Assembly: GCF_009833125.1 (NCBI RefSeq) | Contig: NZ_QRCC01000008.1 | Location: 62,001 to 126,000 of the forward strand | Direction: 5' to 3' | Length of the DNA: 64,000 nt | From: Nitrosomonas sp. HPC101 | Lineage (GTDB): Bacteria; Pseudomonadota; Gammaproteobacteria; Burkholderiales; Nitrosomonadaceae | In this document: piece by piece, positions 1 to 64,000 of the stretch | Layout: the number at the start of each line of letters is the position of its first letter | Numbering within the stretch: position 1 is the first letter of the stretch | Program-made: the position numbers and the translations under genes | Notes under the pieces: model-generated | The model's input: only the letters and a program-made list of their open reading frames with translations | Database searches by the model: none | Told to the model about the DNA's origin: nothing

Positions 1-254
1 AATGTGGTTTCTTCCATGAAAGGATCCAGTGAAGCAGTTTCCGGATCAGGCATAAGCAACATATCGGATGCGTGAATATTTTTCCAGCCGGCAATTGAAG
101 ATCCATCAAACGGATGGCCATCTTCGAATTTATCAGCGTCAAAAGTATGTGCGGGAACTGTGACATGATGTTCCTTGCCGTTGGTATCGGTGAAGCGCAG
201 ATCAATGAACTTGACTTCATGGTCCTGAATCATCTTTAAAACATCAGCTGCCAC
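1..254 (-). CDS. glnA: Glutamine synthetase, type I (N-terminal part; gene runs off the window)
   Basis: Cytoplasmic enzyme that makes glutamine from glutamate, ammonia and ATP, the main entry of ammonium into biomass. Translating the minus strand from the GTG at 252-254 gives about 84 residues of the beta-grasp N-terminal domain, starting [20 protein letters not shown] and including the family motif FDGSSI followed by GWK. GTG is preferred because a GGAGA Shine-Dalgarno-like sequence precedes it; the ATG seven codons further in is a possible alternative. The catalytic domain and the adenylylation site lie outside the window. The identification is firm; the exact start is less so. Confidence 0.93.
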
Positions 255-297
255 AGTTTTTCTCCAGAAAAGTATCATTTGTTTTGTGAAACGGTTT

Positions 298-340
298 GCA
301 AGGTACGCGAACTTGGCAGGGAAAATGCAAGCAAGGTACG
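298..340. promoter_or_regulatory. Direct repeat upstream of glnA (possible operator)
   Basis: The ten-base word GCAAGGTACG occurs at 298-307 and again at 331-340, exactly 33 bases (about three helix turns) apart, just upstream of the glnA start. Spacing on the same helix face would suit a regulator binding twice. I could not fit a clear sigma-54 (GG-N10-GC) promoter here, so the regulator is unknown. Confidence 0.25.
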
Positions 341-478
341 TTGACCGGTATTGTACCGTTGGGCAGGTAGCGAATAAATAGGCCCATCATTTTATTTCGG
401 GTAAAAAACTGTGGCCTATCTGCATTTTGAATAAAAATCCGGAAAACGGCGGCACAGGTTACATCCGGAAACAGAGGC

Positions 479-1507
479 TCATGAAAATGTCAGGGTGGAC
501 TGTGGAGTATTTCGTATTGCTTGCAGAAGCTGGGTCATATCGTCTGGCAACGGAGATTCCCAGCGCATGATCTGTCTGCTGTCAGGATGAGTGAGTTCGA
601 GCTGCAGAGCGTGCAGCGCCTGCCTGGGCAGGTGTGCAATTACATTGATTGCTGGCGGGTTGGATGAAATTTTGCCATATACTGGATCTCCTACCAGTGG
701 ATGGCCAATAGACATCAGATGAACGCGGATCTGATGTGTGCGCCCGGTTTCCAGGCTGCATTGCAGCAACGTGCAGGCAGTGAACTTTTCCAGAACTTGA
801 TAATATGTGCGGGCGGGTTTGCCATGTCGTACCACTGCCATGCGGGTGCGATGTACAGGGTGCCGTCCGATAGGTGCGTCTACCAGACCGTCTTTCTCGA
901 TCTTGCCCAGTGCGAGTGCGAAATAGTAACGTTTGACTGTACGTTGCTGCAATTGCCTGACCAGATCGAGTTGTGCCTCGATTGTCTTGGCAACAACCAG
1001 CAGACCGGTAGTATCTTTGTTCAGCCGATGAACGATACCGGCACGGGGCACCTGGCTTAACTGTGGAGCGTGGTTAAGCAAAGCGTTCAGTAATGTTCCA
1101 TGCCAATTGCCATTTCCTGGATGGACGACCAGGCCGGCAGTTTTGTCGACAACAATCAGATGATCGTCCTCGTAAATAATGCTGAGTGGAATAGCCTCAG
1201 CCTGATAGCTCTGATCACTTTCAATCAACCCGACGGTAATACAAATTGTTTCTCCTCCCCATATTTTTTGCCTGGTTGATCCTGTCGTACCATCCACGCT
1301 GATACGGTTCTCTCCAATCCATCGTTGTAGCCGGCTACGCGACCATTGAGGAAGCAGTTGAGCCAGCGCCTGATCCAGTCGTAATCCTGCAAGATTGCCT
1401 GGTGCAATCAGCTCAATGATGTTTTTACTTTCCTGATCGCCGGCTGCGGATGCATCAGGCTTTGCGCTATAATCGCGCTTATCTTGCCCGTTATCGAGAT
1501 TATTCAT
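479..1507 (-). CDS. rluD: RluD-type 23S rRNA pseudouridine synthase with Asp-to-Asn at the catalytic position
   Basis: RluD makes pseudouridines 1911, 1915 and 1917 in helix 69 of 23S rRNA. The 342-residue product has an N-terminal S4 RNA-binding domain (GLRLDQALAQLLPQWSRSRL) and a full RluA-family catalytic domain with RTHQIRVHL near the end. The family motif GIVHRLDK reads GIVHRLNK here: residue 163 is Asn (AAC, minus strand of 1019-1021) where the catalytic Asp (E. coli D139) is expected. The rest of the protein is intact, with no stop or frameshift. The start abuts that of bamD head to head (CAT at 1505-1507, ATG at 1508-1510); an ATG at 1517-1519 would add four residues. The family is certain; activity is doubtful. 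Confidence 0.9.
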   Translation of the reverse strand: MNNLDNGQDKRDYSAKPDASAAGDQESKNIIELIAPGNLAGLRLDQALAQLLPQWSRSRLQRWIGENRISVDGTTGSTRQKIWGGETICITVGLIESDQSYQAEAIPLSIIYEDDHLIVVDKTAGLVVHPGNGNWHGTLLNALLNHAPQLSQVPRAGIVHRLNKDTTGLLVVAKTIEAQLDLVRQLQQRTVKRYYFALALGKIEKDGLVDAPIGRHPVHRTRMAVVRHGKPARTYYQVLEKFTACTLLQCSLETGRTHQIRVHLMSIGHPLVGDPVYGKISSNPPAINVIAHLPRQALHALQLELTHPDSRQIMRWESPLPDDMTQLLQAIRNTPQSTLTFS

Positions 1508-2314
1508 ATGTTGCGACAATTTTTGGCAGGGGGGGTGATAGTATTGCTGGTCTCATGCGGCATACTGTCCGAGAAAACTGTTGATAACAGTCAGTGGTCT
1601 GCGAGTAAATTTTATGTTGAAGCTAAAAATGAGCTCAACGAGGGTAATTATTCAGCTGCAGTCAAGCTGTTTGAGGCTCTGGAAGCCCGTTACCCCTATG
1701 GGCGGTTCGCTCAACAGGCACAACTTGAAATAGCCTACGCTTACTATAAGGATCAGGAACAGGCTTCGGCCATTGCGGCGGCAGACCGGTTTATCCAGCT
1801 TTATCCGCATCATCATAATATTGACTATGCTTATTATATCAAGGGACTTGCCAACTTTAATGATGATCAGGGTCTGCTGGGGTATATAACAACGAAAATC
1901 ATCAAGCAGGATTTGAGTGAACGGGATGCAAAGGCTTCAAGAGAATCATTTGAAAGCTTCAAGCTGCTGGTGACCCGCTATCCAGATAGTAAATATACAC
2001 CCGATGCATTGCAGCGTATGGCTTATCTGGTCAATGCGCTGGCAAGGGGTGAAATTCATGTTGCCAAGTATTACATGAAGCGGAAAGCTTATGTGGCGGC
2101 TATCAGACGTGCACAATTCGTGCTGGAAGAATATCCACAAACACCGGCAATAGAAGAAGCGCTGTATATCATGGCAAGTGCTTACAACGAACTGGGTATG
2201 ACTGATTTGCGCAAAGATACGGAAAAAATTATTCAGAAAAATTTTCCAGAAAGTGCTTACCTCACTGCGACGGGTTCACTGGTAGAAAAACCCTGGTGGA
2301 AAATCTGGGAATAA
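1508..2314 (+). CDS. bamD: Outer-membrane assembly lipoprotein BamD (ComL/YfiO)
   Basis: Essential lipoprotein of the BAM complex, which inserts beta-barrel proteins into the outer membrane; it acts on the periplasmic side. The 268-residue product starts with a lipoprotein signal sequence whose lipobox LLVSC gives Cys17 as the lipidated residue. It continues with TPR-like helical repeats (for example YVEAKNELNEGNYSAAVKLF and the ALEARYPYGRFAQQAQLE stretch), typical of the five-TPR BamD fold, at the usual family length. ATG 1508 is chosen because it begins the signal peptide; a GTG or ATG further upstream would bury the hydrophobic core. It is divergent from rluD, the same neighbour pair as in E. 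coli. Confidence 0.93.
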   Translation: MLRQFLAGGVIVLLVSCGILSEKTVDNSQWSASKFYVEAKNELNEGNYSAAVKLFEALEARYPYGRFAQQAQLEIAYAYYKDQEQASAIAAADRFIQLYPHHHNIDYAYYIKGLANFNDDQGLLGYITTKIIKQDLSERDAKASRESFESFKLLVTRYPDSKYTPDALQRMAYLVNALARGEIHVAKYYMKRKAYVAAIRRAQFVLEEYPQTPAIEEALYIMASAYNELGMTDLRKDTEKIIQKNFPESAYLTATGSLVEKPWWKIWE

Positions 2315-2386
2315 ATTGAATTTTTCTGGATCAGAAGAGCATACCAATTTCATCCATCCGGAATTTTGGCGTAAAATGCAGCCCCC
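2315..2386. other. bamD-tRNA spacer
   Basis: Seventy-two bases between bamD and the tRNA. No strong terminator hairpin is visible, so the tRNA could be read from bamD or from a promoter within this spacer. Confidence 0.3.
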
Positions 2387-2462
2387 GCCCTGGTAGCTCA
2401 GGGGATAGAGCAACCCCCTCCTAAGGGGTAGGTCGGACGTTCGATTCGTCTCCAGGGCGCCA
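2387..2462 (+). tRNA. tRNA-Arg (anticodon CCT)
   Basis: A complete cloverleaf can be folded by eye. The acceptor stem GCCCTGG pairs with CCAGGGC, the D-arm is GCTC/GAGC, and the anticodon stem ACCCC/GGGGT encloses the loop CTCCTAA with anticodon CCT. The T-arm GGACG/CGTCT carries TTCGATT. A discriminator G is followed by an encoded CCA end. It reads the rare AGG codon. This tRNA gene is a common phage integration site in other bacteria, but no integrase lies next to it here. Confidence 0.97.
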
Positions 2463-2510
2463 GCTCATCGATCTGCTAAGAAAAAAATATTAGTGGGATC
2501 ACCAGCGCCA

Positions 2511-2605
2511 GGCGGAAACAGACAAAAAATGTAGTTTACAAGGAGTAAATGAGCATTTTGAGCCTGTTTTTAGTGTAATGACGCGATGCAAATCGCTTTG
2601 CAGAC
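2511..2605 (+). repeat. Degenerate partial copy of the 140-bp Nitrosomonas-type repeat
   Basis: The gap between the tRNA and rdgC contains TAAATGAGCAT (2546-2556), then TTGAGCC and a TTTTTA run. The element at 8111-8250 has the same words in the same order and orientation. The flanks have diverged and the terminal CCTCTGA/TCAGAGG ends are missing, so this is a decayed or related copy. Its edges are approximate. Confidence 0.5.
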
Positions 2606-2687
2606 AGTCATTTAACAGATCATCCGGATTGTAGAAGTATCCGGCCCGCTATAGACGAATAGCGCATTTCTATCTCAATGCAAATTC

Positions 2688-3572
2688 ATGTGGTTTAAAA
2701 ATTTACAGATTTATCGTCTGGTCGATGAGATGATTGCTCCGGACGAACTAAGAGCATATCTGGCAAAGCAAACATTGCAAGGCTGTCTGGGGCTGGAGGC
2801 GCAAAGCAGGGGATGGATTTCCCCCGGAGCAGAGGACGCTGATCTGGTCTATAGCTATGGACAGCAAATACTGATCGCGCTGGGAATCGAGAAAAAACTA
2901 TTGCCGGTGTCCGTCGTCAATCAGCTGGCTCAAGTTCGTGCGCAGGAAATGGAAGCTCGCCAGGGATATGCACCTGGCCGCAAGCAGATGAAAGAAATCA
3001 AGGAAGCGGCTTATCATGAGCTGCTGTCGCGTGCATTTGCTGTCCGGCAGAGGAATCATGTCTGGATTGATCCTGCAGATGGCTGGTTTATTATTGAAGG
3101 GGCCAATGCCACCAGGGCAGATACACTGATCGAAGTATTTATCAAGTCAACAGGTATTGGCTTGAAACGTGTCAGAACATCGGTGACTCCGATAGCGGCC
3201 ATGACGACCTGGCTGTCAGGAGATGATCCACCTTCCATCTTTTCAGTTGATAGCGATAGTATTTTTCGTAGCCGGGAAGATAAAAAAGCTTCAGTAAGTT
3301 ATATCCGGCAATCACCTGATCCACAGGAAATCACCCGGCATGTTCGGACCGGCAAGGAAGTCATCAAGCTGGCAATGACTTGGCGTGACAAAATTTCCTT
3401 TACTCTGGATGAAAATCTGCAGTTAAAACGGATGACTGTGCTCGATATTGATCATGAGCCAGCAGAGACGGCTGCGGAGCAGTTCGACAGTGATTTCCTT
3501 CTGATGACCGGTGAGCTGCGGCAACTGCTACCTGAATTGATGGATGCGCTGGGGGGAGTGACTGATGAATAA
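2688..3572 (+). CDS. rdgC: Recombination-associated protein RdgC
   Basis: Nucleoid-associated DNA-binding protein that forms a ring around DNA and limits RecA loading; needed in E. coli when replication restart is impaired. The 294-residue product has the family N-terminus MWFKNLQIYRL and the usual length of about 300 residues, with conserved stretches such as YSYGQQILIALGIEKKLLP. It is a single gene with its own upstream region, between the tRNA and a convergent periplasmic-protein gene. A weak ribosome site precedes the ATG. The identification rests on whole-length recognition of the family. Confidence 0.93.
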   Translation: MWFKNLQIYRLVDEMIAPDELRAYLAKQTLQGCLGLEAQSRGWISPGAEDADLVYSYGQQILIALGIEKKLLPVSVVNQLAQVRAQEMEARQGYAPGRKQMKEIKEAAYHELLSRAFAVRQRNHVWIDPADGWFIIEGANATRADTLIEVFIKSTGIGLKRVRTSVTPIAAMTTWLSGDDPPSIFSVDSDSIFRSREDKKASVSYIRQSPDPQEITRHVRTGKEVIKLAMTWRDKISFTLDENLQLKRMTVLDIDHEPAETAAEQFDSDFLLMTGELRQLLPELMDALGGVTDE

Positions 3573-3573
3573 T

Positions 3574-3616
3574 CTGCCTGCAGCGGCGGAGGAGGGTAAG
3601 GTGCCACTGCAGGCAG
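3574..3616. terminator. Stem-loop between convergent rdgC and spy-like gene
   Basis: A perfect 10-bp inverted repeat, CTGCCTGCAG (3574-3583) with CTGCAGGCAG (3607-3616), lies directly after the rdgC stop codon. The loop is 23 bases and no strong T-run follows, so it may be a weak or bidirectional terminator or a 3'-end stabiliser. Confidence 0.5.
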
Positions 3617-3648
3617 TTCAGATAATCTGAATATGTCAGAAAATATTG

Positions 3649-4011
3649 TTATGGTTGTGTAGTATCGGATTTTTCCTGGTTATGTTCATGTTGTTTCTTC
3701 TGTTGCTTTGCGTGCCACTGCTCATGCCGACGCTGTTTCATCTCTTGTAGTGTGGTGTATTGCTCGGGCGTCAGGATGGTTTGCATTTGGGATTGTGTCT
3801 CTTCGCGCAACGCTTTGAATTTTTCTCCACTCTGTTTGAAAAGTGTCTCAAGTCGGGATTTCTGATCATCGGTCAGTGACAATTCCTTATCTAACCGTTC
3901 TATTTTCTTTGCCCGGTAGTGATCATGATCACCTTTGTATTCGCCGGGATTGGCAGTTGCTGTCAAAGGCAATGTCAAAGCGAGGATGATAGCAACAAGA
4001 TTTGTATTCAT
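3649..4011 (-). CDS. Spy/CpxP-like periplasmic LTXXQ protein
   Basis: Small periplasmic helical protein of the Spy/CpxP (LTXXQ) type, a family of ATP-independent chaperones or envelope-stress and metal sensors. The 120-residue product has a signal peptide (MNTNLVAIILALTLPLTATA) followed by charged helices with two family signatures, LSLTDDQ and ILTPEQY. The tail is rich in His, Lys and Gln (HEQWHAKQQKKQHEHNQE) and could bind metal. ATG 4009-4011 is preferred over longer frames because GGAGG precedes it and the signal peptide begins there. It is monocistronic, convergent with rdgC. The BaeSR-like system two genes away belongs to the same kind of envelope-stress network, but a direct link is only inference. 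Confidence 0.8.
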   Translation of the reverse strand: MNTNLVAIILALTLPLTATANPGEYKGDHDHYRAKKIERLDKELSLTDDQKSRLETLFKQSGEKFKALREETQSQMQTILTPEQYTTLQEMKQRRHEQWHAKQQKKQHEHNQEKSDTTQP

Positions 4012-4315
4012 GATAAATCCTCCAGTTTGGTTTTTAAAAAGAGCAAGGTGTTTGTCACTCTTGATGACAACTATATCTTGCCAGTTTGTAAATAAATTGC
4101 AGCAACTATGTAAAAAATGTGGAAGTTTGCGGGTAATAAGATCTGATTCTGGTCTTCTGTCCAGGTATTTCTTGTAGACTACTTTTTGGTCGAACCCAGT
4201 AGGCCGTTGAGAAACGTAATGAGGAACACTATGCAGTGTTATGAGTGGCCTTGCCACGAATTAACGGCTTGCTAAAAGTATTGTAGTCATCTGTTTTCAT
4301 TATAGGAGAAAGCCT
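4012..4315. promoter_or_regulatory. Divergent intergenic region with three small inverted repeats
   Basis: About 300 bases between the divergent spy-like and permease genes, so it should hold promoters for both. Visible symmetric sites are TTGTCA-N7-TGACAA near 4050-4068, AACACT-ATGC-AGTGTT (4225-4240) and GTGGC-CTT-GCCAC (4245-4257). The last two lie close to the permease start and could be operators. No known regulator consensus was recognised. Confidence 0.35.
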
Positions 4316-5878
4316 ATGATTTTCTGGCGCGTCAAATCGCTGGACTCCATCATGGCCACAGCCGAGAAAAAATGTCTTCAACGTTCCCTGGGGGTGTGGC
4401 AATTGACTCTGTTGGGAGTTGGCGCAGTCATAGGAACCGGTATTTTCGTACTGACAGCCGAGGCTGCACAAAAAGCCGGTCCTGGCATGATGATCTCTTT
4501 CGTCATCGCTGGTTTCGTTTGTGCAGTAGCGGCACTGTGCTATTCCGAGCTTGCCTCGATGGTGCCGGTATCCGGATCCGCTTATACTTATTCTTACGCA
4601 GTATTGGGTGAATTAATCGCCTGGATGGTGGGATGGGCGCTGATTCTGGAATACTCTGTTGCAGCCGGTGCGGTGGCTGTGGGATGGTCAGGTTATTTCG
4701 TTGGATTGCTGAATAATTCCTCGTTGGGAATTGAAATCCCTTTCGCGCTGGCAAACGGCCCTTTTGCCGGAGGCATTATCAATCTACCGGCAGTCGTCAT
4801 TTGTATTCTGGTGGCCGCTTTGTTGATTATCGGGACACGGGAAAGTGCTACATTTAACGCCGTGCTGGTTGCAGTCAAGATTCTTGCACTGACAGCATTT
4901 ACTGTGCTCGCATTGCCGATTACCAATATGGATCACTTTCATCCATTCTTGCCGTTGGGAGCTTCGGGAGTTGTCGCTGCAGCAGCATCCATTTTCTTTG
5001 CGTATGTCGGTTTCGATGCTGTTTCAACAGCAGCGGAGGAAACCAAGGATCCACAGCGTAATTTACCCATTGCGCTGGTGGGCTCATTGTTGATTTGTAC
5101 CTTGTTTTACCTGTTGATATCCATCGGTGTGGTTGGAGCGACAGGCGCGCAACCGTTGATCAATGCGGCAGGGGAAGGCATTATGCCCGGCTCCATGGAA
5201 ATGGCCGAGCAATGCAAAGTGCTCGCGGCTGAAGGGCAGCGGCCGGTGGTTTGCTCGCAAGAAGCACTGGCACATGTATTGCGCGAAATCGGATGGGTAA
5301 AAATCGGAAATCTGATTGGTCTGGCAGCTTTCCTGGCGCTGCCTTCAGTCATTCTCATGATGTTGTTCGGACAAACGCGCATTTTCTTCGTCATGTCGCG
5401 TGATGGTCTGCTGCCGGAAGTATTGAGCCATATTCATCCACGCTTCAAAACTCCGTATATCGTGACGTTAATCACTGGGTTGATTGTTACTGCATCCGCT
5501 GCTTTTCTGCCGGTGGGTAAACTGGCAAATATCTCTAACTCCGGAACATTGTTTGCTTTTCTGGTAGTGGCGCTGTCCGTCATGATTCTGCGGGTTAAGG
5601 ATAAAAACCGCACGAGACCCTTTAAAACGCCAGCAATCTGGCTGGTAGGGCCGATTGCAATTGGTGGCTGCCTGATCCTCTTTATGTTTCTGCCACTGGA
5701 TGCCCAGCTGGTATTTCCGATCTGGACAGGCATTGGACTGATTTTCTATTTTCTGTATGGTTATCGTAGAAGTCATGTTCTGCTGGGCATTGACACCCCC
5801 TCTGGTGGTGAAAACCTGATCGAGCCGCTTCATTCCCTGGTGGAGTGTGATGAAACAAACGGGGTGGAGGATAAATAG
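4316..5878 (+). CDS. APC-superfamily amino-acid permease (cationic amino-acid transporter type)
   Basis: Inner-membrane secondary transporter of the amino acid/polyamine/organocation family, probably importing an amino acid by proton symport or exchange. The 520-residue product has about 12-14 hydrophobic segments. The family helix-1 signature GVGAVIGTGIFV lies near residue 42, and FFAYVGFDAVSTAAEE occurs mid-protein, as in CAT/YfnA-type permeases. ATG 4316 is chosen because AGGAGA lies eight bases upstream; an internal ATG twelve codons on is possible. An insertion-like hydrophilic loop with two Cys (EQCKVLAAEGQRPVVCSQEA) sits mid-protein. The substrate cannot be read from sequence. Confidence 0.85.
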   Translation: MIFWRVKSLDSIMATAEKKCLQRSLGVWQLTLLGVGAVIGTGIFVLTAEAAQKAGPGMMISFVIAGFVCAVAALCYSELASMVPVSGSAYTYSYAVLGELIAWMVGWALILEYSVAAGAVAVGWSGYFVGLLNNSSLGIEIPFALANGPFAGGIINLPAVVICILVAALLIIGTRESATFNAVLVAVKILALTAFTVLALPITNMDHFHPFLPLGASGVVAAAASIFFAYVGFDAVSTAAEETKDPQRNLPIALVGSLLICTLFYLLISIGVVGATGAQPLINAAGEGIMPGSMEMAEQCKVLAAEGQRPVVCSQEALAHVLREIGWVKIGNLIGLAAFLALPSVILMMLFGQTRIFFVMSRDGLLPEVLSHIHPRFKTPYIVTLITGLIVTASAAFLPVGKLANISNSGTLFAFLVVALSVMILRVKDKNRTRPFKTPAIWLVGPIAIGGCLILFMFLPLDAQLVFPIWTGIGLIFYFLYGYRRSHVLLGIDTPSGGENLIEPLHSLVECDETNGVEDK

Positions 5879-5946
5879 CGCTCCATATCAAATCCTGATC
5901 GTATTTTATGGTGGCTGCCTGCATTCATTATTCACCCGGTTATATC

Positions 5947-6642
5947 TCATTGATCTCGTTCAACTGCCTGCAGATCATAACGGTAGCCCGCCCCATAAAC
6001 CGAGTGAATTACTTCTTCTTCCGGGATGAGTTCTGTGAGTTTCTTCCTCAATTTCTTGATGTGGCTGTCTATCGTTCTGTCTGAAACGATGCGCTGATCT
6101 GGATAGATCCGATCCATGAGTTGTTCGCGTGAAAAAATGCGCCCAGGCTGCTGATACAGCACGTGGAGTAGTTGAAATTCCACAGCAGTCAGCTCGATTT
6201 CACGTTGGTTATATTGCACTCTGAAACTTTGTGGATCCAACCTGAGAATCTGATCTGCCGTATCAATACCCATAGCGGCCGGCTGTTGCCTGCGTAACAC
6301 GGCCTTGACGCGTGCCACCATTTCCCGCGGGCTGAACGGTTTGCAGATGTAATCATCGGCACCCATTTCCAGGCCCAGCAAGCGATCTATTTCTTCAGCA
6401 CGTGCAGTGACCATGATGATCGGTATTTGGCTAAAACTGCGAATGTCACGGCAGATTTCAAGGCCATCACGGCCTGGTATCATCAGATCGAGCAATACCA
6501 ATTCAACTGGATTTTCTTTCAGCCAGGGAATAACTTCCGACCCCTGATCCAGACAATGTGTCCGGAATCCTGCATGTTGCAGATAATCAGCTTCCAACTT
6601 GGCCAGTTTGGGCTCATCTTCAACGATCAGAATGCGATTCAT
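5947..6642 (-). CDS. baeR: BaeR-like OmpR-family response regulator
   Basis: Cytoplasmic transcription factor controlled by the kinase encoded just upstream. It has an N-terminal receiver domain with the acidic pocket EDE (residues 8-10), phospho-acceptor Asp52 in LLDLMIPG, and the conserved Lys in YICKPF. A C-terminal winged-helix DNA-binding domain follows (SDRTIDSHIKKLRKKL). The wording around IEEIDRLLGLEMGADDYICKP resembles E. coli BaeR, which responds to envelope stress, indole and some metals. The ATG at 6640-6642 has AGGA upstream and lies eight bases after the baeS stop, so the two genes form an operon. The BaeR assignment is by similarity; targets here are unknown. Confidence 0.85.
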   Translation of the reverse strand: MNRILIVEDEPKLAKLEADYLQHAGFRTHCLDQGSEVIPWLKENPVELVLLDLMIPGRDGLEICRDIRSFSQIPIIMVTARAEEIDRLLGLEMGADDYICKPFSPREMVARVKAVLRRQQPAAMGIDTADQILRLDPQSFRVQYNQREIELTAVEFQLLHVLYQQPGRIFSREQLMDRIYPDQRIVSDRTIDSHIKKLRKKLTELIPEEEVIHSVYGAGYRYDLQAVERDQ

Positions 6643-6649
6643 GAGTGAT

Positions 6650-8086
6650 TTATCCTGCAATTGGCAGTTCAATGTGTATTAACAGACCTTCCAGGTGTGA
6701 ATGGGAGGCTGTTAGTGTACCTTCGTGAGCTTTGACAATATTGCTGCAAATAGCCAATCCCAACCCGGCTCCACCCAGGTGTCGATTACGTGAAGGATCA
6801 ACCCGATAAAAACGATCAAACAGATGTGTAATATCCTGTTCGGAAACGCCGGGACTACTATCAGCCAGCTCGATAATCAGTTTGCCTCCCGACCGCTGCA
6901 CCGTAACTTCCATCCGTCCTCCTGGATCGGTATGGTGCAGGCTGTTGGACAGCAGATTGCGAAACAATTGCGACAGTCGATCAGGATCGGCGTTGACCAG
7001 TGTAGATTTGAATAATCGACTGACCCATTTAATATCGATTTCCTTATTGTTGAAATCGGATGCGAAAGTTGCCAGATCGTCCCTCAGTAGCGGTACCGGA
7101 TCGAGTAGCGTTTTGCGGTAACTCAAGCCGCCCTGATCAGATAAAGCAAGTTGGTAGAGATCTTCCGTCAGACGATTAAGACGCATGACATCGCTGGACA
7201 AGGATTCGATTGTCTCGTGGTTAAGTGGATGGACGCCGTCCAGTACGGCTTCCAGCTCACCGCGCAGAATTGTCAGTGGGGTACGCAATTCATGCGAAAT
7301 ATCGGCCACCCAGCGTCTGCGGCTTTGTTCTGCCTGATCCAATGCGGCGGCCATATTGTTGAAATTCAATGCCAGCTGTCCGGTTTCATCGTTTGATATG
7401 ACCGGTAATCTGGTTTTGTAATCCCCGGTTGCCAGCTGCTTTGCTGCTGCTGCGATTTGCTTGAGTGGCCGGCCAAGATGGTAGGCGAGAAACCAGGCGA
7501 TTAACGCAGATAGCAGAATCATGACTGTGGCGATCCAGAAAAACAGATTGGTCTGTTGCTCCATGAAATAAATATCACTGGCCTGACTCACCGGATTCCC
7601 GGGCAGCAACCCGAGAAATCCTACTGTTTGATATTTACTCTGGATCGGGTACAAATCCAGCTGAGGCAGTAATTCTTCCCGTCCGAACAAAATTGATTGA
7701 TCCGCGTCCAGTAGCATCACGCGCAGTCCGAATGGCATCCATCTTTTTCCGGCTTTTTCGGAGGTTATTGCGGGGGGCCACCATTGATCCGGCTCTTGTC
7801 GGGCTTGTTCGATTATCCATTGTGGTGGACGACGTTGATGTGGATCCGTGTGCCACAGCAGTGCTACCCAATCCTGCTTGTTTCTTGTCAAATCGTCCCA
7901 GCCGTGATGATCGGTGTAGTATTCCTCCAGCACATCAATAATTTTATCCAGACGCTCCTGTTGTCTTTTTTCGATAAATTCGGTAAACCCCCGTTCCAGT
8001 GACCAGCGAGTGAAAAAATGCATACCCATTACCACCAGAAAAGTGGTCAGCAAAAAGGCCAGAAATAGTTTAATTCTGATTGACAT
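6650..8086 (-). CDS. baeS: BaeS-like sensor histidine kinase
   Basis: Inner-membrane kinase that phosphorylates the BaeR-like regulator. Order in the 478-residue product: TM1 (about 8-26), a periplasmic sensor region of about 155 residues, TM2 (about 183-202), HAMP (about 203-256), HisKA with His265 in ISHELRTPL, and a HATPase domain with N-box FRNLLSNSLHHT and G-boxes including GGAGLGLAI. All catalytic boxes look intact. It is the first gene of a two-gene operon. The periplasmic part is rich in Trp and charged residues (WPPAITSEKAGKRW) and gives no hint of the ligand. Confidence 0.87.
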   Translation of the reverse strand: MSIRIKLFLAFLLTTFLVVMGMHFFTRWSLERGFTEFIEKRQQERLDKIIDVLEEYYTDHHGWDDLTRNKQDWVALLWHTDPHQRRPPQWIIEQARQEPDQWWPPAITSEKAGKRWMPFGLRVMLLDADQSILFGREELLPQLDLYPIQSKYQTVGFLGLLPGNPVSQASDIYFMEQQTNLFFWIATVMILLSALIAWFLAYHLGRPLKQIAAAAKQLATGDYKTRLPVISNDETGQLALNFNNMAAALDQAEQSRRRWVADISHELRTPLTILRGELEAVLDGVHPLNHETIESLSSDVMRLNRLTEDLYQLALSDQGGLSYRKTLLDPVPLLRDDLATFASDFNNKEIDIKWVSRLFKSTLVNADPDRLSQLFRNLLSNSLHHTDPGGRMEVTVQRSGGKLIIELADSSPGVSEQDITHLFDRFYRVDPSRNRHLGGAGLGLAICSNIVKAHEGTLTASHSHLEGLLIHIELPIAG

Positions 8087-8110
8087 GATGATACGGATGT
8101 AAAGTTGGAG

Positions 8111-8250
8111 AACCTCTGAAAAACGTCAGCGAGGTAGTCAGTTCAAGACAAAAATCGGCGAAAAAGCGGAGTGTATACGTAATAAATGAGCATCTTGAGC
8201 CGATTTTTAACGCCGAAAACAACGCAGGTAGTTTTTCAGAAGTTCCTTAG
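8111..8250. repeat. 140-bp repeat with CCTCTGA/TCAGAAG ends (copy A)
   Basis: A MITE-like element: it begins ACCTCTGAAAAAC and ends GTTTTTCAGAAG, so its ends are inverted repeats of about 12 bases. An inverted copy lies at 19640-19779. Exact shared blocks are GTCAGTTCAAGACA (8137-8150 and the complement of 19736-19749) and CGTAATAAATGAGCAT (8178-8193 and the complement of 19693-19708). It encodes no protein. It sits upstream of baeS, between it and the end of the Rieske reductase gene. Confidence 0.8.
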
Positions 8251-8300
8251 GCGCTCTTATGGAAAGCTGTGCTGCTGCCATTGCTGCGATAAAACGGGCC

Positions 8301-9824
8301 TTACAATGTCTTTGCCGCCGAAAACTCCAGTACTTGCCGGTCGCGCCCGATTGCCGCAACAGCAACGGTGGCACCTTTTTCCTGATAGCGAACCAGACAG
8401 TCGCGCGCAGTAATATCACCTTCAATTTCAATTGCATCCCATGATTGGGCGTGGCCAGCGTAATTGATGGTCAGGTCGTAGTGGACACTCCAGAAAAAGG
8501 GTACATCCTGAAATTTTTTGTTTGCTCCCAGTAAATTTTCAGCAACTGTTTGCCCTTGTCGCTCTGCTACCACCCAATGTTCGATGCGCAATGTCTGGCC
8601 ACTTGCTGCATCATGCCAGCGAGCCACATCACCTGCAGCATAAATACCCGGTACGCTGGTTTGTAGATATTCATCGACCAATATGCCGCGATCAATATGG
8701 ATATCGGCTGATTCAGCCAATGCGGTACGGGGCCGTACACCTATGCCAAGAATGACGAGATCGGCAGCTAGTTTGCTGCCGTTGCTTAATGTCACTGATT
8801 CCGATTCGATGTGCGTCAGGGATGTTTTCATGTGGAATATCACGCCATGTTCTTCATGCAGGCTGCGGATAAAATCACCCAGTTCCGGGCCAAGTACGTT
8901 TTGCAACGGACATTCGTCAAGTGACACAATATGGACATTCAGGCCGCGTACACGTAGAGAAGCCGCCACTTCCAGACCGATAAATCCCGAGCCGAGCACT
9001 ACGGCTGTCCTGGCATTTTTTGCATGCTCAATGATGTGGCGGCTATCGGCAAAAGAACGCAGGGTGAACACATGTGCGCCATCCTGACCGGGAATAGGAG
9101 GCCGAACGGGTTCAGCTCCGGTGGCCAGTACGAGGCGATCGAACGGGAAGCTGCGGCCATCTTTTGTCAGTATCTGATGATTGAGCGTGTCAATGCGCTG
9201 GACAGCGGTATTAAGCTGCAGATCAATATGGTGATCTGTGTAGAAATCTTCCGACCGCAAGGGCATCCATTCTTCAGGTGCAGTACCGGCAAGATAATCT
9301 TTTGACAAGTTGGGACGATCACAAGGTGCATCGGTGTCATCACTTAATAATGTCAGATTTTTCTGGTAACCGCGTCTGCGTAACATTTCTGCACAGGCAA
9401 ATCCTGCTGCGCCACCGCCCACGATCACGATGTTTTCGAGCTGATCCGCGACCGGGACAAGTAGTGCGGGTTGCGGTGTGGCTGTGATCTGGCCGCGGAC
9501 AAAAATATGGTCTCCATCACGTTCAACTTTCCAGCAGGGCAGGGGATCAAAAGCGGGCGCCCTCAGCGCTTCGCCGCTGCGTAATGAAAAACAGGCGTGA
9601 TGCCAAGGACATCGTACCGTATCGCCAACAACCAGGCCCTCTTCCAAAGGGGCTCCGTAATGCGTGCAATTGCCACCAATCGCCATGACATCATTGCCAA
9701 CACGAGCCAGGACTACGGATTCATCGCCCACTTTTCCGCGCAGCAGCTGTTGATTACCAAAATCCGCCAGGGAAATTCCTTTAGTCAGATCCGGTTCTGG
9801 TTTTTTTGTTATATCTGAAGTCAT
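8301..9824 (-). CDS. Rieske-containing FAD/NAD(P)H oxidoreductase (AIF-like)
   Basis: Probable electron-transfer flavoprotein fusing a [2Fe-2S] Rieske domain to a pyridine-nucleotide-disulfide reductase fold, the arrangement of AIF-like proteins. The Rieske ligands CTH (Cys53, His55) and CPWHH (Cys72, His75) are present in the 507-residue product. The FAD-binding motif VIVGGGAAGFACAE follows near residue 133, then an NAD-binding GSGFIGLEVA and the second FAD motif GIYAAGDVA. The ATG at 9822-9824 has AAGGAGA upstream; longer frames add an implausible N-terminus. It stands alone between the repeat element and the fbp promoter region. The physiological acceptor is unknown; detoxification or a ferredoxin-reductase role are both possible. 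Confidence 0.85.
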   Translation of the reverse strand: MTSDITKKPEPDLTKGISLADFGNQQLLRGKVGDESVVLARVGNDVMAIGGNCTHYGAPLEEGLVVGDTVRCPWHHACFSLRSGEALRAPAFDPLPCWKVERDGDHIFVRGQITATPQPALLVPVADQLENIVIVGGGAAGFACAEMLRRRGYQKNLTLLSDDTDAPCDRPNLSKDYLAGTAPEEWMPLRSEDFYTDHHIDLQLNTAVQRIDTLNHQILTKDGRSFPFDRLVLATGAEPVRPPIPGQDGAHVFTLRSFADSRHIIEHAKNARTAVVLGSGFIGLEVAASLRVRGLNVHIVSLDECPLQNVLGPELGDFIRSLHEEHGVIFHMKTSLTHIESESVTLSNGSKLAADLVILGIGVRPRTALAESADIHIDRGILVDEYLQTSVPGIYAAGDVARWHDAASGQTLRIEHWVVAERQGQTVAENLLGANKKFQDVPFFWSVHYDLTINYAGHAQSWDAIEIEGDITARDCLVRYQEKGATVAVAAIGRDRQVLEFSAAKTL

Positions 9825-10168
9825 TGCAATTCTCCTTTCAAAAATCCGGGTGTAAAACTGCCTGATGGTGGGCCGATTGCTTGTTTCATTGCCATCTGAC
9901 AGGTGCCATCTGCTGTGGTAAGTATGGCACATGCAGTCGGAGGGGGTAAAAAAACAGATTGCAAAGGAATCGCTGATTAAATTCCACATGGCCGCACACT
10001 GTGTTTTGCGGATGGAATATAGTCGGTATGCTGGGCTTCGGATCCGGATTTTATGCCGGGAGACAGTGATTTTGGAGAATGGGGCGTGGTAATCGATTTT
10101 TCACACGCTCGCCGGTGTTGCCAAACCAGTATAATCAATGCTTTTTTAATTTATCAAGAGGAAGCATG
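9825..10168. promoter_or_regulatory. Divergent region between Rieske reductase and fbp, with hairpin repeat
   Basis: About 344 bases between two divergent genes, so promoters for both are expected. It contains an 18-base word at 9964-9981 whose exact complement recurs at 63629-63646. Next to it is a nested hairpin: ATTCCA (9981-9986) pairs with TGGAAT (10013-10018), and CCGCA (9993-9997) with TGCGG (10007-10011). The TTTTGCGGATG part of this hairpin recurs near 39470. No regulator site was recognised. Confidence 0.4.
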
Positions 10169-11173
10169 ATGCATACCGGTACTACCCTTACCCAGTTCAT
10201 CATTGAAGATCAGCGTCACATTGCGGGCGCAAGTGGCGATTTCACCGCATTACTGAACGATATTGTGACCGCTATCAAAACTATTTCCAATGCAGTGAAC
10301 AAGGGCGCGCTGATTGGTGTCATGGGGGCGCTGGATACAGAAAATATCCAGGGTGAAACGCAAAAGAAGCTGGATGTGATCACCAATGAAATCATGATTC
10401 AGAGCAATGAGTGGGCCGGTCATCTGGCGGGTATGGCTTCAGAAGAGATGGATGATGTTTATTCGATCCCGAAGCAATATCCGCTGGGAAAATATTTGCT
10501 GGTATTTGATCCATTGGATGGCTCCAGCAACGTTGATATCAATATTTCGGTCGGGACTATTTTTTCGATTTTGCGCGCTCCAGTATCTGGGCAGGCTGCC
10601 AGCATGGAGGATTTTTTGCAGCCCGGCACCAAACAAATCTGCGCCGGCTATGCTTTGTATGGCTCTTCTACCATGCTGGTGCTGACTACGGGGAATGGCG
10701 TTAATGGTTTTACGCTGGATCGCGATATCGGCGAATTCGTGCTGACGCATCCGGGCATGAAAATTCCTGCGGATACCAGGGAGTTCGCTATCAACTCCTC
10801 TAATCAGCGTTTCTGGGAAGCGCCGGTACAGCGGTATGTATCGGAATGCCTGGCAGGCAGTACAGGTCCGCGTGGCCGTGATTTCAATATGCGCTGGGTA
10901 GCTTCAATGGTGGCGGAAGTACATCGCATTCTGACCCGGGGGGGTATTTTTATGTATCCGCGCGATACCAAGGATCCAGCCAAACCTGGCCGACTGCGTT
11001 TGATGTATGAAGCCTGCCCGATGAGTTTTATCGTTGAACAGGCAGGGGGAATATCTTCAACCGGTTACGAGCGTATTCTGGAGATTACACCAGAGAATCT
11101 GCACCAGCGTGTGCCCGTGATTCTGGGCTCAAAAAACGAGGTTGAGGTAGTGCTAAGCTACCACAATACCTGA
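10169..11173 (+). CDS. fbp: Fructose-1,6-bisphosphatase, class 1
   Basis: Hydrolyses fructose-1,6-bisphosphate to fructose-6-phosphate in gluconeogenesis and in the Calvin cycle; the latter would matter in an autotroph. The product of about 334 residues has the metal-binding motif [10 protein letters not shown], the active-site stretch [23 protein letters not shown], and the N-terminal TLTQFI start of the family. Of two adjacent ATGs (10166 and 10169), the second is better spaced from AGAGGAAG. No rubisco or other Calvin-cycle gene is in the window, so the carbon-fixation role is inference. Confidence 0.94.
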
Positions 11174-11331
11174 TGATTTGGTAACCTTTGGGCGCCTGCG
11201 CGCCGCTCATTATCCAGAGAACCTCTGATTGAACCTCACATGCAGGAGAGGTGACATCTACTGGGATCCATACAACTTCCGGCCTCGGGATGATGCGTTT
11301 GTCGGGGCACATTTTGTTATTACCTCGCGTT

Positions 11332-11841
11332 TCAAGCAAAATTCAGAGGCAGGGTGTTTTCCAGTAGTCCAAGCGTGCCTTGCAGAGCTATGGCGACGGA
11401 TTGTCGCCGGATGGCTTCGCGGTCGCCGCTGAGGTGACAGGTTCTGCTGTTTGCAGATTTTATGAGTGCAGTTTTAAGCACCCAGGCGAAACACACGGTT
11501 CCAACCGGTTTTTCTGCAGAGCCGCCGGAGGGCCCGGCGATGCCGGTTACGGACACTGCAATTTGTGCCTGGCTCATGGTGAGCGCGCCTTGTGCCATTT
11601 CGCGCGCGGTTTGTTCGGATACAGCGCCAAACTGTGTCAGCGTTAGTAGTTGTACGCGTAACATTTGTTGTTTGGATAAATTGCTGTAGGTAATGAAGCC
11701 GCGGTCGTACCAATCGGAGCTGCCGGAGATCGCGGTGATGATCTGTCCGATCCAGCCGCCAGTACAGGATTCTGCCGAAACCAGTTTTAGTGTGTTGTCT
11801 TTGAGTGCCTGTCCGGTTTGCCAGGCGAGTTCCAGCAACAT
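11332..11841 (-). CDS. pncC: Nicotinamide-nucleotide amidohydrolase PncC (CinA C-terminal domain)
   Basis: Deamidates nicotinamide mononucleotide to recycle NAD. The 169-residue product is a stand-alone CinA C-terminal domain with the signature LVSAESCTGGW, the stretch YDRGFITYSN, and SVTGIAGPSGG followed by KPVGTVCF. ATG 11839-11841 gives the family's normal N-terminus; a TTG overlapping the pgpA stop would add eleven residues. It is the third gene of a thiL-pgpA-pncC operon. The last six residues (LPLNFA) lie in a TCAGAGG-containing stretch that resembles the end of the small repeats, so the C-terminus may have been reshaped by an insertion. Confidence 0.9.
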   Translation of the reverse strand: MLLELAWQTGQALKDNTLKLVSAESCTGGWIGQIITAISGSSDWYDRGFITYSNLSKQQMLRVQLLTLTQFGAVSEQTAREMAQGALTMSQAQIAVSVTGIAGPSGGSAEKPVGTVCFAWVLKTALIKSANSRTCHLSGDREAIRRQSVAIALQGTLGLLENTLPLNFA

Positions 11842-11870
11842 TTTATCATCCGGAATGATTGGAGCTTCAC

Positions 11871-12413
11871 TCAAAAGTAGCTCTCGTACAAAACCATTGA
11901 TTTCCAGCCCGCGAGACAAAGCAGGGTATAAAATGCTGCCAGCAAGTCATCCAGCATGACACCCAATCCTCCTTTGAGCTTGCTGTCCAGATAGCCGATG
12001 GGTGCGGGTTTGACAATATCAAAAAACCGAAACAGCAGGAAAGCGGCAAGCTGCCAGCCCCAGTGGGCTGGTGTGAAAAACAGGATCAGCATGAAGGCGA
12101 CGATTTCATCCCATACCATGCCGGAATGATCGGGGGAATTGAGAGCCCGTCCGGTGACTGCACATGCCCAGATGCCCATGATGAAAAAAACATCAATGAT
12201 CAGCAGCAGCGAAGCAGGTTCGAGAATCGAATCCAGAAGCTGGTAGAGCGGAATGGCGGCAAGCGTGCCGAAAGTACCTGGCGCATAGCGGATGAGGCCG
12301 ACACCAGCGCCCATTGCAATGAAATGTGCAAGCCGGACGTGCACAAAGGTGATATCTGGTTTGAGCGGTGTTTGGCGTTGTGGCGAATAGTCATCGTGTA
12401 AGGAAGTGATCAT
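11871..12413 (-). CDS. pgpA: Phosphatidylglycerophosphatase A
   Basis: Inner-membrane enzyme that removes the phosphate from phosphatidylglycerophosphate to give phosphatidylglycerol. The 180-residue product has the family signature YAPGTFGTLAAIPLYQLL, and later WDEIVAFMLIL and FRFFDIVKPAPIGYLD, with about four hydrophobic helices. The start overlaps the thiL stop by about 20 bases, indicating translational coupling within the thiL-pgpA-pncC operon. thiL-pgpA pairing is common in proteobacteria. Confidence 0.92.
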   Translation of the reverse strand: MITSLHDDYSPQRQTPLKPDITFVHVRLAHFIAMGAGVGLIRYAPGTFGTLAAIPLYQLLDSILEPASLLLIIDVFFIMGIWACAVTGRALNSPDHSGMVWDEIVAFMLILFFTPAHWGWQLAAFLLFRFFDIVKPAPIGYLDSKLKGGLGVMLDDLLAAFYTLLCLAGWKSMVLYESYF

Positions 12414-13368
12414 AGCCTTTTTTATTGAAAATGAGCGGGCTGCCGCTGGTGTTCAGTACAGTCAATCCTTTTCCCGGCACTATTTCTCCGATGCGAGAAA
12501 GTTTTATACCGGCTTGTCGTGCAATGAGATCGCGTCTGTTTTTCGGCACAGTGAAACACAGTTCGTAATCATCACCGCCTGATAATAAACAGTCAATAGC
12601 CAATTGCCGGGCAGCATTTTCCGGCTGTAGCCTGTTTTTCAATGCTGGGGAACAGGGGATGCAATTGAAATCGATTGTAGCGGCAACCTCGGAGCGTTTC
12701 AGAATATGTCCGAGATCGGCCAGCAGGCCATCAGAGAGATCAATCGCACTGTGTGCCACATTTACCAGTGCCTTTCCAAGAGTGACACGAGGGGCGGGGG
12801 TGTGCAAGGCGGACAGACAGGAAGCGGCTTCCTGTTCTGTCAGCGGTATGCGTTGTTGCAGAAATTGTAATGCCAGAGCGGCATCGCCCAGAAAACCGGA
12901 TACCCAGATATCGTCTCCCGGCCTGGCGCCGCTTCGCTGAAGTGCCTTGCCCCGTTCAACCTCGCCAATGATCTGCACACTGATATTGAGCGGGCCACAG
13001 GTCGTATCTCCACCAATCAGCTCGATCTGATACTGATCTGCCAGTGCGAAAAAACCACTGGAAAAAGCCTTGAGCCAGGCATCATCCTGTGCAATTGTTT
13101 CAGTTAATGTCAGGGAGAGTGTTATCCAGCGCGGTGTGGCACCCATGGCAGCCATATCGGAAAGATTAACAGCCAGCACCTTGTGGCCGAGTGTGGCAGG
13201 CTCGGTATCAGGGAAAAAATGTCGTCCTGCAACCAGTGTGTCAACCGATATTGCCCAGTCCGTTTCTGCTTTGCAGGCAATCAGTGCGGCATCATCTCCT
13301 GGCCCCAGCAGTGCATCGCATGCAGGACGTGAAAAATAGCGATCAATGATATTAAATTCGGAGTTCAT
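12391..13368 (-). CDS. thiL: Thiamine-monophosphate kinase
   Basis: Phosphorylates thiamine monophosphate to thiamine diphosphate, the last step of vitamin B1 cofactor synthesis. The 325-residue product has the ThiL/PurM-fold motif LGPGDDAALI near the N-terminus, followed by VNLSDMAAMGATPRW, GGDTTCGPL, AIDLSDGLLAD and SGGDDYELCF, all in the expected order. It is first in the thiL-pgpA-pncC operon. The region upstream is shared with the divergent DUF192 gene. Confidence 0.94.
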   Translation of the reverse strand: MNSEFNIIDRYFSRPACDALLGPGDDAALIACKAETDWAISVDTLVAGRHFFPDTEPATLGHKVLAVNLSDMAAMGATPRWITLSLTLTETIAQDDAWLKAFSSGFFALADQYQIELIGGDTTCGPLNISVQIIGEVERGKALQRSGARPGDDIWVSGFLGDAALALQFLQQRIPLTEQEAASCLSALHTPAPRVTLGKALVNVAHSAIDLSDGLLADLGHILKRSEVAATIDFNCIPCSPALKNRLQPENAARQLAIDCLLSGGDDYELCFTVPKNRRDLIARQAGIKLSRIGEIVPGKGLTVLNTSGSPLIFNKKGYDHFLTR

Positions 13369-13449
13369 AGCTATTTCACTTATGGAAAAATATTAAAATG
13401 TGTTAGAGGCAGTTGATGTTGTTCCATTTTAGCTGTGCGAGCGTTAAGG

Positions 13450-13923
13450 ATGAAAGAACAAAAATACCAGCAAATATCGAGAATCTGCCTTGTGGTGTTA
13501 TTAACAGCTTATTGTCAGTTAAATGTGGCGGGAGCAGAAGATCGTTGGCTGCCAGTCGTGACGCTCGGTATTCTGGAGCATACAATCATTGCCGAGGTGG
13601 CAGATACAGCTTCCAAACGTTCGACAGGATTGATGCACCGCACATATCTGCCGGAAGACAGTGGCATGCTGTTTATCTTTCCGACAACCGGCATTCACTG
13701 CATGTGGATGAAAGATACTGTTCTTCCTTTGAGTGTTGCTTTTCTGGATGAAGCAAAAAAAATTGTCAATATTGCTGAGATGATTCCAGAGACTTTGATT
13801 CCCCACTGTTCTGTCCGTGCTGCCCGTTATGCGCTGGAAATGAACACTGGCTGGTTCGCCGCACGAAAAATCAAAGTGGGAGATCGGCTCACAGGCGCTA
13901 TAAATTCCGACAATATGCAGTAG
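13450..13923 (+). CDS. Exported DUF192 family protein
   Basis: Small secreted or periplasmic protein of the DUF192 family, whose function is not established. The 157-residue product has a signal peptide (hydrophobic ICLVVLLTAYCQLNVAG). The typical domain follows: ADTASKRSTGLMHRTYLPEDSGMLF is preceded by the VEVA-like start, and later come HCMWMKDTVLPLSVAFLDE and the AARYALEMNTGW signature. ATG 13450 follows TAAGG closely; a GTG at 13435 could add five residues. It is divergent from thiL and appears monocistronic. Confidence 0.83.
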   Translation: MKEQKYQQISRICLVVLLTAYCQLNVAGAEDRWLPVVTLGILEHTIIAEVADTASKRSTGLMHRTYLPEDSGMLFIFPTTGIHCMWMKDTVLPLSVAFLDEAKKIVNIAEMIPETLIPHCSVRAARYALEMNTGWFAARKIKVGDRLTGAINSDNMQ

Positions 13924-14565
13924 AAAGCCTGCATGAAGATTATGCGGGCTGTCATGGATGTGTACGCACCATCTCGTGGTGGACTGCCCCCGCCTTTCGT
14001 ATATAAAATCTAAAATTCCTATTTGTGTTTGGGGTGCCTGGAAAAGGATTGCGAATGAGACGTATGGCGCTCTCATTTTTATTCAATTGTCATGATACAA
14101 TTTGACTCCCGTTGGAAACAGTTACTGAGCTCCCGAAAGAGATGTAATTCGCCTCAGCAGATCACGCGCTATTGTTGTATATTGAAACGGACAGGAGTTT
14201 TTTCAATCACTCGGAAACGAAGAGATAGGAAATGAAATACTGTTTCACCAATGGTATTGATTTAGCTATCGCATCATTGATCAAGGGTTGGGACAATTTA
14301 TTTTCGGGGGTAATCTCGAATTATCACTCATTGAGCCGACGCTATGATTACCGCTATCGATTCCATTACTCTAATGACCGGCTTGACCACCGAACCGGAT
14401 GTTTTCTACCTTGTTGCTGAGCCTGATCGGAGCGATTGTTCGACGCCAGGCATCATGTACGGATATATGGTGACGGTTAAATTGAGGATAGCAGTGCAGG
14501 CAGCCATAGCTGCTATCTGCAGCAGGTGTTTCCGGATCAATTGCGGCAGATAGGAGGCGGAAAGT
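13924..14565. other. 642-base gap before sulP
   Basis: No gene is convincing here. A 62-codon frame (14232-14420, plus strand) starts after GATAGGAA but its product is not recognised. A small hairpin GCAGC-CATA-GCTGC lies at about 14500-14513, 50 bases before the sulP start. The rest is unremarkable A/T-rich sequence, perhaps a long leader or a decayed gene. Confidence 0.35.
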
Positions 14566-16227
14566 ATGTTTGCCATCATTGAGGCCAAACGGGCCGGACT
14601 TCTCACTAGGCCGCACTGGGCCAGGAATCTGGTTGCAGGAGTTATTGTAGGCATTGTGGCTTTGCCGCTGGCGATGGCGTTTGCCATTGCTTCAGGCGTT
14701 AAACCGGAACAAGGGCTGTATACCGCGATTATTGCCGGTCTGGTGGTGTCGATATTTGGCGGAAGCCGTACCCAGATTGCTGGCCCTACCGGCGCTTTTA
14801 TCGTGATCCTTTCAGGAATTGTGGCGGAGCACGGTGTCGATGGATTGCAGTTGGCAACGCTCATGGCCGGAGTAATTCTTTGTCTGCTCGGTGTTGCCCG
14901 TATGGGCGGCGTTATCCGTTATATCCCTCTGCCGGTTATCATGGGTTTCACTGCCGGAATCGGAGTGGTTATCTGGGTAGATCAATGGCCAGGCTTTTTT
15001 GGATTGCCGGCAGTACAGGGGCATTATTTCCATGAAAAATTCTGGTTTATGCTACAGCGTTTCTCCAGTCTGGATTTGTTGACCACTGTATTTGGCGTCG
15101 GATCGCTGATTCTGATGCTGTTACCGCGCAATGTTCGCTGGTTGCGCCATATACCGGGACCTTTGCTGGTGCTGGTGGTGGCAACTATTATTCAGGGGAT
15201 TTTTCATTTTCCGCAACTGGCTACTGTCGGGAGTACTTTTGGCGAAATTCCACGCAGTCTGCCAGCATTTGTATGGCCACAGTGGTCTCTCGACAAACTG
15301 ATTGATCTGACGGGACCGGCATTTGCCATCGCGATGCTCGGGGCCATCGAATCTCTGCTTTCAGCTGTCGTGGCGGACAGTATGGCAAATACTCGCCATG
15401 ATTCTAACGCCGAGCTGATCGGTCAGGGGGCTGCCAATATTCTTTCACCATTATTCGGTGGTATTGCGGCGACTGGCGCTATCGCACGAACGGCTACCAA
15501 TATTCGCAGCGGCGGCAACAGCCCGCTGGCCGGCATAATCCATTCTGTTACCTTGGTGCTGATTTTATTGCTGCTGGCGCCATTGGCACGTGATATTCCT
15601 CTGGCGGCACTGGCTGCCATATTGTTCGTGGTTGCCTGGGATATGAGCGAGATGCCGCGTGTCATCCGATTGATACGCCGTGCGCCGCAGGCTGATGTTG
15701 TTATTCTGCTGGTCACTTTTCTATTGACGGTTTTTGTTGACCTGGTAGTTGCGGTCAATATCGGGATTGCTCTTGCAGTTTTGCATTTTCTGCGTCGTAT
15801 GGCAGAAAGTTCCGATGTGATTCCGCAGACTCGCGAAGCTTTGTGTGAGGAACTGGGCGGTACCGACCCGGTGATAAATGCGCAACAACCAGAGCTGGAA
15901 ATTTTTAAAGTACGTGGCCCGCTGTTTTTTGCTGCAGTGGAACACCTGAAAAGCACTTTGGAAGCTTCCCAGGCTGAAGTGGTGGTACTTCGGCTGGAGC
16001 AGGTTCCCTTTATGGATGTGACTGCGATCCAGGTGTTGGATCGGATCGTGATGGATTTTCAGGCGCGTGGTGCTTGTCTGATATTATGTGGTGCCAATGT
16101 TCGTGTCGCACGTAAATTACGTAATATGGGGATAGTTGATCGGCTGGGTCCGGATGGATTCCAGCCTGATCTGCAGAAAGCGATGGATTATTTATACGAA
16201 CGATACTGCCAACCGCAGATTGACTGA
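14566..16227 (+). CDS. SulP family inorganic-anion transporter with STAS domain
   Basis: Inner-membrane transporter of the SLC26/SulP family, moving sulfate, bicarbonate or another anion. The 553-residue product has about 12-14 transmembrane segments. Family motifs include LPLAMAFAIASGVKPEQGLY, GSRTQIAGPTGAFIV and IARTATNIRSG. A C-terminal STAS domain spans about residues 445-545 (VVVLRLEQVPFMDVTAIQVL). AGGAGGCGGAA precedes ATG 14566, a strong ribosome site. In ammonia oxidisers such proteins are plausible bicarbonate transporters, but sulfate is equally possible; the sequence does not decide. The stop is seven bases from the convergent ffh stop. Confidence 0.9.
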   Translation: MFAIIEAKRAGLLTRPHWARNLVAGVIVGIVALPLAMAFAIASGVKPEQGLYTAIIAGLVVSIFGGSRTQIAGPTGAFIVILSGIVAEHGVDGLQLATLMAGVILCLLGVARMGGVIRYIPLPVIMGFTAGIGVVIWVDQWPGFFGLPAVQGHYFHEKFWFMLQRFSSLDLLTTVFGVGSLILMLLPRNVRWLRHIPGPLLVLVVATIIQGIFHFPQLATVGSTFGEIPRSLPAFVWPQWSLDKLIDLTGPAFAIAMLGAIESLLSAVVADSMANTRHDSNAELIGQGAANILSPLFGGIAATGAIARTATNIRSGGNSPLAGIIHSVTLVLILLLLAPLARDIPLAALAAILFVVAWDMSEMPRVIRLIRRAPQADVVILLVTFLLTVFVDLVVAVNIGIALAVLHFLRRMAESSDVIPQTREALCEELGGTDPVINAQQPELEIFKVRGPLFFAAVEHLKSTLEASQAEVVVLRLEQVPFMDVTAIQVLDRIVMDFQARGACLILCGANVRVARKLRNMGIVDRLGPDGFQPDLQKAMDYLYERYCQPQID

Positions 16228-16233
16228 TCAACA

Positions 16234-17583
16234 CTATCGCATGTTCGGCAGTATGCCTTTGACGGCCCGCATCATTTTTGCCATACCTCCTTTGTGCATC
16301 ATTTTCATCATTTTGCGTGCCTGTTCAAATTGTGAGAGCAGGCGGTTGACTTCCTGTACAGAAACGCCGGAGCCAGCAGCAATGCGACGCTTGCGGGATG
16401 CTTTTATAATCTCTGGTTTGGTTCGTTCTCTGGGTGTCATGGAGTTGATGATACCTTCAGTGCGGTTGATGGTTTTTTCATCAACATTCATGTTTTGGGC
16501 GGCCTGGTTCAACTGGTAAGGCAGTTTTTCCAGCATGGCGCTCATCCCGCCCATTTTTTTCATTTGCTGAAACTGTTGCTGAAAATCGTTGAGATCAAAA
16601 TTTTTGCCTGATTTCATTTTTTTCATCAGGCGTTCTGTTTCTTTCTGATCCGAAGTTCGCTGTGCTTCCTCGATCAGTCCAAGCACGTCTCCCATACCCA
16701 GGATACGTGAAGCCATGCGATCGGGATGAAATGGTTCCAGTCCGTTCAGCTTCTCGGTGACACCGGCAAATTTGATTGGCTTACCGGTGATGTGCCGGAC
16801 GGATAGTGCCGCACCTCCGCGCGCATCTCCATCCAGCTTGGTGAGAATCACACCCGTCAGTGGCAGTACTTCAGCAAAGGCTTTGGCTGTATTGACCGCA
16901 TCCTGACCCTGCATGGCATCGACGACAAACAGGGTTTCGACCGGTTTCAGCAATTGTTCCAGCTCGCTGATTTCCTGCATCATAGCTTCATCGATACCCA
17001 GTCTCCCGGCGGTATCGACAATTACCACGTCGTGATGATGCTTGCGTGCAAAATCCAGCGCAGCGGTACAAATTTCAGCAGGCCGCTGACTGGTTTGTAC
17101 TGGGAAAAAATCAGCTCCGGTTTGTTCAGCCAGCAACATCAACTGATCGATTGCAGCAGGGCGATAAACGTCGCAGGATACCAGCAATACTTTTTTCTTT
17201 TTCTGCTCCATCAGCCACTTCGCTAGCTTGCCGCTGCTGGTGGTTTTCCCGGCGCCCTGCAATCCCGCCATTAAAATGACAGCAGGCGGAGCGGTATTCA
17301 GGTTGAGTTCTGATTTTTCTCCACCCATGATGGCAACCAATTCATCGTGGACAACGCCGATCAGCGCTTGTCCGGGAGAAAGTTTATCCAGCACTTCGTG
17401 GCCGATTGCGCGCTGTCTGACTCGTTCGATGAATATTTTGATTACCGGCAAGGCTACGTCTGCCTCGATCAAGGCCATGCGCACCTCGCGCAGTGCATCC
17501 TGGATATTGCTTTCGGTCAGGCGTGCTTCGCCACGCAATGTTTTGATGACACCGGAAAGTCGTTCGGTCAAATTGTCAAACAT
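16234..17583 (-). CDS. ffh: Signal recognition particle protein Ffh
   Basis: GTPase that with 4.5S RNA targets nascent membrane proteins to the Sec translocon. The 449-residue product has the N-terminal helical domain, P-loop GLQGAGKTTSSGKLA, DVYRPAAIDQL, DTAGRLG, TKLDGDARGG, and a Met-rich C-terminal M domain (MKKMKSGKNF, FEQARKMMKMMHKGGMAKMM). All GTPase motifs are intact and the length is normal. It is divergent from the CcsA/YpjD-like gene, the usual betaproteobacterial pair. Confidence 0.96.
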   Translation of the reverse strand: MFDNLTERLSGVIKTLRGEARLTESNIQDALREVRMALIEADVALPVIKIFIERVRQRAIGHEVLDKLSPGQALIGVVHDELVAIMGGEKSELNLNTAPPAVILMAGLQGAGKTTSSGKLAKWLMEQKKKKVLLVSCDVYRPAAIDQLMLLAEQTGADFFPVQTSQRPAEICTAALDFARKHHHDVVIVDTAGRLGIDEAMMQEISELEQLLKPVETLFVVDAMQGQDAVNTAKAFAEVLPLTGVILTKLDGDARGGAALSVRHITGKPIKFAGVTEKLNGLEPFHPDRMASRILGMGDVLGLIEEAQRTSDQKETERLMKKMKSGKNFDLNDFQQQFQQMKKMGGMSAMLEKLPYQLNQAAQNMNVDEKTINRTEGIINSMTPRERTKPEIIKASRKRRIAAGSGVSVQEVNRLLSQFEQARKMMKMMHKGGMAKMMRAVKGILPNMR

Positions 17584-17725
17584 GTAAACTCCTGTAGAAA
17601 CGGTATTTGCAGATGAGAGTTGTTCCCTGTGCTAAACTTTATGGAAACTGTCAAACAGCACTTCAGCTTTGTCCGGACGAAGGGTAGACTGGTTGTTTTC
17701 CACCAATTGTTCAGATCGATTGCCA

Positions 17726-18571
17726 ATGCCCAGTATTTTAACTTATCTCAGTGCTTCGTTGCTTTACGGGATTGCCGGATGGTATTTCTGGCGAACCTTG
17801 CGCACAGCCGTGCCAGCATTACAGGCGAATGCTGCGGGCATGATACCGAACGTGAAATTACAGCAGTTTATGATGTTCATCCCTCTGATCGTGCATGGTG
17901 TGGTACTTTACCATTCCGTATTTATGGATGACATGCTGAGTTTCGGTGTCGGTAATGCCATTTCAGCCATTGTGTGGCTGACTGCCTTGATCTATTGGGT
18001 GTCGGGGTTTTTTCCCTCGTTGCGGGGATTGCAAAATCTTATGGCACCAATTTCTGCCATAGCGGCAATTGCTGTTTTGGTTCCACTGTTGCTGCCTTCT
18101 GTTCATCCGCTGGCACATGCCGGAATGACAGCCTTTGTCACGCACTTGCTGGCAGCCATGCTGGCCTATAGCCTTTTCACGATTGCCGCTCTGCATGCGG
18201 CTCTTATGACACTTCTTGAACGTCGTCTGCACCATCCGGTGGTGTCCGCTATATTTGTGCAGCTGCCACCCCTGCTGGTGATGGATAAAATGCTGTTCCG
18301 CCTCGTGTGGATCGGTTTTATTCTGCTTAGCCTCACCTTGTTGAGCGGTATCGTGTTTTCAGAGGAGCTGTTTGGCAAGTCAGTGCCATTGACGCACAAG
18401 TCATTGTTTGGCTTCGTTTCGTGGGGAATATTCGCGGCTTTGCTTGCCGGGAGACATCTGTACGGCTGGCGTGGACGCACTGCGATTCGCTGGTTGCTGG
18501 CAGGGTTCGTGGCGCTTGTTCTGTCTTACCTTGGAAGCAAATTTGTGCTGGAAATCATTCTCGACCGGTAA
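17726..18571 (+). CDS. CcsA/YpjD-like cytochrome c assembly membrane protein
   Basis: Inner-membrane protein of the CcmC/CcsA (HemX-like) family, related to heme handling in cytochrome c biogenesis; YpjD's exact role is not settled. The 281-residue product has about eight hydrophobic helices. Conserved histidines occur in VHGVVLYHSV and VTHLLAAMLAYSLF, and the late region has PLTHKSLFGFVSWG with RHLYGWRGRTA. The ATG at 17726 starts the first helix; no strong ribosome site precedes it and longer frames add an unlikely tail. It is the usual neighbour of ffh. Confidence 0.85.
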   Translation: MPSILTYLSASLLYGIAGWYFWRTLRTAVPALQANAAGMIPNVKLQQFMMFIPLIVHGVVLYHSVFMDDMLSFGVGNAISAIVWLTALIYWVSGFFPSLRGLQNLMAPISAIAAIAVLVPLLLPSVHPLAHAGMTAFVTHLLAAMLAYSLFTIAALHAALMTLLERRLHHPVVSAIFVQLPPLLVMDKMLFRLVWIGFILLSLTLLSGIVFSEELFGKSVPLTHKSLFGFVSWGIFAALLAGRHLYGWRGRTAIRWLLAGFVALVLSYLGSKFVLEIILDR

Positions 18572-18700
18572 TTGGAAATCTGGAAGAGAGTTGTTGATCG
18601 CTTATCAGCTTCTGAAAACTCTGATTACCATACTACCGTTGCATCTTGCCAAGCAGCGTCCCAGACGTACACTTGGGTACTTCCAACTACGGTTTCTAGG

Positions 18701-19618
18701 ATGAATGTCGCTGAGACCAATGTCCGGATGCTGGATGAGTTTACAGATGCCTTGTGGCTGGAAGATGGTTTATCGCGTAATACACTCGCCAGCTATCGAT
18801 CTGATTTGATGCAACTGGTCGAATGGCTCAATCGACAGGAACGGGCAAACGTGTCATTGAGAGAAATAACACAAGCTGATTTACTGGCTTTTCTGTCAGA
18901 CAGAATCGGGCAGGGGATGAAAGCGAGTACTACTTGCAGAACACTGGCCTGTATCAAACGGTTTTACCGGTATCTGCTGCGTCAGGGAAAGATTTTTGTC
19001 GATCCTGCTGTCAATATAGATAATCCAAAAATTTCCCGTCATCTCCCTGTAAGCCTGACTGAATCTGAAGTGGAAGCACTGCTGGCAGCCCCGGATACCC
19101 GGCAGCCACTTGGTTTACGTGACCGTGCCATGCTGGAGGTACTCTATGCTGCAGGATTGCGTGTTTCAGAACTGGTTGGGTTGGGCATTGCCCAGATCCG
19201 TCAGGATATGGGCGTGGCACGTATCCTGGGCAAGGGCAGCAAGGAGCGTCTGATTCCCTTGGGAGAAGAGGCGCTGCACTGGCTGGGTTTGTATCTTACG
19301 CAAGCGCGCCCGGTATTGCTGGCAGGCAAACACAGCAATATGTTGTTTGTTACGACACGAGGGGATGCCATGACCCGCCAGGCGTTCTGGTATTTGATCA
19401 AGCGTCACGCACAACAGGCCGGGATTGTAAAATTGCTGTCACCCCATACACTTCGCCACGCGTTTGCCACCCATTTGCTTAATCATGGCGCCGATTTGCG
19501 CGTGGTGCAGCTGCTGCTGGGCCATAGTGATATTGCAACTACGCAAATTTATACCCACATTGCACGCGAGCGGCTCAGGCAGCTGCATGCCCGGCATCAT
19601 CCAAGGGGGAAGCTGTAG
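18701..19618 (+). CDS. xerD: Site-specific tyrosine recombinase XerD
   Basis: Works with XerC at dif to resolve chromosome dimers at division. The 305-residue product has the N-terminal SAM-like core-binding domain (DGLSRNTLASYRSDL) and the catalytic domain with AGLRVSELVGL (first Arg), HTLRHAFATHLL (His-x-x-Arg), LGHSDIATTQIYTHI (last His and the catalytic Tyr). The Arg-Lys-His-Arg-His-Tyr set appears complete. ATG 18701 gives the standard length; an upstream frame adds unrelated residues. XerD is preferred over XerC on the N-terminal wording, but the two are close. It lies downstream of the YpjD-like gene with no integrative element around it. Confidence 0.88.
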   Translation: MNVAETNVRMLDEFTDALWLEDGLSRNTLASYRSDLMQLVEWLNRQERANVSLREITQADLLAFLSDRIGQGMKASTTCRTLACIKRFYRYLLRQGKIFVDPAVNIDNPKISRHLPVSLTESEVEALLAAPDTRQPLGLRDRAMLEVLYAAGLRVSELVGLGIAQIRQDMGVARILGKGSKERLIPLGEEALHWLGLYLTQARPVLLAGKHSNMLFVTTRGDAMTRQAFWYLIKRHAQQAGIVKLLSPHTLRHAFATHLLNHGADLRVVQLLLGHSDIATTQIYTHIARERLRQLHARHHPRGKL

Positions 19619-19639
19619 CGACACACTGGACGTGTTAAA

Positions 19640-19779
19640 GAGTCTCTGAGAAACGATTTGCGTTGTCTTTATGCGTTAAGAGTCGGCCCAAAATGCTCAT
19701 TTATTACGCATAAACTCCGCCTTTTTGCCGACTTCTGTCTTGAACTGACTGCCTCGTTAACATTTTTCAGAGGCTCCTT
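19640..19779. repeat. 140-bp repeat, inverted copy (copy B)
   Basis: Reverse-complement copy of the element at 8111-8250, lying between the convergent xerD and rne genes. Its ends are AGTCTCTGAGAAACG and TTTTTCAGAGGCTCC, forming the same imperfect terminal inverted repeats. It has no coding capacity. Because it lies after two stop codons it may serve as a transcription end region. Confidence 0.8.
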
Positions 19780-19854
19780 AGCTGCAGCATAATGACGGAC
19801 GTACTCACCCTCATCGTTAGCGCATCCGCCATAGATACAATGTTCAGTTACGGA

Positions 19855-22404
19855 TCAATCCTTTGTTTCTACCTGTACCAAAGGTTCGGAGCTTGTTGTA
19901 TCCGGTTCTGCTGAATGGTTGGGCCTGCTGCGCCGCTTTTTGACTGGTGCCAGGGATTCTTCTGGTATTTCGGATATTTTATCCGGAGCAGTTTCTATCA
20001 TGATCAAGCCACTCTGAGCAAGATCAGGTAGCTCGATGGGGTGACGGGATTCCGAAGCCGAAGCAGCCTGTGGTTTAGCGCCTGATTCAGCATTAGTATT
20101 TATTGGTTCAGTTACCCTGATAGATGTTATTTCCTGTGCTATCGCAATGGCATCAGTGGATGCTGTCGGTATAATATGCTGAGTCGGCTCTAAGGGAGGC
20201 AGGAATGAAAGCTTTGTGTCTTCCTTATCATCAGTCGAAGGTGCAACCGGTTCGGTATTCTTGCTGTCAGTAACCTGGGCAGCCTTACCTGATTCTATGA
20301 TTTTGCCTGTATCTTCCCGATCGCGATGCATTCCTCCGCGGCGACGGCGTGAACGGCTTCTTCTATCTGTTTTTCTTTCGTTAACAGAATCTTCTGCTGG
20401 TATCGTGTTTTCCCCGGTTGTCGTTGTATCAGGCAGGTTACCTTCCGCCCCGGGTTCCTGCATTTGCTTCTGCTCTTGTCGGCTGGCTTTATGGCGATGA
20501 CGGCTACCGTTGTTCGTATTTTCAACAGCATGTTCAGTTGTGGGTTCGAGTAGAGATGGATTGCCTGTTTCCTGTAATGCCTCGCTTGTCGTTGTACCTT
20601 GAATATTGTTTTTTGTATGCCTGTTACGGCCTCGATCGCGCCTGTTCCGGCTGCGTTCTCCACGGAGCGGTTTGGCCTGAGATTCCTCTGCTATCTGATC
20701 AGACTCCACCCGGTTGCTGCTTGCCGGCCTGAACAGACTGAAAAACTTGTCCAGGAATGAGAGTTGTTCCCGGGGTTTCTCTTCCGGAACGGGTGCGGGT
20801 TGTTCAGGTTTGATACCCGTTACCGCTGCTTTTGGTCGAACAGTCTTTTGCTCATGAGAGGTGGATGGCAGTGTGACTTCTTCAGTGGTTTTTTCCACCA
20901 TTTCGTAGCTTGGTGGTAATTCCGCCGATTTGATATCTTCATGGCGCAGCCGGGTTATCGTGTAATTGGGTGTCTCCATATAGATATTGGGGATCAGGAT
21001 AATTCCAACCTTCAGGCGTGCTTCAAGCCGATAGATCTCTGATCGTTTCTCGTTCAGCAGAAATGTGGCAACATCTACCGGCAACTGCACCTGCAGCATA
21101 CTGGTTTGCTCTTTCATTGCTTCTTCCTGGATAATTCTGAGGATGTGCAGCGCGGATGAGTCTGTTCCCCGGATATGGCCAGTACCGTGACAACGGGGGC
21201 AAGGGATGTAGTTCCCTTCCCCGAGCGAGGGCCGCAGACGTTGACGGGACAACTCCAGCAGTCCGAAGCGGGAAATTTTGCCAATCTGGACACGCGCACG
21301 ATCCAGGCGCAATGCCTTGAGCAGGCTGGTTTCCACTTCTCGCTGGTTGCGAGTGATTTCCATATCGATAAAATCGACGACCACTAGGCCTCCCAGATCG
21401 CGCAAACGTAATTGTCGGGTGATCTCATCGGTTGCTTCAAGGTTGGTGTTGAGCGCGGTGGCTTCTATGTCGGAACCCCGTATGGCGCGTGCCGAGTTGA
21501 CGTCGATCGAAACCAGTGCCTCGGTATGATCAATTACGATCGATCCTCCTGAAGGCAGGGTAACCTGGCGGGAGTAGGCTGTTTCAATCTGGTGTTCGAT
21601 CTGAAAACGGGAAAATAGCGGGATATCGTCCTGGTAGAGCTTTAACCGATCAACATTTGCCGGCATGACATTGGCCATGAACTGGTATGCCTGCTCGTAT
21701 ATTTCAGGATTGTCAATCAGAATTTCACCGATTTCCGCATGAAAATAATCGCGAATGGCACGGATCACCAGACTGCTTTCCTGATAAATCAGAAAGACGC
21801 CGCTTTCACTATTTGCTGCTTCCTCGATCGCGCGCCAGAGTTGCACCAGATAATTCAGATCCCACTGCAATTCCTCTTCATTGCGTCCGATCCCCGCGGT
21901 GCGTGCAATGATGCTCATGCCGTCAGGTACTTGGAGGTGGTTGATAACTTCACGCAGCTCCGCCCGTTCTTCTGCGCTGACGCGGCGAGAAATACCCCCT
22001 CCTTGTGGATTGTTGGGCATCAGAACGAGGTAGCGGCCAGCCAGCGAGATATAGGTTGTGAGCGCAGCACCTTTATTGCCGCGTTCATCCTTGTCAACCT
22101 GTACAATCAGCTCCTTGCCTTCGCGCAGCAGCTCACCGACACGATGGCTGGATCGTTCGGTCTTTTTGTCAAAACAGGTGGGCGCAATTTCCTTGTAGGG
22201 TAAAAAACCATGGCGCCCAGCACCGTAATCAACAAAAGCTGCTTCAAGACTGGGTTCAAGGCGCGTAACAGTGGCTTTGTAAATATTGCTTTTGCGTTGC
22301 TCCTTGCCTAAGGTTTCAATATCGATATCAATGAGCTTTTGCCCATCTACAATAGCGACACGCAGCTCTTCCGGCTGGGTCGCATTGAATAACATGCGTT
22401 TCAT
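19855..22404 (-). CDS. rne: Ribonuclease E
   Basis: Membrane-associated endonuclease that starts most mRNA decay and processes rRNA and tRNA; its tail scaffolds the degradosome. The 849-residue product has an S1 domain (about 38-120), the catalytic core with Asp301 in SIDVNSA and Asp344 in VVDFIDME (matching E. coli D303 and D346), and the zinc-link CPRC at 402-405. Residues about 530-849 form a low-complexity tail with Arg-rich patches ([13 protein letters not shown] and [10 protein letters not shown]) typical of RNA-binding and protein-docking sites. It is shorter than E. coli RNase E (1061 residues), as usual in betaproteobacteria. Confidence 0.95.
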
Positions 22405-22813
22405 TTAGTGTCTCCCGCGCTCGGTGTACGGGTAAACCTTTCGTTCGCTGTCAGTGTGGCGTCCTAATATTTTTTGTACGGATTTGCCTGTGGTCCAAGT
22501 GCTGGACATGATACGAATAATGGTTTCGATATCCTGTGAGGTTGACCAATCGATAATGATCACTCGGCATCTCGATCTTCGGGCTGGCCGGATCAGGAAT
22601 GAGTGAGGCACGGAGCCAGCAGAGAGCATACCCTGTATGGCCGGGTATGAGATCAGGAACTTGAATCTATGTATGTTTCGAGCGCGCAAATTAATTATCA
22701 TCGCTACTTTTTAAAATGGTGAGCGACATTAACCATCCGGAAACTGGGTTCATCCAGCGTATGAAAACGAAACTCCGGGTATATGATTTCTTGATAGACC
22801 ACGCAATTGCTTC
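22405..22813. promoter_or_regulatory. Divergent rne-rluC region with long rne leader
   Basis: About 409 bases separate the two divergent starts. In E. coli the rne mRNA has a long 5' leader through which RNase E limits its own synthesis, and rluC is its divergent neighbour; the same layout here suggests a similar leader. I did not resolve promoters or the conserved leader hairpins by eye. Confidence 0.4.
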
Positions 22814-23878
22814 ATGGTGAAAAAACAGATTTACAGGAATTCGAGTTTGAAGAGTATAGGTAAAAGCAGTGTGCCCGGTAAAGAGAAAATTATACCGACT
22901 ATTATATCGGAACATGCAGCTGTTAAACAGATTGATGAAACTGCTGAAGGGCAACGTATCGATAATTTTCTCATCAAACTACTCAAGGGTATACCCAGAC
23001 GTCATATTTATCAATTGCTTCGCAGTGGCCAGGTGCGTGTCAACAGCAAACGCATTGATGCAAGCTATCGTTTGTTGCTGCATGACAAGGTGCGTATCCC
23101 ACCCGTTCTCATGCGGGCAAAGCCAATATCTCATCAGGTGCCGTATCAGGCGGATCACCTTACTGTTCTGTATCAGGACGACGATCTGCTGGTGATCGAT
23201 AAGCCGGCCGGGATCGCGGTTCATGGGGGTAGTGGTATCAGCTATGGTGTGATTGAACAGTTACGCCGGCAACACCCGGACTGGAAATTTCTGGAACTGG
23301 TGCACCGCCTTGATCGTGAAACGTCTGGTGTACTGCTGCTTGCCCGAAAACGGCGATCCTTGCTGGCGTTGCACGAGCAGATTCGCGAGGGGACAGTCCG
23401 GAAGCATTATCTGGCACTGGTTCGCGGGAAATGGAAAAATCCACTGCAAAATGTTCGCTTGCCATTGCATAAGTATTTAACTGCGGAAGGGGAACGACGT
23501 GTGGCAATAGCCACTGGCAGAAATGATCATGATAAGGTGCAGCAGGCGCATACGTTGTTTACTTTGCAGAGCGCCCGGGAAGACTTCAGTCTGCTTGATG
23601 CTGAGCTTAAAACCGGTCGCACTCACCAGATTCGGGTACATCTGGCGCATCTTGGTTTTCCAATTGCCGGAGATGATAAATATGGTGACTTCGGATTGAA
23701 TAGACGATTGCAAAAAGATGACGGAAAAGGGCGGGTATTAAGGCGCATGTTTTTGCATGCTGCAGTATTTGTTTGTACACACCCGGTAACTGGCAATCTT
23801 TTGCGTCTGGAAGCACCTCTTCCGGATGAATTACGGATATTGCTGAGAAATCTGGATATGAATTTTAGAATGTCCTGA
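22814..23878 (+). CDS. rluC: 23S rRNA pseudouridine synthase RluC
   Basis: Makes pseudouridines 955, 2504 and 2580 in 23S rRNA. The 354-residue product has an S4 domain (RIDNFLIKLLKGIPRRHIYQ) and a catalytic domain with an intact LELVHRLDRETSGVLLL motif, so the catalytic Asp is present, unlike in the RluD-type gene at 479-1507. RTHQIRVHLAHLGFPIAGDDKYGD follows. The N-terminal 35 residues are a basic extension. It is divergent from rne, the usual proteobacterial arrangement. Confidence 0.93.
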   Translation: MVKKQIYRNSSLKSIGKSSVPGKEKIIPTIISEHAAVKQIDETAEGQRIDNFLIKLLKGIPRRHIYQLLRSGQVRVNSKRIDASYRLLLHDKVRIPPVLMRAKPISHQVPYQADHLTVLYQDDDLLVIDKPAGIAVHGGSGISYGVIEQLRRQHPDWKFLELVHRLDRETSGVLLLARKRRSLLALHEQIREGTVRKHYLALVRGKWKNPLQNVRLPLHKYLTAEGERRVAIATGRNDHDKVQQAHTLFTLQSAREDFSLLDAELKTGRTHQIRVHLAHLGFPIAGDDKYGDFGLNRRLQKDDGKGRVLRRMFLHAAVFVCTHPVTGNLLRLEAPLPDELRILLRNLDMNFRMS

Positions 23879-23916
23879 TACTCCTGTCTGGAAGTTGATA
23901 TTTCATATAGATGAAT

Positions 23917-24612
23917 TTACTGCGTTAATCCGGTTGACGTATCAATTTCATCAGGCTGATTCTTGCTGGTGACGGGTGTTTGTGTTTGTCGTGACTTCAG
24001 CACGGAAATCAGTGAAGGCCAGATATTGTCAAGCATTTTTTTCTGAGCCTGTACAGTGGGATGGATACCATCCACCTGAAAGAATTCGATCTGATCACCA
24101 AAACCTTCCATTAGGAATGGAGCTAGTTGCAGTTGTTGATCCTCCGCCAGACGCGGGTAGATATCACGAAACCTTTGCGTGTAACTTATGCCATAATTAG
24201 GTGGCAATTGCATGCCGACGAGAAGTGGGGTGACGTTGTGTTGTTTACAGATCAGGATAACCGCTTCCAGATTTTCATAAATGGACGAGATTGAGCGGCC
24301 TTGCAAACCGTCATTTGCTCCCAGTGCAACGATGATGATATCCGATTCGTTGTTTCTCAGTGCCTGCTCTATCCGTTTGCGCCCACCCAGGGTGGTTTCT
24401 CCACTGATACTGACGTTTATAACTTTGTAATTGGTGGATTTACTGTGTAATCGCCGTTCCAGCAGATTCACCCATCCGGATTCCGGTGGCAGCCCGTATC
24501 CTGCGGACAGGCTGTCCCCCAGCACCATGATTCTGGTGTCTGTTCCTGACCAGGCTGAATTGAACGGGAGGGTACCAAATAAACATAATATGACAAACAA
24601 TAGTTTTTTCAT
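23917..24612 (-). CDS. tesA: Periplasmic GDSL esterase/thioesterase I (TesA-like)
   Basis: SGNH hydrolase: in E. coli TesA acts as acyl-CoA thioesterase, lysophospholipase and arylesterase in the periplasm. The 231-residue product has a signal peptide (KKLLFVILCLFGTLPFNSAWS). SGNH blocks follow: GDSLS with Ser34, ISGETT with the Gly, GANDG with the Asn, and DGIHPT with the Asp/His pair. All catalytic residues are present. Its ATG overlaps that of the divergent ABC ATPase gene within one CATG. A Thr-rich tail (TQTPVTSKNQPDEIDTSTG) follows the domain. Confidence 0.9.
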   Translation of the reverse strand: MKKLLFVILCLFGTLPFNSAWSGTDTRIMVLGDSLSAGYGLPPESGWVNLLERRLHSKSTNYKVINVSISGETTLGGRKRIEQALRNNESDIIIVALGANDGLQGRSISSIYENLEAVILICKQHNVTPLLVGMQLPPNYGISYTQRFRDIYPRLAEDQQLQLAPFLMEGFGDQIEFFQVDGIHPTVQAQKKMLDNIWPSLISVLKSRQTQTPVTSKNQPDEIDTSTGLTQ

Positions 24613-25324
24613 GGCAAGAAAGTCAGCTGTTGAACAATCGGTTCCTGTAAGTGGTAATCAGCCTATCATACAGACTAGTAATTTAACCAGAGAGGTGGAT
24701 ACGGGGGGAGACCGGCTGACTATTCTGCAGGATATCAATCTGCAGGTCAGTGCGGGGGAATCAATTGCTGTAGTGGGCGCTTCCGGTTCCGGGAAATCAA
24801 CCTTGCTGGGTTTGTTGGCAGGGCTGGATGTGCCGACCCGTGGCACCGTTTTTCTGGATGGGGAAGATATTTTCAAGCTGGATGAGGATGAGCGCGCCAG
24901 TTTGCGTGGCAGGTTGCTGGGGTTCATGTTTCAGTCATTCCAGTTGTTGCCGTCACTGACTGCGCTTGAAAATGTCATGCTGCCGTTGGAACTGTCGGGT
25001 GCTGACAATGTACATGATATCGCACATAACTGGCTGGTGCGGGTCGGGTTGGAAGAAAGGGTCGAACATTATCCCAGACAGCTTTCCGGAGGGGAGCAAC
25101 AACGTGTGGCGATCGCACGAGCTTTTGTCACCGGTCCCAAATTGTTATTTGCTGATGAGCCGACTGGCAATCTGGATGCGGCAACCGGAGCCCAGATCAT
25201 CGATCTGATGTTCAAAATCAATCGGGAACAGGGAACCACGCTCGTTCTGGTGACACATGATAAAAACCTGTCTGCCCGGTGCTCCCGGGTAATTGAGCTG
25301 GTTGCTGGCCGGGCTGTTGATTGA
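24611..25324 (+). CDS. ybbA: ABC transporter ATP-binding protein (YbbA/LolD type)
   Basis: ATPase of a MacB/LolD-like system, forming a complex with the large permease encoded next. The 237-residue product has Walker [11 protein letters not shown]-loop FQSFQLLP, signature [14 protein letters not shown], Walker [10 protein letters not shown] and H-loop LVTHD. The start is uncertain: ATG 24611 overlaps the tesA start in a shared CATG, and another ATG at 24590 lies in frame; neither has a good ribosome site. The gene set tesA/ybbA/ybbP matches E. coli. The substrate is unknown. Confidence 0.9.
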
Positions 25325-25390
25325 TATGCATCAACCTTCCCGCTTTCTGGGCATTTCTGTTTTGAATTATTTGTTCGAGGGTATCCTGAA

Positions 25391-27895
25391 ATGAACATGA
25401 TCAGGCTTTCTTTGCGTATGCTGCTGCGGGACTGGCGGGCGGGAGAGTTGCATATTTTGACTCTTGCACTGGTTATAGCAGTGAGCAGTGTGGCAACTGT
25501 CAGTTTCTTTTCGGATCGAGTGCAAAAGGCATTGGTGCTGGAAAGCAATCAGCTGCTGGGCGGAGATCTGCTGGTAACTTCCGATAATCCTGTACCCCCT
25601 GCCTATGCTGAATATGCGAACCGGATCGGGTTAAGTACTACTCATTTGATCAGATTCCCCAGCATGATCAGTTTTGGCGACAATAATCTTTTAACGAGTA
25701 TCAAGGCAGTGGCGCCTGGTTATCCGCTGCGGGGTGAGCTGAAACTGGCCGGCCCGCCTGCAGAAAAAGATCTTGTTCAATCCGTCAGGACTGCCCAGGG
25801 AATTCCTGAGCCCGGAACAGTCTGGGTGGATGAAAAAGTGATGGATGGCTTGAAAGTGACTTTGGGCGATAAGATTGAAGTAGGCGTTTCCGAAATGACA
25901 ATCATGTCCATGGTCAAAAGTGAGCCGGATCATTCTGTCGGTTTCATTGGCATGAATCCCAGATTGCTGATGAATGAGAAAGATCTGGCTGCTACCCAGC
26001 TTGTCCGGCCGGGCAGCCGAATCAGCTATCAGCTTCTGGTAGCGGGAGATGAGGCACGGGTGAGTGAGTTCAGGCACTGGGTCAAAGACAGGCTGTCTCC
26101 GGGCGAGCGTGTAGAAGGTATTCAGGACGCACGCCCGGAAATCCGTTCAGCACTTGATCGCGCCGGCAAATTTTTGAATCTGGCTGCTCTCGCCAGTGTA
26201 GTGGTAGCGGCAGCTGCGATTGCGCTGGCCATTCGCCGTTTCATTCAACGTCACCTGGATGGCTGTGCGGTTATGCGTTGCTTGGGTGCAACCGAATCCG
26301 ATCTGCTGCGCCTGTATTCTTATTACTTCATGATGCTGGGTTTTACCGCGAGCCTGTTGGGGTGTGTATTGGCCGTGCTTACTCAGGAATTTTTATCTTA
26401 CTGGCTGGAGGAGCTGATCGGGGTGACATTACCGTTACCCAGTACGCTGCCAGCTATTCAGGGAATGCTGACCGGTATGGTGCTGTTGCTGGGTTTTGCC
26501 TTACCGCCACTTCTGAATCTGCGACAGGTGCCCGCATTACGGGTGATTCGGCGTGATCTGGAGCTGGCCAATATACACAGCCTGGCCGGCTATGGATTCG
26601 GGGTAGCCATACTGTCCATACTGTTTATCTGGAAAGCCGGGTCATTTAAACTGGGAATCATGATCATGCTGGGTTTTCTGTTGGCAGTCATTCTCTTTGG
26701 CCTGATTGGCTGGCTGCTGATCAGGCTGTTTCTGCTGACGCGTTCACCTGGTTCCGGCCCGTGGAGTTACGGGCTTGCCAATATCCGGAGGCGCGCTATT
26801 CCCAGTCTGGTGCAGGCGACTGCATTGGGATTGGGATTGATGGCATTGCTGACATTAGCATTAACGCGTAATGATCTGCTCCAGGACTGGCAGGCACGTT
26901 TGCCGGAAAATGCACCCAATCGCTTTCTGGTTAATGTTCAGCCGGATCAGCAGGAGCAGCTGATGGTGTTTTTCGATGGCCACGCCATTCCGCGACCGCA
27001 GGTTTTTCCAATGGTACGTGGCCGATTGTTGAAGATTAATGACCGGGCAGTCAATCTCGAAGATTATCCTGATCCGCGGGCAAAGCAACTGATTAACCGC
27101 GAATTCAATTTATCCTGGATGGATACGCTGCAACCAGACAATGAAATTGTGGCAGGACACTGGTGGCGCGAGACAGTGATCTCTTCCGAACATGAGTTGT
27201 CCATGGAGGAAGGATTTGCTGAAACGCTTGGCCTCAAATTGGGAGATCGCCTGAGTTTTTACACGGGGGGAGGGGGCTTCTCGGCAACAATTACGAGTTT
27301 ACGCAAGGTGGACTGGGATACATTTCATGTGAATTTTTTTGCAGTAGTTCGCCCCGGGCTACTCGATAATTATCCTGCAAGTTACATCACCAGCTTTTAT
27401 TTGCCACCCGACAAGATTTATATCATGCAGGAGCTGACACGTGCTTTTCCGAATTTTTTGATTATTGATGTGGCAAGCGTGATCGAACGTGTGCAAAGCA
27501 TGGTCGGGCAGGTGACGCACGCAATCGAATTTGTATTTTTGTTTACACTGTTGGCGGGATTTGCTGTGATGTACGCGGCGATTGCTTCGACTCAAGACGA
27601 AAGAATTTACGAGGCTGCAATTTTTCGCACATTCGGGGCAAGAAAACGGCAGCTTGCACGCGCGTGGGCGGTGGAATTTGCTGTACTCGGAGCACTGGCA
27701 GGTTTTTTTGCGGCAGCTGGGGCAGCCGTGCTGAGTTCTCTGATCGGAAAATATGCATTGCATATCACGTATTCACCTGGCCCGTGGATTGGAGTGACGG
27801 GCATACTGATCAGCGTGATTGGCGTGACGGCGTTTGGTTTGATGGGAACACGCACAACCTTGTCCCAGCCACCATTGCAGGTACTGAGAAAGTAA
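25391..27895 (+). CDS. ybbP: ABC transporter permease YbbP (FtsX/MacB type)
   Basis: Large inner-membrane permease partnering the ATPase just upstream. The 834-residue product carries two FtsX-like units: an N-terminal helix with a periplasmic MacB-like region, then helices around 255-475 ([33 protein letters not shown]). A second periplasmic domain and C-terminal helices follow ([40 protein letters not shown]). In this family the ATPase drives mechanical work on periplasmic partners rather than classical import. ATG 25391 is the natural start; an ATG six bases further in is an alternative. Confidence 0.9.
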
Positions 27896-27947
27896 AGCAG
27901 TAATTCGTTAAATGGGTTTTGAGTCTGGCAGCAGCGGCGAAATCAGA

Positions 27948-28388
27948 TTATTTTTCCCCGATGTGAGTGTTGTTATGGGCAGTGATGGGCGCCTTCTCCG
28001 GGTTTGATGTCCTGGATGGATTTTCGGACGGAGCTAGGGGAAGGACGTCAAGTGGAGGGACATCAGGACTGTTTTCTGCGCGATCACGGTACAGTGCGGC
28101 ACGGCTCAGCAATATCAGGGTTACCGGTGTGGTGACAATGACGAATGCGCCGATCAGCAACTGATATAGAACAAGCCGTGATTCCACTACACTGAAATAG
28201 ATAATCGAAGCGATAACGATACCAGCTGTTCCCCAGCTTGTTCCCAGTGTTGGTGCATGAATGCGATCGTAGAAGCTGCGCAAACGGTAGAATCCGAAAG
28301 AACCGATCAGGGTTAATCCGGCGCCAATGAGCAGAAAGATGGCAATGAGTAACGCAGCCCATATAGGCAAATCGGCAGCCTGATTCAT
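27948..28388 (-). CDS. mrpG: Mrp antiporter subunit G
   Basis: Small membrane subunit of the multisubunit Na+(K+)/H+ antiporter. The 146-residue product has three hydrophobic helices with the family pattern SFGFYRLRSFYDRIHAPTLG, then a longer hydrophilic C-terminal tail (about 45 residues, Pro/Asn-rich) than typical MrpG. The start overlaps the mrpF stop. It is the last gene of the operon. Confidence 0.88.
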   Translation of the reverse strand: MNQAADLPIWAALLIAIFLLIGAGLTLIGSFGFYRLRSFYDRIHAPTLGTSWGTAGIVIASIIYFSVVESRLVLYQLLIGAFVIVTTPVTLILLSRAALYRDRAENSPDVPPLDVLPLAPSENPSRTSNPEKAPITAHNNTHIGEK

Positions 28389-28666
28389 TCAATAACCTCC
28401 CCACGCATCAGGAACTTGGCAAGTGCTACAGTTGCCACAAAACCCAAAGCTGCGATAATTAGCGAAACTTCAAAATACAGTGAATTGCTGGTGCGTATGC
28501 CGAAAACAAGCATCAGCAACATTGCATTGCAATAGAGCGTATCCAGTCCCAGCACGCGATCCTGGGCGCGTGGCCCTCTGATGATGCGAATCAATGCTAA
28601 TGCCATGGCAATTGCCAGCGCAACCTGTGCGATGGTAACAGCCCAGAAGAGTATGGCCGCGCTCAT
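28385..28666 (-). CDS. mrpF: Mrp antiporter subunit F
   Basis: Small three-helix membrane subunit (93 residues) of the Mrp cation/proton antiporter. It has the MrpF pattern RIIRGPRAQDRVLGLDTLY. Both ends overlap neighbouring genes by four bases (ATGA-type), consistent with coupled translation. Confidence 0.88.
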   Translation of the reverse strand: MSAAILFWAVTIAQVALAIAMALALIRIIRGPRAQDRVLGLDTLYCNAMLLMLVFGIRTSNSLYFEVSLIIAALGFVATVALAKFLMRGEVIE

Positions 28667-29148
28667 TCAAATATCTCCCGTAACAAGTATTCATAGCGAT
28701 TCTTGATCAGATCCAACCAGACTGCTTCGTCAACCAGATCGAAAATATGCAGTATCAGGACGCTGCGTGCTGAGTTGTAGTCGATCCAGGCTGTACCAGG
28801 GGTACTGGTGATGATAACAGCCAGATAAGCCAATCCAGTAGGATCACGCAGATCAAGCGGAATAGCCATAAAGTTCGATTTTCCGATGCGTTTGCCGCCA
28901 TGCAGAATAATGCTGGCGACAGCAAGATTGGATCGCACAATGTCATAAAATACGATTGCAAACAGCTTAGGCAGCAAATCCCAGCGCCTGAACCGTGGTT
29001 TTGCCGGACTCAGTACCGTTAATCCCCATGCGGCAACGAGGGCAGTGGTCAGGCCGAGTAAAAACTGGCCGAGTGAAAAGCCGGTCAGCATCAGCCATGT
29101 AGTGGTCAGCAAAACAATAAGCAGCGGGTAAGAGAATAGCTTGCTCAT
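28663..29148 (-). CDS. mrpE: Mrp antiporter subunit E
   Basis: Membrane subunit (161 residues) with two N-terminal helices and the MrpE block LFAIVFYDIVRSNLAVA followed by ITSTPGTAWIDYN. It overlaps mrpD and mrpF by four bases each. Mrp complexes need all subunits for full activity. Confidence 0.88.
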   Translation of the reverse strand: MSKLFSYPLLIVLLTTTWLMLTGFSLGQFLLGLTTALVAAWGLTVLSPAKPRFRRWDLLPKLFAIVFYDIVRSNLAVASIILHGGKRIGKSNFMAIPLDLRDPTGLAYLAVIITSTPGTAWIDYNSARSVLILHIFDLVDEAVWLDLIKNRYEYLLREIFE

Positions 29149-30794
29149 TCTGTTGCCTTCAGCGGTTGCGGCAGTTCAGTACGAGGCGCATGCATTACAC
29201 TTTCAATATAGGGTTGCGGCGCATGTAGACTGCTTGCCGTTGCTTCCATGAAACGCATCACTGGTCCTGCCTGTAGGGTCAGTACAAGCGTTGTGCACAG
29301 TAAAACAGCAATCGGAAGAATTTCAATAAATAACACCCGTGGCAGTACGGCATCAGCCGGAGGCACCCAGAATGCGTGGATACCAGAACGACTCATGGCA
29401 ATCAGCGTAGCCAGCCCGGAAAGAATGAGCAATGCCATGAACCACCAGGATACTGTCGGGATATTCGTCATCTGGTTTGCTGCATCAGGATTGAATAACG
29501 CGGACAGGATGACAAATTTGGCAATGAAACCTGAAAGGGGTGGCAGGCCAATTAATAAAATGGCACAAGCGGCGAAGCAGGTGCCAAGAACTGCAATCGT
29601 TCGAGGAATGACTACCCCCACAATTTCCTCATCCTCTGTTTCCTCGTCCTGATAGCCGAAGGCTTCCATGGTAACGGCCAGTACGCTGGTAGCCATGTTC
29701 TGCCCTCTTTCAATCAGCTCTATGAGCAGGAATAGAGCGCTGATTGCCAGCGTGGAGCTCACAAGATAATACAAGGCTCCGGCGGTCACTTCGGTTTGCA
29801 CTAGGCCCATGCTTGTCAGTAATGTGCCGGATGAGATTAACACCGAAAAACCGGCAAATCGTCCCAGAGTCTGCGAGGCGAGGACACCGACAGTGCCGAA
29901 ACTGATGGTTGCCAGACCACCATAGAGCAATATCTGCGCACCTGGCCCTTCCGGAAAGTCAGGGTCATGTCCGAAAAAAAGTAGTGCCAGGCGTAACAAT
30001 ACATAAATGCCGACTTTACTCATGATGGCAAAGATAGCAGCAGATGGTGCCGGAGCTGCGGCATAGGTTGCCGGCAACCAGAAGCTCAACGGCCACATGC
30101 CTGCCTTGATCAAAAAAGCCACACTCAAAATGGCGGCTCCGGACTCCAGCATCATGTAATTGGTTTCACTGATTTGCGGGATGCGTATGGCGAGATCAGC
30201 CATATTCAGTGTACCGGTGACGCCGTAGATCAGGGCTACTCCAATCAGGAATAGCAATGAAGCAACGAGATTGATGGCGATGTAATGTACTCCAGCTTTT
30301 ACCCGAAGCAAGCCGGATCCGTGCAGTACCAATCCGTAGGAGGCTGCTAGCATGACTTCAAAAAACACGAAGAGATTGAACAGATCCCCGGTCAAAAATG
30401 CGCCATTTAATCCCATCAATAGCAACAGAAACAACGTATGAAAATGTACTCCGGCCTTGTGCCAGCGTCCCAGTGAAAATATCAAAACAGGCAGAGCGAG
30501 CGTTGCGGTCAGAGTCAGCATCATGGCGGACAAGCGATCCAGTACCAGATTGATGGCAAATGGAGGAGGCCAGTTGCCAAGCAGGTAGACTGCAATTCTG
30601 CCTTCGCTTATGTCACCATCGGCATGAGTAAAGCGTAGCAGCTGAATCGAGATTATCAGCAAGGCAACAGTCGATAGAATGGATAGGGCCGCTTTCAGCT
30701 TGCGTCCGCGATCATCGAGAAAAAGCTGTAATGCACCAGCAACGAGCGGAATCAGAATAGGAGCAATGACAAGGGCTTCCGGAGACAATCTCAT
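29145..30794 (-). CDS. mrpD: Mrp antiporter subunit D (NuoN-like)
   Basis: Large proton/cation-translocating subunit related to complex I NuoL/M/N. The 549-residue product has about 14 helices with family signatures LFNLFVFFEVMLAASYGLV and LIKAGMWPLSFWLPATYAAAPAP, where the conserved Lys of the channel lies. A charged loop (EDEETEDEEIVG) near residue 385 is unusual for a membrane subunit. It overlaps mrpC and mrpE by four bases. Confidence 0.92.
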   Translation of the reverse strand: MRLSPEALVIAPILIPLVAGALQLFLDDRGRKLKAALSILSTVALLIISIQLLRFTHADGDISEGRIAVYLLGNWPPPFAINLVLDRLSAMMLTLTATLALPVLIFSLGRWHKAGVHFHTLFLLLLMGLNGAFLTGDLFNLFVFFEVMLAASYGLVLHGSGLLRVKAGVHYIAINLVASLLFLIGVALIYGVTGTLNMADLAIRIPQISETNYMMLESGAAILSVAFLIKAGMWPLSFWLPATYAAAPAPSAAIFAIMSKVGIYVLLRLALLFFGHDPDFPEGPGAQILLYGGLATISFGTVGVLASQTLGRFAGFSVLISSGTLLTSMGLVQTEVTAGALYYLVSSTLAISALFLLIELIERGQNMATSVLAVTMEAFGYQDEETEDEEIVGVVIPRTIAVLGTCFAACAILLIGLPPLSGFIAKFVILSALFNPDAANQMTNIPTVSWWFMALLILSGLATLIAMSRSGIHAFWVPPADAVLPRVLFIEILPIAVLLCTTLVLTLQAGPVMRFMEATASSLHAPQPYIESVMHAPRTELPQPLKATE

Positions 30795-31135
30795 CGATCG
30801 GGCTCCTTACCATCTACATGATCGGTACCTGTCAGGCCACGTGAAGCCAGCAGAATGACCAGAAACAGTGCCGTTGTGGCAAACCCGATGACAATGGCTG
30901 TCAGCACCAGCGCCTGGGGTACCGGATCGGCAAAGGCAGCCGGATCAATCTGGGCGCCTGCCTGTGTAATGGGTGGTCTGCCCATTACCAGTCGGCCTAC
31001 ACTGAAGATAAATAGATTAACGGCATAGGAAAGCAGTCCCAGCCCGATAATGACCTGATAGGTGCGTGGACGCAGTAATAACCAGACGCCGGATCCAGCC
31101 AATATTCCGATACTGAGAGATAGTACTAGCTCCAT
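30791..31135 (-). CDS. mrpC: Mrp antiporter subunit C (NuoK-like)
   Basis: Three-helix membrane subunit (114 residues) related to NuoK. It has the MrpC/MnhC pattern YQVIIGLGLLSYAVNLFIFSVG and DPVPQALVLTAIVIGFATTA. It sits between mrpA/B and mrpD with one-base and four-base overlaps. Confidence 0.9.
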   Translation of the reverse strand: MELVLSLSIGILAGSGVWLLLRPRTYQVIIGLGLLSYAVNLFIFSVGRLVMGRPPITQAGAQIDPAAFADPVPQALVLTAIVIGFATTALFLVILLASRGLTGTDHVDGKEPDR

Positions 31136-34053
31136 CAGCTGTCCTCCTTGGTTTTGGCGGGTTCAATAGCACGTGCACGATGACTGCGAATCGACTGATG
31201 TGCAATGGCAATCAACATCAGGGCGGTTGCGCCGACAACCAGCAAAAGGACGCCCAGATCAAAGAACAGGGCAGTAGCAACAGGTATTTTGCCGAGCAGA
31301 GGTATCTCCAGATAGGTGGAATGAGAAGTGAGAAAGGGAAATCCAAATAACCAGGATCCCATTCCGGTCAACGCAGCCAGCAGCAGACCAAAGCCAATCC
31401 AGCGGATTGGCAGGATACGCAAGTGATCTTCCACCCAACGGGTGCCACTGGCGAGATATTGCAGCAGGAGGCCGATCGCCAGAGTGATACCGGCGGCGAA
31501 TCCGCCACCTGGCAGATCATGGCCGCGCAGAAAGAAATAGACAGCCAACAGAATGATAAACGGGAACATCCACTGCATGAGCACGGCAGGTATCATCAGG
31601 TAATCGTGTACCGTTTCGCCAATTTTGCGATCAGGATGACGGTCATCGAAGTCATTTTGTATGCGTTGTTGCTCCGGAACTTCGATACTGTCTGGTGCAG
31701 GACGGAAGCGTCTTAGCAGCGCGTACACGGTAAGCGCCACAATGCCCAGCACCGTGATTTCTCCAAGTGTGTCAAAGCCGCGGAAATCGACCAGAATGAC
31801 GTTAACAACATTGTTGCCGCCACCTTCCGAATAGGCCCGTTCCAGAAAGAATTCGGCAATGCTTTCCGACAGTTCGGCATGAGTCATTATGTTGTAGGCA
31901 ATGAATGTCATCCCGCTACCGCAGCTGACAGCAAGCACGAAATCACGCACTCTGCGTGTCCATGAAATCGGCGTCGTGGCGTTGTCAACCTGTTCCTGCC
32001 TTTTTGGCAACCAGCGCAGGCCGAGCAGAATCAGAACGGTGGTGACGATTTCAACCAGCAGCTGGGTAACGGCCAGATCGGGTGCGGAAAACCAGACGAA
32101 AGTGACACAGGTGACAAGACCAGCTCCCCCCATCAGGATCAATGCAGCCAACCGATGATATTTGGCTTGATAAGCAGCTCCAAGCGCGCAGGCGGCCCCT
32201 ACTCCCCAGAGTAGCGCAAAAACGGGATCGATTCCGGCAGTCGCTGCCAGGCTAAAACCGGAATTCATCTCAAGGAATGGCCAGCTGCCCGCAATCAACG
32301 CAATGAAAATGACCAGAAACAGTTGTGGCTGCAGACGTTGCGTACCAAATGTTTCCTCCATCCAGCGCGCCCAGCGCCAGGAGAGTGCAACCAGTAATCG
32401 TTCAAAAATGCGCTGTCCCTTGAACTGTCGTATGCCGGGTGGACCATCTTCACTTTGGGCGAGGTAATTCTGCAGAACCAGGTAAAGCAGCGCTCCGCCG
32501 ATCAGCGCCGTCATGCTCATAATCAGGGGTGTGTTGATACCATGCCATACGGCCAGGCTGTAAAGTGGTGTATGTTCGTGTAATACCGAAGTCACAGCAG
32601 TATGCAGGTAAGGGCCAATGGTGATACCGGGAATGATGCCGATAATGAGACAGGCTAGCACCAGGAATTCGATTGGCCGCCGCATCCAGTGGGGAGGTTC
32701 ATGCGGTTCGCGGGGAAGCTCCAAAGGTTTGGGGCCGAAAAAGACGGTATGAATGAAGCGTATGGAATAGGTTACGGAAAAGGCACTGGCAATCGTGGCA
32801 GCATAAGGGAGGATACTATCCAGCATAGAGCCGGAGTGTTGACCAAGTGTTTCAGAAAAAAACATTTCTTTTGACAAAAACCCGTTGAGAAGTGGTACAC
32901 CCGCCATGGCAGCACTGGCGACCATGGCCAGTGTGGCGGTAATCGGCATATAACTGAAGAGGCCGCTCAGCTTGCGCATGTCACGTGTTCCTGCTTCATG
33001 GTCGATGATACCGGCGGCCATGAACAGGGAGGCTTTGAACGTAGCATGATTCAGCATATGAAAAATGGCAGCCACTGCGGCCAGCGGGCTGCCAAAACTG
33101 AGCAAAGTTGTAATCAGGCCGAGGTGGCTGATGGTTGAATAGGCCAGCAACCCTTTGAGATCCTGCTGAAAGATGGCGAAGTAAGCGCCGAGCAGCAATG
33201 AGCTCATGCCGGCAAACCCGAGCAATAAAAACCATTCATTGGTGCCAGATAATACCGGCCACAGCCGGGTGAGCAGAAATACACCCGCTTTTACCATGGT
33301 CGCAGAGTGCAGATAGGCTGATACCGGTGTTGGGGCTGCCATTGCATTAGGTAGCCAGAAATGGAATGGAAATTGTGCGCTTTTAGTGAGTGCGCCCAAT
33401 AGGATCAGCACCAGCACGGGAACATAGAGTTCGTGTTCCCGGATTGTGTTGCCGGTAGCCAGTACAACGTCGAGATCGTAGCTGCCAGCGATATAACCGA
33501 TAAGAACTAATCCGGCAAGCAGGCAAAGCCCGCCGGTTCCGGTGATAATCAATGACATCCGTGCACCGTCACGTGCTGCAGCATTGTGGTGCCAGTAACC
33601 GATCAGCAAAAATGAAAAAATACTGGTGAGCTCCCAGAAGATTGCCAACAGGATCAGGTTGCCCGCGATGACTACGCCTTGCATGGCACCGGCAAAAGCC
33701 AGTAAAAAGGAGAAAAAACGGGGAACCGGGTCTTCGGGGTCCATATAGTAGCGTGCGTAGAGCACCACCAGAAAACCGATGCCGGTAATTAGCATTGAAA
33801 ACATCCAGGCGAAACCATCCATCCTGAGTGTGAAATTCAAATCCGACCCAGGCAGCCATTCGATGTTATTACGAAGTACTTCTCCTTCTGAAACAGAGGG
33901 GTAAAGGTATACAACAATTGCAAATGCGATGATCATGACGCATCCTGACAACCATGCTTCCGTGTTGCGGGCATTGGCTGGCAACAGGGCTGCCAGGGTA
34001 CTTCCGGCAAAGGGCAACAGTATCAGGAGAAGAAGGAAGGCCTCGCTGTTCAT
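31135..34053 (-). CDS. mrpA: Mrp antiporter subunit A fused to subunit B
   Basis: Largest subunit of the antiporter, NuoL-like, exchanging Na+ (or K+) for H+ at the inner membrane. The 972-residue product begins MNSEAFLLLLILLPFAG and contains FWELTSIFSFLLIGYWHH and LTKSAQFPFHFWLPNAMAAPTPVSAYLHSATMV split over its first half. A NuoJ-like region follows. The last ~140 residues match MrpB (MQWMFPFIILLAVYFFLRGHDLPGGGFAAGI), so A and B are one protein, as in group-2 systems of many proteobacteria. ATG 34051-34053 is chosen over a longer frame with a poor N-terminus. It is first of the mrpAB-C-D-E-F-G operon. Confidence 0.92.
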   Translation of the reverse strand: MNSEAFLLLLILLPFAGSTLAALLPANARNTEAWLSGCVMIIAFAIVVYLYPSVSEGEVLRNNIEWLPGSDLNFTLRMDGFAWMFSMLITGIGFLVVLYARYYMDPEDPVPRFFSFLLAFAGAMQGVVIAGNLILLAIFWELTSIFSFLLIGYWHHNAAARDGARMSLIITGTGGLCLLAGLVLIGYIAGSYDLDVVLATGNTIREHELYVPVLVLILLGALTKSAQFPFHFWLPNAMAAPTPVSAYLHSATMVKAGVFLLTRLWPVLSGTNEWFLLLGFAGMSSLLLGAYFAIFQQDLKGLLAYSTISHLGLITTLLSFGSPLAAVAAIFHMLNHATFKASLFMAAGIIDHEAGTRDMRKLSGLFSYMPITATLAMVASAAMAGVPLLNGFLSKEMFFSETLGQHSGSMLDSILPYAATIASAFSVTYSIRFIHTVFFGPKPLELPREPHEPPHWMRRPIEFLVLACLIIGIIPGITIGPYLHTAVTSVLHEHTPLYSLAVWHGINTPLIMSMTALIGGALLYLVLQNYLAQSEDGPPGIRQFKGQRIFERLLVALSWRWARWMEETFGTQRLQPQLFLVIFIALIAGSWPFLEMNSGFSLAATAGIDPVFALLWGVGAACALGAAYQAKYHRLAALILMGGAGLVTCVTFVWFSAPDLAVTQLLVEIVTTVLILLGLRWLPKRQEQVDNATTPISWTRRVRDFVLAVSCGSGMTFIAYNIMTHAELSESIAEFFLERAYSEGGGNNVVNVILVDFRGFDTLGEITVLGIVALTVYALLRRFRPAPDSIEVPEQQRIQNDFDDRHPDRKIGETVHDYLMIPAVLMQWMFPFIILLAVYFFLRGHDLPGGGFAAGITLAIGLLLQYLASGTRWVEDHLRILPIRWIGFGLLLAALTGMGSWLFGFPFLTSHSTYLEIPLLGKIPVATALFFDLGVLLLVVGATALMLIAIAHQSIRSHRARAIEPAKTKEDS

Positions 34054-34491
34054 CTTCAGGTAAATAATGTAAATGATGTTGCCGGAAATTCCAGCAGAGA
34101 AAAATAAACAACCTCGCCGCAAGCAGCGGAGTATTGAATATCATTCATTGCAATTCACTTACCCGCTCAACCTTTCAATCAAGGGAGACAATGCAAGACA
34201 GAATTGAACAACGGAACATACTTGAAGTATGTGATTGAGTCCGGTTTTAACGTCGCAATGTATCCTTCGGTAGATTTTTGAGCAGGTTTCAGGGAGATCT
34301 GCCCTGTTACCTTACCTGCATGTGTCTTTCAATGTTTCACTCGTGCACGAGTCAAATGCAGTTTTCAGTATTTTGCCGAAGTATAGAATAATATAACAAT
34401 ATTTTGCGTTATGACCCTTGTGTAAATACACACTCAACGTGAATACGTTACGCTTCAAGGGAGAGGAAATTACACCCGCAGCAGATTAACA
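34054..34491. other. Gap upstream of mrpA with an 8-1-8 palindrome
   Basis: About 440 non-coding bases that should hold the mrp promoter. A perfect palindrome ACATACTT-G-AAGTATGT sits at 34216-34232, and a TTGAGTCCGGTTTTAACG stretch follows. The latter resembles the core of the 140-bp repeats, so the palindrome may be part of another repeat type rather than an operator. Nothing else was recognised. Confidence 0.35.
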
Positions 34492-34516
34492 AACCCCCCG
34501 TTGCACGGGGGGTTTG
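34492..34516 (-). terminator. Strong G/C-rich terminator hairpin
   Basis: Nearly perfect stem AAACCCCCCG with CGGGGGGTTT around a five-base loop. On the minus strand it lies 20 bases after the stop of the membrane-protein gene (34537-35199) and is followed by a short T-rich stretch (TTTGTT), fitting an intrinsic terminator for that gene. Confidence 0.8.
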
Positions 34517-34536
34517 AAGGTGATGATTTTATGGTG

Positions 34537-35199
34537 TTAATCCAGCAAAGGGGGCGGATTATAGCTGATGATGATGGTGGCCATACGCTTGTTCAGTCCC
34601 ATGACTGGCACAACCAGCAGTTTTTTACCACCCACATCCGATTTAACGGTAATGGTTTGCAGATCGAGGACTGCCTCTGGATAAAGATTTGAGGCTTCTT
34701 CGGTTATCAGCCTTTTATCGGTGGATACCAGCAATTTGCCTTCGTCACTGATCAGTACGACACGCTCGGTATCCTTTGTTCTGACAAGTTCGGACAGATA
34801 CTGGTCGATCTGGTCAAGATTATTGCGGATCAGTTCACCACGTACAGCCCATGCCAGCACCTGACCAAAGCGCTCTTCTTCCTTGTTGTATTGGCTATCT
34901 GCGTATGCGCGTGCCTTTTTAGCCAGTGCCTCGCTTTCCTGTTCGAGTTTCAGGGTTAATTCTGCCTGGCCTTTTTCCAGTCGTGATTCAGCCTGGTTTA
35001 CGGCAATTTGTTTCCAGACGAATACCAGCAGCAGTACACCCAGAAAAACTAGAATCGACCACGAAGGCAGCTGTTTATGCTGAAGATCGGAAATTGGCGC
35101 AAACTTATTGCACAGAATGTTGAATAATGAAGCGGGTTTGGTCCATTCAACCTTGTCTTTGGACTGATCGCCGCCGTTCTGCGTATTTTGATCCGACAT
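34537..35199 (-). CDS. Single-span membrane protein with extracytoplasmic sensor-like domain (unknown function)
   Basis: I do not recognise the gene. The 220-residue product has a cytoplasmic N-terminus of about 45 residues and one strong transmembrane helix (SWSILVFLGVLLLVFVW). An Ala/Glu/Lys-rich coiled-coil-like segment (AESRLEKGQAELTLKLEQESEALAKKA, given in part) comes next. The periplasmic C-terminal domain has beta-strand pattern (RVVLISDEGKLLVSTDKRL) like PAS/Cache sensor folds. No kinase, HAMP or cyclase output is attached. It has its own terminator and an A/G-rich ribosome site, and is divergent from argH. A ligand-sensing or partner-protein role is only a guess. Confidence 0.6.
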   Translation of the reverse strand: MSDQNTQNGGDQSKDKVEWTKPASLFNILCNKFAPISDLQHKQLPSWSILVFLGVLLLVFVWKQIAVNQAESRLEKGQAELTLKLEQESEALAKKARAYADSQYNKEEERFGQVLAWAVRGELIRNNLDQIDQYLSELVRTKDTERVVLISDEGKLLVSTDKRLITEEASNLYPEAVLDLQTITVKSDVGGKKLLVVPVMGLNKRMATIIISYNPPPLLD

Positions 35200-35391
35200 G
35201 AATTGCTCCTTCGTATTAATAAGTGACTCGAATGAAAGGCGCTAATTATCCACCATTCCTTTTCTCAGGGAAAGCAGCGTTGCCAATAACCTGCATATTA
35301 TGCATATTTGTTACAAAATCTGCCAGTCTTGCGCAGATTCCTTACGGGTTGCGGGTAAAATAGGGGCTTTCAACCAACAACAGAAATTTCC

Positions 35392-36777
35392 GTGGAAAAA
35401 GATAACAAGACCTGGTCAGGTCGTTTCAGCGAGCCGGTTGCGCAATTGGTGCAACGTTATACTGCGTCAGTTGGATTCGACTACCGGCTGGCCGAGTACG
35501 ATATTCAGGGATCACTTGCACATGCACGTATGCTGGCCGCCACCAATATTATCCAATCTGCCGATCTGGAGGCCATTGAGAAAGGGCTGATACAGATCCG
35601 TGAAGAAATCCGCAAGAGTGAGTTTGAATGGCAACTCGAACAGGAAGATGTCCATCTGAATATCGAACGGCGTTTGACTGCACTGACCGGAGATGCCGGT
35701 AAAAAACTGCATACTGCCCGCTCGCGCAACGATCAGGTGGCCACCGACATCCGGCTCTATCTGCGCGCTGCCATTGATGAAATCATCGGCCTTATTCATG
35801 TCCTGCAGCATGTATTGCTGAACCTGGCAGAGCAGCACGCTGCCACGATCATGCCTGGGTTTACGCATTTACAGGTGGCGCAACCGGTTTCGTTCGGACA
35901 TCACCTGCTCGCCTATTACGAAATGCTGCAGCGTGACGGACAACGCCTGCAGGATTGCAGGAAACGGGTCAATCAATTGCCATTAGGGGCAGCCGCCCTG
36001 GCGGGTACCAGCTATCCGATCGATCGTGAACAGGTAGCGCGTGAACTGGGGTTTGAAGGTATTTGCCACAACTCGCTGGACGCTGTGTCCGATCGCGATT
36101 TTGCAATTGAATTTTGCGCCAGTGCCGCGCTTATCATGATGCACCTCTCCCGCCTGTCGGAAGAGCTGATTCTGTGGATGAGTCCGGCATTCGGTTTCAT
36201 CCGTATTGCGGACCGATTTTGTACTGGCTCGTCCATCATGCCACAAAAGAAAAATCCTGATGTTCCTGAACTGGTACGTGGCAAAACCGGTCGTATCAAC
36301 GGTCATCTGGTTGCGCTGCTGACATTGATGAAATCCCAGCCGTTGGCCTACAACAAGGATAATCAGGAAGATAAGGAGCCTTTGTTCGATACGGTTGATA
36401 CCCTGAGGGATACCTTGACCATTTACGCCGACATGCTGGCTGGACTGCACGTCAACCCGGAAGCCATGCGCCAGGCGGCACTGCACGGTTATGCAACCGC
36501 TACCGATCTGGCTGATTATCTGGTCAAGAAAGGAATGCCATTTCGTGATGCGCACGAAGCAGTCGCCCAGGCTGTGCGCTTTGCGGAAAGCAAGGCATGT
36601 GATCTGAGTGCGCTTTCTCTGGCAGATTTACGGCAATTTTCCGAAACTATTGAACAGGATGTATTCGAGGTACTCACCCTGGAAGGCTCTCTGCAAAGCC
36701 GTAATCATCCCGGTGGTACCGCGCCGGCACAAGTGCGCGAAGCGATCCGCCGGGCGCGTTCACAGTTGCCAGACTAA
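35392..36777 (+). CDS. argH: Argininosuccinate lyase
   Basis: Splits argininosuccinate into arginine and fumarate, the last step of arginine synthesis. The 461-residue product has the fumarase/aspartase superfamily signature [12 protein letters not shown], plus [21 protein letters not shown] (in part) and [20 protein letters not shown], all near-perfect for ArgH. The start is GTG 35392 (GTGGAAAAAGAT); the family N-terminus KTWSGRFSE begins within a few residues, so this start is right. It may be co-transcribed with the kinase-like gene eight bases downstream. Confidence 0.96.
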
Positions 36778-36784
36778 GCCGGGA

Positions 36785-37690
36785 ATGAAGCGGACATCTC
36801 TGCAGACTGCTTCTCCTCTGTGGACAACAATTGTTGCACAAATCTCGCAATTTACCCGGTCCCCCTTTATTCCGGAAAGTCTTATCCCGATTGGTGGGGG
36901 CTGTATCAACCAGACTTTCTGTATCCGTGATTGCGAGCGGCGATACTGCATCAAACTGAACGCAGCCAGCGGCCTGGCCATGTTTGAGGCTGAGGCAGCA
37001 GGGCTGGAAGCAATACTTGATTCTGCCAGCCTGCGTGCCCCTCGTCCGCTTTGCTTTGGAAGTAATCCCGATCATGCCTGGCTGGTACTGGAATTCATTG
37101 ATCTGCACAATCGGGGAAATGCAGCTGCATTGGGTATTGGGTTGGCAAACATGCATCGGCATACCGCGGAAGCATTCGGTTGGGTACGTGATAATACGAT
37201 CGGTTCGACACTTCAGAAAAATGCGGTTAGCAGTAACTGGATTTCCTTCTGGCGGCAATACCGGCTGGGCTATCAGTTAGCCCTTGCTCGCAAAAATGGC
37301 TACACTGGTTCACTACAATCATTGGGGGAACGTCTTCTGTCCGAATTTCAGCATTTCTTTACGGATACCCCGCCGCCGCCTTCACTGCTGCATGGTGATT
37401 TATGGGGGGGTAATTATGCTTTTGATCCGGACGGGCAACCTGTCATCTTTGATCCTGCTGTTTATTACGGCGACAGGGAGACTGATCTGGCCATGACAGA
37501 ACTGTTTGGCGGCTTCCCGCCGGATTTTTATGCCGCCTACCGTGATATCTGGCAGGTGGATGCAGGATATGCTGCTCGCAAGCAGCTCTATAATCTTTAC
37601 CATATCCTGAATCACCTTAACCTGTTTGGATCACAATACTTGGGTCAGGCAGAAACGATTATGAAAAAACTACTGTCCGAACTCGGTTAG
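36785..37690 (+). CDS. Fructosamine/ketosamine-3-kinase family protein
   Basis: Probably a cytoplasmic kinase that phosphorylates ketosamines on glycated proteins or small amines, helping to reverse glycation. The 301-residue product has an aminoglycoside-kinase-like fold: GGGCINQTF near the N-terminus, the lysine region RYCIKLN, the catalytic loop LLHGDLWGGNYAFD, and IFDPAVYYGDRETDLAMTELFGGF, the most diagnostic block. The ATG lies seven bases after the argH stop with GCCGGGA before it, suggesting an operon with argH. The real substrate is not shown by sequence. Confidence 0.87.
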   Translation: MKRTSLQTASPLWTTIVAQISQFTRSPFIPESLIPIGGGCINQTFCIRDCERRYCIKLNAASGLAMFEAEAAGLEAILDSASLRAPRPLCFGSNPDHAWLVLEFIDLHNRGNAAALGIGLANMHRHTAEAFGWVRDNTIGSTLQKNAVSSNWISFWRQYRLGYQLALARKNGYTGSLQSLGERLLSEFQHFFTDTPPPPSLLHGDLWGGNYAFDPDGQPVIFDPAVYYGDRETDLAMTELFGGFPPDFYAAYRDIWQVDAGYAARKQLYNLYHILNHLNLFGSQYLGQAETIMKKLLSELG

Positions 37691-37850
37691 TATGGATGGA
37701 TAGAATTGGTTCACCTGTGTATTCATTTGTTAAGTGGCTGCGGTCGCAATAAAATTGATCTGGACAGCAAAGTAGAAAACAAGTAAGGACCTGCCGCCAA
37801 CTCATGCTTTTCAACATCAACCCCCACCAACCAAACAAGGATCATCAACT

Positions 37851-39329
37851 ATGAGCACAACCAATATTCTTAAGCACCTTGCCAATCTGGAAAAACATCT
37901 CGCAGAGGAACACCCGGATAATCCGGTTCTGACTAAGGCCGTCCACAGCTTCAGAAAACTGGACAGTGTTGCCCAGGCACTCGGATTGCTGGAACTGAAC
38001 GAGTCATATGCCACCTATGTTACCTGGTGGCCTATGATTGCAGTGCTGGGTACTTTCTCATCAGGAAAATCCACTTTTATTAATTCCTACCTGGAGCTGC
38101 CATTGCAGCGTACCGGTAATCAGGCAGTCGATGACAAATTTACGGTGATCTGCTACAGCCGTCACGATGAAGTCAAGACGTTGCCGGGCGTGGCACTTGA
38201 TGCTGATCCGCGTTTTCCTTTTTATCAGATCAGCCATAACATCGATGAAATCGCAGAGACCGGGCCACAGCGCATTGATGCCTATATTCAGCTCAAAACC
38301 TGTCCGTCGGAAAAAATTCGCGGCAAAATCCTGATCGATTCTCCCGGATTTGATGCGGACAACCAGCGTACTTCCACCCTGCGTCTGACTCAGCACATCA
38401 TTGATCTGTCTGATCTGGTACTTGTTTTTTTCGATGCGCGTCACCCGGAACCCGGTGCCATGAAAGACACGCTTGAATACCTGGTGTCCGCCACGATCCA
38501 TCGTCCGGATGCCAACAAGTTTTTGTATATACTCAATCAGATTGATGTAACTGCAAAAGAAGACAATCCCGAGGAAGTCATTTCCGCCTGGCAGCGTTCA
38601 CTAGCGCAATCCGGATTGCTGGCTGGACGTTTCTATCGGATTTACGATAAGGATGCGGCTGTTCCTATCGACGATCCGCAAGTCCGGGAGCGTTTCGAGC
38701 AAAAGCGCGAAGAAGATCTGGCAGATATCAGTGCACGCATGCAGCAAATCGAAATCGAACGCTCTTACCGGATTGCCGCCATGCTTGAACAAACGGCCAA
38801 TATCATTGAAACTCAGGTTGTCAGTAAACTTGAAGCTGCGCTTGATCGGTGGAGAAATCAGGTGTTCACGCTGGATGGCATCATACTTGGCTTGCTGGTA
38901 ATATTGACAGGCGCAGCACTGACAGTAACCGAAAGCTGGCAGCTTGTTGAAGATTGCATCGCTGGTATTTCTGCCGGAGGTGTATTTCCGATTCTGTCTA
39001 TTGTTGTTTTAGCGGGTGTCTTTAGCTATATCCACTTTGCTGTCCGCAAAAATGCTGCCCGCAGTGTCCTGAAGCAGCTTGCGGCTGAACACAGCCACGA
39101 TCACACCAGCTCCAAACAGATCATTCGTGCTTTCAATAAAAGCACTGCGGGTTATCGTCCCATGTTCCTGAAAAAGCCAGCAGGCTGGAACACAACGAAT
39201 CAACGTATCCTGGCCGAAGTTAAGGAAGATGCCAATGATTACATCCAGATGCTGAACGATCGGTTCACCGATCCATCCGGCCATCAGGAGCCAGAAAAGA
39301 TTGAGCAACCGGCAGCAGAACAAGCGTAA
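37851..39329 (+). CDS. Dynamin-like GTPase with two C-terminal membrane helices
   Basis: Large GTPase of the bacterial dynamin-like group, which remodel or tether membranes; the role here is unknown. The 492-residue product has P-loop GTFSSGKST (67-75), G3 DSPG (163-166) and G4 NQID (228-231). A helical stalk-like region follows, then two hydrophobic helices near 343-362 and 379-399 and a soluble tail. GTPase motifs are complete. It has a 160-base upstream region and stands alone; no second dynamin gene is adjacent, although many bacterial dynamins come in pairs. An EHD/CrfC (YjdA)-like assignment is possible. Confidence 0.8.
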   Translation: MSTTNILKHLANLEKHLAEEHPDNPVLTKAVHSFRKLDSVAQALGLLELNESYATYVTWWPMIAVLGTFSSGKSTFINSYLELPLQRTGNQAVDDKFTVICYSRHDEVKTLPGVALDADPRFPFYQISHNIDEIAETGPQRIDAYIQLKTCPSEKIRGKILIDSPGFDADNQRTSTLRLTQHIIDLSDLVLVFFDARHPEPGAMKDTLEYLVSATIHRPDANKFLYILNQIDVTAKEDNPEEVISAWQRSLAQSGLLAGRFYRIYDKDAAVPIDDPQVRERFEQKREEDLADISARMQQIEIERSYRIAAMLEQTANIIETQVVSKLEAALDRWRNQVFTLDGIILGLLVILTGAALTVTESWQLVEDCIAGISAGGVFPILSIVVLAGVFSYIHFAVRKNAARSVLKQLAAEHSHDHTSSKQIIRAFNKSTAGYRPMFLKKPAGWNTTNQRILAEVKEDANDYIQMLNDRFTDPSGHQEPEKIEQPAAEQA

Positions 39330-39377
39330 ATAAGACGCTTAGGAGACTCTGATCCAGTGCTCCATGAGCCGCGTACA

Positions 39378-39545
39378 GGAAAAATCATGATGATCGCAAG
39401 ACGCAAGAAGCGCGACACAGCGAACGCATGATTTTTCCGCAATCCTTTGGAACACTGGTTTTGCGGATGAATTACGGTGTTGAGCCCTTTGTAAAGAGAC
39501 CAACCATTCACTGCCTCACTCGTCTTGCATTCCATCCGTAAAACA
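39378..39545. repeat. Composite repeat region with 12-bp inverted repeat and TTTTGCGGATG copies
   Basis: Between the dynamin-like gene and zur lies GGAAAAATCATG (39378-39389) and its perfect complement at 39427-39438. Beyond this, a TTCCGCA...TTTTGCGGATGAATTA hairpin resembles the one at 9981-10018, and the complement of GTTTTACGGATGGAATG occurs at about 39528-39545. It looks like a nest of small mobile or hairpin repeats; no open frame of interest covers it. Confidence 0.5.
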
Positions 39546-39563
39546 TAAGGTGCAAGGCGTCAG

Positions 39564-39932
39564 CTATCTGCACTCGCTGCACTGCCCGTACAGAATCAGG
39601 TCGTATTTCTCGACCACGAAGTCATGGGGAGCAAGGAGATTGTTTTTCTTGATGCGCTCATGAACGTCAAATACTCGATTGCAAGAGCTGCACTTAAAAT
39701 GGTAATGATCATCCAGCTTGGCCATTTCATAGCGATCCGCTTCTCCGGGCAGCCTGACCGGTAGTATCCATTCTGCTGCTACCAGATCCTTCAACGTCCG
39801 GTAGACCGTTGCAACGCTAAGTGACGGCACATCGGCCCGACCCATTTCGTGTATCTCCTGTGTGGATAAGGGTCGGCCCGCTTCCGAAATGACGTTCAAT
39901 ATCGTGTTACGTTGTCGGGTATTTCGTTCCAT
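39564..39932 (-). CDS. zur: Fur-family metalloregulator, probably Zur
   Basis: DNA-binding repressor of the Fur superfamily; the neighbourhood (COG0523 GTPase, DksA2, all3515-type protein, DUF1826) indicates zinc sensing. The 122-residue product has the winged-helix domain (PSLSVATVYRTLKDLV) and the metal-binding DDHYHFKCSSC with a second CSEC pair at the very end. It is shorter than typical Fur (about 145) because the C-terminal tail is missing. ATG 39930-39932 is preferred over a GTG two codons up because GAGG lies five bases before it. It is divergent from the all3515-like gene and shares its candidate operator, so autoregulation is likely. Confidence 0.8.
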   Translation of the reverse strand: MERNTRQRNTILNVISEAGRPLSTQEIHEMGRADVPSLSVATVYRTLKDLVAAEWILPVRLPGEADRYEMAKLDDHYHFKCSSCNRVFDVHERIKKNNLLAPHDFVVEKYDLILYGQCSECR

Positions 39933-40043
39933 ATTCACCTCAATGGTATTGATGCCCCAACCTGCTCTGGCAAGGATCTATTCAGTTACAGTCCGTTCTT
40001 CCAATTTACATAGCTTGTCTTGTATTCGAATCTTGACTGCAAT

Positions 40044-40069
40044 GCTATTGATATCTTATTATCAATAGC
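40044..40069. promoter_or_regulatory. Candidate Zur operator (10-bp inverted repeat)
   Basis: GCTATTGATA (40044-40053) and its exact complement TATCAATAGC (40060-40069) are separated by six bases. The site lies between the divergent zur and all3515-like genes. The A/T-rich GATA...TATC symmetry resembles Fur/Zur boxes. Binding by the nearby regulator is inferred, not shown. Confidence 0.6.
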
Positions 40070-40165
40070 CGTTTGTTCTGCTTCACGGCTATGGCGTCTG
40101 CTCATTCGAGCAAGGGCAGAGGTCTCAGCGAAAGCCTATTTTATAATTGCAGAAGGGAAATGTAT

Positions 40166-41014
40166 ATGCACCTCAAGCTATTCCGTGCCGCCAGAGCAGT
40201 GAACCTCAGTCTGGTAGGCCTGATGATCACAGTCTCTCTAGATGTGTTAGCCTCATCGCGGCATGATGAAGGCATTGGCTTCTATATTGGTTACGATGCA
40301 CTCACCACAATCAGCTCCGGTATCTATACCGGATTTCCTAACCCCAATGCAAACCGTCTCACCCTTCTGCTTGACCACGGCAATCATTTTCATGGAATTG
40401 GCACTTACAGCTATACTGGACTCCCCGACGCACCGGAGATATTACCGATCAGCACCAATAATCGCATTCCTGAAATCAGCTCCGGAGAATCACCTTTACT
40501 TCTCACCGCAGGTAACGATCTGTACACGGGAATGCTGCGCTCCAGTGTAGGCAGTTCCGAATATAGTTATCTTGGCATTGCGTCCATTCAATCCCTGGCA
40601 GGTCATGCGCCTGACAGTACTGAAGATATACTCTTCCACAGCAGCAGCGATCGCTGGTCAGGTACCCTCGATGGCGCACAGATTGGCCTCCGGCTGGTGA
40701 GCAATACACCAGGTTTGCATATCGGAACTGAAACGATCCTCGATCTCTACGAGAGTAGTGATGTCATCGCACTGGGGGCAGGCAACAGTTCTGAGTTCAA
40801 ACCGGTGTACTGGGTTGATACAAACGCCGCAGCAGGCATCTATTCGGCTACGTTTGAATTGTTGAATAACAGCTCGAATTCATCCCTCCAGAGCTCCGGT
40901 CTGTTCAGCTTTGACTTTTCCGTAACAGCCGTTCCCGAACCCAAGACATACACGCTGTTTGCCGCCGGGTTGTGCCTGCTGGCCTGGATCAAACGCAGAT
41001 TCACGCGCTACTGA
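40166..41014 (+). CDS. all3515-like, Zur-linked PEP-CTERM protein
   Basis: Exported protein with a PEP-CTERM sorting tail. It resembles the cyanobacterial all3515 family, reported to be Zur-repressed; its function is unknown, possibly zinc capture at the surface. The 282-residue product has a signal sequence (hydrophobic NLSLVGLMITVSLDVLA), the family-type start DEGIGFYIGYDAL and a His-rich patch DHGNHFHGIG that could bind zinc. The tail is VPEPKTYTLFAAGLCLLAWIKRR (in part). ATG 40166 is chosen because AAGGGA lies eight bases upstream; ATG 40160 is too close to it. It follows the candidate Zur operator directly. No exosortase gene is in the window. Confidence 0.75.
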   Translation: MHLKLFRAARAVNLSLVGLMITVSLDVLASSRHDEGIGFYIGYDALTTISSGIYTGFPNPNANRLTLLLDHGNHFHGIGTYSYTGLPDAPEILPISTNNRIPEISSGESPLLLTAGNDLYTGMLRSSVGSSEYSYLGIASIQSLAGHAPDSTEDILFHSSSDRWSGTLDGAQIGLRLVSNTPGLHIGTETILDLYESSDVIALGAGNSSEFKPVYWVDTNAAAGIYSATFELLNNSSNSSLQSSGLFSFDFSVTAVPEPKTYTLFAAGLCLLAWIKRRFTRY

Positions 41015-41070
41015 TCGATGAATATCCAGCACAAACAGCGCCTTAGACTCCAGTATTTCCACAACACATT

Positions 41071-42324
41071 ATGACGATAGCAGATAAACGCCTGCCAGTA
41101 ACGGTACTCTCCGGCTTTCTGGGTGCAGGTAAAACCACCTTGCTTAACCATATTCTGGCAAACCGCGCCGGGTTGCGCATCGCGGTCATTGTCAATGACA
41201 TGAGCGAAGTCAACATCGATGCCTCACTGATCGAACGCAGTGCCAGGAATACAGGCACGGCCCTGTCGCGTACCGAGGAAAAGCTGGTACAGATGAGTAA
41301 TGGCTGCATTTGCTGCACTCTGCGCGGCGATCTTCTTACAGCAGTGCATGAACTTGCATCGGAAGATCGCTTCGACTACCTCGTGATCGAATCAACCGGT
41401 ATTGGTGAACCGATGCCGGTTGCGGCTACATTCGATTTCCGTGATGAACATGGTAGCTCGCTTAACGATATTTCCCGCATCGATACCATGGTCACGGTCG
41501 TAGATGCAGTCAATCTGCTGGATCATTTATCAAGTGAAGATCTGCTGGCACAGCACGGTGAAGTGGCAGGTGATGAAGATGATCGTACTCTCGCCAGTTT
41601 GCTGATCGAGCAGATCGAGTTCGCAGATGTAATCATCATCAGCAAAGTCGATTGCGTCAGTCAGACTAAACTTGATACCGTCATCGGCACTGTCAAGGCG
41701 CTGAATCCTGCAGCAGACATTGTTCATGCCGAGTATGGACAAGTCCCACTTGAAAAAATATTGAATACCGGCCGTTTCGATCTGGAACATGCCAGCACAA
41801 TGGCGGGCTGGGCTCGGGAACTGGCGGGTGAGCACACCCCTGAAACCGAAGAATATGGCATTGACAGTTTCATTCTGCGCACACACGAGCCTCTCCACCC
41901 CCGGCGCCTCGCAACTTTCCTCGATATGCCGTTGACGGGTGTTTTGCGGGCTAAAGGTTATCTTTGGTTAGCCAGTCGCCCCGAATGGGCAATTTCTTAT
42001 TCCCGTTCCGGCCCCACTGTTTCAGTAGAGCCGGTGGGGCAGTGGTGGGCGGCCGTACCCCAGGATCAGTGGCCTGCTCAAGGCAGTCAGGAGCGTACCT
42101 TGATCGAACAGAACTGGTACAAACCCTATGGAGATCGTATCAATGAGGTTGTTTTTATCGGACGCCATCGGGAATGGGACCGACTCGCGATCGAAGCAGC
42201 TTTTTCCGCCTGTAAGCTGACCCCGGTTGAAATTTCTCGAGGCCCGACTTACTGGCGCACTCTGCCTGATGATTTTCCCGAGTGGTCCGTGGCATCTCTG
42301 ACGGAAGAGCTGGAATTGTCATGA
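41071..42324 (+). CDS. zigA: COG0523 (CobW-like) zinc-related GTPase, ZigA/ZagA type
   Basis: G3E-family P-loop GTPase thought to act as a metallochaperone delivering zinc to client enzymes under zinc starvation. The 417-residue product has Walker [16 protein letters not shown], the metal-binding motif CICC at 79-82 ([12 protein letters not shown]), the [10 protein letters not shown] region and the NKxD-like SKVD. The C-terminal CobW_C domain contains [12 protein letters not shown] and two Trp-rich stretches. Its stop overlaps the next start (ATGA at 42321-42324), so the two genes are translationally coupled. Zinc rather than cobalt or nitrile hydratase metal is inferred from neighbours. Confidence 0.87.
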
Positions 42325-42563
42325 GCGCGATCATCCCGGAAACGTTCGAAGAATGGCAATATTGCATTCAGCACGACTGCGGCATTGCCCTGACCTCTGA
42401 ATTCATAACGGCCCGGCTGACGATACTGCGTAAATCACAGCATGAGGAAACACAGCGATTCGTACGACACTACGGCGAGGTGCATCGGCAACGAATCATC
42501 CATTGGTTCGAGCATGCGCTGAACGATACGCAGTCTGTCCGCACAACTTCATCCATATCATGA
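42321..42563 (+). CDS. 80-residue protein of the zinc island (unrecognised)
   Basis: I do not recognise a named family, though I recall similar small proteins beside COG0523 genes in other proteobacteria. The product is soluble and helical with a Trp/Cys/His-rich N-terminal half ([19 protein letters not shown]). A conserved-looking [18 protein letters not shown] segment lies near the end. Two Cys and several His could bind metal. It overlaps the GTPase stop and the dksA2 start by ATGA at each end, so it is almost certainly translated with them. A GTPase partner or zinc-scavenging role is a guess. Confidence 0.75.
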
Positions 42564-42973
42564 AAAACCAACCCGAGAAGATACCTGAAGATCTCGTGCC
42601 ACCCGGCGAGTACATGTCACCCGCGCAACTGGCATTTTTCCGGCAGCGACTCGAACAGGAACGGAGTGCTCTGCTGGAAAATACCCGCAACACACTGGAG
42701 GAAATACGCGGCGTCAATACTGCACCGGACCCCAGTGATCGGGCAAGCATGGAAGAGAAACTTTCTCTCGAGCTGCGTGTGAGAAACCGTGAGCGCAAGC
42801 TGCTCGGCAAGATCGATGAAGCATTGCAACGTATCGAAAACGATAACTATGGCTGGTGTGTAGAGACGGGTGAGCCCATCGGTATTCCTCGCCTGCTGGC
42901 GAGACCCGTTGCTACTCTCTGCATCGAAGCACAGGAACGTCACGAGCTGATAGAACGCAACCATCGCTCCTGA
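42560..42973 (+). CDS. dksA2: DksA2-type, zinc-independent DksA paralogue
   Basis: RNA polymerase secondary-channel regulator that works with ppGpp. The 137-residue product has the coiled-coil with tip motif DPSDRA (Asp57, Asp60), which is intact. The zinc finger is altered: Cys100-x2-Thr103 and Cys121-x2-Ala124 replace the usual four Cys. That is the pattern of Pseudomonas aeruginosa DksA2, which does not need zinc and is made under zinc starvation. Its position in a Zur-linked operon fits. The start ATG at 42560 overlaps the preceding stop; an upstream frame is not supported. Confidence 0.88.
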   Translation: MKNQPEKIPEDLVPPGEYMSPAQLAFFRQRLEQERSALLENTRNTLEEIRGVNTAPDPSDRASMEEKLSLELRVRNRERKLLGKIDEALQRIENDNYGWCVETGEPIGIPRLLARPVATLCIEAQERHELIERNHRS

Positions 42974-43018
42974 ACTCCTTTTCCATCAAAGAACGCTCTC
43001 TCCGACAATCGGTTATAA

Positions 43019-43696
43019 ATGTCGTTATTTCCCGTTACTTTCACCCTTCAGCCATACAGCCGGGTAGCGCAACACCCCGCAGAACTGCTGCGGATCTTTG
43101 ATGCTGGCACCCAGGTCGTTCGCTGGCAACGATGCGCAGATCTTGCTATTACCACCTACTTGCGGCAAGTCACGACAAAGGGCCTGTTGAGCAGCGGTTT
43201 CCGCACCTGCCTCAAGGCAAACCAGCAACTCGACCCGATTCACCTCCCGGATGGATCGGGCCGCAATACTCTTGCCGATGATATTCATCAACTTTCAATC
43301 CTCTATCACGATCTGCTGGGATGCTCTACGATAGGTCTGCGTCTGGAGGTATTGCACGGTGCCATGTGCCCGCGCTTTCACGTGGATCGTACCGGAATAC
43401 GTATGGTCTGCACCTACCGGGGTCCAGGTACAGAATGGATCGATGATGACATACAAGCCGATCGCACCAAGCTCGGTTCCGGAGCCAATGGACTACCTGA
43501 TACCGAATCAGGACTGTTTGCCACGGATGAAACATCAATAGAAGCTGCCTCCTGCTTCGATGTAGTGCTGCTCAAAGGTACACTGTGGCAGGGCAATGCT
43601 GGACAAGGAGCAATACACCGCTCCCCTGCTGTTATGCCTTCGGATAATCCTCGTATCCTGCTTGTGATAGATGCTCTTTGGGATACTGCATCCTGA
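43019..43696 (+). CDS. DUF1826 family protein
   Basis: Protein of the DUF1826 family, often found with COG0523 zinc genes; function not established. The 225-residue product has the family pattern GLRLEVLHGAMCPRFHVDRTGIRMVCTYRGPGTEW (given here in part), with Cys, His and Asp that could form a metal site. SFDVVLLKGTLW-like CFDVVLLKGTLWQG and the IHRSPAV block follow near the end. The ATG at 43019 has no strong ribosome site. It is probably the last gene of the zinc-island operon, 45 bases after dksA2. Confidence 0.8.
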   Translation: MSLFPVTFTLQPYSRVAQHPAELLRIFDAGTQVVRWQRCADLAITTYLRQVTTKGLLSSGFRTCLKANQQLDPIHLPDGSGRNTLADDIHQLSILYHDLLGCSTIGLRLEVLHGAMCPRFHVDRTGIRMVCTYRGPGTEWIDDDIQADRTKLGSGANGLPDTESGLFATDETSIEAASCFDVVLLKGTLWQGNAGQGAIHRSPAVMPSDNPRILLVIDALWDTAS

Positions 43697-44017
43697 CCTT
43701 CCTGTTGTGGTATGTTCGCAAGTTTTCCGGAATCAGAGATGTTTCCTCAGGTGATTCCTTCCCATACTTTCAGGTGACTGGGTAAGTGTGGTTCGGACAA
43801 TATCCGTACTTCATCTGATATATTATATCTGCGGCGGGATGGTGCCTCATTTCTAAAATGAATCTTATCAGTTTCATCTCGCGACTGTACTGCCTTCTCC
43901 TGGCAAAGAAGTAAGGAAATCATCTTCTGCAAGGGCACTAAGGGTAGAGAAATTGTCGAACAAGCTCAGACAAGCTGATCCGTTATCCAACTAATTTCCG
44001 GTAATTTTTAATCAGTC
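43697..44017. other. 321-base gap between DUF1826 gene and peptidase gene
   Basis: No gene, repeat or convincing promoter could be named here. It separates the zinc island from the peptidase gene and should hold the latter's promoter. Confidence 0.3.
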
Positions 44018-46234
44018 ATGACACTTCTAACCCGTTTTTTTACCCTGTGTTGCCTTATTGTGGTCAGTTCGCTGTGTAGCGTCCCTGTATGGGCCGATGA
44101 TCAAACATTCCATCACCGGATGGAGATCACGTTATCGCCCGATACTTCTGAAATCCAGGTAAAGGATCGCATCCAGATTCCAGGGAATGCACTCAATCAA
44201 ACAGCGGTTACCCGCCTGGAATTCAGTTTGCATGCCGGTTTGTCGGTTACGGCGGATGAAGGAACGGATATTGTTACCCAGACAGCGGAAGTTGCTGCTG
44301 ATCATGTTGGCCTGGTACCACTCAAACGGTACGTCGTCACATTATCTGCAGGACAGACATCTTTTTCGCTCACTTTCAGTGGACAGATTCACCATGCAGT
44401 GCGCGATCCCAGTCTGGAATATGCACGCAGCTTCAGTTACTCGCCCGGGTTAATTTCAAAGGAAGGGGTGTTTCTTGCCCGCTCCACCGCCTGGTATCCA
44501 CGGTTTGATGCGGGCATGGTGTCTTTTCATTTGGATGTGCAACTGCCAGCCGATTGGGATGTTGTCAGTCAGGGCAGATTGATACAGGAACAGACTACAA
44601 AAACGATCCGATGTGTTATCTGGGAGGAAAACCATCCACAGGATGATATTTATCTGGTAGCTGGACGCTATCAGCGCTACCAGCAATCAGCCGGACCAGT
44701 GGAAGCTTATGTTTACCTGCGCAGCCCGGATGAAGGGCTGGCACAGAAATATCTGGATGCTACCGGGCAGTACATCGCCATGTATAGTGAGCTGATCGGA
44801 CCTTATCCTTATGCGAAGTTTGCTCTGGTGGAAAATTTCTGGGAGACCGGTTATGGCATGCCTTCGTTTACCTTGCTGGGGCCAAGAGTCGTGCGTTTCC
44901 CTTTTATTCTGCATACTTCCTATCCTCATGAAATTCTGCATAATTATTGGGGTAATGGTGTTTTTGTCGATTACAGCAAGGGTAATTGGTCAGAAGGGTT
45001 GACAGCTTACCTGGCCGATCATCTTGTCAGTGAGCAGGATGGTAAGGGAGAAGAATATCGCCGCGATGTACTGCAAAAATATACTGATTTTGTGAATAGA
45101 GAGAAGGATTTCCCGATTGCCCGGTTTACATCCCGTCACAGTCCCAGTACGGAGGCAATCGGCTATGGCAAAACCATGATGATGTTTCATATGTTGCGGC
45201 AGGAGCTGGGTGATCAGGATTTTGTTCGGGTGCTGCGTGCTTTCTACCAGCAATATCAATTCAAGGAAGCCGCTTTTGAAGATTTGCTGGCGACTTTCAA
45301 TACTCAGACCGGCCGGGATTTTTCCTTGTTTTTTCAGCAATGGGTATACCAGACTGGCGCACCTGATCTATTACTGGAAAGCGCACAGGCCGAACCTCAG
45401 GATCAGGGTTATCGGCTCAGGATTGTTATCAGACAGACTCAGCCGGGTACGCCTTATCAATTGAGCGTGCCGATTGCAGTTCATCTGGAAGGAGAGGCGG
45501 CCGCTCGGCAGAAGCAGATCAGAATTGGTCAGGCAGATAACATCATCGAAATGGACTTTCCGGCACGCCCGGTGCGCATTGATATTGATCCTCAGTTCGA
45601 TGTATTTCGGCGTCTGGACAGTCGTGAAATTCCTTCTGCCTTGTCACAAGGATTGGGTGCGGAAAATCCTTTGTTGATATTACCTGCTGATGCCAGCAGG
45701 GAGAACTTGCAGGCCTATCAGGCACTGGCTGCCAACTGGCAGAAAACGCAAACCGGTTTACTGGAGATTGTCCGGGATGATCAGCTGGAAGCGCTGCCCG
45801 CTGATCGTACGATCTGGATTCTGGGTTGGCAGAACAAATTCAGCAATCAGGTAACCAATACTTTGGCGGAGCATGGTGTTGCCAGAAAGGAGGGTAAGTT
45901 GCAACTGGGCGGGCAAACCTGGCAACAGGACAAACATGCCATTGTGTTGACAGCCCGCCAGCCCGCTAATCCAGATTTGACTCTGCTGTGGGTAGCTGCC
46001 GATCAACCCGCAGCAATTGCGGAACTGGCCAGAAAATTGCCGCATTACCGCAAATACAGCTATCTGGTATTTGAGGGAAACGAGCTGAATAATGTCTATA
46101 AGGGTCAGTGGCCGATTACCCGCTCACCGCTGACACGACTGATCATGCAGAAGGACGATATCTCGTTTGCTTCCAGCCATGTTGGCACACTGGCGCCGCG
46201 TCCGGCATTGGCGGAGCTGCCACTTCTTTTTTAG
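44018..46234 (+). CDS. Exported M1-like (gluzincin) metallopeptidase
   Basis: Predicted periplasmic zinc aminopeptidase-like protein. The 738-residue product has a signal peptide (FFTLCCLIVVSSLCSVPVWA). An M1-type N-terminal beta domain comes next, then the zinc site HEILH (304-308) with the downstream Glu326 in NWSEGL. The usual M1 exopeptidase motif GxMEN is replaced by GYGMPSF near 278-284, so peptide N-terminus recognition may differ. The last 200 residues are of unknown fold. It stands alone with a 320-base upstream region. The zinc motif is certain, the substrate unknown. Confidence 0.82.
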   Translation: MTLLTRFFTLCCLIVVSSLCSVPVWADDQTFHHRMEITLSPDTSEIQVKDRIQIPGNALNQTAVTRLEFSLHAGLSVTADEGTDIVTQTAEVAADHVGLVPLKRYVVTLSAGQTSFSLTFSGQIHHAVRDPSLEYARSFSYSPGLISKEGVFLARSTAWYPRFDAGMVSFHLDVQLPADWDVVSQGRLIQEQTTKTIRCVIWEENHPQDDIYLVAGRYQRYQQSAGPVEAYVYLRSPDEGLAQKYLDATGQYIAMYSELIGPYPYAKFALVENFWETGYGMPSFTLLGPRVVRFPFILHTSYPHEILHNYWGNGVFVDYSKGNWSEGLTAYLADHLVSEQDGKGEEYRRDVLQKYTDFVNREKDFPIARFTSRHSPSTEAIGYGKTMMMFHMLRQELGDQDFVRVLRAFYQQYQFKEAAFEDLLATFNTQTGRDFSLFFQQWVYQTGAPDLLLESAQAEPQDQGYRLRIVIRQTQPGTPYQLSVPIAVHLEGEAAARQKQIRIGQADNIIEMDFPARPVRIDIDPQFDVFRRLDSREIPSALSQGLGAENPLLILPADASRENLQAYQALAANWQKTQTGLLEIVRDDQLEALPADRTIWILGWQNKFSNQVTNTLAEHGVARKEGKLQLGGQTWQQDKHAIVLTARQPANPDLTLLWVAADQPAAIAELARKLPHYRKYSYLVFEGNELNNVYKGQWPITRSPLTRLIMQKDDISFASSHVGTLAPRPALAELPLLF

Positions 46235-46235
46235 G

Positions 46236-46275
46236 GAATCTCGGAGAAGCGTTAGCAAGACAGTCAGTTCAAAGT
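46236..46275. repeat. 5' fragment of the 140-bp repeat (copy D)
   Basis: TCTCGGAGAAGCGTTAGCAA followed by ACAGTCAGTTCAA resembles the first 35 bases of the element at 8111-8250. The rest of the element is absent. It starts right after the peptidase stop codon and runs towards the lipoprotein gene. Confidence 0.5.
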
Positions 46276-46310
46276 GAAAATTCTATAATGCCAAAGTGGG
46301 AGAGAATACG

Positions 46311-46745
46311 ATGATCAGCAAATCAGGAAGAATAGTGGGAATCGGGATAGTGCTATCAGGATTGTCTGCCTGTGCGAGCTATCAGCCCGTTTTGTATCCA
46401 AATGCTCACTATCAATCTGTCGGGAGAACAATCGCAGACCGGGATATTAGAGAATGCAGACAACTGGCTGAATCATCCGGGGCAAGAGAAGGAAGTGGAA
46501 GCGCTGAAAATACAGCAAGGAGAACAGCCATTGGAGCGGGTGCCGGTGCAGCCAGTGGTGCCGTGGGTGGAGCCATTGCCGGTTCTGCCGGGCGTGGCGC
46601 TATGGTTGGTGCTGCCAGTGGTGCCAGCTGGGGATTATTATCAAGTATGCTTGGTTCCGGCACTTCACGGCCTGCAGCAGCTTATACGAATTTTGTAAAC
46701 CGCTGTTTGCGTGAAAAAGGCTACGAGGTGACTGGCTGGCAGTAA
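46311..46745 (+). CDS. Glycine-zipper lipoprotein
   Basis: Predicted small lipoprotein of the outer membrane or periplasm. The 144-residue product has lipobox LSAC with Cys21 and a glycine-zipper segment (AIGAGAGAASGAVGGAIAGS) that probably inserts in or packs against membrane. A C-terminal part with RCLREKGYEVTGW follows, as in other glycine-zipper lipoproteins. ATG 46311 has GGGAGAG upstream; an ATG five codons up is less likely. No function beyond envelope structure can be proposed. Confidence 0.75.
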   Translation: MISKSGRIVGIGIVLSGLSACASYQPVLYPNAHYQSVGRTIADRDIRECRQLAESSGAREGSGSAENTARRTAIGAGAGAASGAVGGAIAGSAGRGAMVGAASGASWGLLSSMLGSGTSRPAAAYTNFVNRCLREKGYEVTGWQ

Positions 46746-46787
46746 GTTCAGATGAATCGTCAATTTTCATTTCATTGACAAGAAGTG

Positions 46788-47327
46788 TCATTTTGATCGT
46801 TTCAGAAATTCCTGTTCCTCCGATGTGGAGATGCGGCCCAAAATTGTGTTTCTGTGCGGGTAGCGGCCAAAATGATCAACGATGGCTTTGTGCCGTAACT
46901 CATGCCCGTAGCTTCTCGCAGAAGCAAAATCCTTGTGGAGTACTTCTGCCGTGATATGTATCTGCCTTGATTCGCTGTGCATGTAAGGAAGCAGCAGGAA
47001 ACCTCGTTGTTTCTGATTCAATGACTGCAATGCTCCGGATACGACCGCTTCCTGAGCGAGCACCAGCGCCATGGAATCCTGCGCAAATGCCTGAGATGTA
47101 TTGCGATATATATTACGGGAAAATTGGTCCAGTACAATGATTTCAGCAAGACGGCCTTCTGCAGTAGCTCGCCATGAAAACAGTTCTGCAGCGGCAGCCT
47201 GTTGGATCAAAGCGGAAAAACGTTGACGGATAAGTTCATCGAAATGGGTGTTGGCTGAAAACCAGAGTCTTTCCTCGCTTTCGTGAAACCAGAATGAGAG
47301 AACTTCCGTGTACGTTATTGTTTTCAT
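46788..47327 (-). CDS. DUF924 family protein
   Basis: Cytoplasmic helical protein of the DUF924 family (TPR-like fold), function unknown. The 179-residue product has the family pattern VLSFWFHE at the start, LIVLDQFSRNIYRNT-like IVLDQFSRNIYRNT, and FLLLPYMHSES followed by HFGRYPHRN. Length is normal for the family. It is convergent with the lipoprotein gene. Confidence 0.88.
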   Translation of the reverse strand: MKTITYTEVLSFWFHESEERLWFSANTHFDELIRQRFSALIQQAAAAELFSWRATAEGRLAEIIVLDQFSRNIYRNTSQAFAQDSMALVLAQEAVVSGALQSLNQKQRGFLLLPYMHSESRQIHITAEVLHKDFASARSYGHELRHKAIVDHFGRYPHRNTILGRISTSEEQEFLKRSK

Positions 47328-47857
47328 ATTGTTATGGAAATACTGAACAAATAGTGTTCTTTAATAAATTTTTTTACAGTTTCCACTCAATATTTCCAAT
47401 TGAGTGGAAATCTGATTATTTTTGAATAATTTTATCCTGCTTCTTGCTGTTTTTCGGGGGGCTCCCATTTTAAAATCGGGCAGTTGACGGTACTGACCAA
47501 GACGCATGGCAATCACCCACTCAATAGCCTTATCCGTATCTTAGGGCTTTTTTCTACGTCCTGATAGCCGGAATCTGAAGGTGGCATGAAGCTATTCCCG
47601 GTTGTACCAGTCGAAGCCAGCGTTTGGTGCAGTTGCTGACCATCGTCAAAGGCATGCAGGTGACACACCAGTACTTTACCGCTTTCCAGAACCACTCCAA
47701 AATGACATGGAGGGAAGATTCAGAGCGATCTACCAATTCCAGAAGCGTTCGGGGTGCCCAATAGAGGATATCTGCAGTGCTTCAACCTGCAATGGAGACG
47801 AACACGTACACACTCCGCCTGGCCCTCCATCAATAGAAAATGCGTTCCCTGCTCAAC
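47328..47857. other. 530-base gap, possibly decayed coding DNA
   Basis: Between the DUF924 gene and the receptor stop. Several short frames read through on both strands but none is recognisable. The minus strand has patches of coding-like composition (about 47513-47760) broken by stops and apparent frameshifts, as expected of a dead gene downstream of the receptor. No terminal inverted repeats were seen. Confidence 0.35.
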
Positions 47858-50074
47858 TCAGAAGTCGATCGTAGCCGACACCAGCACAGTGCGCGGCGTG
47901 CCGACTGATAAAGTGCCGAAAGAAGCCACGCCCGCCCAGTAATTACGATCGAAAGCATTAAGCAGATTGGCGCGGATACTGGTGGATTTTCCAAGCACCT
48001 TAGTGCTGTAGCGAGCACCAAAATCAAATGTCGTCCAGGAAGGCACGCTCTGCGTATTGGTCTGGTTGATATATCGCTTGCCGGTGTGGACAAGATTACC
48101 GGTCAAGGTGAACCCTGGCAGCCACGGCATGTCCCACTCGGCACCCATATTGGCTTGCAATACTGGTACCCCGACTGGCTTATTGCCTCGCGTGGCAGCG
48201 CTACTGGTTTTTGTCAACTCGCCATCTATCAATGTTACGCCACCCAACAGCCGGATACCTGATACGGGTTCACCGAACATGGCGAGTTCTACACCTTGAT
48301 TGCGCTGCTCGCCACTAAGGGAAAAGACATTGTCAGTGAGCAGAGGACTGGGCCGCTTGATCTGGAAGAAGCTCAGCGTGGTGATCAGACGGCCGTAATC
48401 AACCTTGACACCGGCCTCAAGTTGTTCAGTTTTGTAGGGTGCGAGAGCGTGGCCGGCATTGATTGCGATCTGAGGAGCAATATCACCCTTGCTAAGCCCT
48501 TCCATGCGGTTGGCGTAGATCGAGATGTTTTTCCAGGGCCGGACGACCAAACCCACCAGTGGCTTGATCGCTCCCTTGTCGTAGGTGGACGTGACGGCGC
48601 CTGTTGAGCTGAAATTGTCCGATCTGATTTGTTGGAAGCGTACACCCAGGGTGAGCAATACACGCTCGTCAGCTATGGATACGATATCGGTTAATGCGCC
48701 TCCGTAGAATTCGGTCTCCGAGACTTTCATCAGGTCAGGCGTGGCCAGAGCTTGGTCGGGACGGTCAATCGGGGAATACATGTTCGACAACACCGCCGTG
48801 CCAGTGGTGGAGCCTCGCTCCAGACGATCGCGATAACCGGTACCTTGAAGCGTCACGTTGTGGTGAATAGGGCCGGTATTGAATCGGGCGCGCAATCCGC
48901 CATCTGCGCTGGAGCGACCGACACCAAACCTGAAAAACATCGGTACTGACCTGGTATCGCCGGCGACATTCCGGATCGTTGGCGTCTGATCCGATAGCCG
49001 ATCCACCCAGGCGTGAGTACCACCGACACTGGCGAACAATGTCAGCGCGTCGGACAGATCGTATTCGCCTTTAAGCAGGAGTCCCGCATCCTTGATTTTC
49101 GACCAGCCCCAAGGTTGAGTGACGTTGCGCCGGCCATTGGGTGCCGACGGCATCGCAACACCGGCAGTCACCAGGAATGGGCGTGACGGGGCCTTGAACC
49201 ATTCATACTGGCCGAAGGTATCAAGTGTTGCCCGAAACCGCTCGCCCTGATAGTCGAGCGCCACGGAAGCGATATCCGCCTGGCGGAACTGATTGTCCAG
49301 GAGCGTATCGCCCTGATGATGACTGCCGTTAAGCCGGATACCGAACTGGCGATCCGCACCGAAGCGCCGGGCGATATCGAGGTGTCCGCCTCCCTGCGTG
49401 CCTGATAAATAGTTGCCCGTGAGCCGGGTCAGGTCGGCCGAGGCACGCTTCGGAACAATATTGATGACGCCGCCAACTCCGCTGTTCGGGGATATCCCAT
49501 ACAGCAGTGCAGCAGGCCCCTTGAGCACCTCGATGCGCTCAGCGTATTCCGTGAATACGCGATAATTGGGGGCCACGCCATACTGCCCGTCGAAGGCGGA
49601 CTCCCCTACGTTGCCTTCGCCGATTGGAAAGCCACGAATATAGAAAGAATCGACGACACCACCCCTCTGACCGGTAGAACGGACTGAGGGATCTCGGGTC
49701 AAGAGGTCAGCCGCCGTGATGGCGTGCTGGTTCTGTATCATCTGCGAGGTATAGCTGCTGATGCTGAAAGGAGCCTTCATGAGATCCATATTGCCGAGCA
49801 CGCCGAGCCGTCCGCCGCGCGCAACTTGTCCGCCGGCATAGGATTGTGGAAGCTCATCAGGCCGTTCTGCGCTGATTTTCATCTCAGGAAGTGTCGTGAC
49901 ATCGCCGGCGGCACCTTCTTGTTTTTCCTTTAGCGCAGTTTGCGCATGAACAGGATTGAATTCCACAGTCAGCAGGCCTGCGAAGATCATACACATGGCA
50001 AAATTTGGCGATTTGGGGAACATGCTCGCGCAGACGCGCGAGGAGGGGGAAATAAAATCCATTTTGCGCAACAC
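47858..50074 (-). CDS. TonB-dependent siderophore receptor
   Basis: Outer-membrane gated barrel importing ferric siderophores, powered by TonB-ExbBD. The 738-residue product has a signal peptide. A plug domain follows (SFYIRGFPIGEGNVGESAFDG in part; RIEVLKGPAALLYGISPNSGVGGVINIVPKRA in part), with a TonB-box-like LPEMKISAERP before it. A C-terminal barrel ends in ...SATIDF, whose terminal Phe is the usual barrel signal. GTG 50072-50074 follows AAAGGAAAACACT, a good ribosome site; an in-frame ATG four codons on is possible. A Fur-box-like palindrome lies about 100 bases upstream. Which siderophore is imported is unknown. Confidence 0.9.
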   Translation of the reverse strand: MLRKMDFISPSSRVCASMFPKSPNFAMCMIFAGLLTVEFNPVHAQTALKEKQEGAAGDVTTLPEMKISAERPDELPQSYAGGQVARGGRLGVLGNMDLMKAPFSISSYTSQMIQNQHAITAADLLTRDPSVRSTGQRGGVVDSFYIRGFPIGEGNVGESAFDGQYGVAPNYRVFTEYAERIEVLKGPAALLYGISPNSGVGGVINIVPKRASADLTRLTGNYLSGTQGGGHLDIARRFGADRQFGIRLNGSHHQGDTLLDNQFRQADIASVALDYQGERFRATLDTFGQYEWFKAPSRPFLVTAGVAMPSAPNGRRNVTQPWGWSKIKDAGLLLKGEYDLSDALTLFASVGGTHAWVDRLSDQTPTIRNVAGDTRSVPMFFRFGVGRSSADGGLRARFNTGPIHHNVTLQGTGYRDRLERGSTTGTAVLSNMYSPIDRPDQALATPDLMKVSETEFYGGALTDIVSIADERVLLTLGVRFQQIRSDNFSSTGAVTSTYDKGAIKPLVGLVVRPWKNISIYANRMEGLSKGDIAPQIAINAGHALAPYKTEQLEAGVKVDYGRLITTLSFFQIKRPSPLLTDNVFSLSGEQRNQGVELAMFGEPVSGIRLLGGVTLIDGELTKTSSAATRGNKPVGVPVLQANMGAEWDMPWLPGFTLTGNLVHTGKRYINQTNTQSVPSWTTFDFGARYSTKVLGKSTSIRANLLNAFDRNYWAGVASFGTLSVGTPRTVLVSATIDF

Positions 50075-50174
50075 AGTGTTTTCCTTTTTCTTGTTTTCTT
50101 AATATGCACTGGCTGGCAAATGCTGGCTGACACGGTTCTATAGGGTTACTGCCTAAAGATCAGCACATTGTAAT

Positions 50175-50189
50175 CGAGAATTATTCTCG
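50175..50189. promoter_or_regulatory. Fur-box-like palindrome upstream of siderophore receptor
   Basis: CGAGAAT-T-ATTCTCG is a perfect 7-1-7 inverted repeat about 100 bases before the receptor start. It has the spacing of the classical Fur box half-sites (GATAAT-type). Iron-dependent repression of the receptor is likely; the divergent mtfA gene could also be affected. Confidence 0.7.
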
Positions 50190-50319
50190 TGTAAAAATTA
50201 AAATACGAGAGTGAAAACAACAGCGTATGCTGAATCTCCAATCCTCATTAGAGCCACTGGTACACTGGGAGAAATGGTAATAATTTTATGTTGACTGCTA
50301 TCGAAAACCTTGTCGATTT

Positions 50320-51096
50320 ATGATCTGGTATCCGGAAAAATGGCGACGACGCTGGATTCTCGGACGTGAATCGATTCCGGAATCTATCTGGCGGTCCGTA
50401 GTGGATCAACTGCCTTTTCTGCGTGGATTGACCCGGGATGAATTCAGGCTGTTGCGGGAATGGAGCACCATTTTTTTGTATAACAAGAAAATAAATGGTG
50501 TGCAGGGGCTGGTCGTGACAGAGGCAATGCGTGCGATGATTGCGGTACAGGCTTGTCTGCTGATTCTGAAACTGGATCCGGAATATTATGATAATTGGGT
50601 AGAGGTGATCGTTTATCCCGGTAAATTTGTGCTTGATCATACTTATACTGATGAAACCGGCGTCGTTCATACCAGACGAGTGGTGGCCTCGGGTGAATCC
50701 TGGCAGGCCGGACCAGTCATCCTGTCGTGGGAAGATGTGGTAGATATTCGCTGCGAATCCGGATACAACGTGGTGATACACGAATTTGCGCATAAGCTGG
50801 ATATGCTGAATGGTTCTGCCGATGGGTATCCGCCACTGCACGGCGATATGGATCGGCGGATATGGGCAGCTGTTTTCAGTCGGGCGTATGAAATTTTCTG
50901 CAGGCAGGTGGAGCAGGGTGAAGTCACTGCGATGAATCCCTATGCGGCAGAAGATCCTGCGGAATTCTTTGCTGTATCCAGTGAAGTCTTTTTCACCAGA
51001 CCGTGTCTGATCAAACAGCATTTTCCCGATATGTACCAGCAACTGGCCCGGTTTTATTGTCAGGATCCGGCGGCAAGATGGATTGCTGGAGCTTAA
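50320..51096 (+). CDS. mtfA: MtfA (M90) metallopeptidase
   Basis: Zinc peptidase of family M90; in E. coli MtfA interacts with the glucose regulator Mlc and cleaves small substrates. The 258-residue product has the zinc site HEFAH (154-158) and a downstream Glu in DPAEFFAVSSEVFF. The ESIPESIW start and LVVTEAMRAMIAVQACLLIL stretch are typical. The ATG at 50320 lacks a clear ribosome site. It is divergent from the receptor and convergent with uvrC. Confidence 0.88.
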   Translation: MIWYPEKWRRRWILGRESIPESIWRSVVDQLPFLRGLTRDEFRLLREWSTIFLYNKKINGVQGLVVTEAMRAMIAVQACLLILKLDPEYYDNWVEVIVYPGKFVLDHTYTDETGVVHTRRVVASGESWQAGPVILSWEDVVDIRCESGYNVVIHEFAHKLDMLNGSADGYPPLHGDMDRRIWAAVFSRAYEIFCRQVEQGEVTAMNPYAAEDPAEFFAVSSEVFFTRPCLIKQHFPDMYQQLARFYCQDPAARWIAGA

Positions 51097-51103
51097 GTTT
51101 CTG

Positions 51104-52918
51104 TCAGCGGAGTTCCCGGTAGATTTTTTCTGCCAGTGACCGGCTGATGCCTTCGGTCTGTTGTAATTCCTCGATGCTGGCGGTTTTTACGCCTTTGAGG
51201 CCGCCGAAGCGCGTAAGCAAACTCTGGCGGCGTTTTGCACCAATGCCAGCAATCTGTTCAAGAGAAGAGGTTTTGCGGGTTTTGGCGCGTTTTGCCCGAT
51301 GTCCCTGGATGGCAAAGCGATGTGCTTCATCGCGGATTTGCTGGATGAGGTGCAGAGCAGGGTGGTCGTCCGGCAGATGCAGTGCTTCTTCCTGCCAGGG
51401 GAGAATCAACTGCTCCAGACCAGGTTTGCGTGTTTCTCCTTTAGCTACGCCTACCAGCGGAATATCATTGAGCCCCAGTTCGATCATGACTTCACGGGCA
51501 ACTCTGATTTGTCCCTTGCCGCCATCGATCAGAATCAGATCAGGCAACTTTCCTTCCTCCATGGCAATTTTTGCATAGCGCCGCTGTAGTACGTCACGCA
51601 TCGCGACATAGTCATCCCCAGGTGTGATATCGGTAATATTGTAGCGGCGATATTCACCATTGCGCATGGCAAAGCGGTCATATACTACGCAGGAGGCAAT
51701 CGTGGCTTCTCCCATGGTGTGGCTGATGTCGAAACATTCAATACGCCCCAGACCGGGCAGATTCAATGCTTCCTGCAAAGCTTGCAATCTGTCCTCCTGA
51801 TTGGCCTGTTGAATCAGTTTCTGCTGCAGTGCCAGTTGTGCATTTTCGGCTGCCATGTCCAGCCATTTGCGCCGTTCTCCGATCGGGTGGATCGTCAGGG
51901 TGACTTTGTGCCCGGCCTGATCGGATAACAGTTTTTGCAGCAGTGTAACGCGAATTTTCTGGCCGAGAATGATCAGGGGAGGAACGCTACGGCCCAAATA
52001 ATGCTGCGTGACGAATGCCTCTAGCACTGTGCTGATATTCTCTTCATGAGCGTTCTGTGGAAAGAAGGTTTTGTCACCCAGGTGACGGCCACTGCGGATC
52101 ATGACCAGATTGACGGCAGCGGCGCGGCTGTCCGTTTCAATTGCACAGGCGATCACATCCGCATCCAGCGCCTTGCCGCTGTCGACAAACTGTTTTTCCT
52201 GAATTTTGCGCAACGCCTGCATCTGATCGCGTAACTGTGCAGCCTGTTCATAATCCTGCTGATCGGATGCGGCGAACATTTTCTGTTCGATTGTTTTCAG
52301 TACTTCATCCTGCTTGCCTTGCAGAAATAGAGCCGCACTGTTTACATCCTGCTGATACGCTTCTGGCGAGATCAGCCCGACACAGGGTCCGCTGCAGCGT
52401 TTGATCTGATACAGCAGGCACGGTCGTGTGCGGTGATTGAATACCGAGTTTTCACAGGTACGCAGGCGAAACACTTTCTGCAGTAACTGGATACTGGATT
52501 TGACGACCCCTGCATTCGGGAACGGGCCGAAATACTGATGGCGGTCATCCAATGCACCACGATAAAACGCGAGCCGGGAAAAAGTATGCCGGGTCAGCAG
52601 CAGATACGGATAGGATTTATCGTCCCGGAACAGGATGTTGTAGCGTGGCGCAAGGCTCTTGATCAGATTGTTTTCCAGCAGCAGTGCTTCTGCTTCGGAA
52701 CGGGTGACTGTAGTTTCGATCCCCGCAATCTGCGATACCATCAGCAGAATGCGAGGCGACAGATTGGATTTCTGGAAGTAAGACGCGACCCTTTTTTTCA
52801 GATCGATCGCTTTCCCCACATAAATCACGTCGCCTGCTGCATTCAGCATGCGATACACACCTGGCTGGGCGGGCAGGGTCAGAACAAATGCTTTTCCGTC
52901 AAATGCGGATTCTGACAA
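51104..52918 (-). CDS. uvrC: Excinuclease ABC subunit C
   Basis: Makes both incisions around DNA lesions in nucleotide excision repair with UvrA and UvrB. The 604-residue product has the N-terminal GIY-YIG-like domain (PGVYRMLNAAGDVIYVGKA in part), then a Cys-rich UvrBC-binding centre (CLLYQIKRCSGPCVGL). The UVR motif, an RNase H-like nuclease domain (CFDISHTMGE, DLILIDGGKGQI) and C-terminal helix-hairpin-helix motifs (GIGAKRRQSLLTRFGG) follow. It is complete with normal length and is probably a single gene. Confidence 0.96.
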   Translation of the reverse strand: MSESAFDGKAFVLTLPAQPGVYRMLNAAGDVIYVGKAIDLKKRVASYFQKSNLSPRILLMVSQIAGIETTVTRSEAEALLLENNLIKSLAPRYNILFRDDKSYPYLLLTRHTFSRLAFYRGALDDRHQYFGPFPNAGVVKSSIQLLQKVFRLRTCENSVFNHRTRPCLLYQIKRCSGPCVGLISPEAYQQDVNSAALFLQGKQDEVLKTIEQKMFAASDQQDYEQAAQLRDQMQALRKIQEKQFVDSGKALDADVIACAIETDSRAAAVNLVMIRSGRHLGDKTFFPQNAHEENISTVLEAFVTQHYLGRSVPPLIILGQKIRVTLLQKLLSDQAGHKVTLTIHPIGERRKWLDMAAENAQLALQQKLIQQANQEDRLQALQEALNLPGLGRIECFDISHTMGEATIASCVVYDRFAMRNGEYRRYNITDITPGDDYVAMRDVLQRRYAKIAMEEGKLPDLILIDGGKGQIRVAREVMIELGLNDIPLVGVAKGETRKPGLEQLILPWQEEALHLPDDHPALHLIQQIRDEAHRFAIQGHRAKRAKTRKTSSLEQIAGIGAKRRQSLLTRFGGLKGVKTASIEELQQTEGISRSLAEKIYRELR

Positions 52919-52933
52919 GACAGCCTGACTCCA

Positions 52934-53122
52934 TTATTTATTCTCACCAAGTAATTTGCCGCCAATCGCCCAGCTTTCATGCGGCAGCTCGTCAAACGCA
53001 ATATAAACGTAGGATTTAGGTTTATGCGCGATACGTTCAAGCGCATCAGTGATTTCAGTGGCGAGCTGCTGTTTCTGTTCGCGGGTTAATGTGCCGGCCA
53101 GACGGATATTGACGTAAGGCAT
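52934..53122 (-). CDS. 4-oxalocrotonate tautomerase family protein
   Basis: Small cytoplasmic tautomerase-like subunit that works with an N-terminal Pro as base. The 62-residue product begins M-Pro-Y-V, so Pro2 would become the catalytic Pro1 after Met removal, and the fold pattern PYVNIRLAGTLTREQKQQL is typical. The usual Arg pair is partly replaced (only one Arg early), so substrate use is uncertain. It lies just upstream of uvrC, perhaps in the same transcript. Confidence 0.82.
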   Translation of the reverse strand: MPYVNIRLAGTLTREQKQQLATEITDALERIAHKPKSYVYIAFDELPHESWAIGGKLLGENK

Positions 53123-53520
53123 TTTTGATTCTCCTGTGCAAGAAATTTCAGCGTTGTTTACAGATCATTGGAACGGATGATGAGTATTTCATAAGGCATG
53201 ACGTTGTTCAAATCCATGTGTGCAGCAAGGGTTGATGTGCCTTCCCTTCATTGTGGCGAACAATTATTGTGTCGCTTTTACCTGGAGCGGTGCTTGTCAG
53301 CCTGAATTTCATAAAACTTTCACATAAAATCAATAATATAGGATGCCTTTGGATAAGTCAGTCCGATATCTTCAAGAGGTGTATCAATCAGATTCACTTT
53401 GTGATATAAACAATAACTAAATGTCATAACTAGAAGAATTCCATCAGCATGGTAAAAGACTACTTTCAGAGTTTTATCAGTATCATCAACAATTCACTGT
53501 CAAAAAAGGAGGTTGCAAAT
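53123..53520. other. 398-base gap before the PEP-CTERM gene
   Basis: The gene upstream (tautomerase) runs the other way, so promoters for both genes should lie here. It is A/T-rich towards the PEP-CTERM start. I saw no known operator, repeat or further gene. Confidence 0.3.
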
Positions 53521-54267
53521 ATGAACTTGAAGTCTGGAATCAGGTATGGCACTGTCGTGGCCGGAATCGTCCTGGGTTTGTCAACGAGCTCTGCTTATGC
53601 GGGTGTAGCTGGTTCGATGGTACTGGACATAACCGGTGGTTGTTTTTCCTATGGCGCTACTGGCGCGACAGGCTGCGGAATAAGCGATGCCTTAAAAGCT
53701 GACGGAGTAAAAGAATACGCCACCGGATCATTTCAATTTGGTAATACCCTCTCCGGAATCAGTAATCCGTTAGCCTATACCTATCTGGCCTCAGTTTCTC
53801 TGCATGCAGAGGTTCCTGGTGGCCCAGCCATTTCATTTGATGACACACGATCAAAATCGTTTGCCTCGCTGGGCGATCTGCAATCTGACCCGTTATGGAA
53901 TACAGCGTTTGAATTTGTTACCGCTGTAATGGCCCAGCAAAACGGTTCTTTTTCAGCAGTATTGCCACCACCAGCAGGAACACCGGCTGAAGTATTTTGG
54001 AGTTACACACTGACCGATCTTACGCCTGGCCCCGGATCTACACCGGCCAGTGCTACAGGCGAATTCATGGCCTGGTCTACAGATGATCTGAATGGATTTT
54101 CACTTGCATCACTGGGCCGGTCGCTTCCAGCCAATCCTGTCAATTTCTCACTTAACGTAGCACTCAGTGCGGTACCAGAGCCAGCAACAATCGCGCTGAT
54201 TGGTCTGGGAATTTTAGGAATGGGCACAATACAAAGACGCAAAATCTCCGCAGCTTTGCCTGCCTGA
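53521..54267 (+). CDS. PEP-CTERM sorting-domain protein
   Basis: Exported protein anchored or released through an exosortase system; no enzymatic function is evident. The 248-residue product has a signal peptide (hydrophobic VVAGIVLGLSTSSAYA) and a Gly/Ser/Thr-rich middle with few charges. The C-terminal sorting tail has VPEPATIALIGLGILGMG followed by the basic QRRK. ATG 53521 follows a near-perfect AAGGAGG; longer frames are unlikely. It ends in a hairpin terminator shared with dsbB. Confidence 0.82.
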   Translation: MNLKSGIRYGTVVAGIVLGLSTSSAYAGVAGSMVLDITGGCFSYGATGATGCGISDALKADGVKEYATGSFQFGNTLSGISNPLAYTYLASVSLHAEVPGGPAISFDDTRSKSFASLGDLQSDPLWNTAFEFVTAVMAQQNGSFSAVLPPPAGTPAEVFWSYTLTDLTPGPGSTPASATGEFMAWSTDDLNGFSLASLGRSLPANPVNFSLNVALSAVPEPATIALIGLGILGMGTIQRRKISAALPA

Positions 54268-54279
54268 ACTACATGAAAA

Positions 54280-54328
54280 CCGGATACTCCAGTTAAGAGA
54301 AAATGGTCTTAACAATTGGAGTATCCGG
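54280..54328. terminator. Bidirectional hairpin terminator between PEP-CTERM and dsbB genes
   Basis: CCGGATACTCCA (54280-54291) pairs perfectly with TGGAGTATCCGG (54317-54328), with an inner GTTAAGA/TCTTAAC stem. The genes on each side converge on it (stops at 54267 and 54344), so it can end both transcripts. Confidence 0.8.
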
Positions 54329-54343
54329 ATCTATTGAATCACA

Positions 54344-54817
54344 TCATGATCGATCCCGCCAAAGTAATCCAGCGATAAGACTGAATGCCAGAAATATCAG
54401 GAGTGACCAGTCAGGCATTGTCATCGATAGAAATTGCCAGGTACTATCGGTACAGTCGCCATTGGCTTCAAACATATCCGGCCACCATCGGGCGAGAGGT
54501 AGTTCGTTCAGAAAAGCTTCTTCCGGACTGATGCCGCATTCAAATGCTTCAGGAAAACGTATTAACCAGGCCTGTCGTCCGGCAACAATAGCACCCGCTA
54601 GTGAAAACAGGATGATCAGCACGCAGTAGATGCGTCTTCCTAACTGTTGTGGATTATGAATAAACGCGAATAACGCACTCATACCCACCAGCCAGTAGGC
54701 CATACGCTGGAAGATGCACAACGGACAGGGCAGCAATCCATCGACCAGTTGCAGATAAAACGCATAGCTCACCAGTCCGGCACAGGCAAAGACAATCAGC
54801 AGAAAAGTTATTCTCAT
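54344..54817 (-). CDS. dsbB: Disulfide bond formation protein DsbB
   Basis: Inner-membrane protein that reoxidises DsbA and passes electrons to quinone. The 157-residue product has four helices, the first periplasmic redox pair in CPLC (Cys31, Cys34) and a second pair in FECGISPEE and NGDCTDS. ATG 54815-54817 starts the first helix; a longer frame overlaps the rlmL stop region. It follows rlmL directly and may be in the same transcript. Confidence 0.93.
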   Translation of the reverse strand: MRITFLLIVFACAGLVSYAFYLQLVDGLLPCPLCIFQRMAYWLVGMSALFAFIHNPQQLGRRIYCVLIILFSLAGAIVAGRQAWLIRFPEAFECGISPEEAFLNELPLARWWPDMFEANGDCTDSTWQFLSMTMPDWSLLIFLAFSLIAGLLWRDRS

Positions 54818-54821
54818 GGTT

Positions 54822-56015
54822 TTATTGTTTAAGTATTTCAGGCTGGTTTGTGTTTGATTCGTTTGACGGCTTTTCTCTGCGCATACTGCCGGCAATCAGT
54901 TTGTATTCGAGCAGGCGGCATTCCAGCGCGCCGTTGAACAGCGGAATTCGGCGCGAAGGCGTAAGTCGGATGGATTTTGCCAATAGCGGATCGGCAGTCA
55001 GCAGAAAAGCGCGCCAGCCACTGAAGCGCTGTTTCAGAACATTTCCCAGGCGGGGATAAAATTCGGCGAGTGCCTGCTGATCTCCAATGCGTACGCCATA
55101 CGGAGGATTGCTGACCAGTATACCGGTTTCAGCCGGGGCAGAAATTTCCAGGATATTTGCCTGTTTCAGCGTGATACATTCAGCCAGTCCCGCTGCAATA
55201 AGATTGTTGCGGGTATGCGCCAGTGCGCTGCCATACAGATCACTGCCGAAAATAGATTGGAATGTGCGCTCATGCTGGCGTTCGGTTGCTGTCTGTTTGA
55301 GTTTTTTCCAGGAACCAGCATCGAACAGTTTCAGCTGCTCGAACGCGAATTTCCGCCCGCAGCCAGGGGCAATCCGACAGGCGATTTGAGCAGCTTCCAG
55401 CAATAGTGTGCCACTACCGCACATTGGATCAAGCAGGGGGGTGCCGGGCTGCCAGCCGGTCAATGCCAGGATGCCGGCGGCCAGGTTTTCGCGCAAAGGC
55501 GCTTCGCCCTGAGTTTGGCGCAGACCACGTTTGAAGAGCGCTTCGCCGGAAGTATCGAGGTAGAGCGTAAACTTATGTGCGTCAAGAAAACCGTGGATGC
55601 GCATATCCGGTGTAGCGGTGTCAATATTAGGCCGCCTGCCGTGAATTTCCCGGAATTTGTCGCATATGGCATCCTTGATACGGAGTGTCACAAAATCGAG
55701 ACTGCGCAGCGGACATTTGATTGCAGCCAGATTTACTTTTATCGATAGATGCGGTTCGAACCAGTTTTGCCAGGGTAGGGAATGAGTAAGGTCATAGATA
55801 TCGGCTTCACTGCGGTATTGAGCTTTGGCGATCTGCCACAGAATACGGCTGGCAATGCGACTTTCAAGGTTGACACGGTAACAAGTCTGCCAGTCCCCAT
55901 GGAAAGCCACGCCGCCAGGTGAAATCTGAATAGATGTTGCATCCAGACGTTCAAGTTCTGCCGCCAGGACGGTTTCCAGCCCGCGCGGACAGGGAGCAAA
56001 GAAATGTTCTGTCAT
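54822..56015 (-). CDS. rlmL: 23S rRNA m2G2445 methyltransferase RlmL (THUMP-containing)
   Basis: Methylates guanine 2445 of 23S rRNA. The 397-residue product has an N-terminal THUMP domain (FAPCPRGLETVLAAEL) and a Rossmann methyltransferase domain with SAM motif LLDPMCGSGTLLLEAA and catalytic NPPY. It is the RlmL half only; the RlmK half fused in E. coli is absent, as in many betaproteobacteria. The start overlaps the preceding gene's stop by a few bases, so ATG 56013-56015 is favoured over an in-frame ATG at 56051. Confidence 0.88.
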   Translation of the reverse strand: MTEHFFAPCPRGLETVLAAELERLDATSIQISPGGVAFHGDWQTCYRVNLESRIASRILWQIAKAQYRSEADIYDLTHSLPWQNWFEPHLSIKVNLAAIKCPLRSLDFVTLRIKDAICDKFREIHGRRPNIDTATPDMRIHGFLDAHKFTLYLDTSGEALFKRGLRQTQGEAPLRENLAAGILALTGWQPGTPLLDPMCGSGTLLLEAAQIACRIAPGCGRKFAFEQLKLFDAGSWKKLKQTATERQHERTFQSIFGSDLYGSALAHTRNNLIAAGLAECITLKQANILEISAPAETGILVSNPPYGVRIGDQQALAEFYPRLGNVLKQRFSGWRAFLLTADPLLAKSIRLTPSRRIPLFNGALECRLLEYKLIAGSMRREKPSNESNTNQPEILKQ

Positions 56016-56016
56016 T

Positions 56017-56397
56017 TCATGCGGATTTGTTTTTCCAGACAGCCCAGGCAAACAGCAGCCATCCGGCCATATAGGAGGTTCCCCCCAGTGGAGCTACCAT
56101 TCCCAATCCTCGCCATCCGGTCAGACTGACGACATAGAGCGTGCCGGAGAACAGCACGATACCGATCATCATCAGTATCCCGGAGAATTTCAACGCACGT
56201 GCTTGTGGAAGTCGATCCATTGCCAATCCAACCAGTATCAGCCCGATGGCGTGGTAGAAGTGATATTGCACACCGACCTGGAAGCTAGCGAGTATATCGG
56301 GTGCCAACATGGATTTCAGACCATGTGACCCCAAGGCACCCAATACGACACATAGAAACGCGTTTACTGCGCCCAGCGCAAGAAAGATTCTGGACAT
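56017..56397 (-). CDS. DUF423 membrane protein (YgdD-like)
   Basis: Small inner-membrane protein of unknown function. The 126-residue product has four helices with family pattern LGALGSHGLKSML and FHAIGLILVG-like FYHAIGLILVGLAM. It lies between xseA and rlmL, its stop two bases from the rlmL start. Confidence 0.9.
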   Translation of the reverse strand: MSRIFLALGAVNAFLCVVLGALGSHGLKSMLAPDILASFQVGVQYHFYHAIGLILVGLAMDRLPQARALKFSGILMMIGIVLFSGTLYVVSLTGWRGLGMVAPLGGTSYMAGWLLFAWAVWKNKSA

Positions 56398-56459
56398 CGT
56401 TGGTTGAACTCCCGGTAAAGTGAAGCATGATAAGAATGAAGATGAAAAAGCCGCTCGAA

Positions 56460-57806
56460 TTATTTGTTTGTTTTGATGATGTTTGCTTGGGCTGATCCTT
56501 TGGCAAAGATTATTTGCACATTATCGCCCGCATGGATCTGCTGACTGTCTTGCAAAATGTTACCCCGGGCAGTATAGGTGATACTGTAACCACGTGCCAG
56601 CACTGCTTTCGGGCTAAGGTGAGCCAGGTGCTGTTGTTGCTGAAACAGTCTGAATTGCAGATTTTCCAGCCGGTGTGCCATCGCGCGCCGCAATCGTGCG
56701 GCCAGTTCTTGCTGGTACCTGATACCGGCCTGGATATCGGGTTTTGCAGAGTGCATGCGCCGCCCGGTTTCTTCGATCCGCCATGTGCGGATTTCAAACT
56801 GCCGGTTCCAGGTATTTTGCAGGCGGTCGCGTAGTTGCAATAAATGCATTTGCTGATGGCGGATGCGTTCACCGGGATGAATCAGCCGATGAGCAAGCAG
56901 ATCAATGGTTTGCATGCGGCGTTCGATATGGCGTTCTACCCTCTGCTGCAGGCGCTGCTGCCAGTATTGCAGGCGATGTAGAATTTCCTGCCTGTCGGGT
57001 GCAGCCAGTTGGGCAGCACCTGTAGGGGTGGGTGCGCGAACATCGGCTGCAAAATCAGCAATGGTAAAGTCGGTTTCATGGCCAATTCCGGTTACAATCG
57101 GGATTGGGCTGGATGTAATGGCTCGTGCCACGATTTCTTCATTGAATGCCCATAAATCCTCGATCGATCCGCCCCCCCGACACAAGATCAGAACATCGCA
57201 TTCATTTCGCTGCGTGGCGGTTTGTAGTGCGGCCGTAATTGCTGCGGCAGCTTCTTTACCTTGTACCGGTGCAGGATAGATCACGACGGGAATGGAAGGT
57301 AAACGCAGCCGCAAGGTTGCGAGCACATCCCGTAATGCTGCGGTGTTGAGAGAGGTGATGATCCCGATTTGTCGCGGAAAGCGCGGCAGCAGCTGTTTGT
57401 GCTCGGGGCTGAACAACCCTTCCTGCTGGAGTCTGGCTTTGAGTCGTTCGAATGCCTCGAACAGTACCCCCAGCCCGGCCTGGCGTAACTGTTCGACGGT
57501 CAGTTGAAATTCTCCACGCGCTTCGTACAGTGTAACCAGTGCCTGGGCTTCAACCTGCATCCCGTCCTGTGGTATCCAGTTCAGATACAGATTTTTATGG
57601 CGGAACATGACACAGCGTACCTGTGCACTGTCATCCTTGAGTGAAAAATACCAGTGCCCGGATGGATAGCGTTTCAAATTGGAGATTTCTCCACTTACCC
57701 ATAACAGAGGAAAAGTCTGTTCAAGTATTATGCGGGTATTACGGTTTAATTCGCTGACACGCCATAGTATTTTCTTGAGCTCGGGAAAAAAATCGTTATC
57801 AGTCAT
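56460..57806 (-). CDS. xseA: Exodeoxyribonuclease VII large subunit
   Basis: Catalytic subunit of exonuclease VII, which degrades single-stranded DNA from either end. The 448-residue product has an OB-fold N-terminal domain (LWVSGEISNLKRYPSGHWYFSLKD in part) and catalytic region (RGGGSIEDLWAFNEE, GHETDFTIADFAADVRAPTPTGAA in part). A long coiled-coil C-terminal region rich in Gln and Arg follows. xseB is not in the window. It lies next to the DnaA-box region, divergent from exbB. Confidence 0.95.
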   Translation of the reverse strand: MTDNDFFPELKKILWRVSELNRNTRIILEQTFPLLWVSGEISNLKRYPSGHWYFSLKDDSAQVRCVMFRHKNLYLNWIPQDGMQVEAQALVTLYEARGEFQLTVEQLRQAGLGVLFEAFERLKARLQQEGLFSPEHKQLLPRFPRQIGIITSLNTAALRDVLATLRLRLPSIPVVIYPAPVQGKEAAAAITAALQTATQRNECDVLILCRGGGSIEDLWAFNEEIVARAITSSPIPIVTGIGHETDFTIADFAADVRAPTPTGAAQLAAPDRQEILHRLQYWQQRLQQRVERHIERRMQTIDLLAHRLIHPGERIRHQQMHLLQLRDRLQNTWNRQFEIRTWRIEETGRRMHSAKPDIQAGIRYQQELAARLRRAMAHRLENLQFRLFQQQQHLAHLSPKAVLARGYSITYTARGNILQDSQQIHAGDNVQIIFAKGSAQANIIKTNK

Positions 57807-57818
57807 GCCGGTTTATAA

Positions 57819-58015
57819 TCATCCACAATGACATCTGGTATTACACGATGAATAAAGAAGTCGGGATGATAACAATGATTTAAAATAAACTTTTGTTTTT
57901 AAAAAATTTATTCGGCCTAACAATTAGGCAGTTCAAAAAATTCCATGCCCACAATGATACTTATCCAACTTGTCCATGATTTATTCACACAGTTATCCAC
58001 AGGAATTGTGTATAA
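57819..58015. promoter_or_regulatory. DnaA-box cluster with adjacent A/T-rich stretch
   Basis: Three perfect TTATNCACA boxes lie within 35 bases: TTATTCACA (57981-57989), TTATCCACA (57993-58001) and TGTGTATAA on the other strand (58007-58015). A one-mismatch box, TCATCCACA, is at 57819-57827. Between them, 57875-57925 is almost all A and T, like a DNA-unwinding element. dnaA, dnaN and rpmH are not in the window, so this is more likely a DnaA regulatory or titration site than the replication origin. Confidence 0.6.
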
Positions 58016-58099
58016 CCTTTTCTGACGCTGGTTGAGCAAAGCGGGTGGGTGTTGCAAAATATAATATTGTAACTTCATTAAAATCAAGGGGATCAGTTC

Positions 58100-58708
58100 G
58101 TGTTTTCAATCATTCAGGCAGCGGGATGGCCAATATGGCCGATCATACTGGCTTCCGTCCTGGCAGTGGGTATTATCGGTGAACGTTTGTGGAGTCTGCG
58201 CCGCTCAAAAGTCTCTCCGCGGGATCTGTTGCCAAGAGTGCTGCAGGAATATCGGCGTTCCGGCGTGCATGCCGATACGCTGACTCGTCTGCAGGAACAT
58301 TCGCCACTCGGACAGGTTTTAGCGGCAGGGTTGAAAAATATCGACAGCCCGCGTGAGACCATGAAGGAATCAATCGAGGAAGCCGGGCGCGTGGCTGCCC
58401 ATGAACTGGAACGTTATCTCACCACATTAGGGACGATTGCCTCACTCAGTCCGTTGATGGGGCTGTTCGGCACTTTGATTGGTATGATCGAGATTTTTGG
58501 ATCAGGCACTCCGACCGGTGGTAATCCGGTACAACTTGCTCATGGAATTTCAGTTGCTCTGTATAATGCCGCGTTCGGTATTCTGGTGGCTATTCCCAGC
58601 ATCGTTTTTTACCGGTATTTCCGCGCCAAGGTGGATGAGCTGGTGCTGGAAATGGAGCTGCAGGCGCTTAAACTGGTTGAAGTGGTACACGGTGAGCGGC
58701 GTATCTGA
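58100..58708 (+). CDS. exbB: ExbB/TolQ/MotA-type proton channel subunit
   Basis: Inner-membrane ion-channel subunit that energises TonB-dependent import or the Tol system. The 202-residue product has an N-terminal helix, a large cytoplasmic loop, and the paired helices containing LTTLGTIASLSPLMGLFGTLIGMI and ISVALYNAAFGILVAIPSI, the MotA/TolQ/ExbB signature. GTG 58100 follows AAGGGGA. The exbD gene that normally follows is missing; hpnA comes next instead. Confidence 0.88.
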   Translation: MFSIIQAAGWPIWPIILASVLAVGIIGERLWSLRRSKVSPRDLLPRVLQEYRRSGVHADTLTRLQEHSPLGQVLAAGLKNIDSPRETMKESIEEAGRVAAHELERYLTTLGTIASLSPLMGLFGTLIGMIEIFGSGTPTGGNPVQLAHGISVALYNAAFGILVAIPSIVFYRYFRAKVDELVLEMELQALKLVEVVHGERRI

Positions 58709-58811
58709 TCATATTTGAATTCCTGCGGGTTTAATGTCCCGCTACTTGTGGCAGGAAATACTGTGTTTGTTATCCGGATAATGACGGGGAGAGGTCATTT
58801 CAGGAATTTTT

Positions 58812-59867
58812 TTGGCTGAATCTGTATCAGCTGACCGGGGCTGCTCCCTGGTGACCGGTGGTGGTGGGTTTATTGGTACCCATCTTGTACGGTTGCTGCT
58901 GGAGCGAGGAGAGCGGGTAAGAGTGCTTGAGCTGGATGATGTGCCGGTATCTGATGATGCTGAGATCATTCGTGGTTCGGTTGCAGATGGAGCAATGGTA
59001 CGCCGGGCAGTGAAAGGTGTCCGCAGGGTTTATCATCTGGCCGCCTATACTAATTTATGGGCGCCCGACAAACGGATATTCCGGCAGGTTAATTACGAAA
59101 GCACATGTGCTGTGTTGCATGAGGCGATGCGTGCGGAGGTTGAGGTGGTAGTGCATACCTCGACAGAAGCTATATTGACCGGGGAGGGTGATCCGGACGA
59201 ATCAGACCGCACATCGCTTCTATCCCGAAAAAAGAAAATTTTCGGGCCATACTGTCAAACCAAGTTGATGGCAGAGCAGGCTGCACTGGAAGCTTCCCGG
59301 GAAGGTTTATCAGTGGTTGTTGTTTCACCGACGTCACCGGTGGGTCCGGGAGATCGGCATATTACGCCACCTACACGCATGATCGTGGATCTTCTGAACC
59401 GAAAAATTCCTGCTTATCTCGATTGTCGTTTGAATCTGGTGGATGTCCGGGATGTGGCGGAGGGCCATATTCTGGCTGCTCAGCGTGGACGCTCCGGAGA
59501 ACGTTATCTGCTTGGTCATGAAAATATGATGCTGAGCCGGTTATTGCTCATGCTAGAGGAAATTACTGGTGTGGTAATGCCGAAATATAAAATTCCGTAC
59601 TGGCTGGCTCTGGTGGTGGGGGCATTGCAGGAGTTCGTGGCTGATCATGTAACACACAAGGCTCCTATGGCGCCACTGACGGGGGTGCGCCTGGCCGGGC
59701 GAAAAAATAACTTTAACAGTGATAAGGCCGTGCATGAACTTGGTTTCAAGCAGACTCCGATCCGGCAGGCGCTGATTGATGAAGTGATCTGGCTGATCAA
59801 GACGGGACAGGTGAATCTGCCTGCTCATTTATTCAGGAAACATTTTGAATCTACAGACAAAAAATAG
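58812..59867 (+). CDS. hpnA: Hopanoid-associated sugar epimerase HpnA
   Basis: NAD-dependent short-chain dehydrogenase/epimerase-like enzyme of hopanoid biosynthesis loci. The 351-residue product has the NAD-binding VTGGGGFIGTHLV, a catalytic YCQTK and STE nearby, and the HpnA-typical VSPTSPVGPGDRHITPPTRMI (in part). The start is TTG 58812 preceded by AGGA. It overlaps the mlaA start. Its exact role in side-chain or head-group synthesis is not established. Confidence 0.88.
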   Translation: MAESVSADRGCSLVTGGGGFIGTHLVRLLLERGERVRVLELDDVPVSDDAEIIRGSVADGAMVRRAVKGVRRVYHLAAYTNLWAPDKRIFRQVNYESTCAVLHEAMRAEVEVVVHTSTEAILTGEGDPDESDRTSLLSRKKKIFGPYCQTKLMAEQAALEASREGLSVVVVSPTSPVGPGDRHITPPTRMIVDLLNRKIPAYLDCRLNLVDVRDVAEGHILAAQRGRSGERYLLGHENMMLSRLLLMLEEITGVVMPKYKIPYWLALVVGALQEFVADHVTHKAPMAPLTGVRLAGRKNNFNSDKAVHELGFKQTPIRQALIDEVIWLIKTGQVNLPAHLFRKHFESTDKK

Positions 59868-60690
59868 CATTGATCTGATCAGTAACAGTGATCGGCATGC
59901 ATCTGCATGCTTCTGTTGCTTGCGTAGTCTTCTTCTGTGTCTGGTGTTTATCTGTACGGGATGCAGCTCGATTCCCAAAGAAAACTATCAGGGGGGAGTC
60001 TATGATCCGCATGAAACGTTTAATCGCAAATCCTACCGTTTTACCGATGTAATCGACCGCAAGTTGCTCGAACCGATCGCTGATGTGTACATAAAATATG
60101 TTCCGGAAGCAATACAGCTTCCCGTCAGTAATTTTTATCGCAACCTTGCCTATCCTAGCGTAGTGTTGAACAGTTTTCTGCAGGGAAAGGTGCGTCAGGG
60201 GCTTTCGGATACGATGCGTTTTGTGATTAATACCACGATTGGTGTCGGGGGACTTGCCGATATGGCCGGACACATGGGGTTCCAGGAGCACAACGAGGAT
60301 TTCGGACAGACACTGGCAGTATGGGGGGTGGACAGCGGATCCTATCTGTTTATTCCTGTCTATGGCCCGAGTACCTCCCGCGATATAGCGGATCTGCCGG
60401 TCAGTTTATTTACGAATGGATTGTATTATCTGGCTTATGTACTGAGCGGCCCGGTGATTATCCCGCTGGCTATCTTGAGTATCGTTGACAAAAGAGCCGG
60501 TCTCTCAGGACCGATGAAAATACGAGACGAATCTGCACTGGATCCTTATCTGTTCGTGCGTGAGGGATATATGCAGCAACGCGAGTACCTGATTCACGAT
60601 GGTAATCTGCCTGCCAGCCATTATGATGATCTGCTGATCGATGATCCTGGTCTGATGCCGGATCCTGAAAAGGCAGATTCAACACTATGA
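59845..60690 (+). CDS. mlaA: MlaA (VacJ) outer-membrane lipoprotein
   Basis: Lipoprotein component of the Mla system, which removes misplaced phospholipids from the outer membrane. The 281-residue product has lipobox ICTGC with Cys40, followed by the MlaA domain with YDPHETFNRKSYRFTD and SVVLNSFLQGKVRQG. DTMRFVINTTIGVGGLADMA and FGQTLAVWGVDSGSYLFIPVYGPSTSRD (in part) come next. TTG 59845 gives the signal peptide and overlaps the hpnA end by about 20 bases. In several hopanoid loci a MlaA-like gene is called hpnM or sits beside shc; transport of hopanoids is suspected there. Confidence 0.9.
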   Translation: MNLQTKNSIDLISNSDRHASACFCCLRSLLLCLVFICTGCSSIPKENYQGGVYDPHETFNRKSYRFTDVIDRKLLEPIADVYIKYVPEAIQLPVSNFYRNLAYPSVVLNSFLQGKVRQGLSDTMRFVINTTIGVGGLADMAGHMGFQEHNEDFGQTLAVWGVDSGSYLFIPVYGPSTSRDIADLPVSLFTNGLYYLAYVLSGPVIIPLAILSIVDKRAGLSGPMKIRDESALDPYLFVREGYMQQREYLIHDGNLPASHYDDLLIDDPGLMPDPEKADSTL

Positions 60691-60888
60691 ATGTTGTAGT
60701 TTTATCGTACAATTTCTTGGATTATGAGGCTATCGTTTGTGATTAATAGCTGTACAAAATTGTTTCAGGTTGATTGTATCGCGCAAGGCACTGTCATCCT
60801 CAACTAGGAGAATTGAATCATTGTCAGAACTTTTTAAGGAGTGTTTTGCTATGTTACACACTCTTATAAAATAGGGATTTTACGTTTT
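60691..60888. other. Gap upstream of shc
   Basis: About 200 bases between mlaA and shc with no gene. The stretch is A/T-rich close to shc and may carry the shc promoter; no strong hairpin was seen after mlaA. Confidence 0.3.
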
Positions 60889-62880
60889 ATGTCCATTTTA
60901 CAGACACCTCCTGGATCTTTCTTGCAAAAATCTTCATTGCCAGATCACCCGGCTGTTGGTGAAATTAACAAAGAGAGCGAGATTTCTGCTGTTGTACTGG
61001 ATGATGCCATTACCCGTGCTCGTACAGCCTTATTGGCACAACAGAGGGAGGATGGTCACTGGTGTTTTCCGCTGGAAGCGGATTGCACAATTCCAGCTGA
61101 ATATATCCTGATGATGCACTTCATGGATGAAGTGGATCCTGCATTGGAACACAGAATTGCAAATTTCTTGCGCAGCCGGCAGGTAACCGACGGACATGGT
61201 GGCTGGTCGCTGTACTATGGTGGTGATTTTGACATGAGCTGCAGTGTCAAGGCTTACTATGCATTAAAACTGGCCGGGGATTCACCAGAAATAGCGCACA
61301 TGATTCGGGCCCGTAATGCCATACTGGAACGGGGAGGGGCAGCACGTTCGAATGTGTTTACTCGACTGTTACTGGCTATGTATCGTCAGCTTCCGTGGCG
61401 TGGCGTGCCGTTTGTTCCGGCTGAAATCATGTTATTACCGCGCTGGTTTCCTTTTCATCTACGTAAAGTGGCGTACTGGTCACGCACGGTGATGGTGCCG
61501 CTGTCCATTCTGTGCACGCTGAAAGCCAAGGCAGTCAATCCACGTGATGTTCATGTGCGCGAACTGTTCACTGTTGATCCGGAAAAGGAAAAAAATTATT
61601 TTCCGGTACGCACATCATTTAACCGTCTGTTGTTGTATCTGGAACGGCTGGGCTCAAAGCTGGAGCCTCTAATTCCGTCATTCATCCGTCGCAGAGCCTT
61701 GAAAAAGGCCGAGCAGTGGACCATCGAACGGCTCAACGGGAAAGATGGTCTGGGGGCAATTTTCCCGGCGATGGTCAATGCCTATGAGGCACTGACGTTG
61801 CTGGGCTACAACCATGATCATCCATTGCTTCAGCAATGCCGCCTGGCTTTGCACGAACTGCTGATAAATGAAGGAGAAGATGTCACCTGGTGCCAGCCCT
61901 GTGTATCTCCCGTGTGGGATACCGTGCTGGCTGCACTGGCACTGCAGGAGGATAAACAGGCTGACAGCACTCCGATCCGCCGTGCCCTTGACTGGATCGT
62001 GCCTCTGCAGGCACTTGATCAACCGGGTGACTGGCGTAATAACCGGCCTGATCTGCCGGGAGGAGGGTGGGCATTCCAGTACGCCAATCCGCATTATCCG
62101 GACCTGGATGATACGGCTGTTGCAGCATGGGCGTTATATCAGGCGGATAAAGGAGATTACCGCACCAGTATTACCCGGGCGGCAGACTGGCTGGCGGGTA
62201 TGCAATCAAGTAATGGTGGTTTTGCCGCATTTGACATAGACAATGTGCACTATTACCTGAATGAAATTCCATTTGCGGATCATGGCGCATTGCTCGATCC
62301 GCCTTCAAGCGATGTAACAGCGCGCTGTATCGGCCTGCTTGCGCTGAATGGCGAGGCGAGACACCAGGAAGCCGTGCAGCGTGGACTGGCGTTTTTGTTC
62401 AGGGAACAGGAGTCATCCGGTGCCTGGTTCGGGCGCTGGGGTACCAATTACGTTTATGGTACCTGGTCCGTGCTGGAGGCATTGAGGTTAGCGCGGGTGG
62501 GCCATGACCATCCGGCGGTAAAACGTGCGGTGCAATGGCTGAAGTCGGTGCAGCGTGCCGATGGAGGGTGGGGAGAAACCAATGATTCATATCTTGATCC
62601 CGGGCTGGCTGGACAACTGGAAACCAGTACTTCTTTCCAGACCGCATGGGCGGTACTTGGACTGATGGCGGCAGGTGAGGCGAGGAGCGTGGCGGTGAAG
62701 AACGGGATCGACTATCTGATCCGCTCCCGGAGCGCTACCGGGTTATGGGAAGAACCGTGGTTTACCGCCCCCGGTTTTCCAAAGGTTTTCTACCTGAAAT
62801 ATCATGGTTATTCCAGCTATTTCCCATTGTGGGCGCTGAACCGGTATCGTGCAATGAATAGTGGATCTGCCACTGCATGA
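60889..62880 (+). CDS. shc: Squalene-hopene cyclase
   Basis: Cyclises squalene to hopene in one step, the committed reaction of hopanoid synthesis, at the membrane. The 663-residue product has the catalytic acid motif DLDDT at 405-409 and repeated QW motifs (QREDGHWCF, QESSGAWFGRWG, QRADGGWGE). ATG 60889 gives the start MSILQTPPGS; upstream frame residues look random. Its stop overlaps the hpnG start by ATGA. Hopanoids stiffen the membranes of ammonia oxidisers. Confidence 0.95.
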   Translation: MSILQTPPGSFLQKSSLPDHPAVGEINKESEISAVVLDDAITRARTALLAQQREDGHWCFPLEADCTIPAEYILMMHFMDEVDPALEHRIANFLRSRQVTDGHGGWSLYYGGDFDMSCSVKAYYALKLAGDSPEIAHMIRARNAILERGGAARSNVFTRLLLAMYRQLPWRGVPFVPAEIMLLPRWFPFHLRKVAYWSRTVMVPLSILCTLKAKAVNPRDVHVRELFTVDPEKEKNYFPVRTSFNRLLLYLERLGSKLEPLIPSFIRRRALKKAEQWTIERLNGKDGLGAIFPAMVNAYEALTLLGYNHDHPLLQQCRLALHELLINEGEDVTWCQPCVSPVWDTVLAALALQEDKQADSTPIRRALDWIVPLQALDQPGDWRNNRPDLPGGGWAFQYANPHYPDLDDTAVAAWALYQADKGDYRTSITRAADWLAGMQSSNGGFAAFDIDNVHYYLNEIPFADHGALLDPPSSDVTARCIGLLALNGEARHQEAVQRGLAFLFREQESSGAWFGRWGTNYVYGTWSVLEALRLARVGHDHPAVKRAVQWLKSVQRADGGWGETNDSYLDPGLAGQLETSTSFQTAWAVLGLMAAGEARSVAVKNGIDYLIRSRSATGLWEEPWFTAPGFPKVFYLKYHGYSSYFPLWALNRYRAMNSGSATA

Positions 62881-63581
62881 GTCGTACCGGGATTGTAATC
62901 GCGATGCGATCGGAAGCTGCCTGTATTACTTCACAGCGTAACCTGCCTTTCGACGAGGCGATACCGCTTGATGATCATCTGGTAGTCAGGGTGTGCGGCA
63001 TGGGTCCGATTGCTGCGCGTCGTGCAGCAATCGGCTTATACGATCAGGAAAACGTAGCGGGATTGATCAGCTTTGGCATTGCCGGTGCGCTGGATGATGC
63101 ATTGCAGCCGGGTGATCTGGTGTTGCCGGAAGCTGTGCAGACAAAACAAAGCTATCCAACAGACAGTGCATGGCGGACACGGATAGAGCGCAGTCTCCCT
63201 GCTCATCTCAATGTGATTCGCCGTCCAGTGGCTGCCAGTGATGAGCTGGTGTCTACCGCAGATCAAAAATATGCACTGGCGGCTCGGAGTGGTGCCTGTG
63301 CTGTTGATATGGAAAGTGGTGCGATTGCCGCTGTTGCTGCTGAAACAGGGATTCCGTTTGTTGTGATTCGAGTGATTTCAGACCCGGTACAATTTTCTCC
63401 CCCAGCAGCACTCATGGATGTATTACACCCGGATGGGCGTGTCAAGCCAATTGCGTTGCTGGCCTGTCTGTTGAATGGCTCACTCAAATTGGGCGAGTTG
63501 TTAAGATTTGGGTCGGATGCACAGATCGCGCTTAAAACACTGAAACAGGTTATTCAGGCAACTCGACATGAGCTGAGCTGA
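62877..63581 (+). CDS. hpnG: Adenosylhopane nucleosidase / hopanoid phosphorylase HpnG
   Basis: Phosphorylase-like protein that cleaves adenine from adenosylhopane to give ribosylhopane, needed for bacteriohopanetetrol. The 234-residue product has the nucleoside-phosphorylase fold with GIVIAMRSEA at the start, CGMGPIAARRAA, and CAVDMESGAIAAVA as the purine/ribose site. It overlaps shc by four bases. HpnH, which would make adenosylhopane, is not in the window. Confidence 0.9.
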   Translation: MSRTGIVIAMRSEAACITSQRNLPFDEAIPLDDHLVVRVCGMGPIAARRAAIGLYDQENVAGLISFGIAGALDDALQPGDLVLPEAVQTKQSYPTDSAWRTRIERSLPAHLNVIRRPVAASDELVSTADQKYALAARSGACAVDMESGAIAAVAAETGIPFVVIRVISDPVQFSPPAALMDVLHPDGRVKPIALLACLLNGSLKLGELLRFGSDAQIALKTLKQVIQATRHELS

Positions 63582-63628
63582 CAAGAAGAATCCGGCACCT
63601 TCTCGCCTGCAATACGGTCACGGAGAGT

Positions 63629-63646
63629 TTAATCAGCGATTCCTTA
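63629..63646. repeat. 18-base repeat, inverted match to 9964-9981
   Basis: TTTAATCAGCGATTCCTT is the exact complement of the word at 9964-9981, 53 kb away. It lies between the convergent hpnG and MidA-like genes. It may be the end of a dispersed mobile repeat. Confidence 0.5.
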
Positions 63647-64000
63647 GAGCAGACGCCGCAAATCTCCCCTCATAAAGCCATAAGCAGCAGTGTCACCGTC
63701 GATATTTTTGCTCAAGACTATGATTTTGAACAACTCTCCCATTTCAGCTGGGCTGATCAGGCGCTGTACCTGGCTGACTTGTGGCAGGTAATCGTCAGGC
63801 TGATCGGCAGGTGTGCGTGCCAGTAAATCGGTGATGCCGCAGTTGATCAGAAAATGGGTTTGTGTGGTGTAACCAGTTAGTTGTAGCCCGGAATCTAATG
63901 CAGTCTGGGCAATGGCGCTGAAATCGACGTGGCTGGTGATGTCCTGCAATCCAGGCAGAAAAAACGGATCATCGTGGGCATGATGCCGATAGTGGCACAT
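63644..64000 (-). CDS. SAM-dependent methyltransferase, MidA/NDUFAF7 family (C-terminal part; runs off the window)
   Basis: C-terminal 118 residues of a protein of the MidA/NDUFAF7 family (COG1565). The human member methylates an arginine of a complex I subunit; the bacterial role is unclear. Visible signatures are CHYRHHAHDDPFFLPGLQDI and then ITSHVDFSAIA, followed by GLQLTGYTTQTHFLINCGI. The catalytic N-terminal half lies beyond the window's end. It ends close to hpnG, with its stop inside the short repeat. Confidence 0.87.
   Translation of the reverse strand: MCHYRHHAHDDPFFLPGLQDITSHVDFSAIAQTALDSGLQLTGYTTQTHFLINCGITDLLARTPADQPDDYLPQVSQVQRLISPAEMGELFKIIVLSKNIDGDTAAYGFMRGDLRRLL

Follow-up and report, generated by a model that had tools for sequence, protein, structure and literature searches.

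The non-coding region between xseA and a divergent MotA/TolQ/ExbB-family gene of Nitrosomonas sp. HPC101 contains an element that is probably a DARS-type DnaA nucleotide-switch site, i.e., a site that most likely reactivates ADP-DnaA together with IHF and perhaps Fis. We base this reading on the geometry of a core of three DnaA boxes and on accessory sites at fixed offsets from it. How DNA sites reactivate DnaA is understood mechanistically mainly from work on E. coli. The element was analyzed in a window of 64 kb (the whole stretch of DNA studied), which is part of contig C8 in a genome of 2.52 Mb and 31 contigs. Among the named loci used for comparison, the closest XseA was that of Nitrosomonas eutropha (78%).

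The original prediction had described three perfect DnaA boxes in 35 bases between xseA and exbB, accompanied by a one-mismatch box and an A/T-rich stretch and located away from dnaA. All of this was found again (Table 1). The divergent gene is a PF01618-family member, and none of the TolQ or ExbB models reached its cut-off in a profile search. The site is outside oriC, as dnaA is on another contig (C14). The perfect box TTATNCACA occurs four times in the window, three of these copies being in the element (57981+, 57993+ and 58007−). Dinucleotide shuffles gave 2.31 copies per 64 kb, i.e., about one per 28 kb, close to the predicted chance rate of about one per 30 kb. The window total was hence ordinary, with 22 of 100 shuffles reaching four copies. 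In contrast, the perfect triple at the spacing of the element was found once in the window and in none of 200 single-base shuffles of the window, which bears out the claim that the cluster is non-random. The prediction had not included the orientation and spacing of the boxes, nor that the extra box and the A/T-rich stretch have fixed positions in a conserved element, where they are explained as box IV and the IHF-like region, respectively.

Table 1 Features of the element and its flanking genes. Positions refer to the 64-kb window; offsets (+n) are distances from box I with the element read on the minus strand.
Feature	Position	Strand	Offset	Description
Whole element	57819..58015	(-)		Minus-strand reading, from box I (58015) to box IV (57819)
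DnaA box I, TTATACACA	58007..58015	(-)		Perfect; no variation between the window and six close relatives
DnaA box II, TTATCCACA	57993..58001	(+)		Perfect; inverted relative to box I; 5-nt spacer
DnaA box III, TTATTCACA	57981..57989	(+)		Perfect; same direction as box II; 3-nt spacer
Fis-consensus-like palindrome, GCCTAATTGTTAGGC	57915..57929		+86	At most 1 mismatch
IHF-consensus-like site, AAACAAAAGTTTA	57886..57898	(-)	+117	1 mismatch to WATCARNNNNTTR
A/T-rich stretch	57865..57915			82% A+T; encloses the IHF-like site
DnaA box IV, TCATCCACA	57819..57827	(+)	+188	1 mismatch
xseA, exodeoxyribonuclease VII large subunit	56460..57806	(-)		TIGR00237 above cut-off
MotA/TolQ/ExbB-family gene	58100..58708	(+)		PF01618; divergent from xseA

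On the minus strand, the core reads TTATACACA-ATTCC-TGTGGATAA-CTG-TGTGAATAA. Box I, a 5-nt spacer, the inverted box II, a 3-nt spacer and box III follow each other as in E. coli DARS1 and DARS2, and the distances between box starts, 14 and 12, equal those in the MG1655 sequences of both sites. Equal box spacing together with an opposed box I is the common structure of DARS1 and DARS2 according to passages of a 2017 review (PMC5742627), and it is this three-box core that we found in Nitrosomonas. The 35-base core was identical to DARS1 at 29 positions and to DARS2 at 26, compared with 24 of 35 between DARS1 and DARS2 themselves. When both gaps were left free between 0 and 30 nt in the genomes of the genus, 63 of 67 exact-box matches had the 5/3 gaps (41 of 85 genomes, counted by hand).

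Neither E. coli site matches the whole element. DARS1 (bioD-uvrB) shares box order, orientation, both spacer lengths and also the ATTCC spacer. However, it has other neighbor genes, and the 300 bp examined contained no IHF match at ≤1 mismatch and a sole distal box (one mismatch) at +223. DARS2 (rppH-mutH) shares the core geometry, followed downstream by sites resembling those of IHF and Fis and by a distal DnaA box; it requires IHF and Fis, as stated in parts of PMC4245941. Its IHF-like sites are at +93 (minus strand) and +109 (plus strand), whereas those of the element family are near +117 to +122, and its distal box V at +211 is on the opposite strand from box IV of the element. Moreover, the essential Fis sites FBS2-3 of DARS2 lie near box V, beyond IHF (a position inferred from passages of PMC8682772 and PMC4245941), in contrast to the Fis-consensus site found here between core and IHF site. 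The neighborhoods, i.e., mutH versus xseA and the exbB-like gene, differ as well. Strict identity with E. coli DARS2 was therefore rejected. DARS2 was still moderately active with IBS1-2 shifted 10 bp further from the core (passages of PMC4245941). The genes that flank the DARS sites in E. coli (uvrB, bioD, mutH, rppH, ptsP, ygdQ) were all absent at E 1e-6 from the approximately 1.5 kb around the match in 88 loci, and the E. coli priA-rpmE region had no DARS-type array at ≤7 mismatches. Upstream of mutH in E. coli K-12 (L157, 2452-2486), we observed a degenerate DARS-type array with six mismatches, for which a perfect IHF consensus, AATCAGAGAATTG, lies precisely at +119, as is usual among the elements of the present analysis.

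The core (≤3 mismatches) was present in 84 of 85 genomes of the genus, in 302 of 399 genomes of the order (125 of the 158 genera sampled) and in 179 of 229 genomes of the class; the reversed core pattern had no match in any of these three sets. In a separate search, 24 genomes of the genus were covered besides that of Nitrosomonas sp. HPC101. Upstream of xseA, 48 of 80 named loci had a 5/3 array (≤4 mismatches), with 5/1 in 14 and 5/5 in 12 loci as runner-up spacings, and the arrays had a single orientation except for one overlapping extra match in L248. In 65 of 107 loci, i.e., the 80 named ones and 27 others, an array in the same orientation was found no more than 1500 bp upstream of xseA; the 42 loci lacking it were dropped, some of them being ended by contig ends. 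Box conservation in relatives, proposed earlier as a check, thus held in many but not in all cases: within the genus, 11 of 17 xseA loci carried the array, and it was absent at ≤4 mismatches from the remaining six, one of which (L092) had an array with a 4-nt spacer. Of 30 loci of the order with a core array, 14 were at xseA, five at priA and 11 at neither, and 11 of 28 class-level loci adjoined priA; both locations, at xseA and at priA, are shared between families. The rows share descent, and counts across them are therefore not independent. The distance between the xseA copy and dnaA was not conserved (1.16 Mb in G020, about 0.31 Mb in G006).

We examined the accessory sites in 61 homologous xseA regions anchored on box I. 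The IHF consensus (≤1 mismatch) was found at 100–135 in 49 rows, compared with a mean of 5.9 and a maximum of 13 in local shuffles and with 14 rows for the opposite strand. Its best match was at 114–122 in 44 rows, and 25 rows had a mismatch-free site; the interval 114–126 contained a match in 47 rows. A minus-strand DnaA box (≤1 mismatch) occurred at 186–198 in 32 rows (shuffle mean 0.5, maximum 3) and in the wider span of 185–205 in 34. The mismatch-free Fis consensus at 85–87 was present in 21 rows (local-shuffle mean 0.67, maximum 3). IHF site and box IV were found together in 25 rows, and all three accessory sites in 10. In the window, the mismatch of the IHF-like site is in the WATCAR half (AAACAA), and a second match of equal quality is at +103. 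The window and six close relatives, of which G046 and N. eutropha are nearly identical to each other, had no variation in the box IV block TTGTGGATGATTAT, whereas the 35-bp core varied in two columns.

The same arrangement was found away from this set of xseA regions. In 26 arrays of other Gammaproteobacteria from the class loci, an IHF match was present at 114–126 in 17 (shuffle mean 0.51), a minus-strand box at 185–212 in 19 (shuffle mean 0.50) and both in 15 (shuffle mean 0.01); 18 of the 19 boxes were at +200 to +206. In the genus, 28 loci, nine of them at xseA, had 33 arrays with 19 IHF matches and 23 boxes. An exact pattern of core half, IHF site and box IV matched 111 of 399 genomes of the order, i.e., 62 of 158 genera, and none of the 399 when reversed. 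We drew 30 of these full-element loci (L344-L373) non-randomly from the 111 genomes and found priA as the commonest neighbor (27 loci, 24 with hemE and three with priA alone), the other three being at xseA. They contained 18 arrays at ≤4 mismatches, of which 17 had the IHF site and 15 box IV, partly owing to how the loci were found. Only one of these 18 had the Fis site, as did eight of 28 class arrays, and we therefore regard the Fis site as mainly a feature of the xseA set.

The strict pattern had no match in the Nitrosomonas sp. HPC101 genome itself, since its IHF-like sites are degenerate with one mismatch each. Two further arrays (≤3 mismatches) are nevertheless present there, one between dcd-like and penicillin-amidase-family genes and the other between uracil-DNA-glycosylase-family and GH94-family genes. 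They are accompanied by accessory sites with one mismatch each, Fis-like at +86, IHF-like at +118/+119 and a DnaA box at +188/+191. Together with the element at xseA, the genome hence has three arrays whose accessory sites deviate from the consensus by one mismatch or less, with the Fis-like site at +86 in all of them, the IHF-like site at +117 to +119 and the fourth box at +188 to +191.

The genome encodes DnaA (TIGR00362), Hda (TIGR03420), IHF alpha and IHF beta, all above cut-off, and an HU-like protein below cut-off. A Fis-like protein of 80 amino acids scored below both cut-offs (112.7 bits versus 122 and 82.8 versus 99). DnaA is identical to its E. coli counterpart at 251 of 449 aligned residues. 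It has kept D269, R285 and L290, which are linked to DARS function or DnaA-DnaA contacts in passages of PMC5742627, and has His in place of the AID-1 residue R227. With these partners, a reactivation cycle can be proposed. Hda would convert ATP-DnaA to ADP-DnaA once initiation is done, and ADP-DnaA would bind boxes I–III, where the molecules on boxes I and II would be opposed. The approximately 150 bp between box III and box IV would be bent by IHF, possibly aided by Fis, which would bring DnaA on box IV into contact with the core. The complex might then release ADP, and the empty DnaA would leave and take up ATP. With ATP-loaded DnaA, the cell would be ready for the next initiation at oriC.

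Alternatively, the element could work like datA, i.e., an IHF bend would join DnaA at box III and box IV, drive DnaA-ATP hydrolysis and switch initiation off. On the matching strand, E. coli datA has a minus-strand box, an IHF+ site and a second minus-strand box with gaps of 84 and 56 nt. Box III, IHF site and box IV in the window have the same orientation and gaps of 82 and 58, within 2 nt of datA, a tolerance that was set post hoc. In the 25 rows with IHF site and box IV, the first gap was 82–86 in 24 and the second 58–61 in 23. Four other E. coli stretches and 500 shuffled sequences contained no datA-type triple (gaps 80–87 and 53–62). Moreover, according to parts of PMC4585315, datA is active only with boxes 2 and 3 and with an IHF site at its proper spacing; the datA box numbers used here were assigned from the order given in passages of PMC5742627. 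Within the datA stretch, a single DARS-type array was found at ≤6 mismatches, overlapping the datA pair TGTGGATAA-CTC-TGTTTACAA (boxes 2 and 7), which also shows the box II-box III spacing. By its sequence, the element hence joins a DARS core to a datA-like skeleton. We nevertheless consider a datA-like function rather unlikely. Conservation is highest in the three-box core, whose inverted pair with a 5-nt spacer is the mark of a DARS, and the datA stretch has no such array at ≤5 mismatches. Box IV in the window is not followed by a minus-strand box (≤2 mismatches) at +200, i.e., an equivalent of datA box 7 is missing. Furthermore, the spacing match was noticed after the element had been assembled and is thus a lead more than a test. 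Whether it reactivates DnaA or acts like datA, the site would work on DnaA and not on the neighboring genes.

Beyond reactivation at this site, it is conceivable, although we propose it tentatively, that the element represents an ancestral module for DnaA nucleotide switching that is general to Gammaproteobacteria sensu lato, with datA, DARS1 and DARS2 as specialized remnants. This module might have combined the DARS core with the datA-type skeleton and, in many betaproteobacterial copies, a Fis site; it might often have occupied several places, e.g., at priA and xseA, and been multiplied in some lineages. If so, E. coli datA, DARS1 and DARS2 would each have kept part of the layout, and the shared layout suggests how these sites may be related. 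Specificity to gamma-proteobacteria related to E. coli is described for Fis and the DARS2 core by Kasho et al. 2014 (PMC4245941), whereas the 2017 review (PMC5742627, also in part) names beta- or gamma-proteobacteria. At the level of titles and opening abstracts, we found no betaproteobacterial or xseA-linked DARS; an earlier mention is possible, e.g., in the original 2009 DARS paper. Because the three-site layout of DARS and the sites at fixed distances recur in many relatives, a control of replication timing described mostly for E. coli could have an earlier origin and a broader distribution. The genera with the core (125/158) and those with an exact IHF site and fourth box (62/158) offer precise test sites, and slow growers such as Nitrosomonas gain defined loci for studying DnaA reactivation.

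The original prediction had left a choice between a reactivation or titration locus like datA or DARS and a DnaA-controlled promoter. Its DARS-like option stood, given the core geometry and the fixed accessory sites; the promoter option was disfavored. The element does occupy much of the divergent intergenic region, with the core 174–200 bp from the xseA start in many rows. By hand count of the named loci, the array was also present in 44 of 52 loci with a divergent exbB versus four of 28 where no divergent exbB was found in the fetched DNA. However, the same element adjoins priA in most full-element loci and other genes, i.e., dcd and the uracil-DNA-glycosylase-family gene, in its own genome. 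The distance between core and xseA varies from 104 to 1157 bp, whereas box IV, where present, stays near +190. Promoter and terminator signals at the element were not above shuffles (one promoter-like site versus a shuffle mean of 1.7). Control of xseA and/or the ExbB-like gene by DnaA through a promoter in this region is hence improbable.

Passive titration, with a box cluster that would only sequester DnaA, has a similarly small probability in our view. Perfect consensus boxes would suit it, as would the many copies in some genomes, with up to 22 dispersed arrays per genome in the genus (G042 and G043, 22 each). Simple sequestering, however, needs neither fixed spacing and orientation nor IHF or Fis sites.

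That the element is an origin of replication or belongs to a dispersed mobile repeat is highly improbable. Clusters of DnaA boxes mark origins, but the GC skew, suggested earlier as a check, together with the position of dnaA led us to reject an origin at the element. In the relative G020, whose genome is complete, the skew was sampled in 20 segments of 20 kb and switched from minus to plus at dnaA, with positive skew after dnaA (weak beyond 0.95 Mb) and negative skew before it, which places the origin near dnaA. In the Nitrosomonas sp. HPC101 genome, the skew near dnaA on contig C14 goes up from roughly zero to positive values, and contig C8 has no minus-to-plus switch at the element. As for a mobile repeat, copies in G042 share flanks, and the flanks of the two other arrays of Nitrosomonas sp. 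HPC101 look alike by eye, such that these two may be duplicates; against this stand the xseA and priA positions recurring between families. Of the 22 arrays in G042, 19 were examined (L218-L233), with an IHF match at 112–125 in seven and a box at 185–200 in four. A subfamily in which box II starts with C had neither IHF site nor box IV at the usual offsets and had its own common flank after box III.

Tandem arrays, three to seven per locus, were found in 10 of the 80 named xseA loci, i.e., in Janthinobacterium, Duganella, Pseudoduganella, Undibacterium, Massilia and one Herbaspirillum. Five to seven of them (≤4 mismatches) were observed between xseA and exbB in L286, L294, L303, L305, L307, L310, L234 and L235, spaced about 140–200 bp in the densest or checked loci, with one longer gap in L235. 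In G020 (L119-L120, 520–528 kb), an interval of 7.5 kb contains three arrays, and genes for a transposase-family protein and an ABC-transporter-family ATPase are located nearby.
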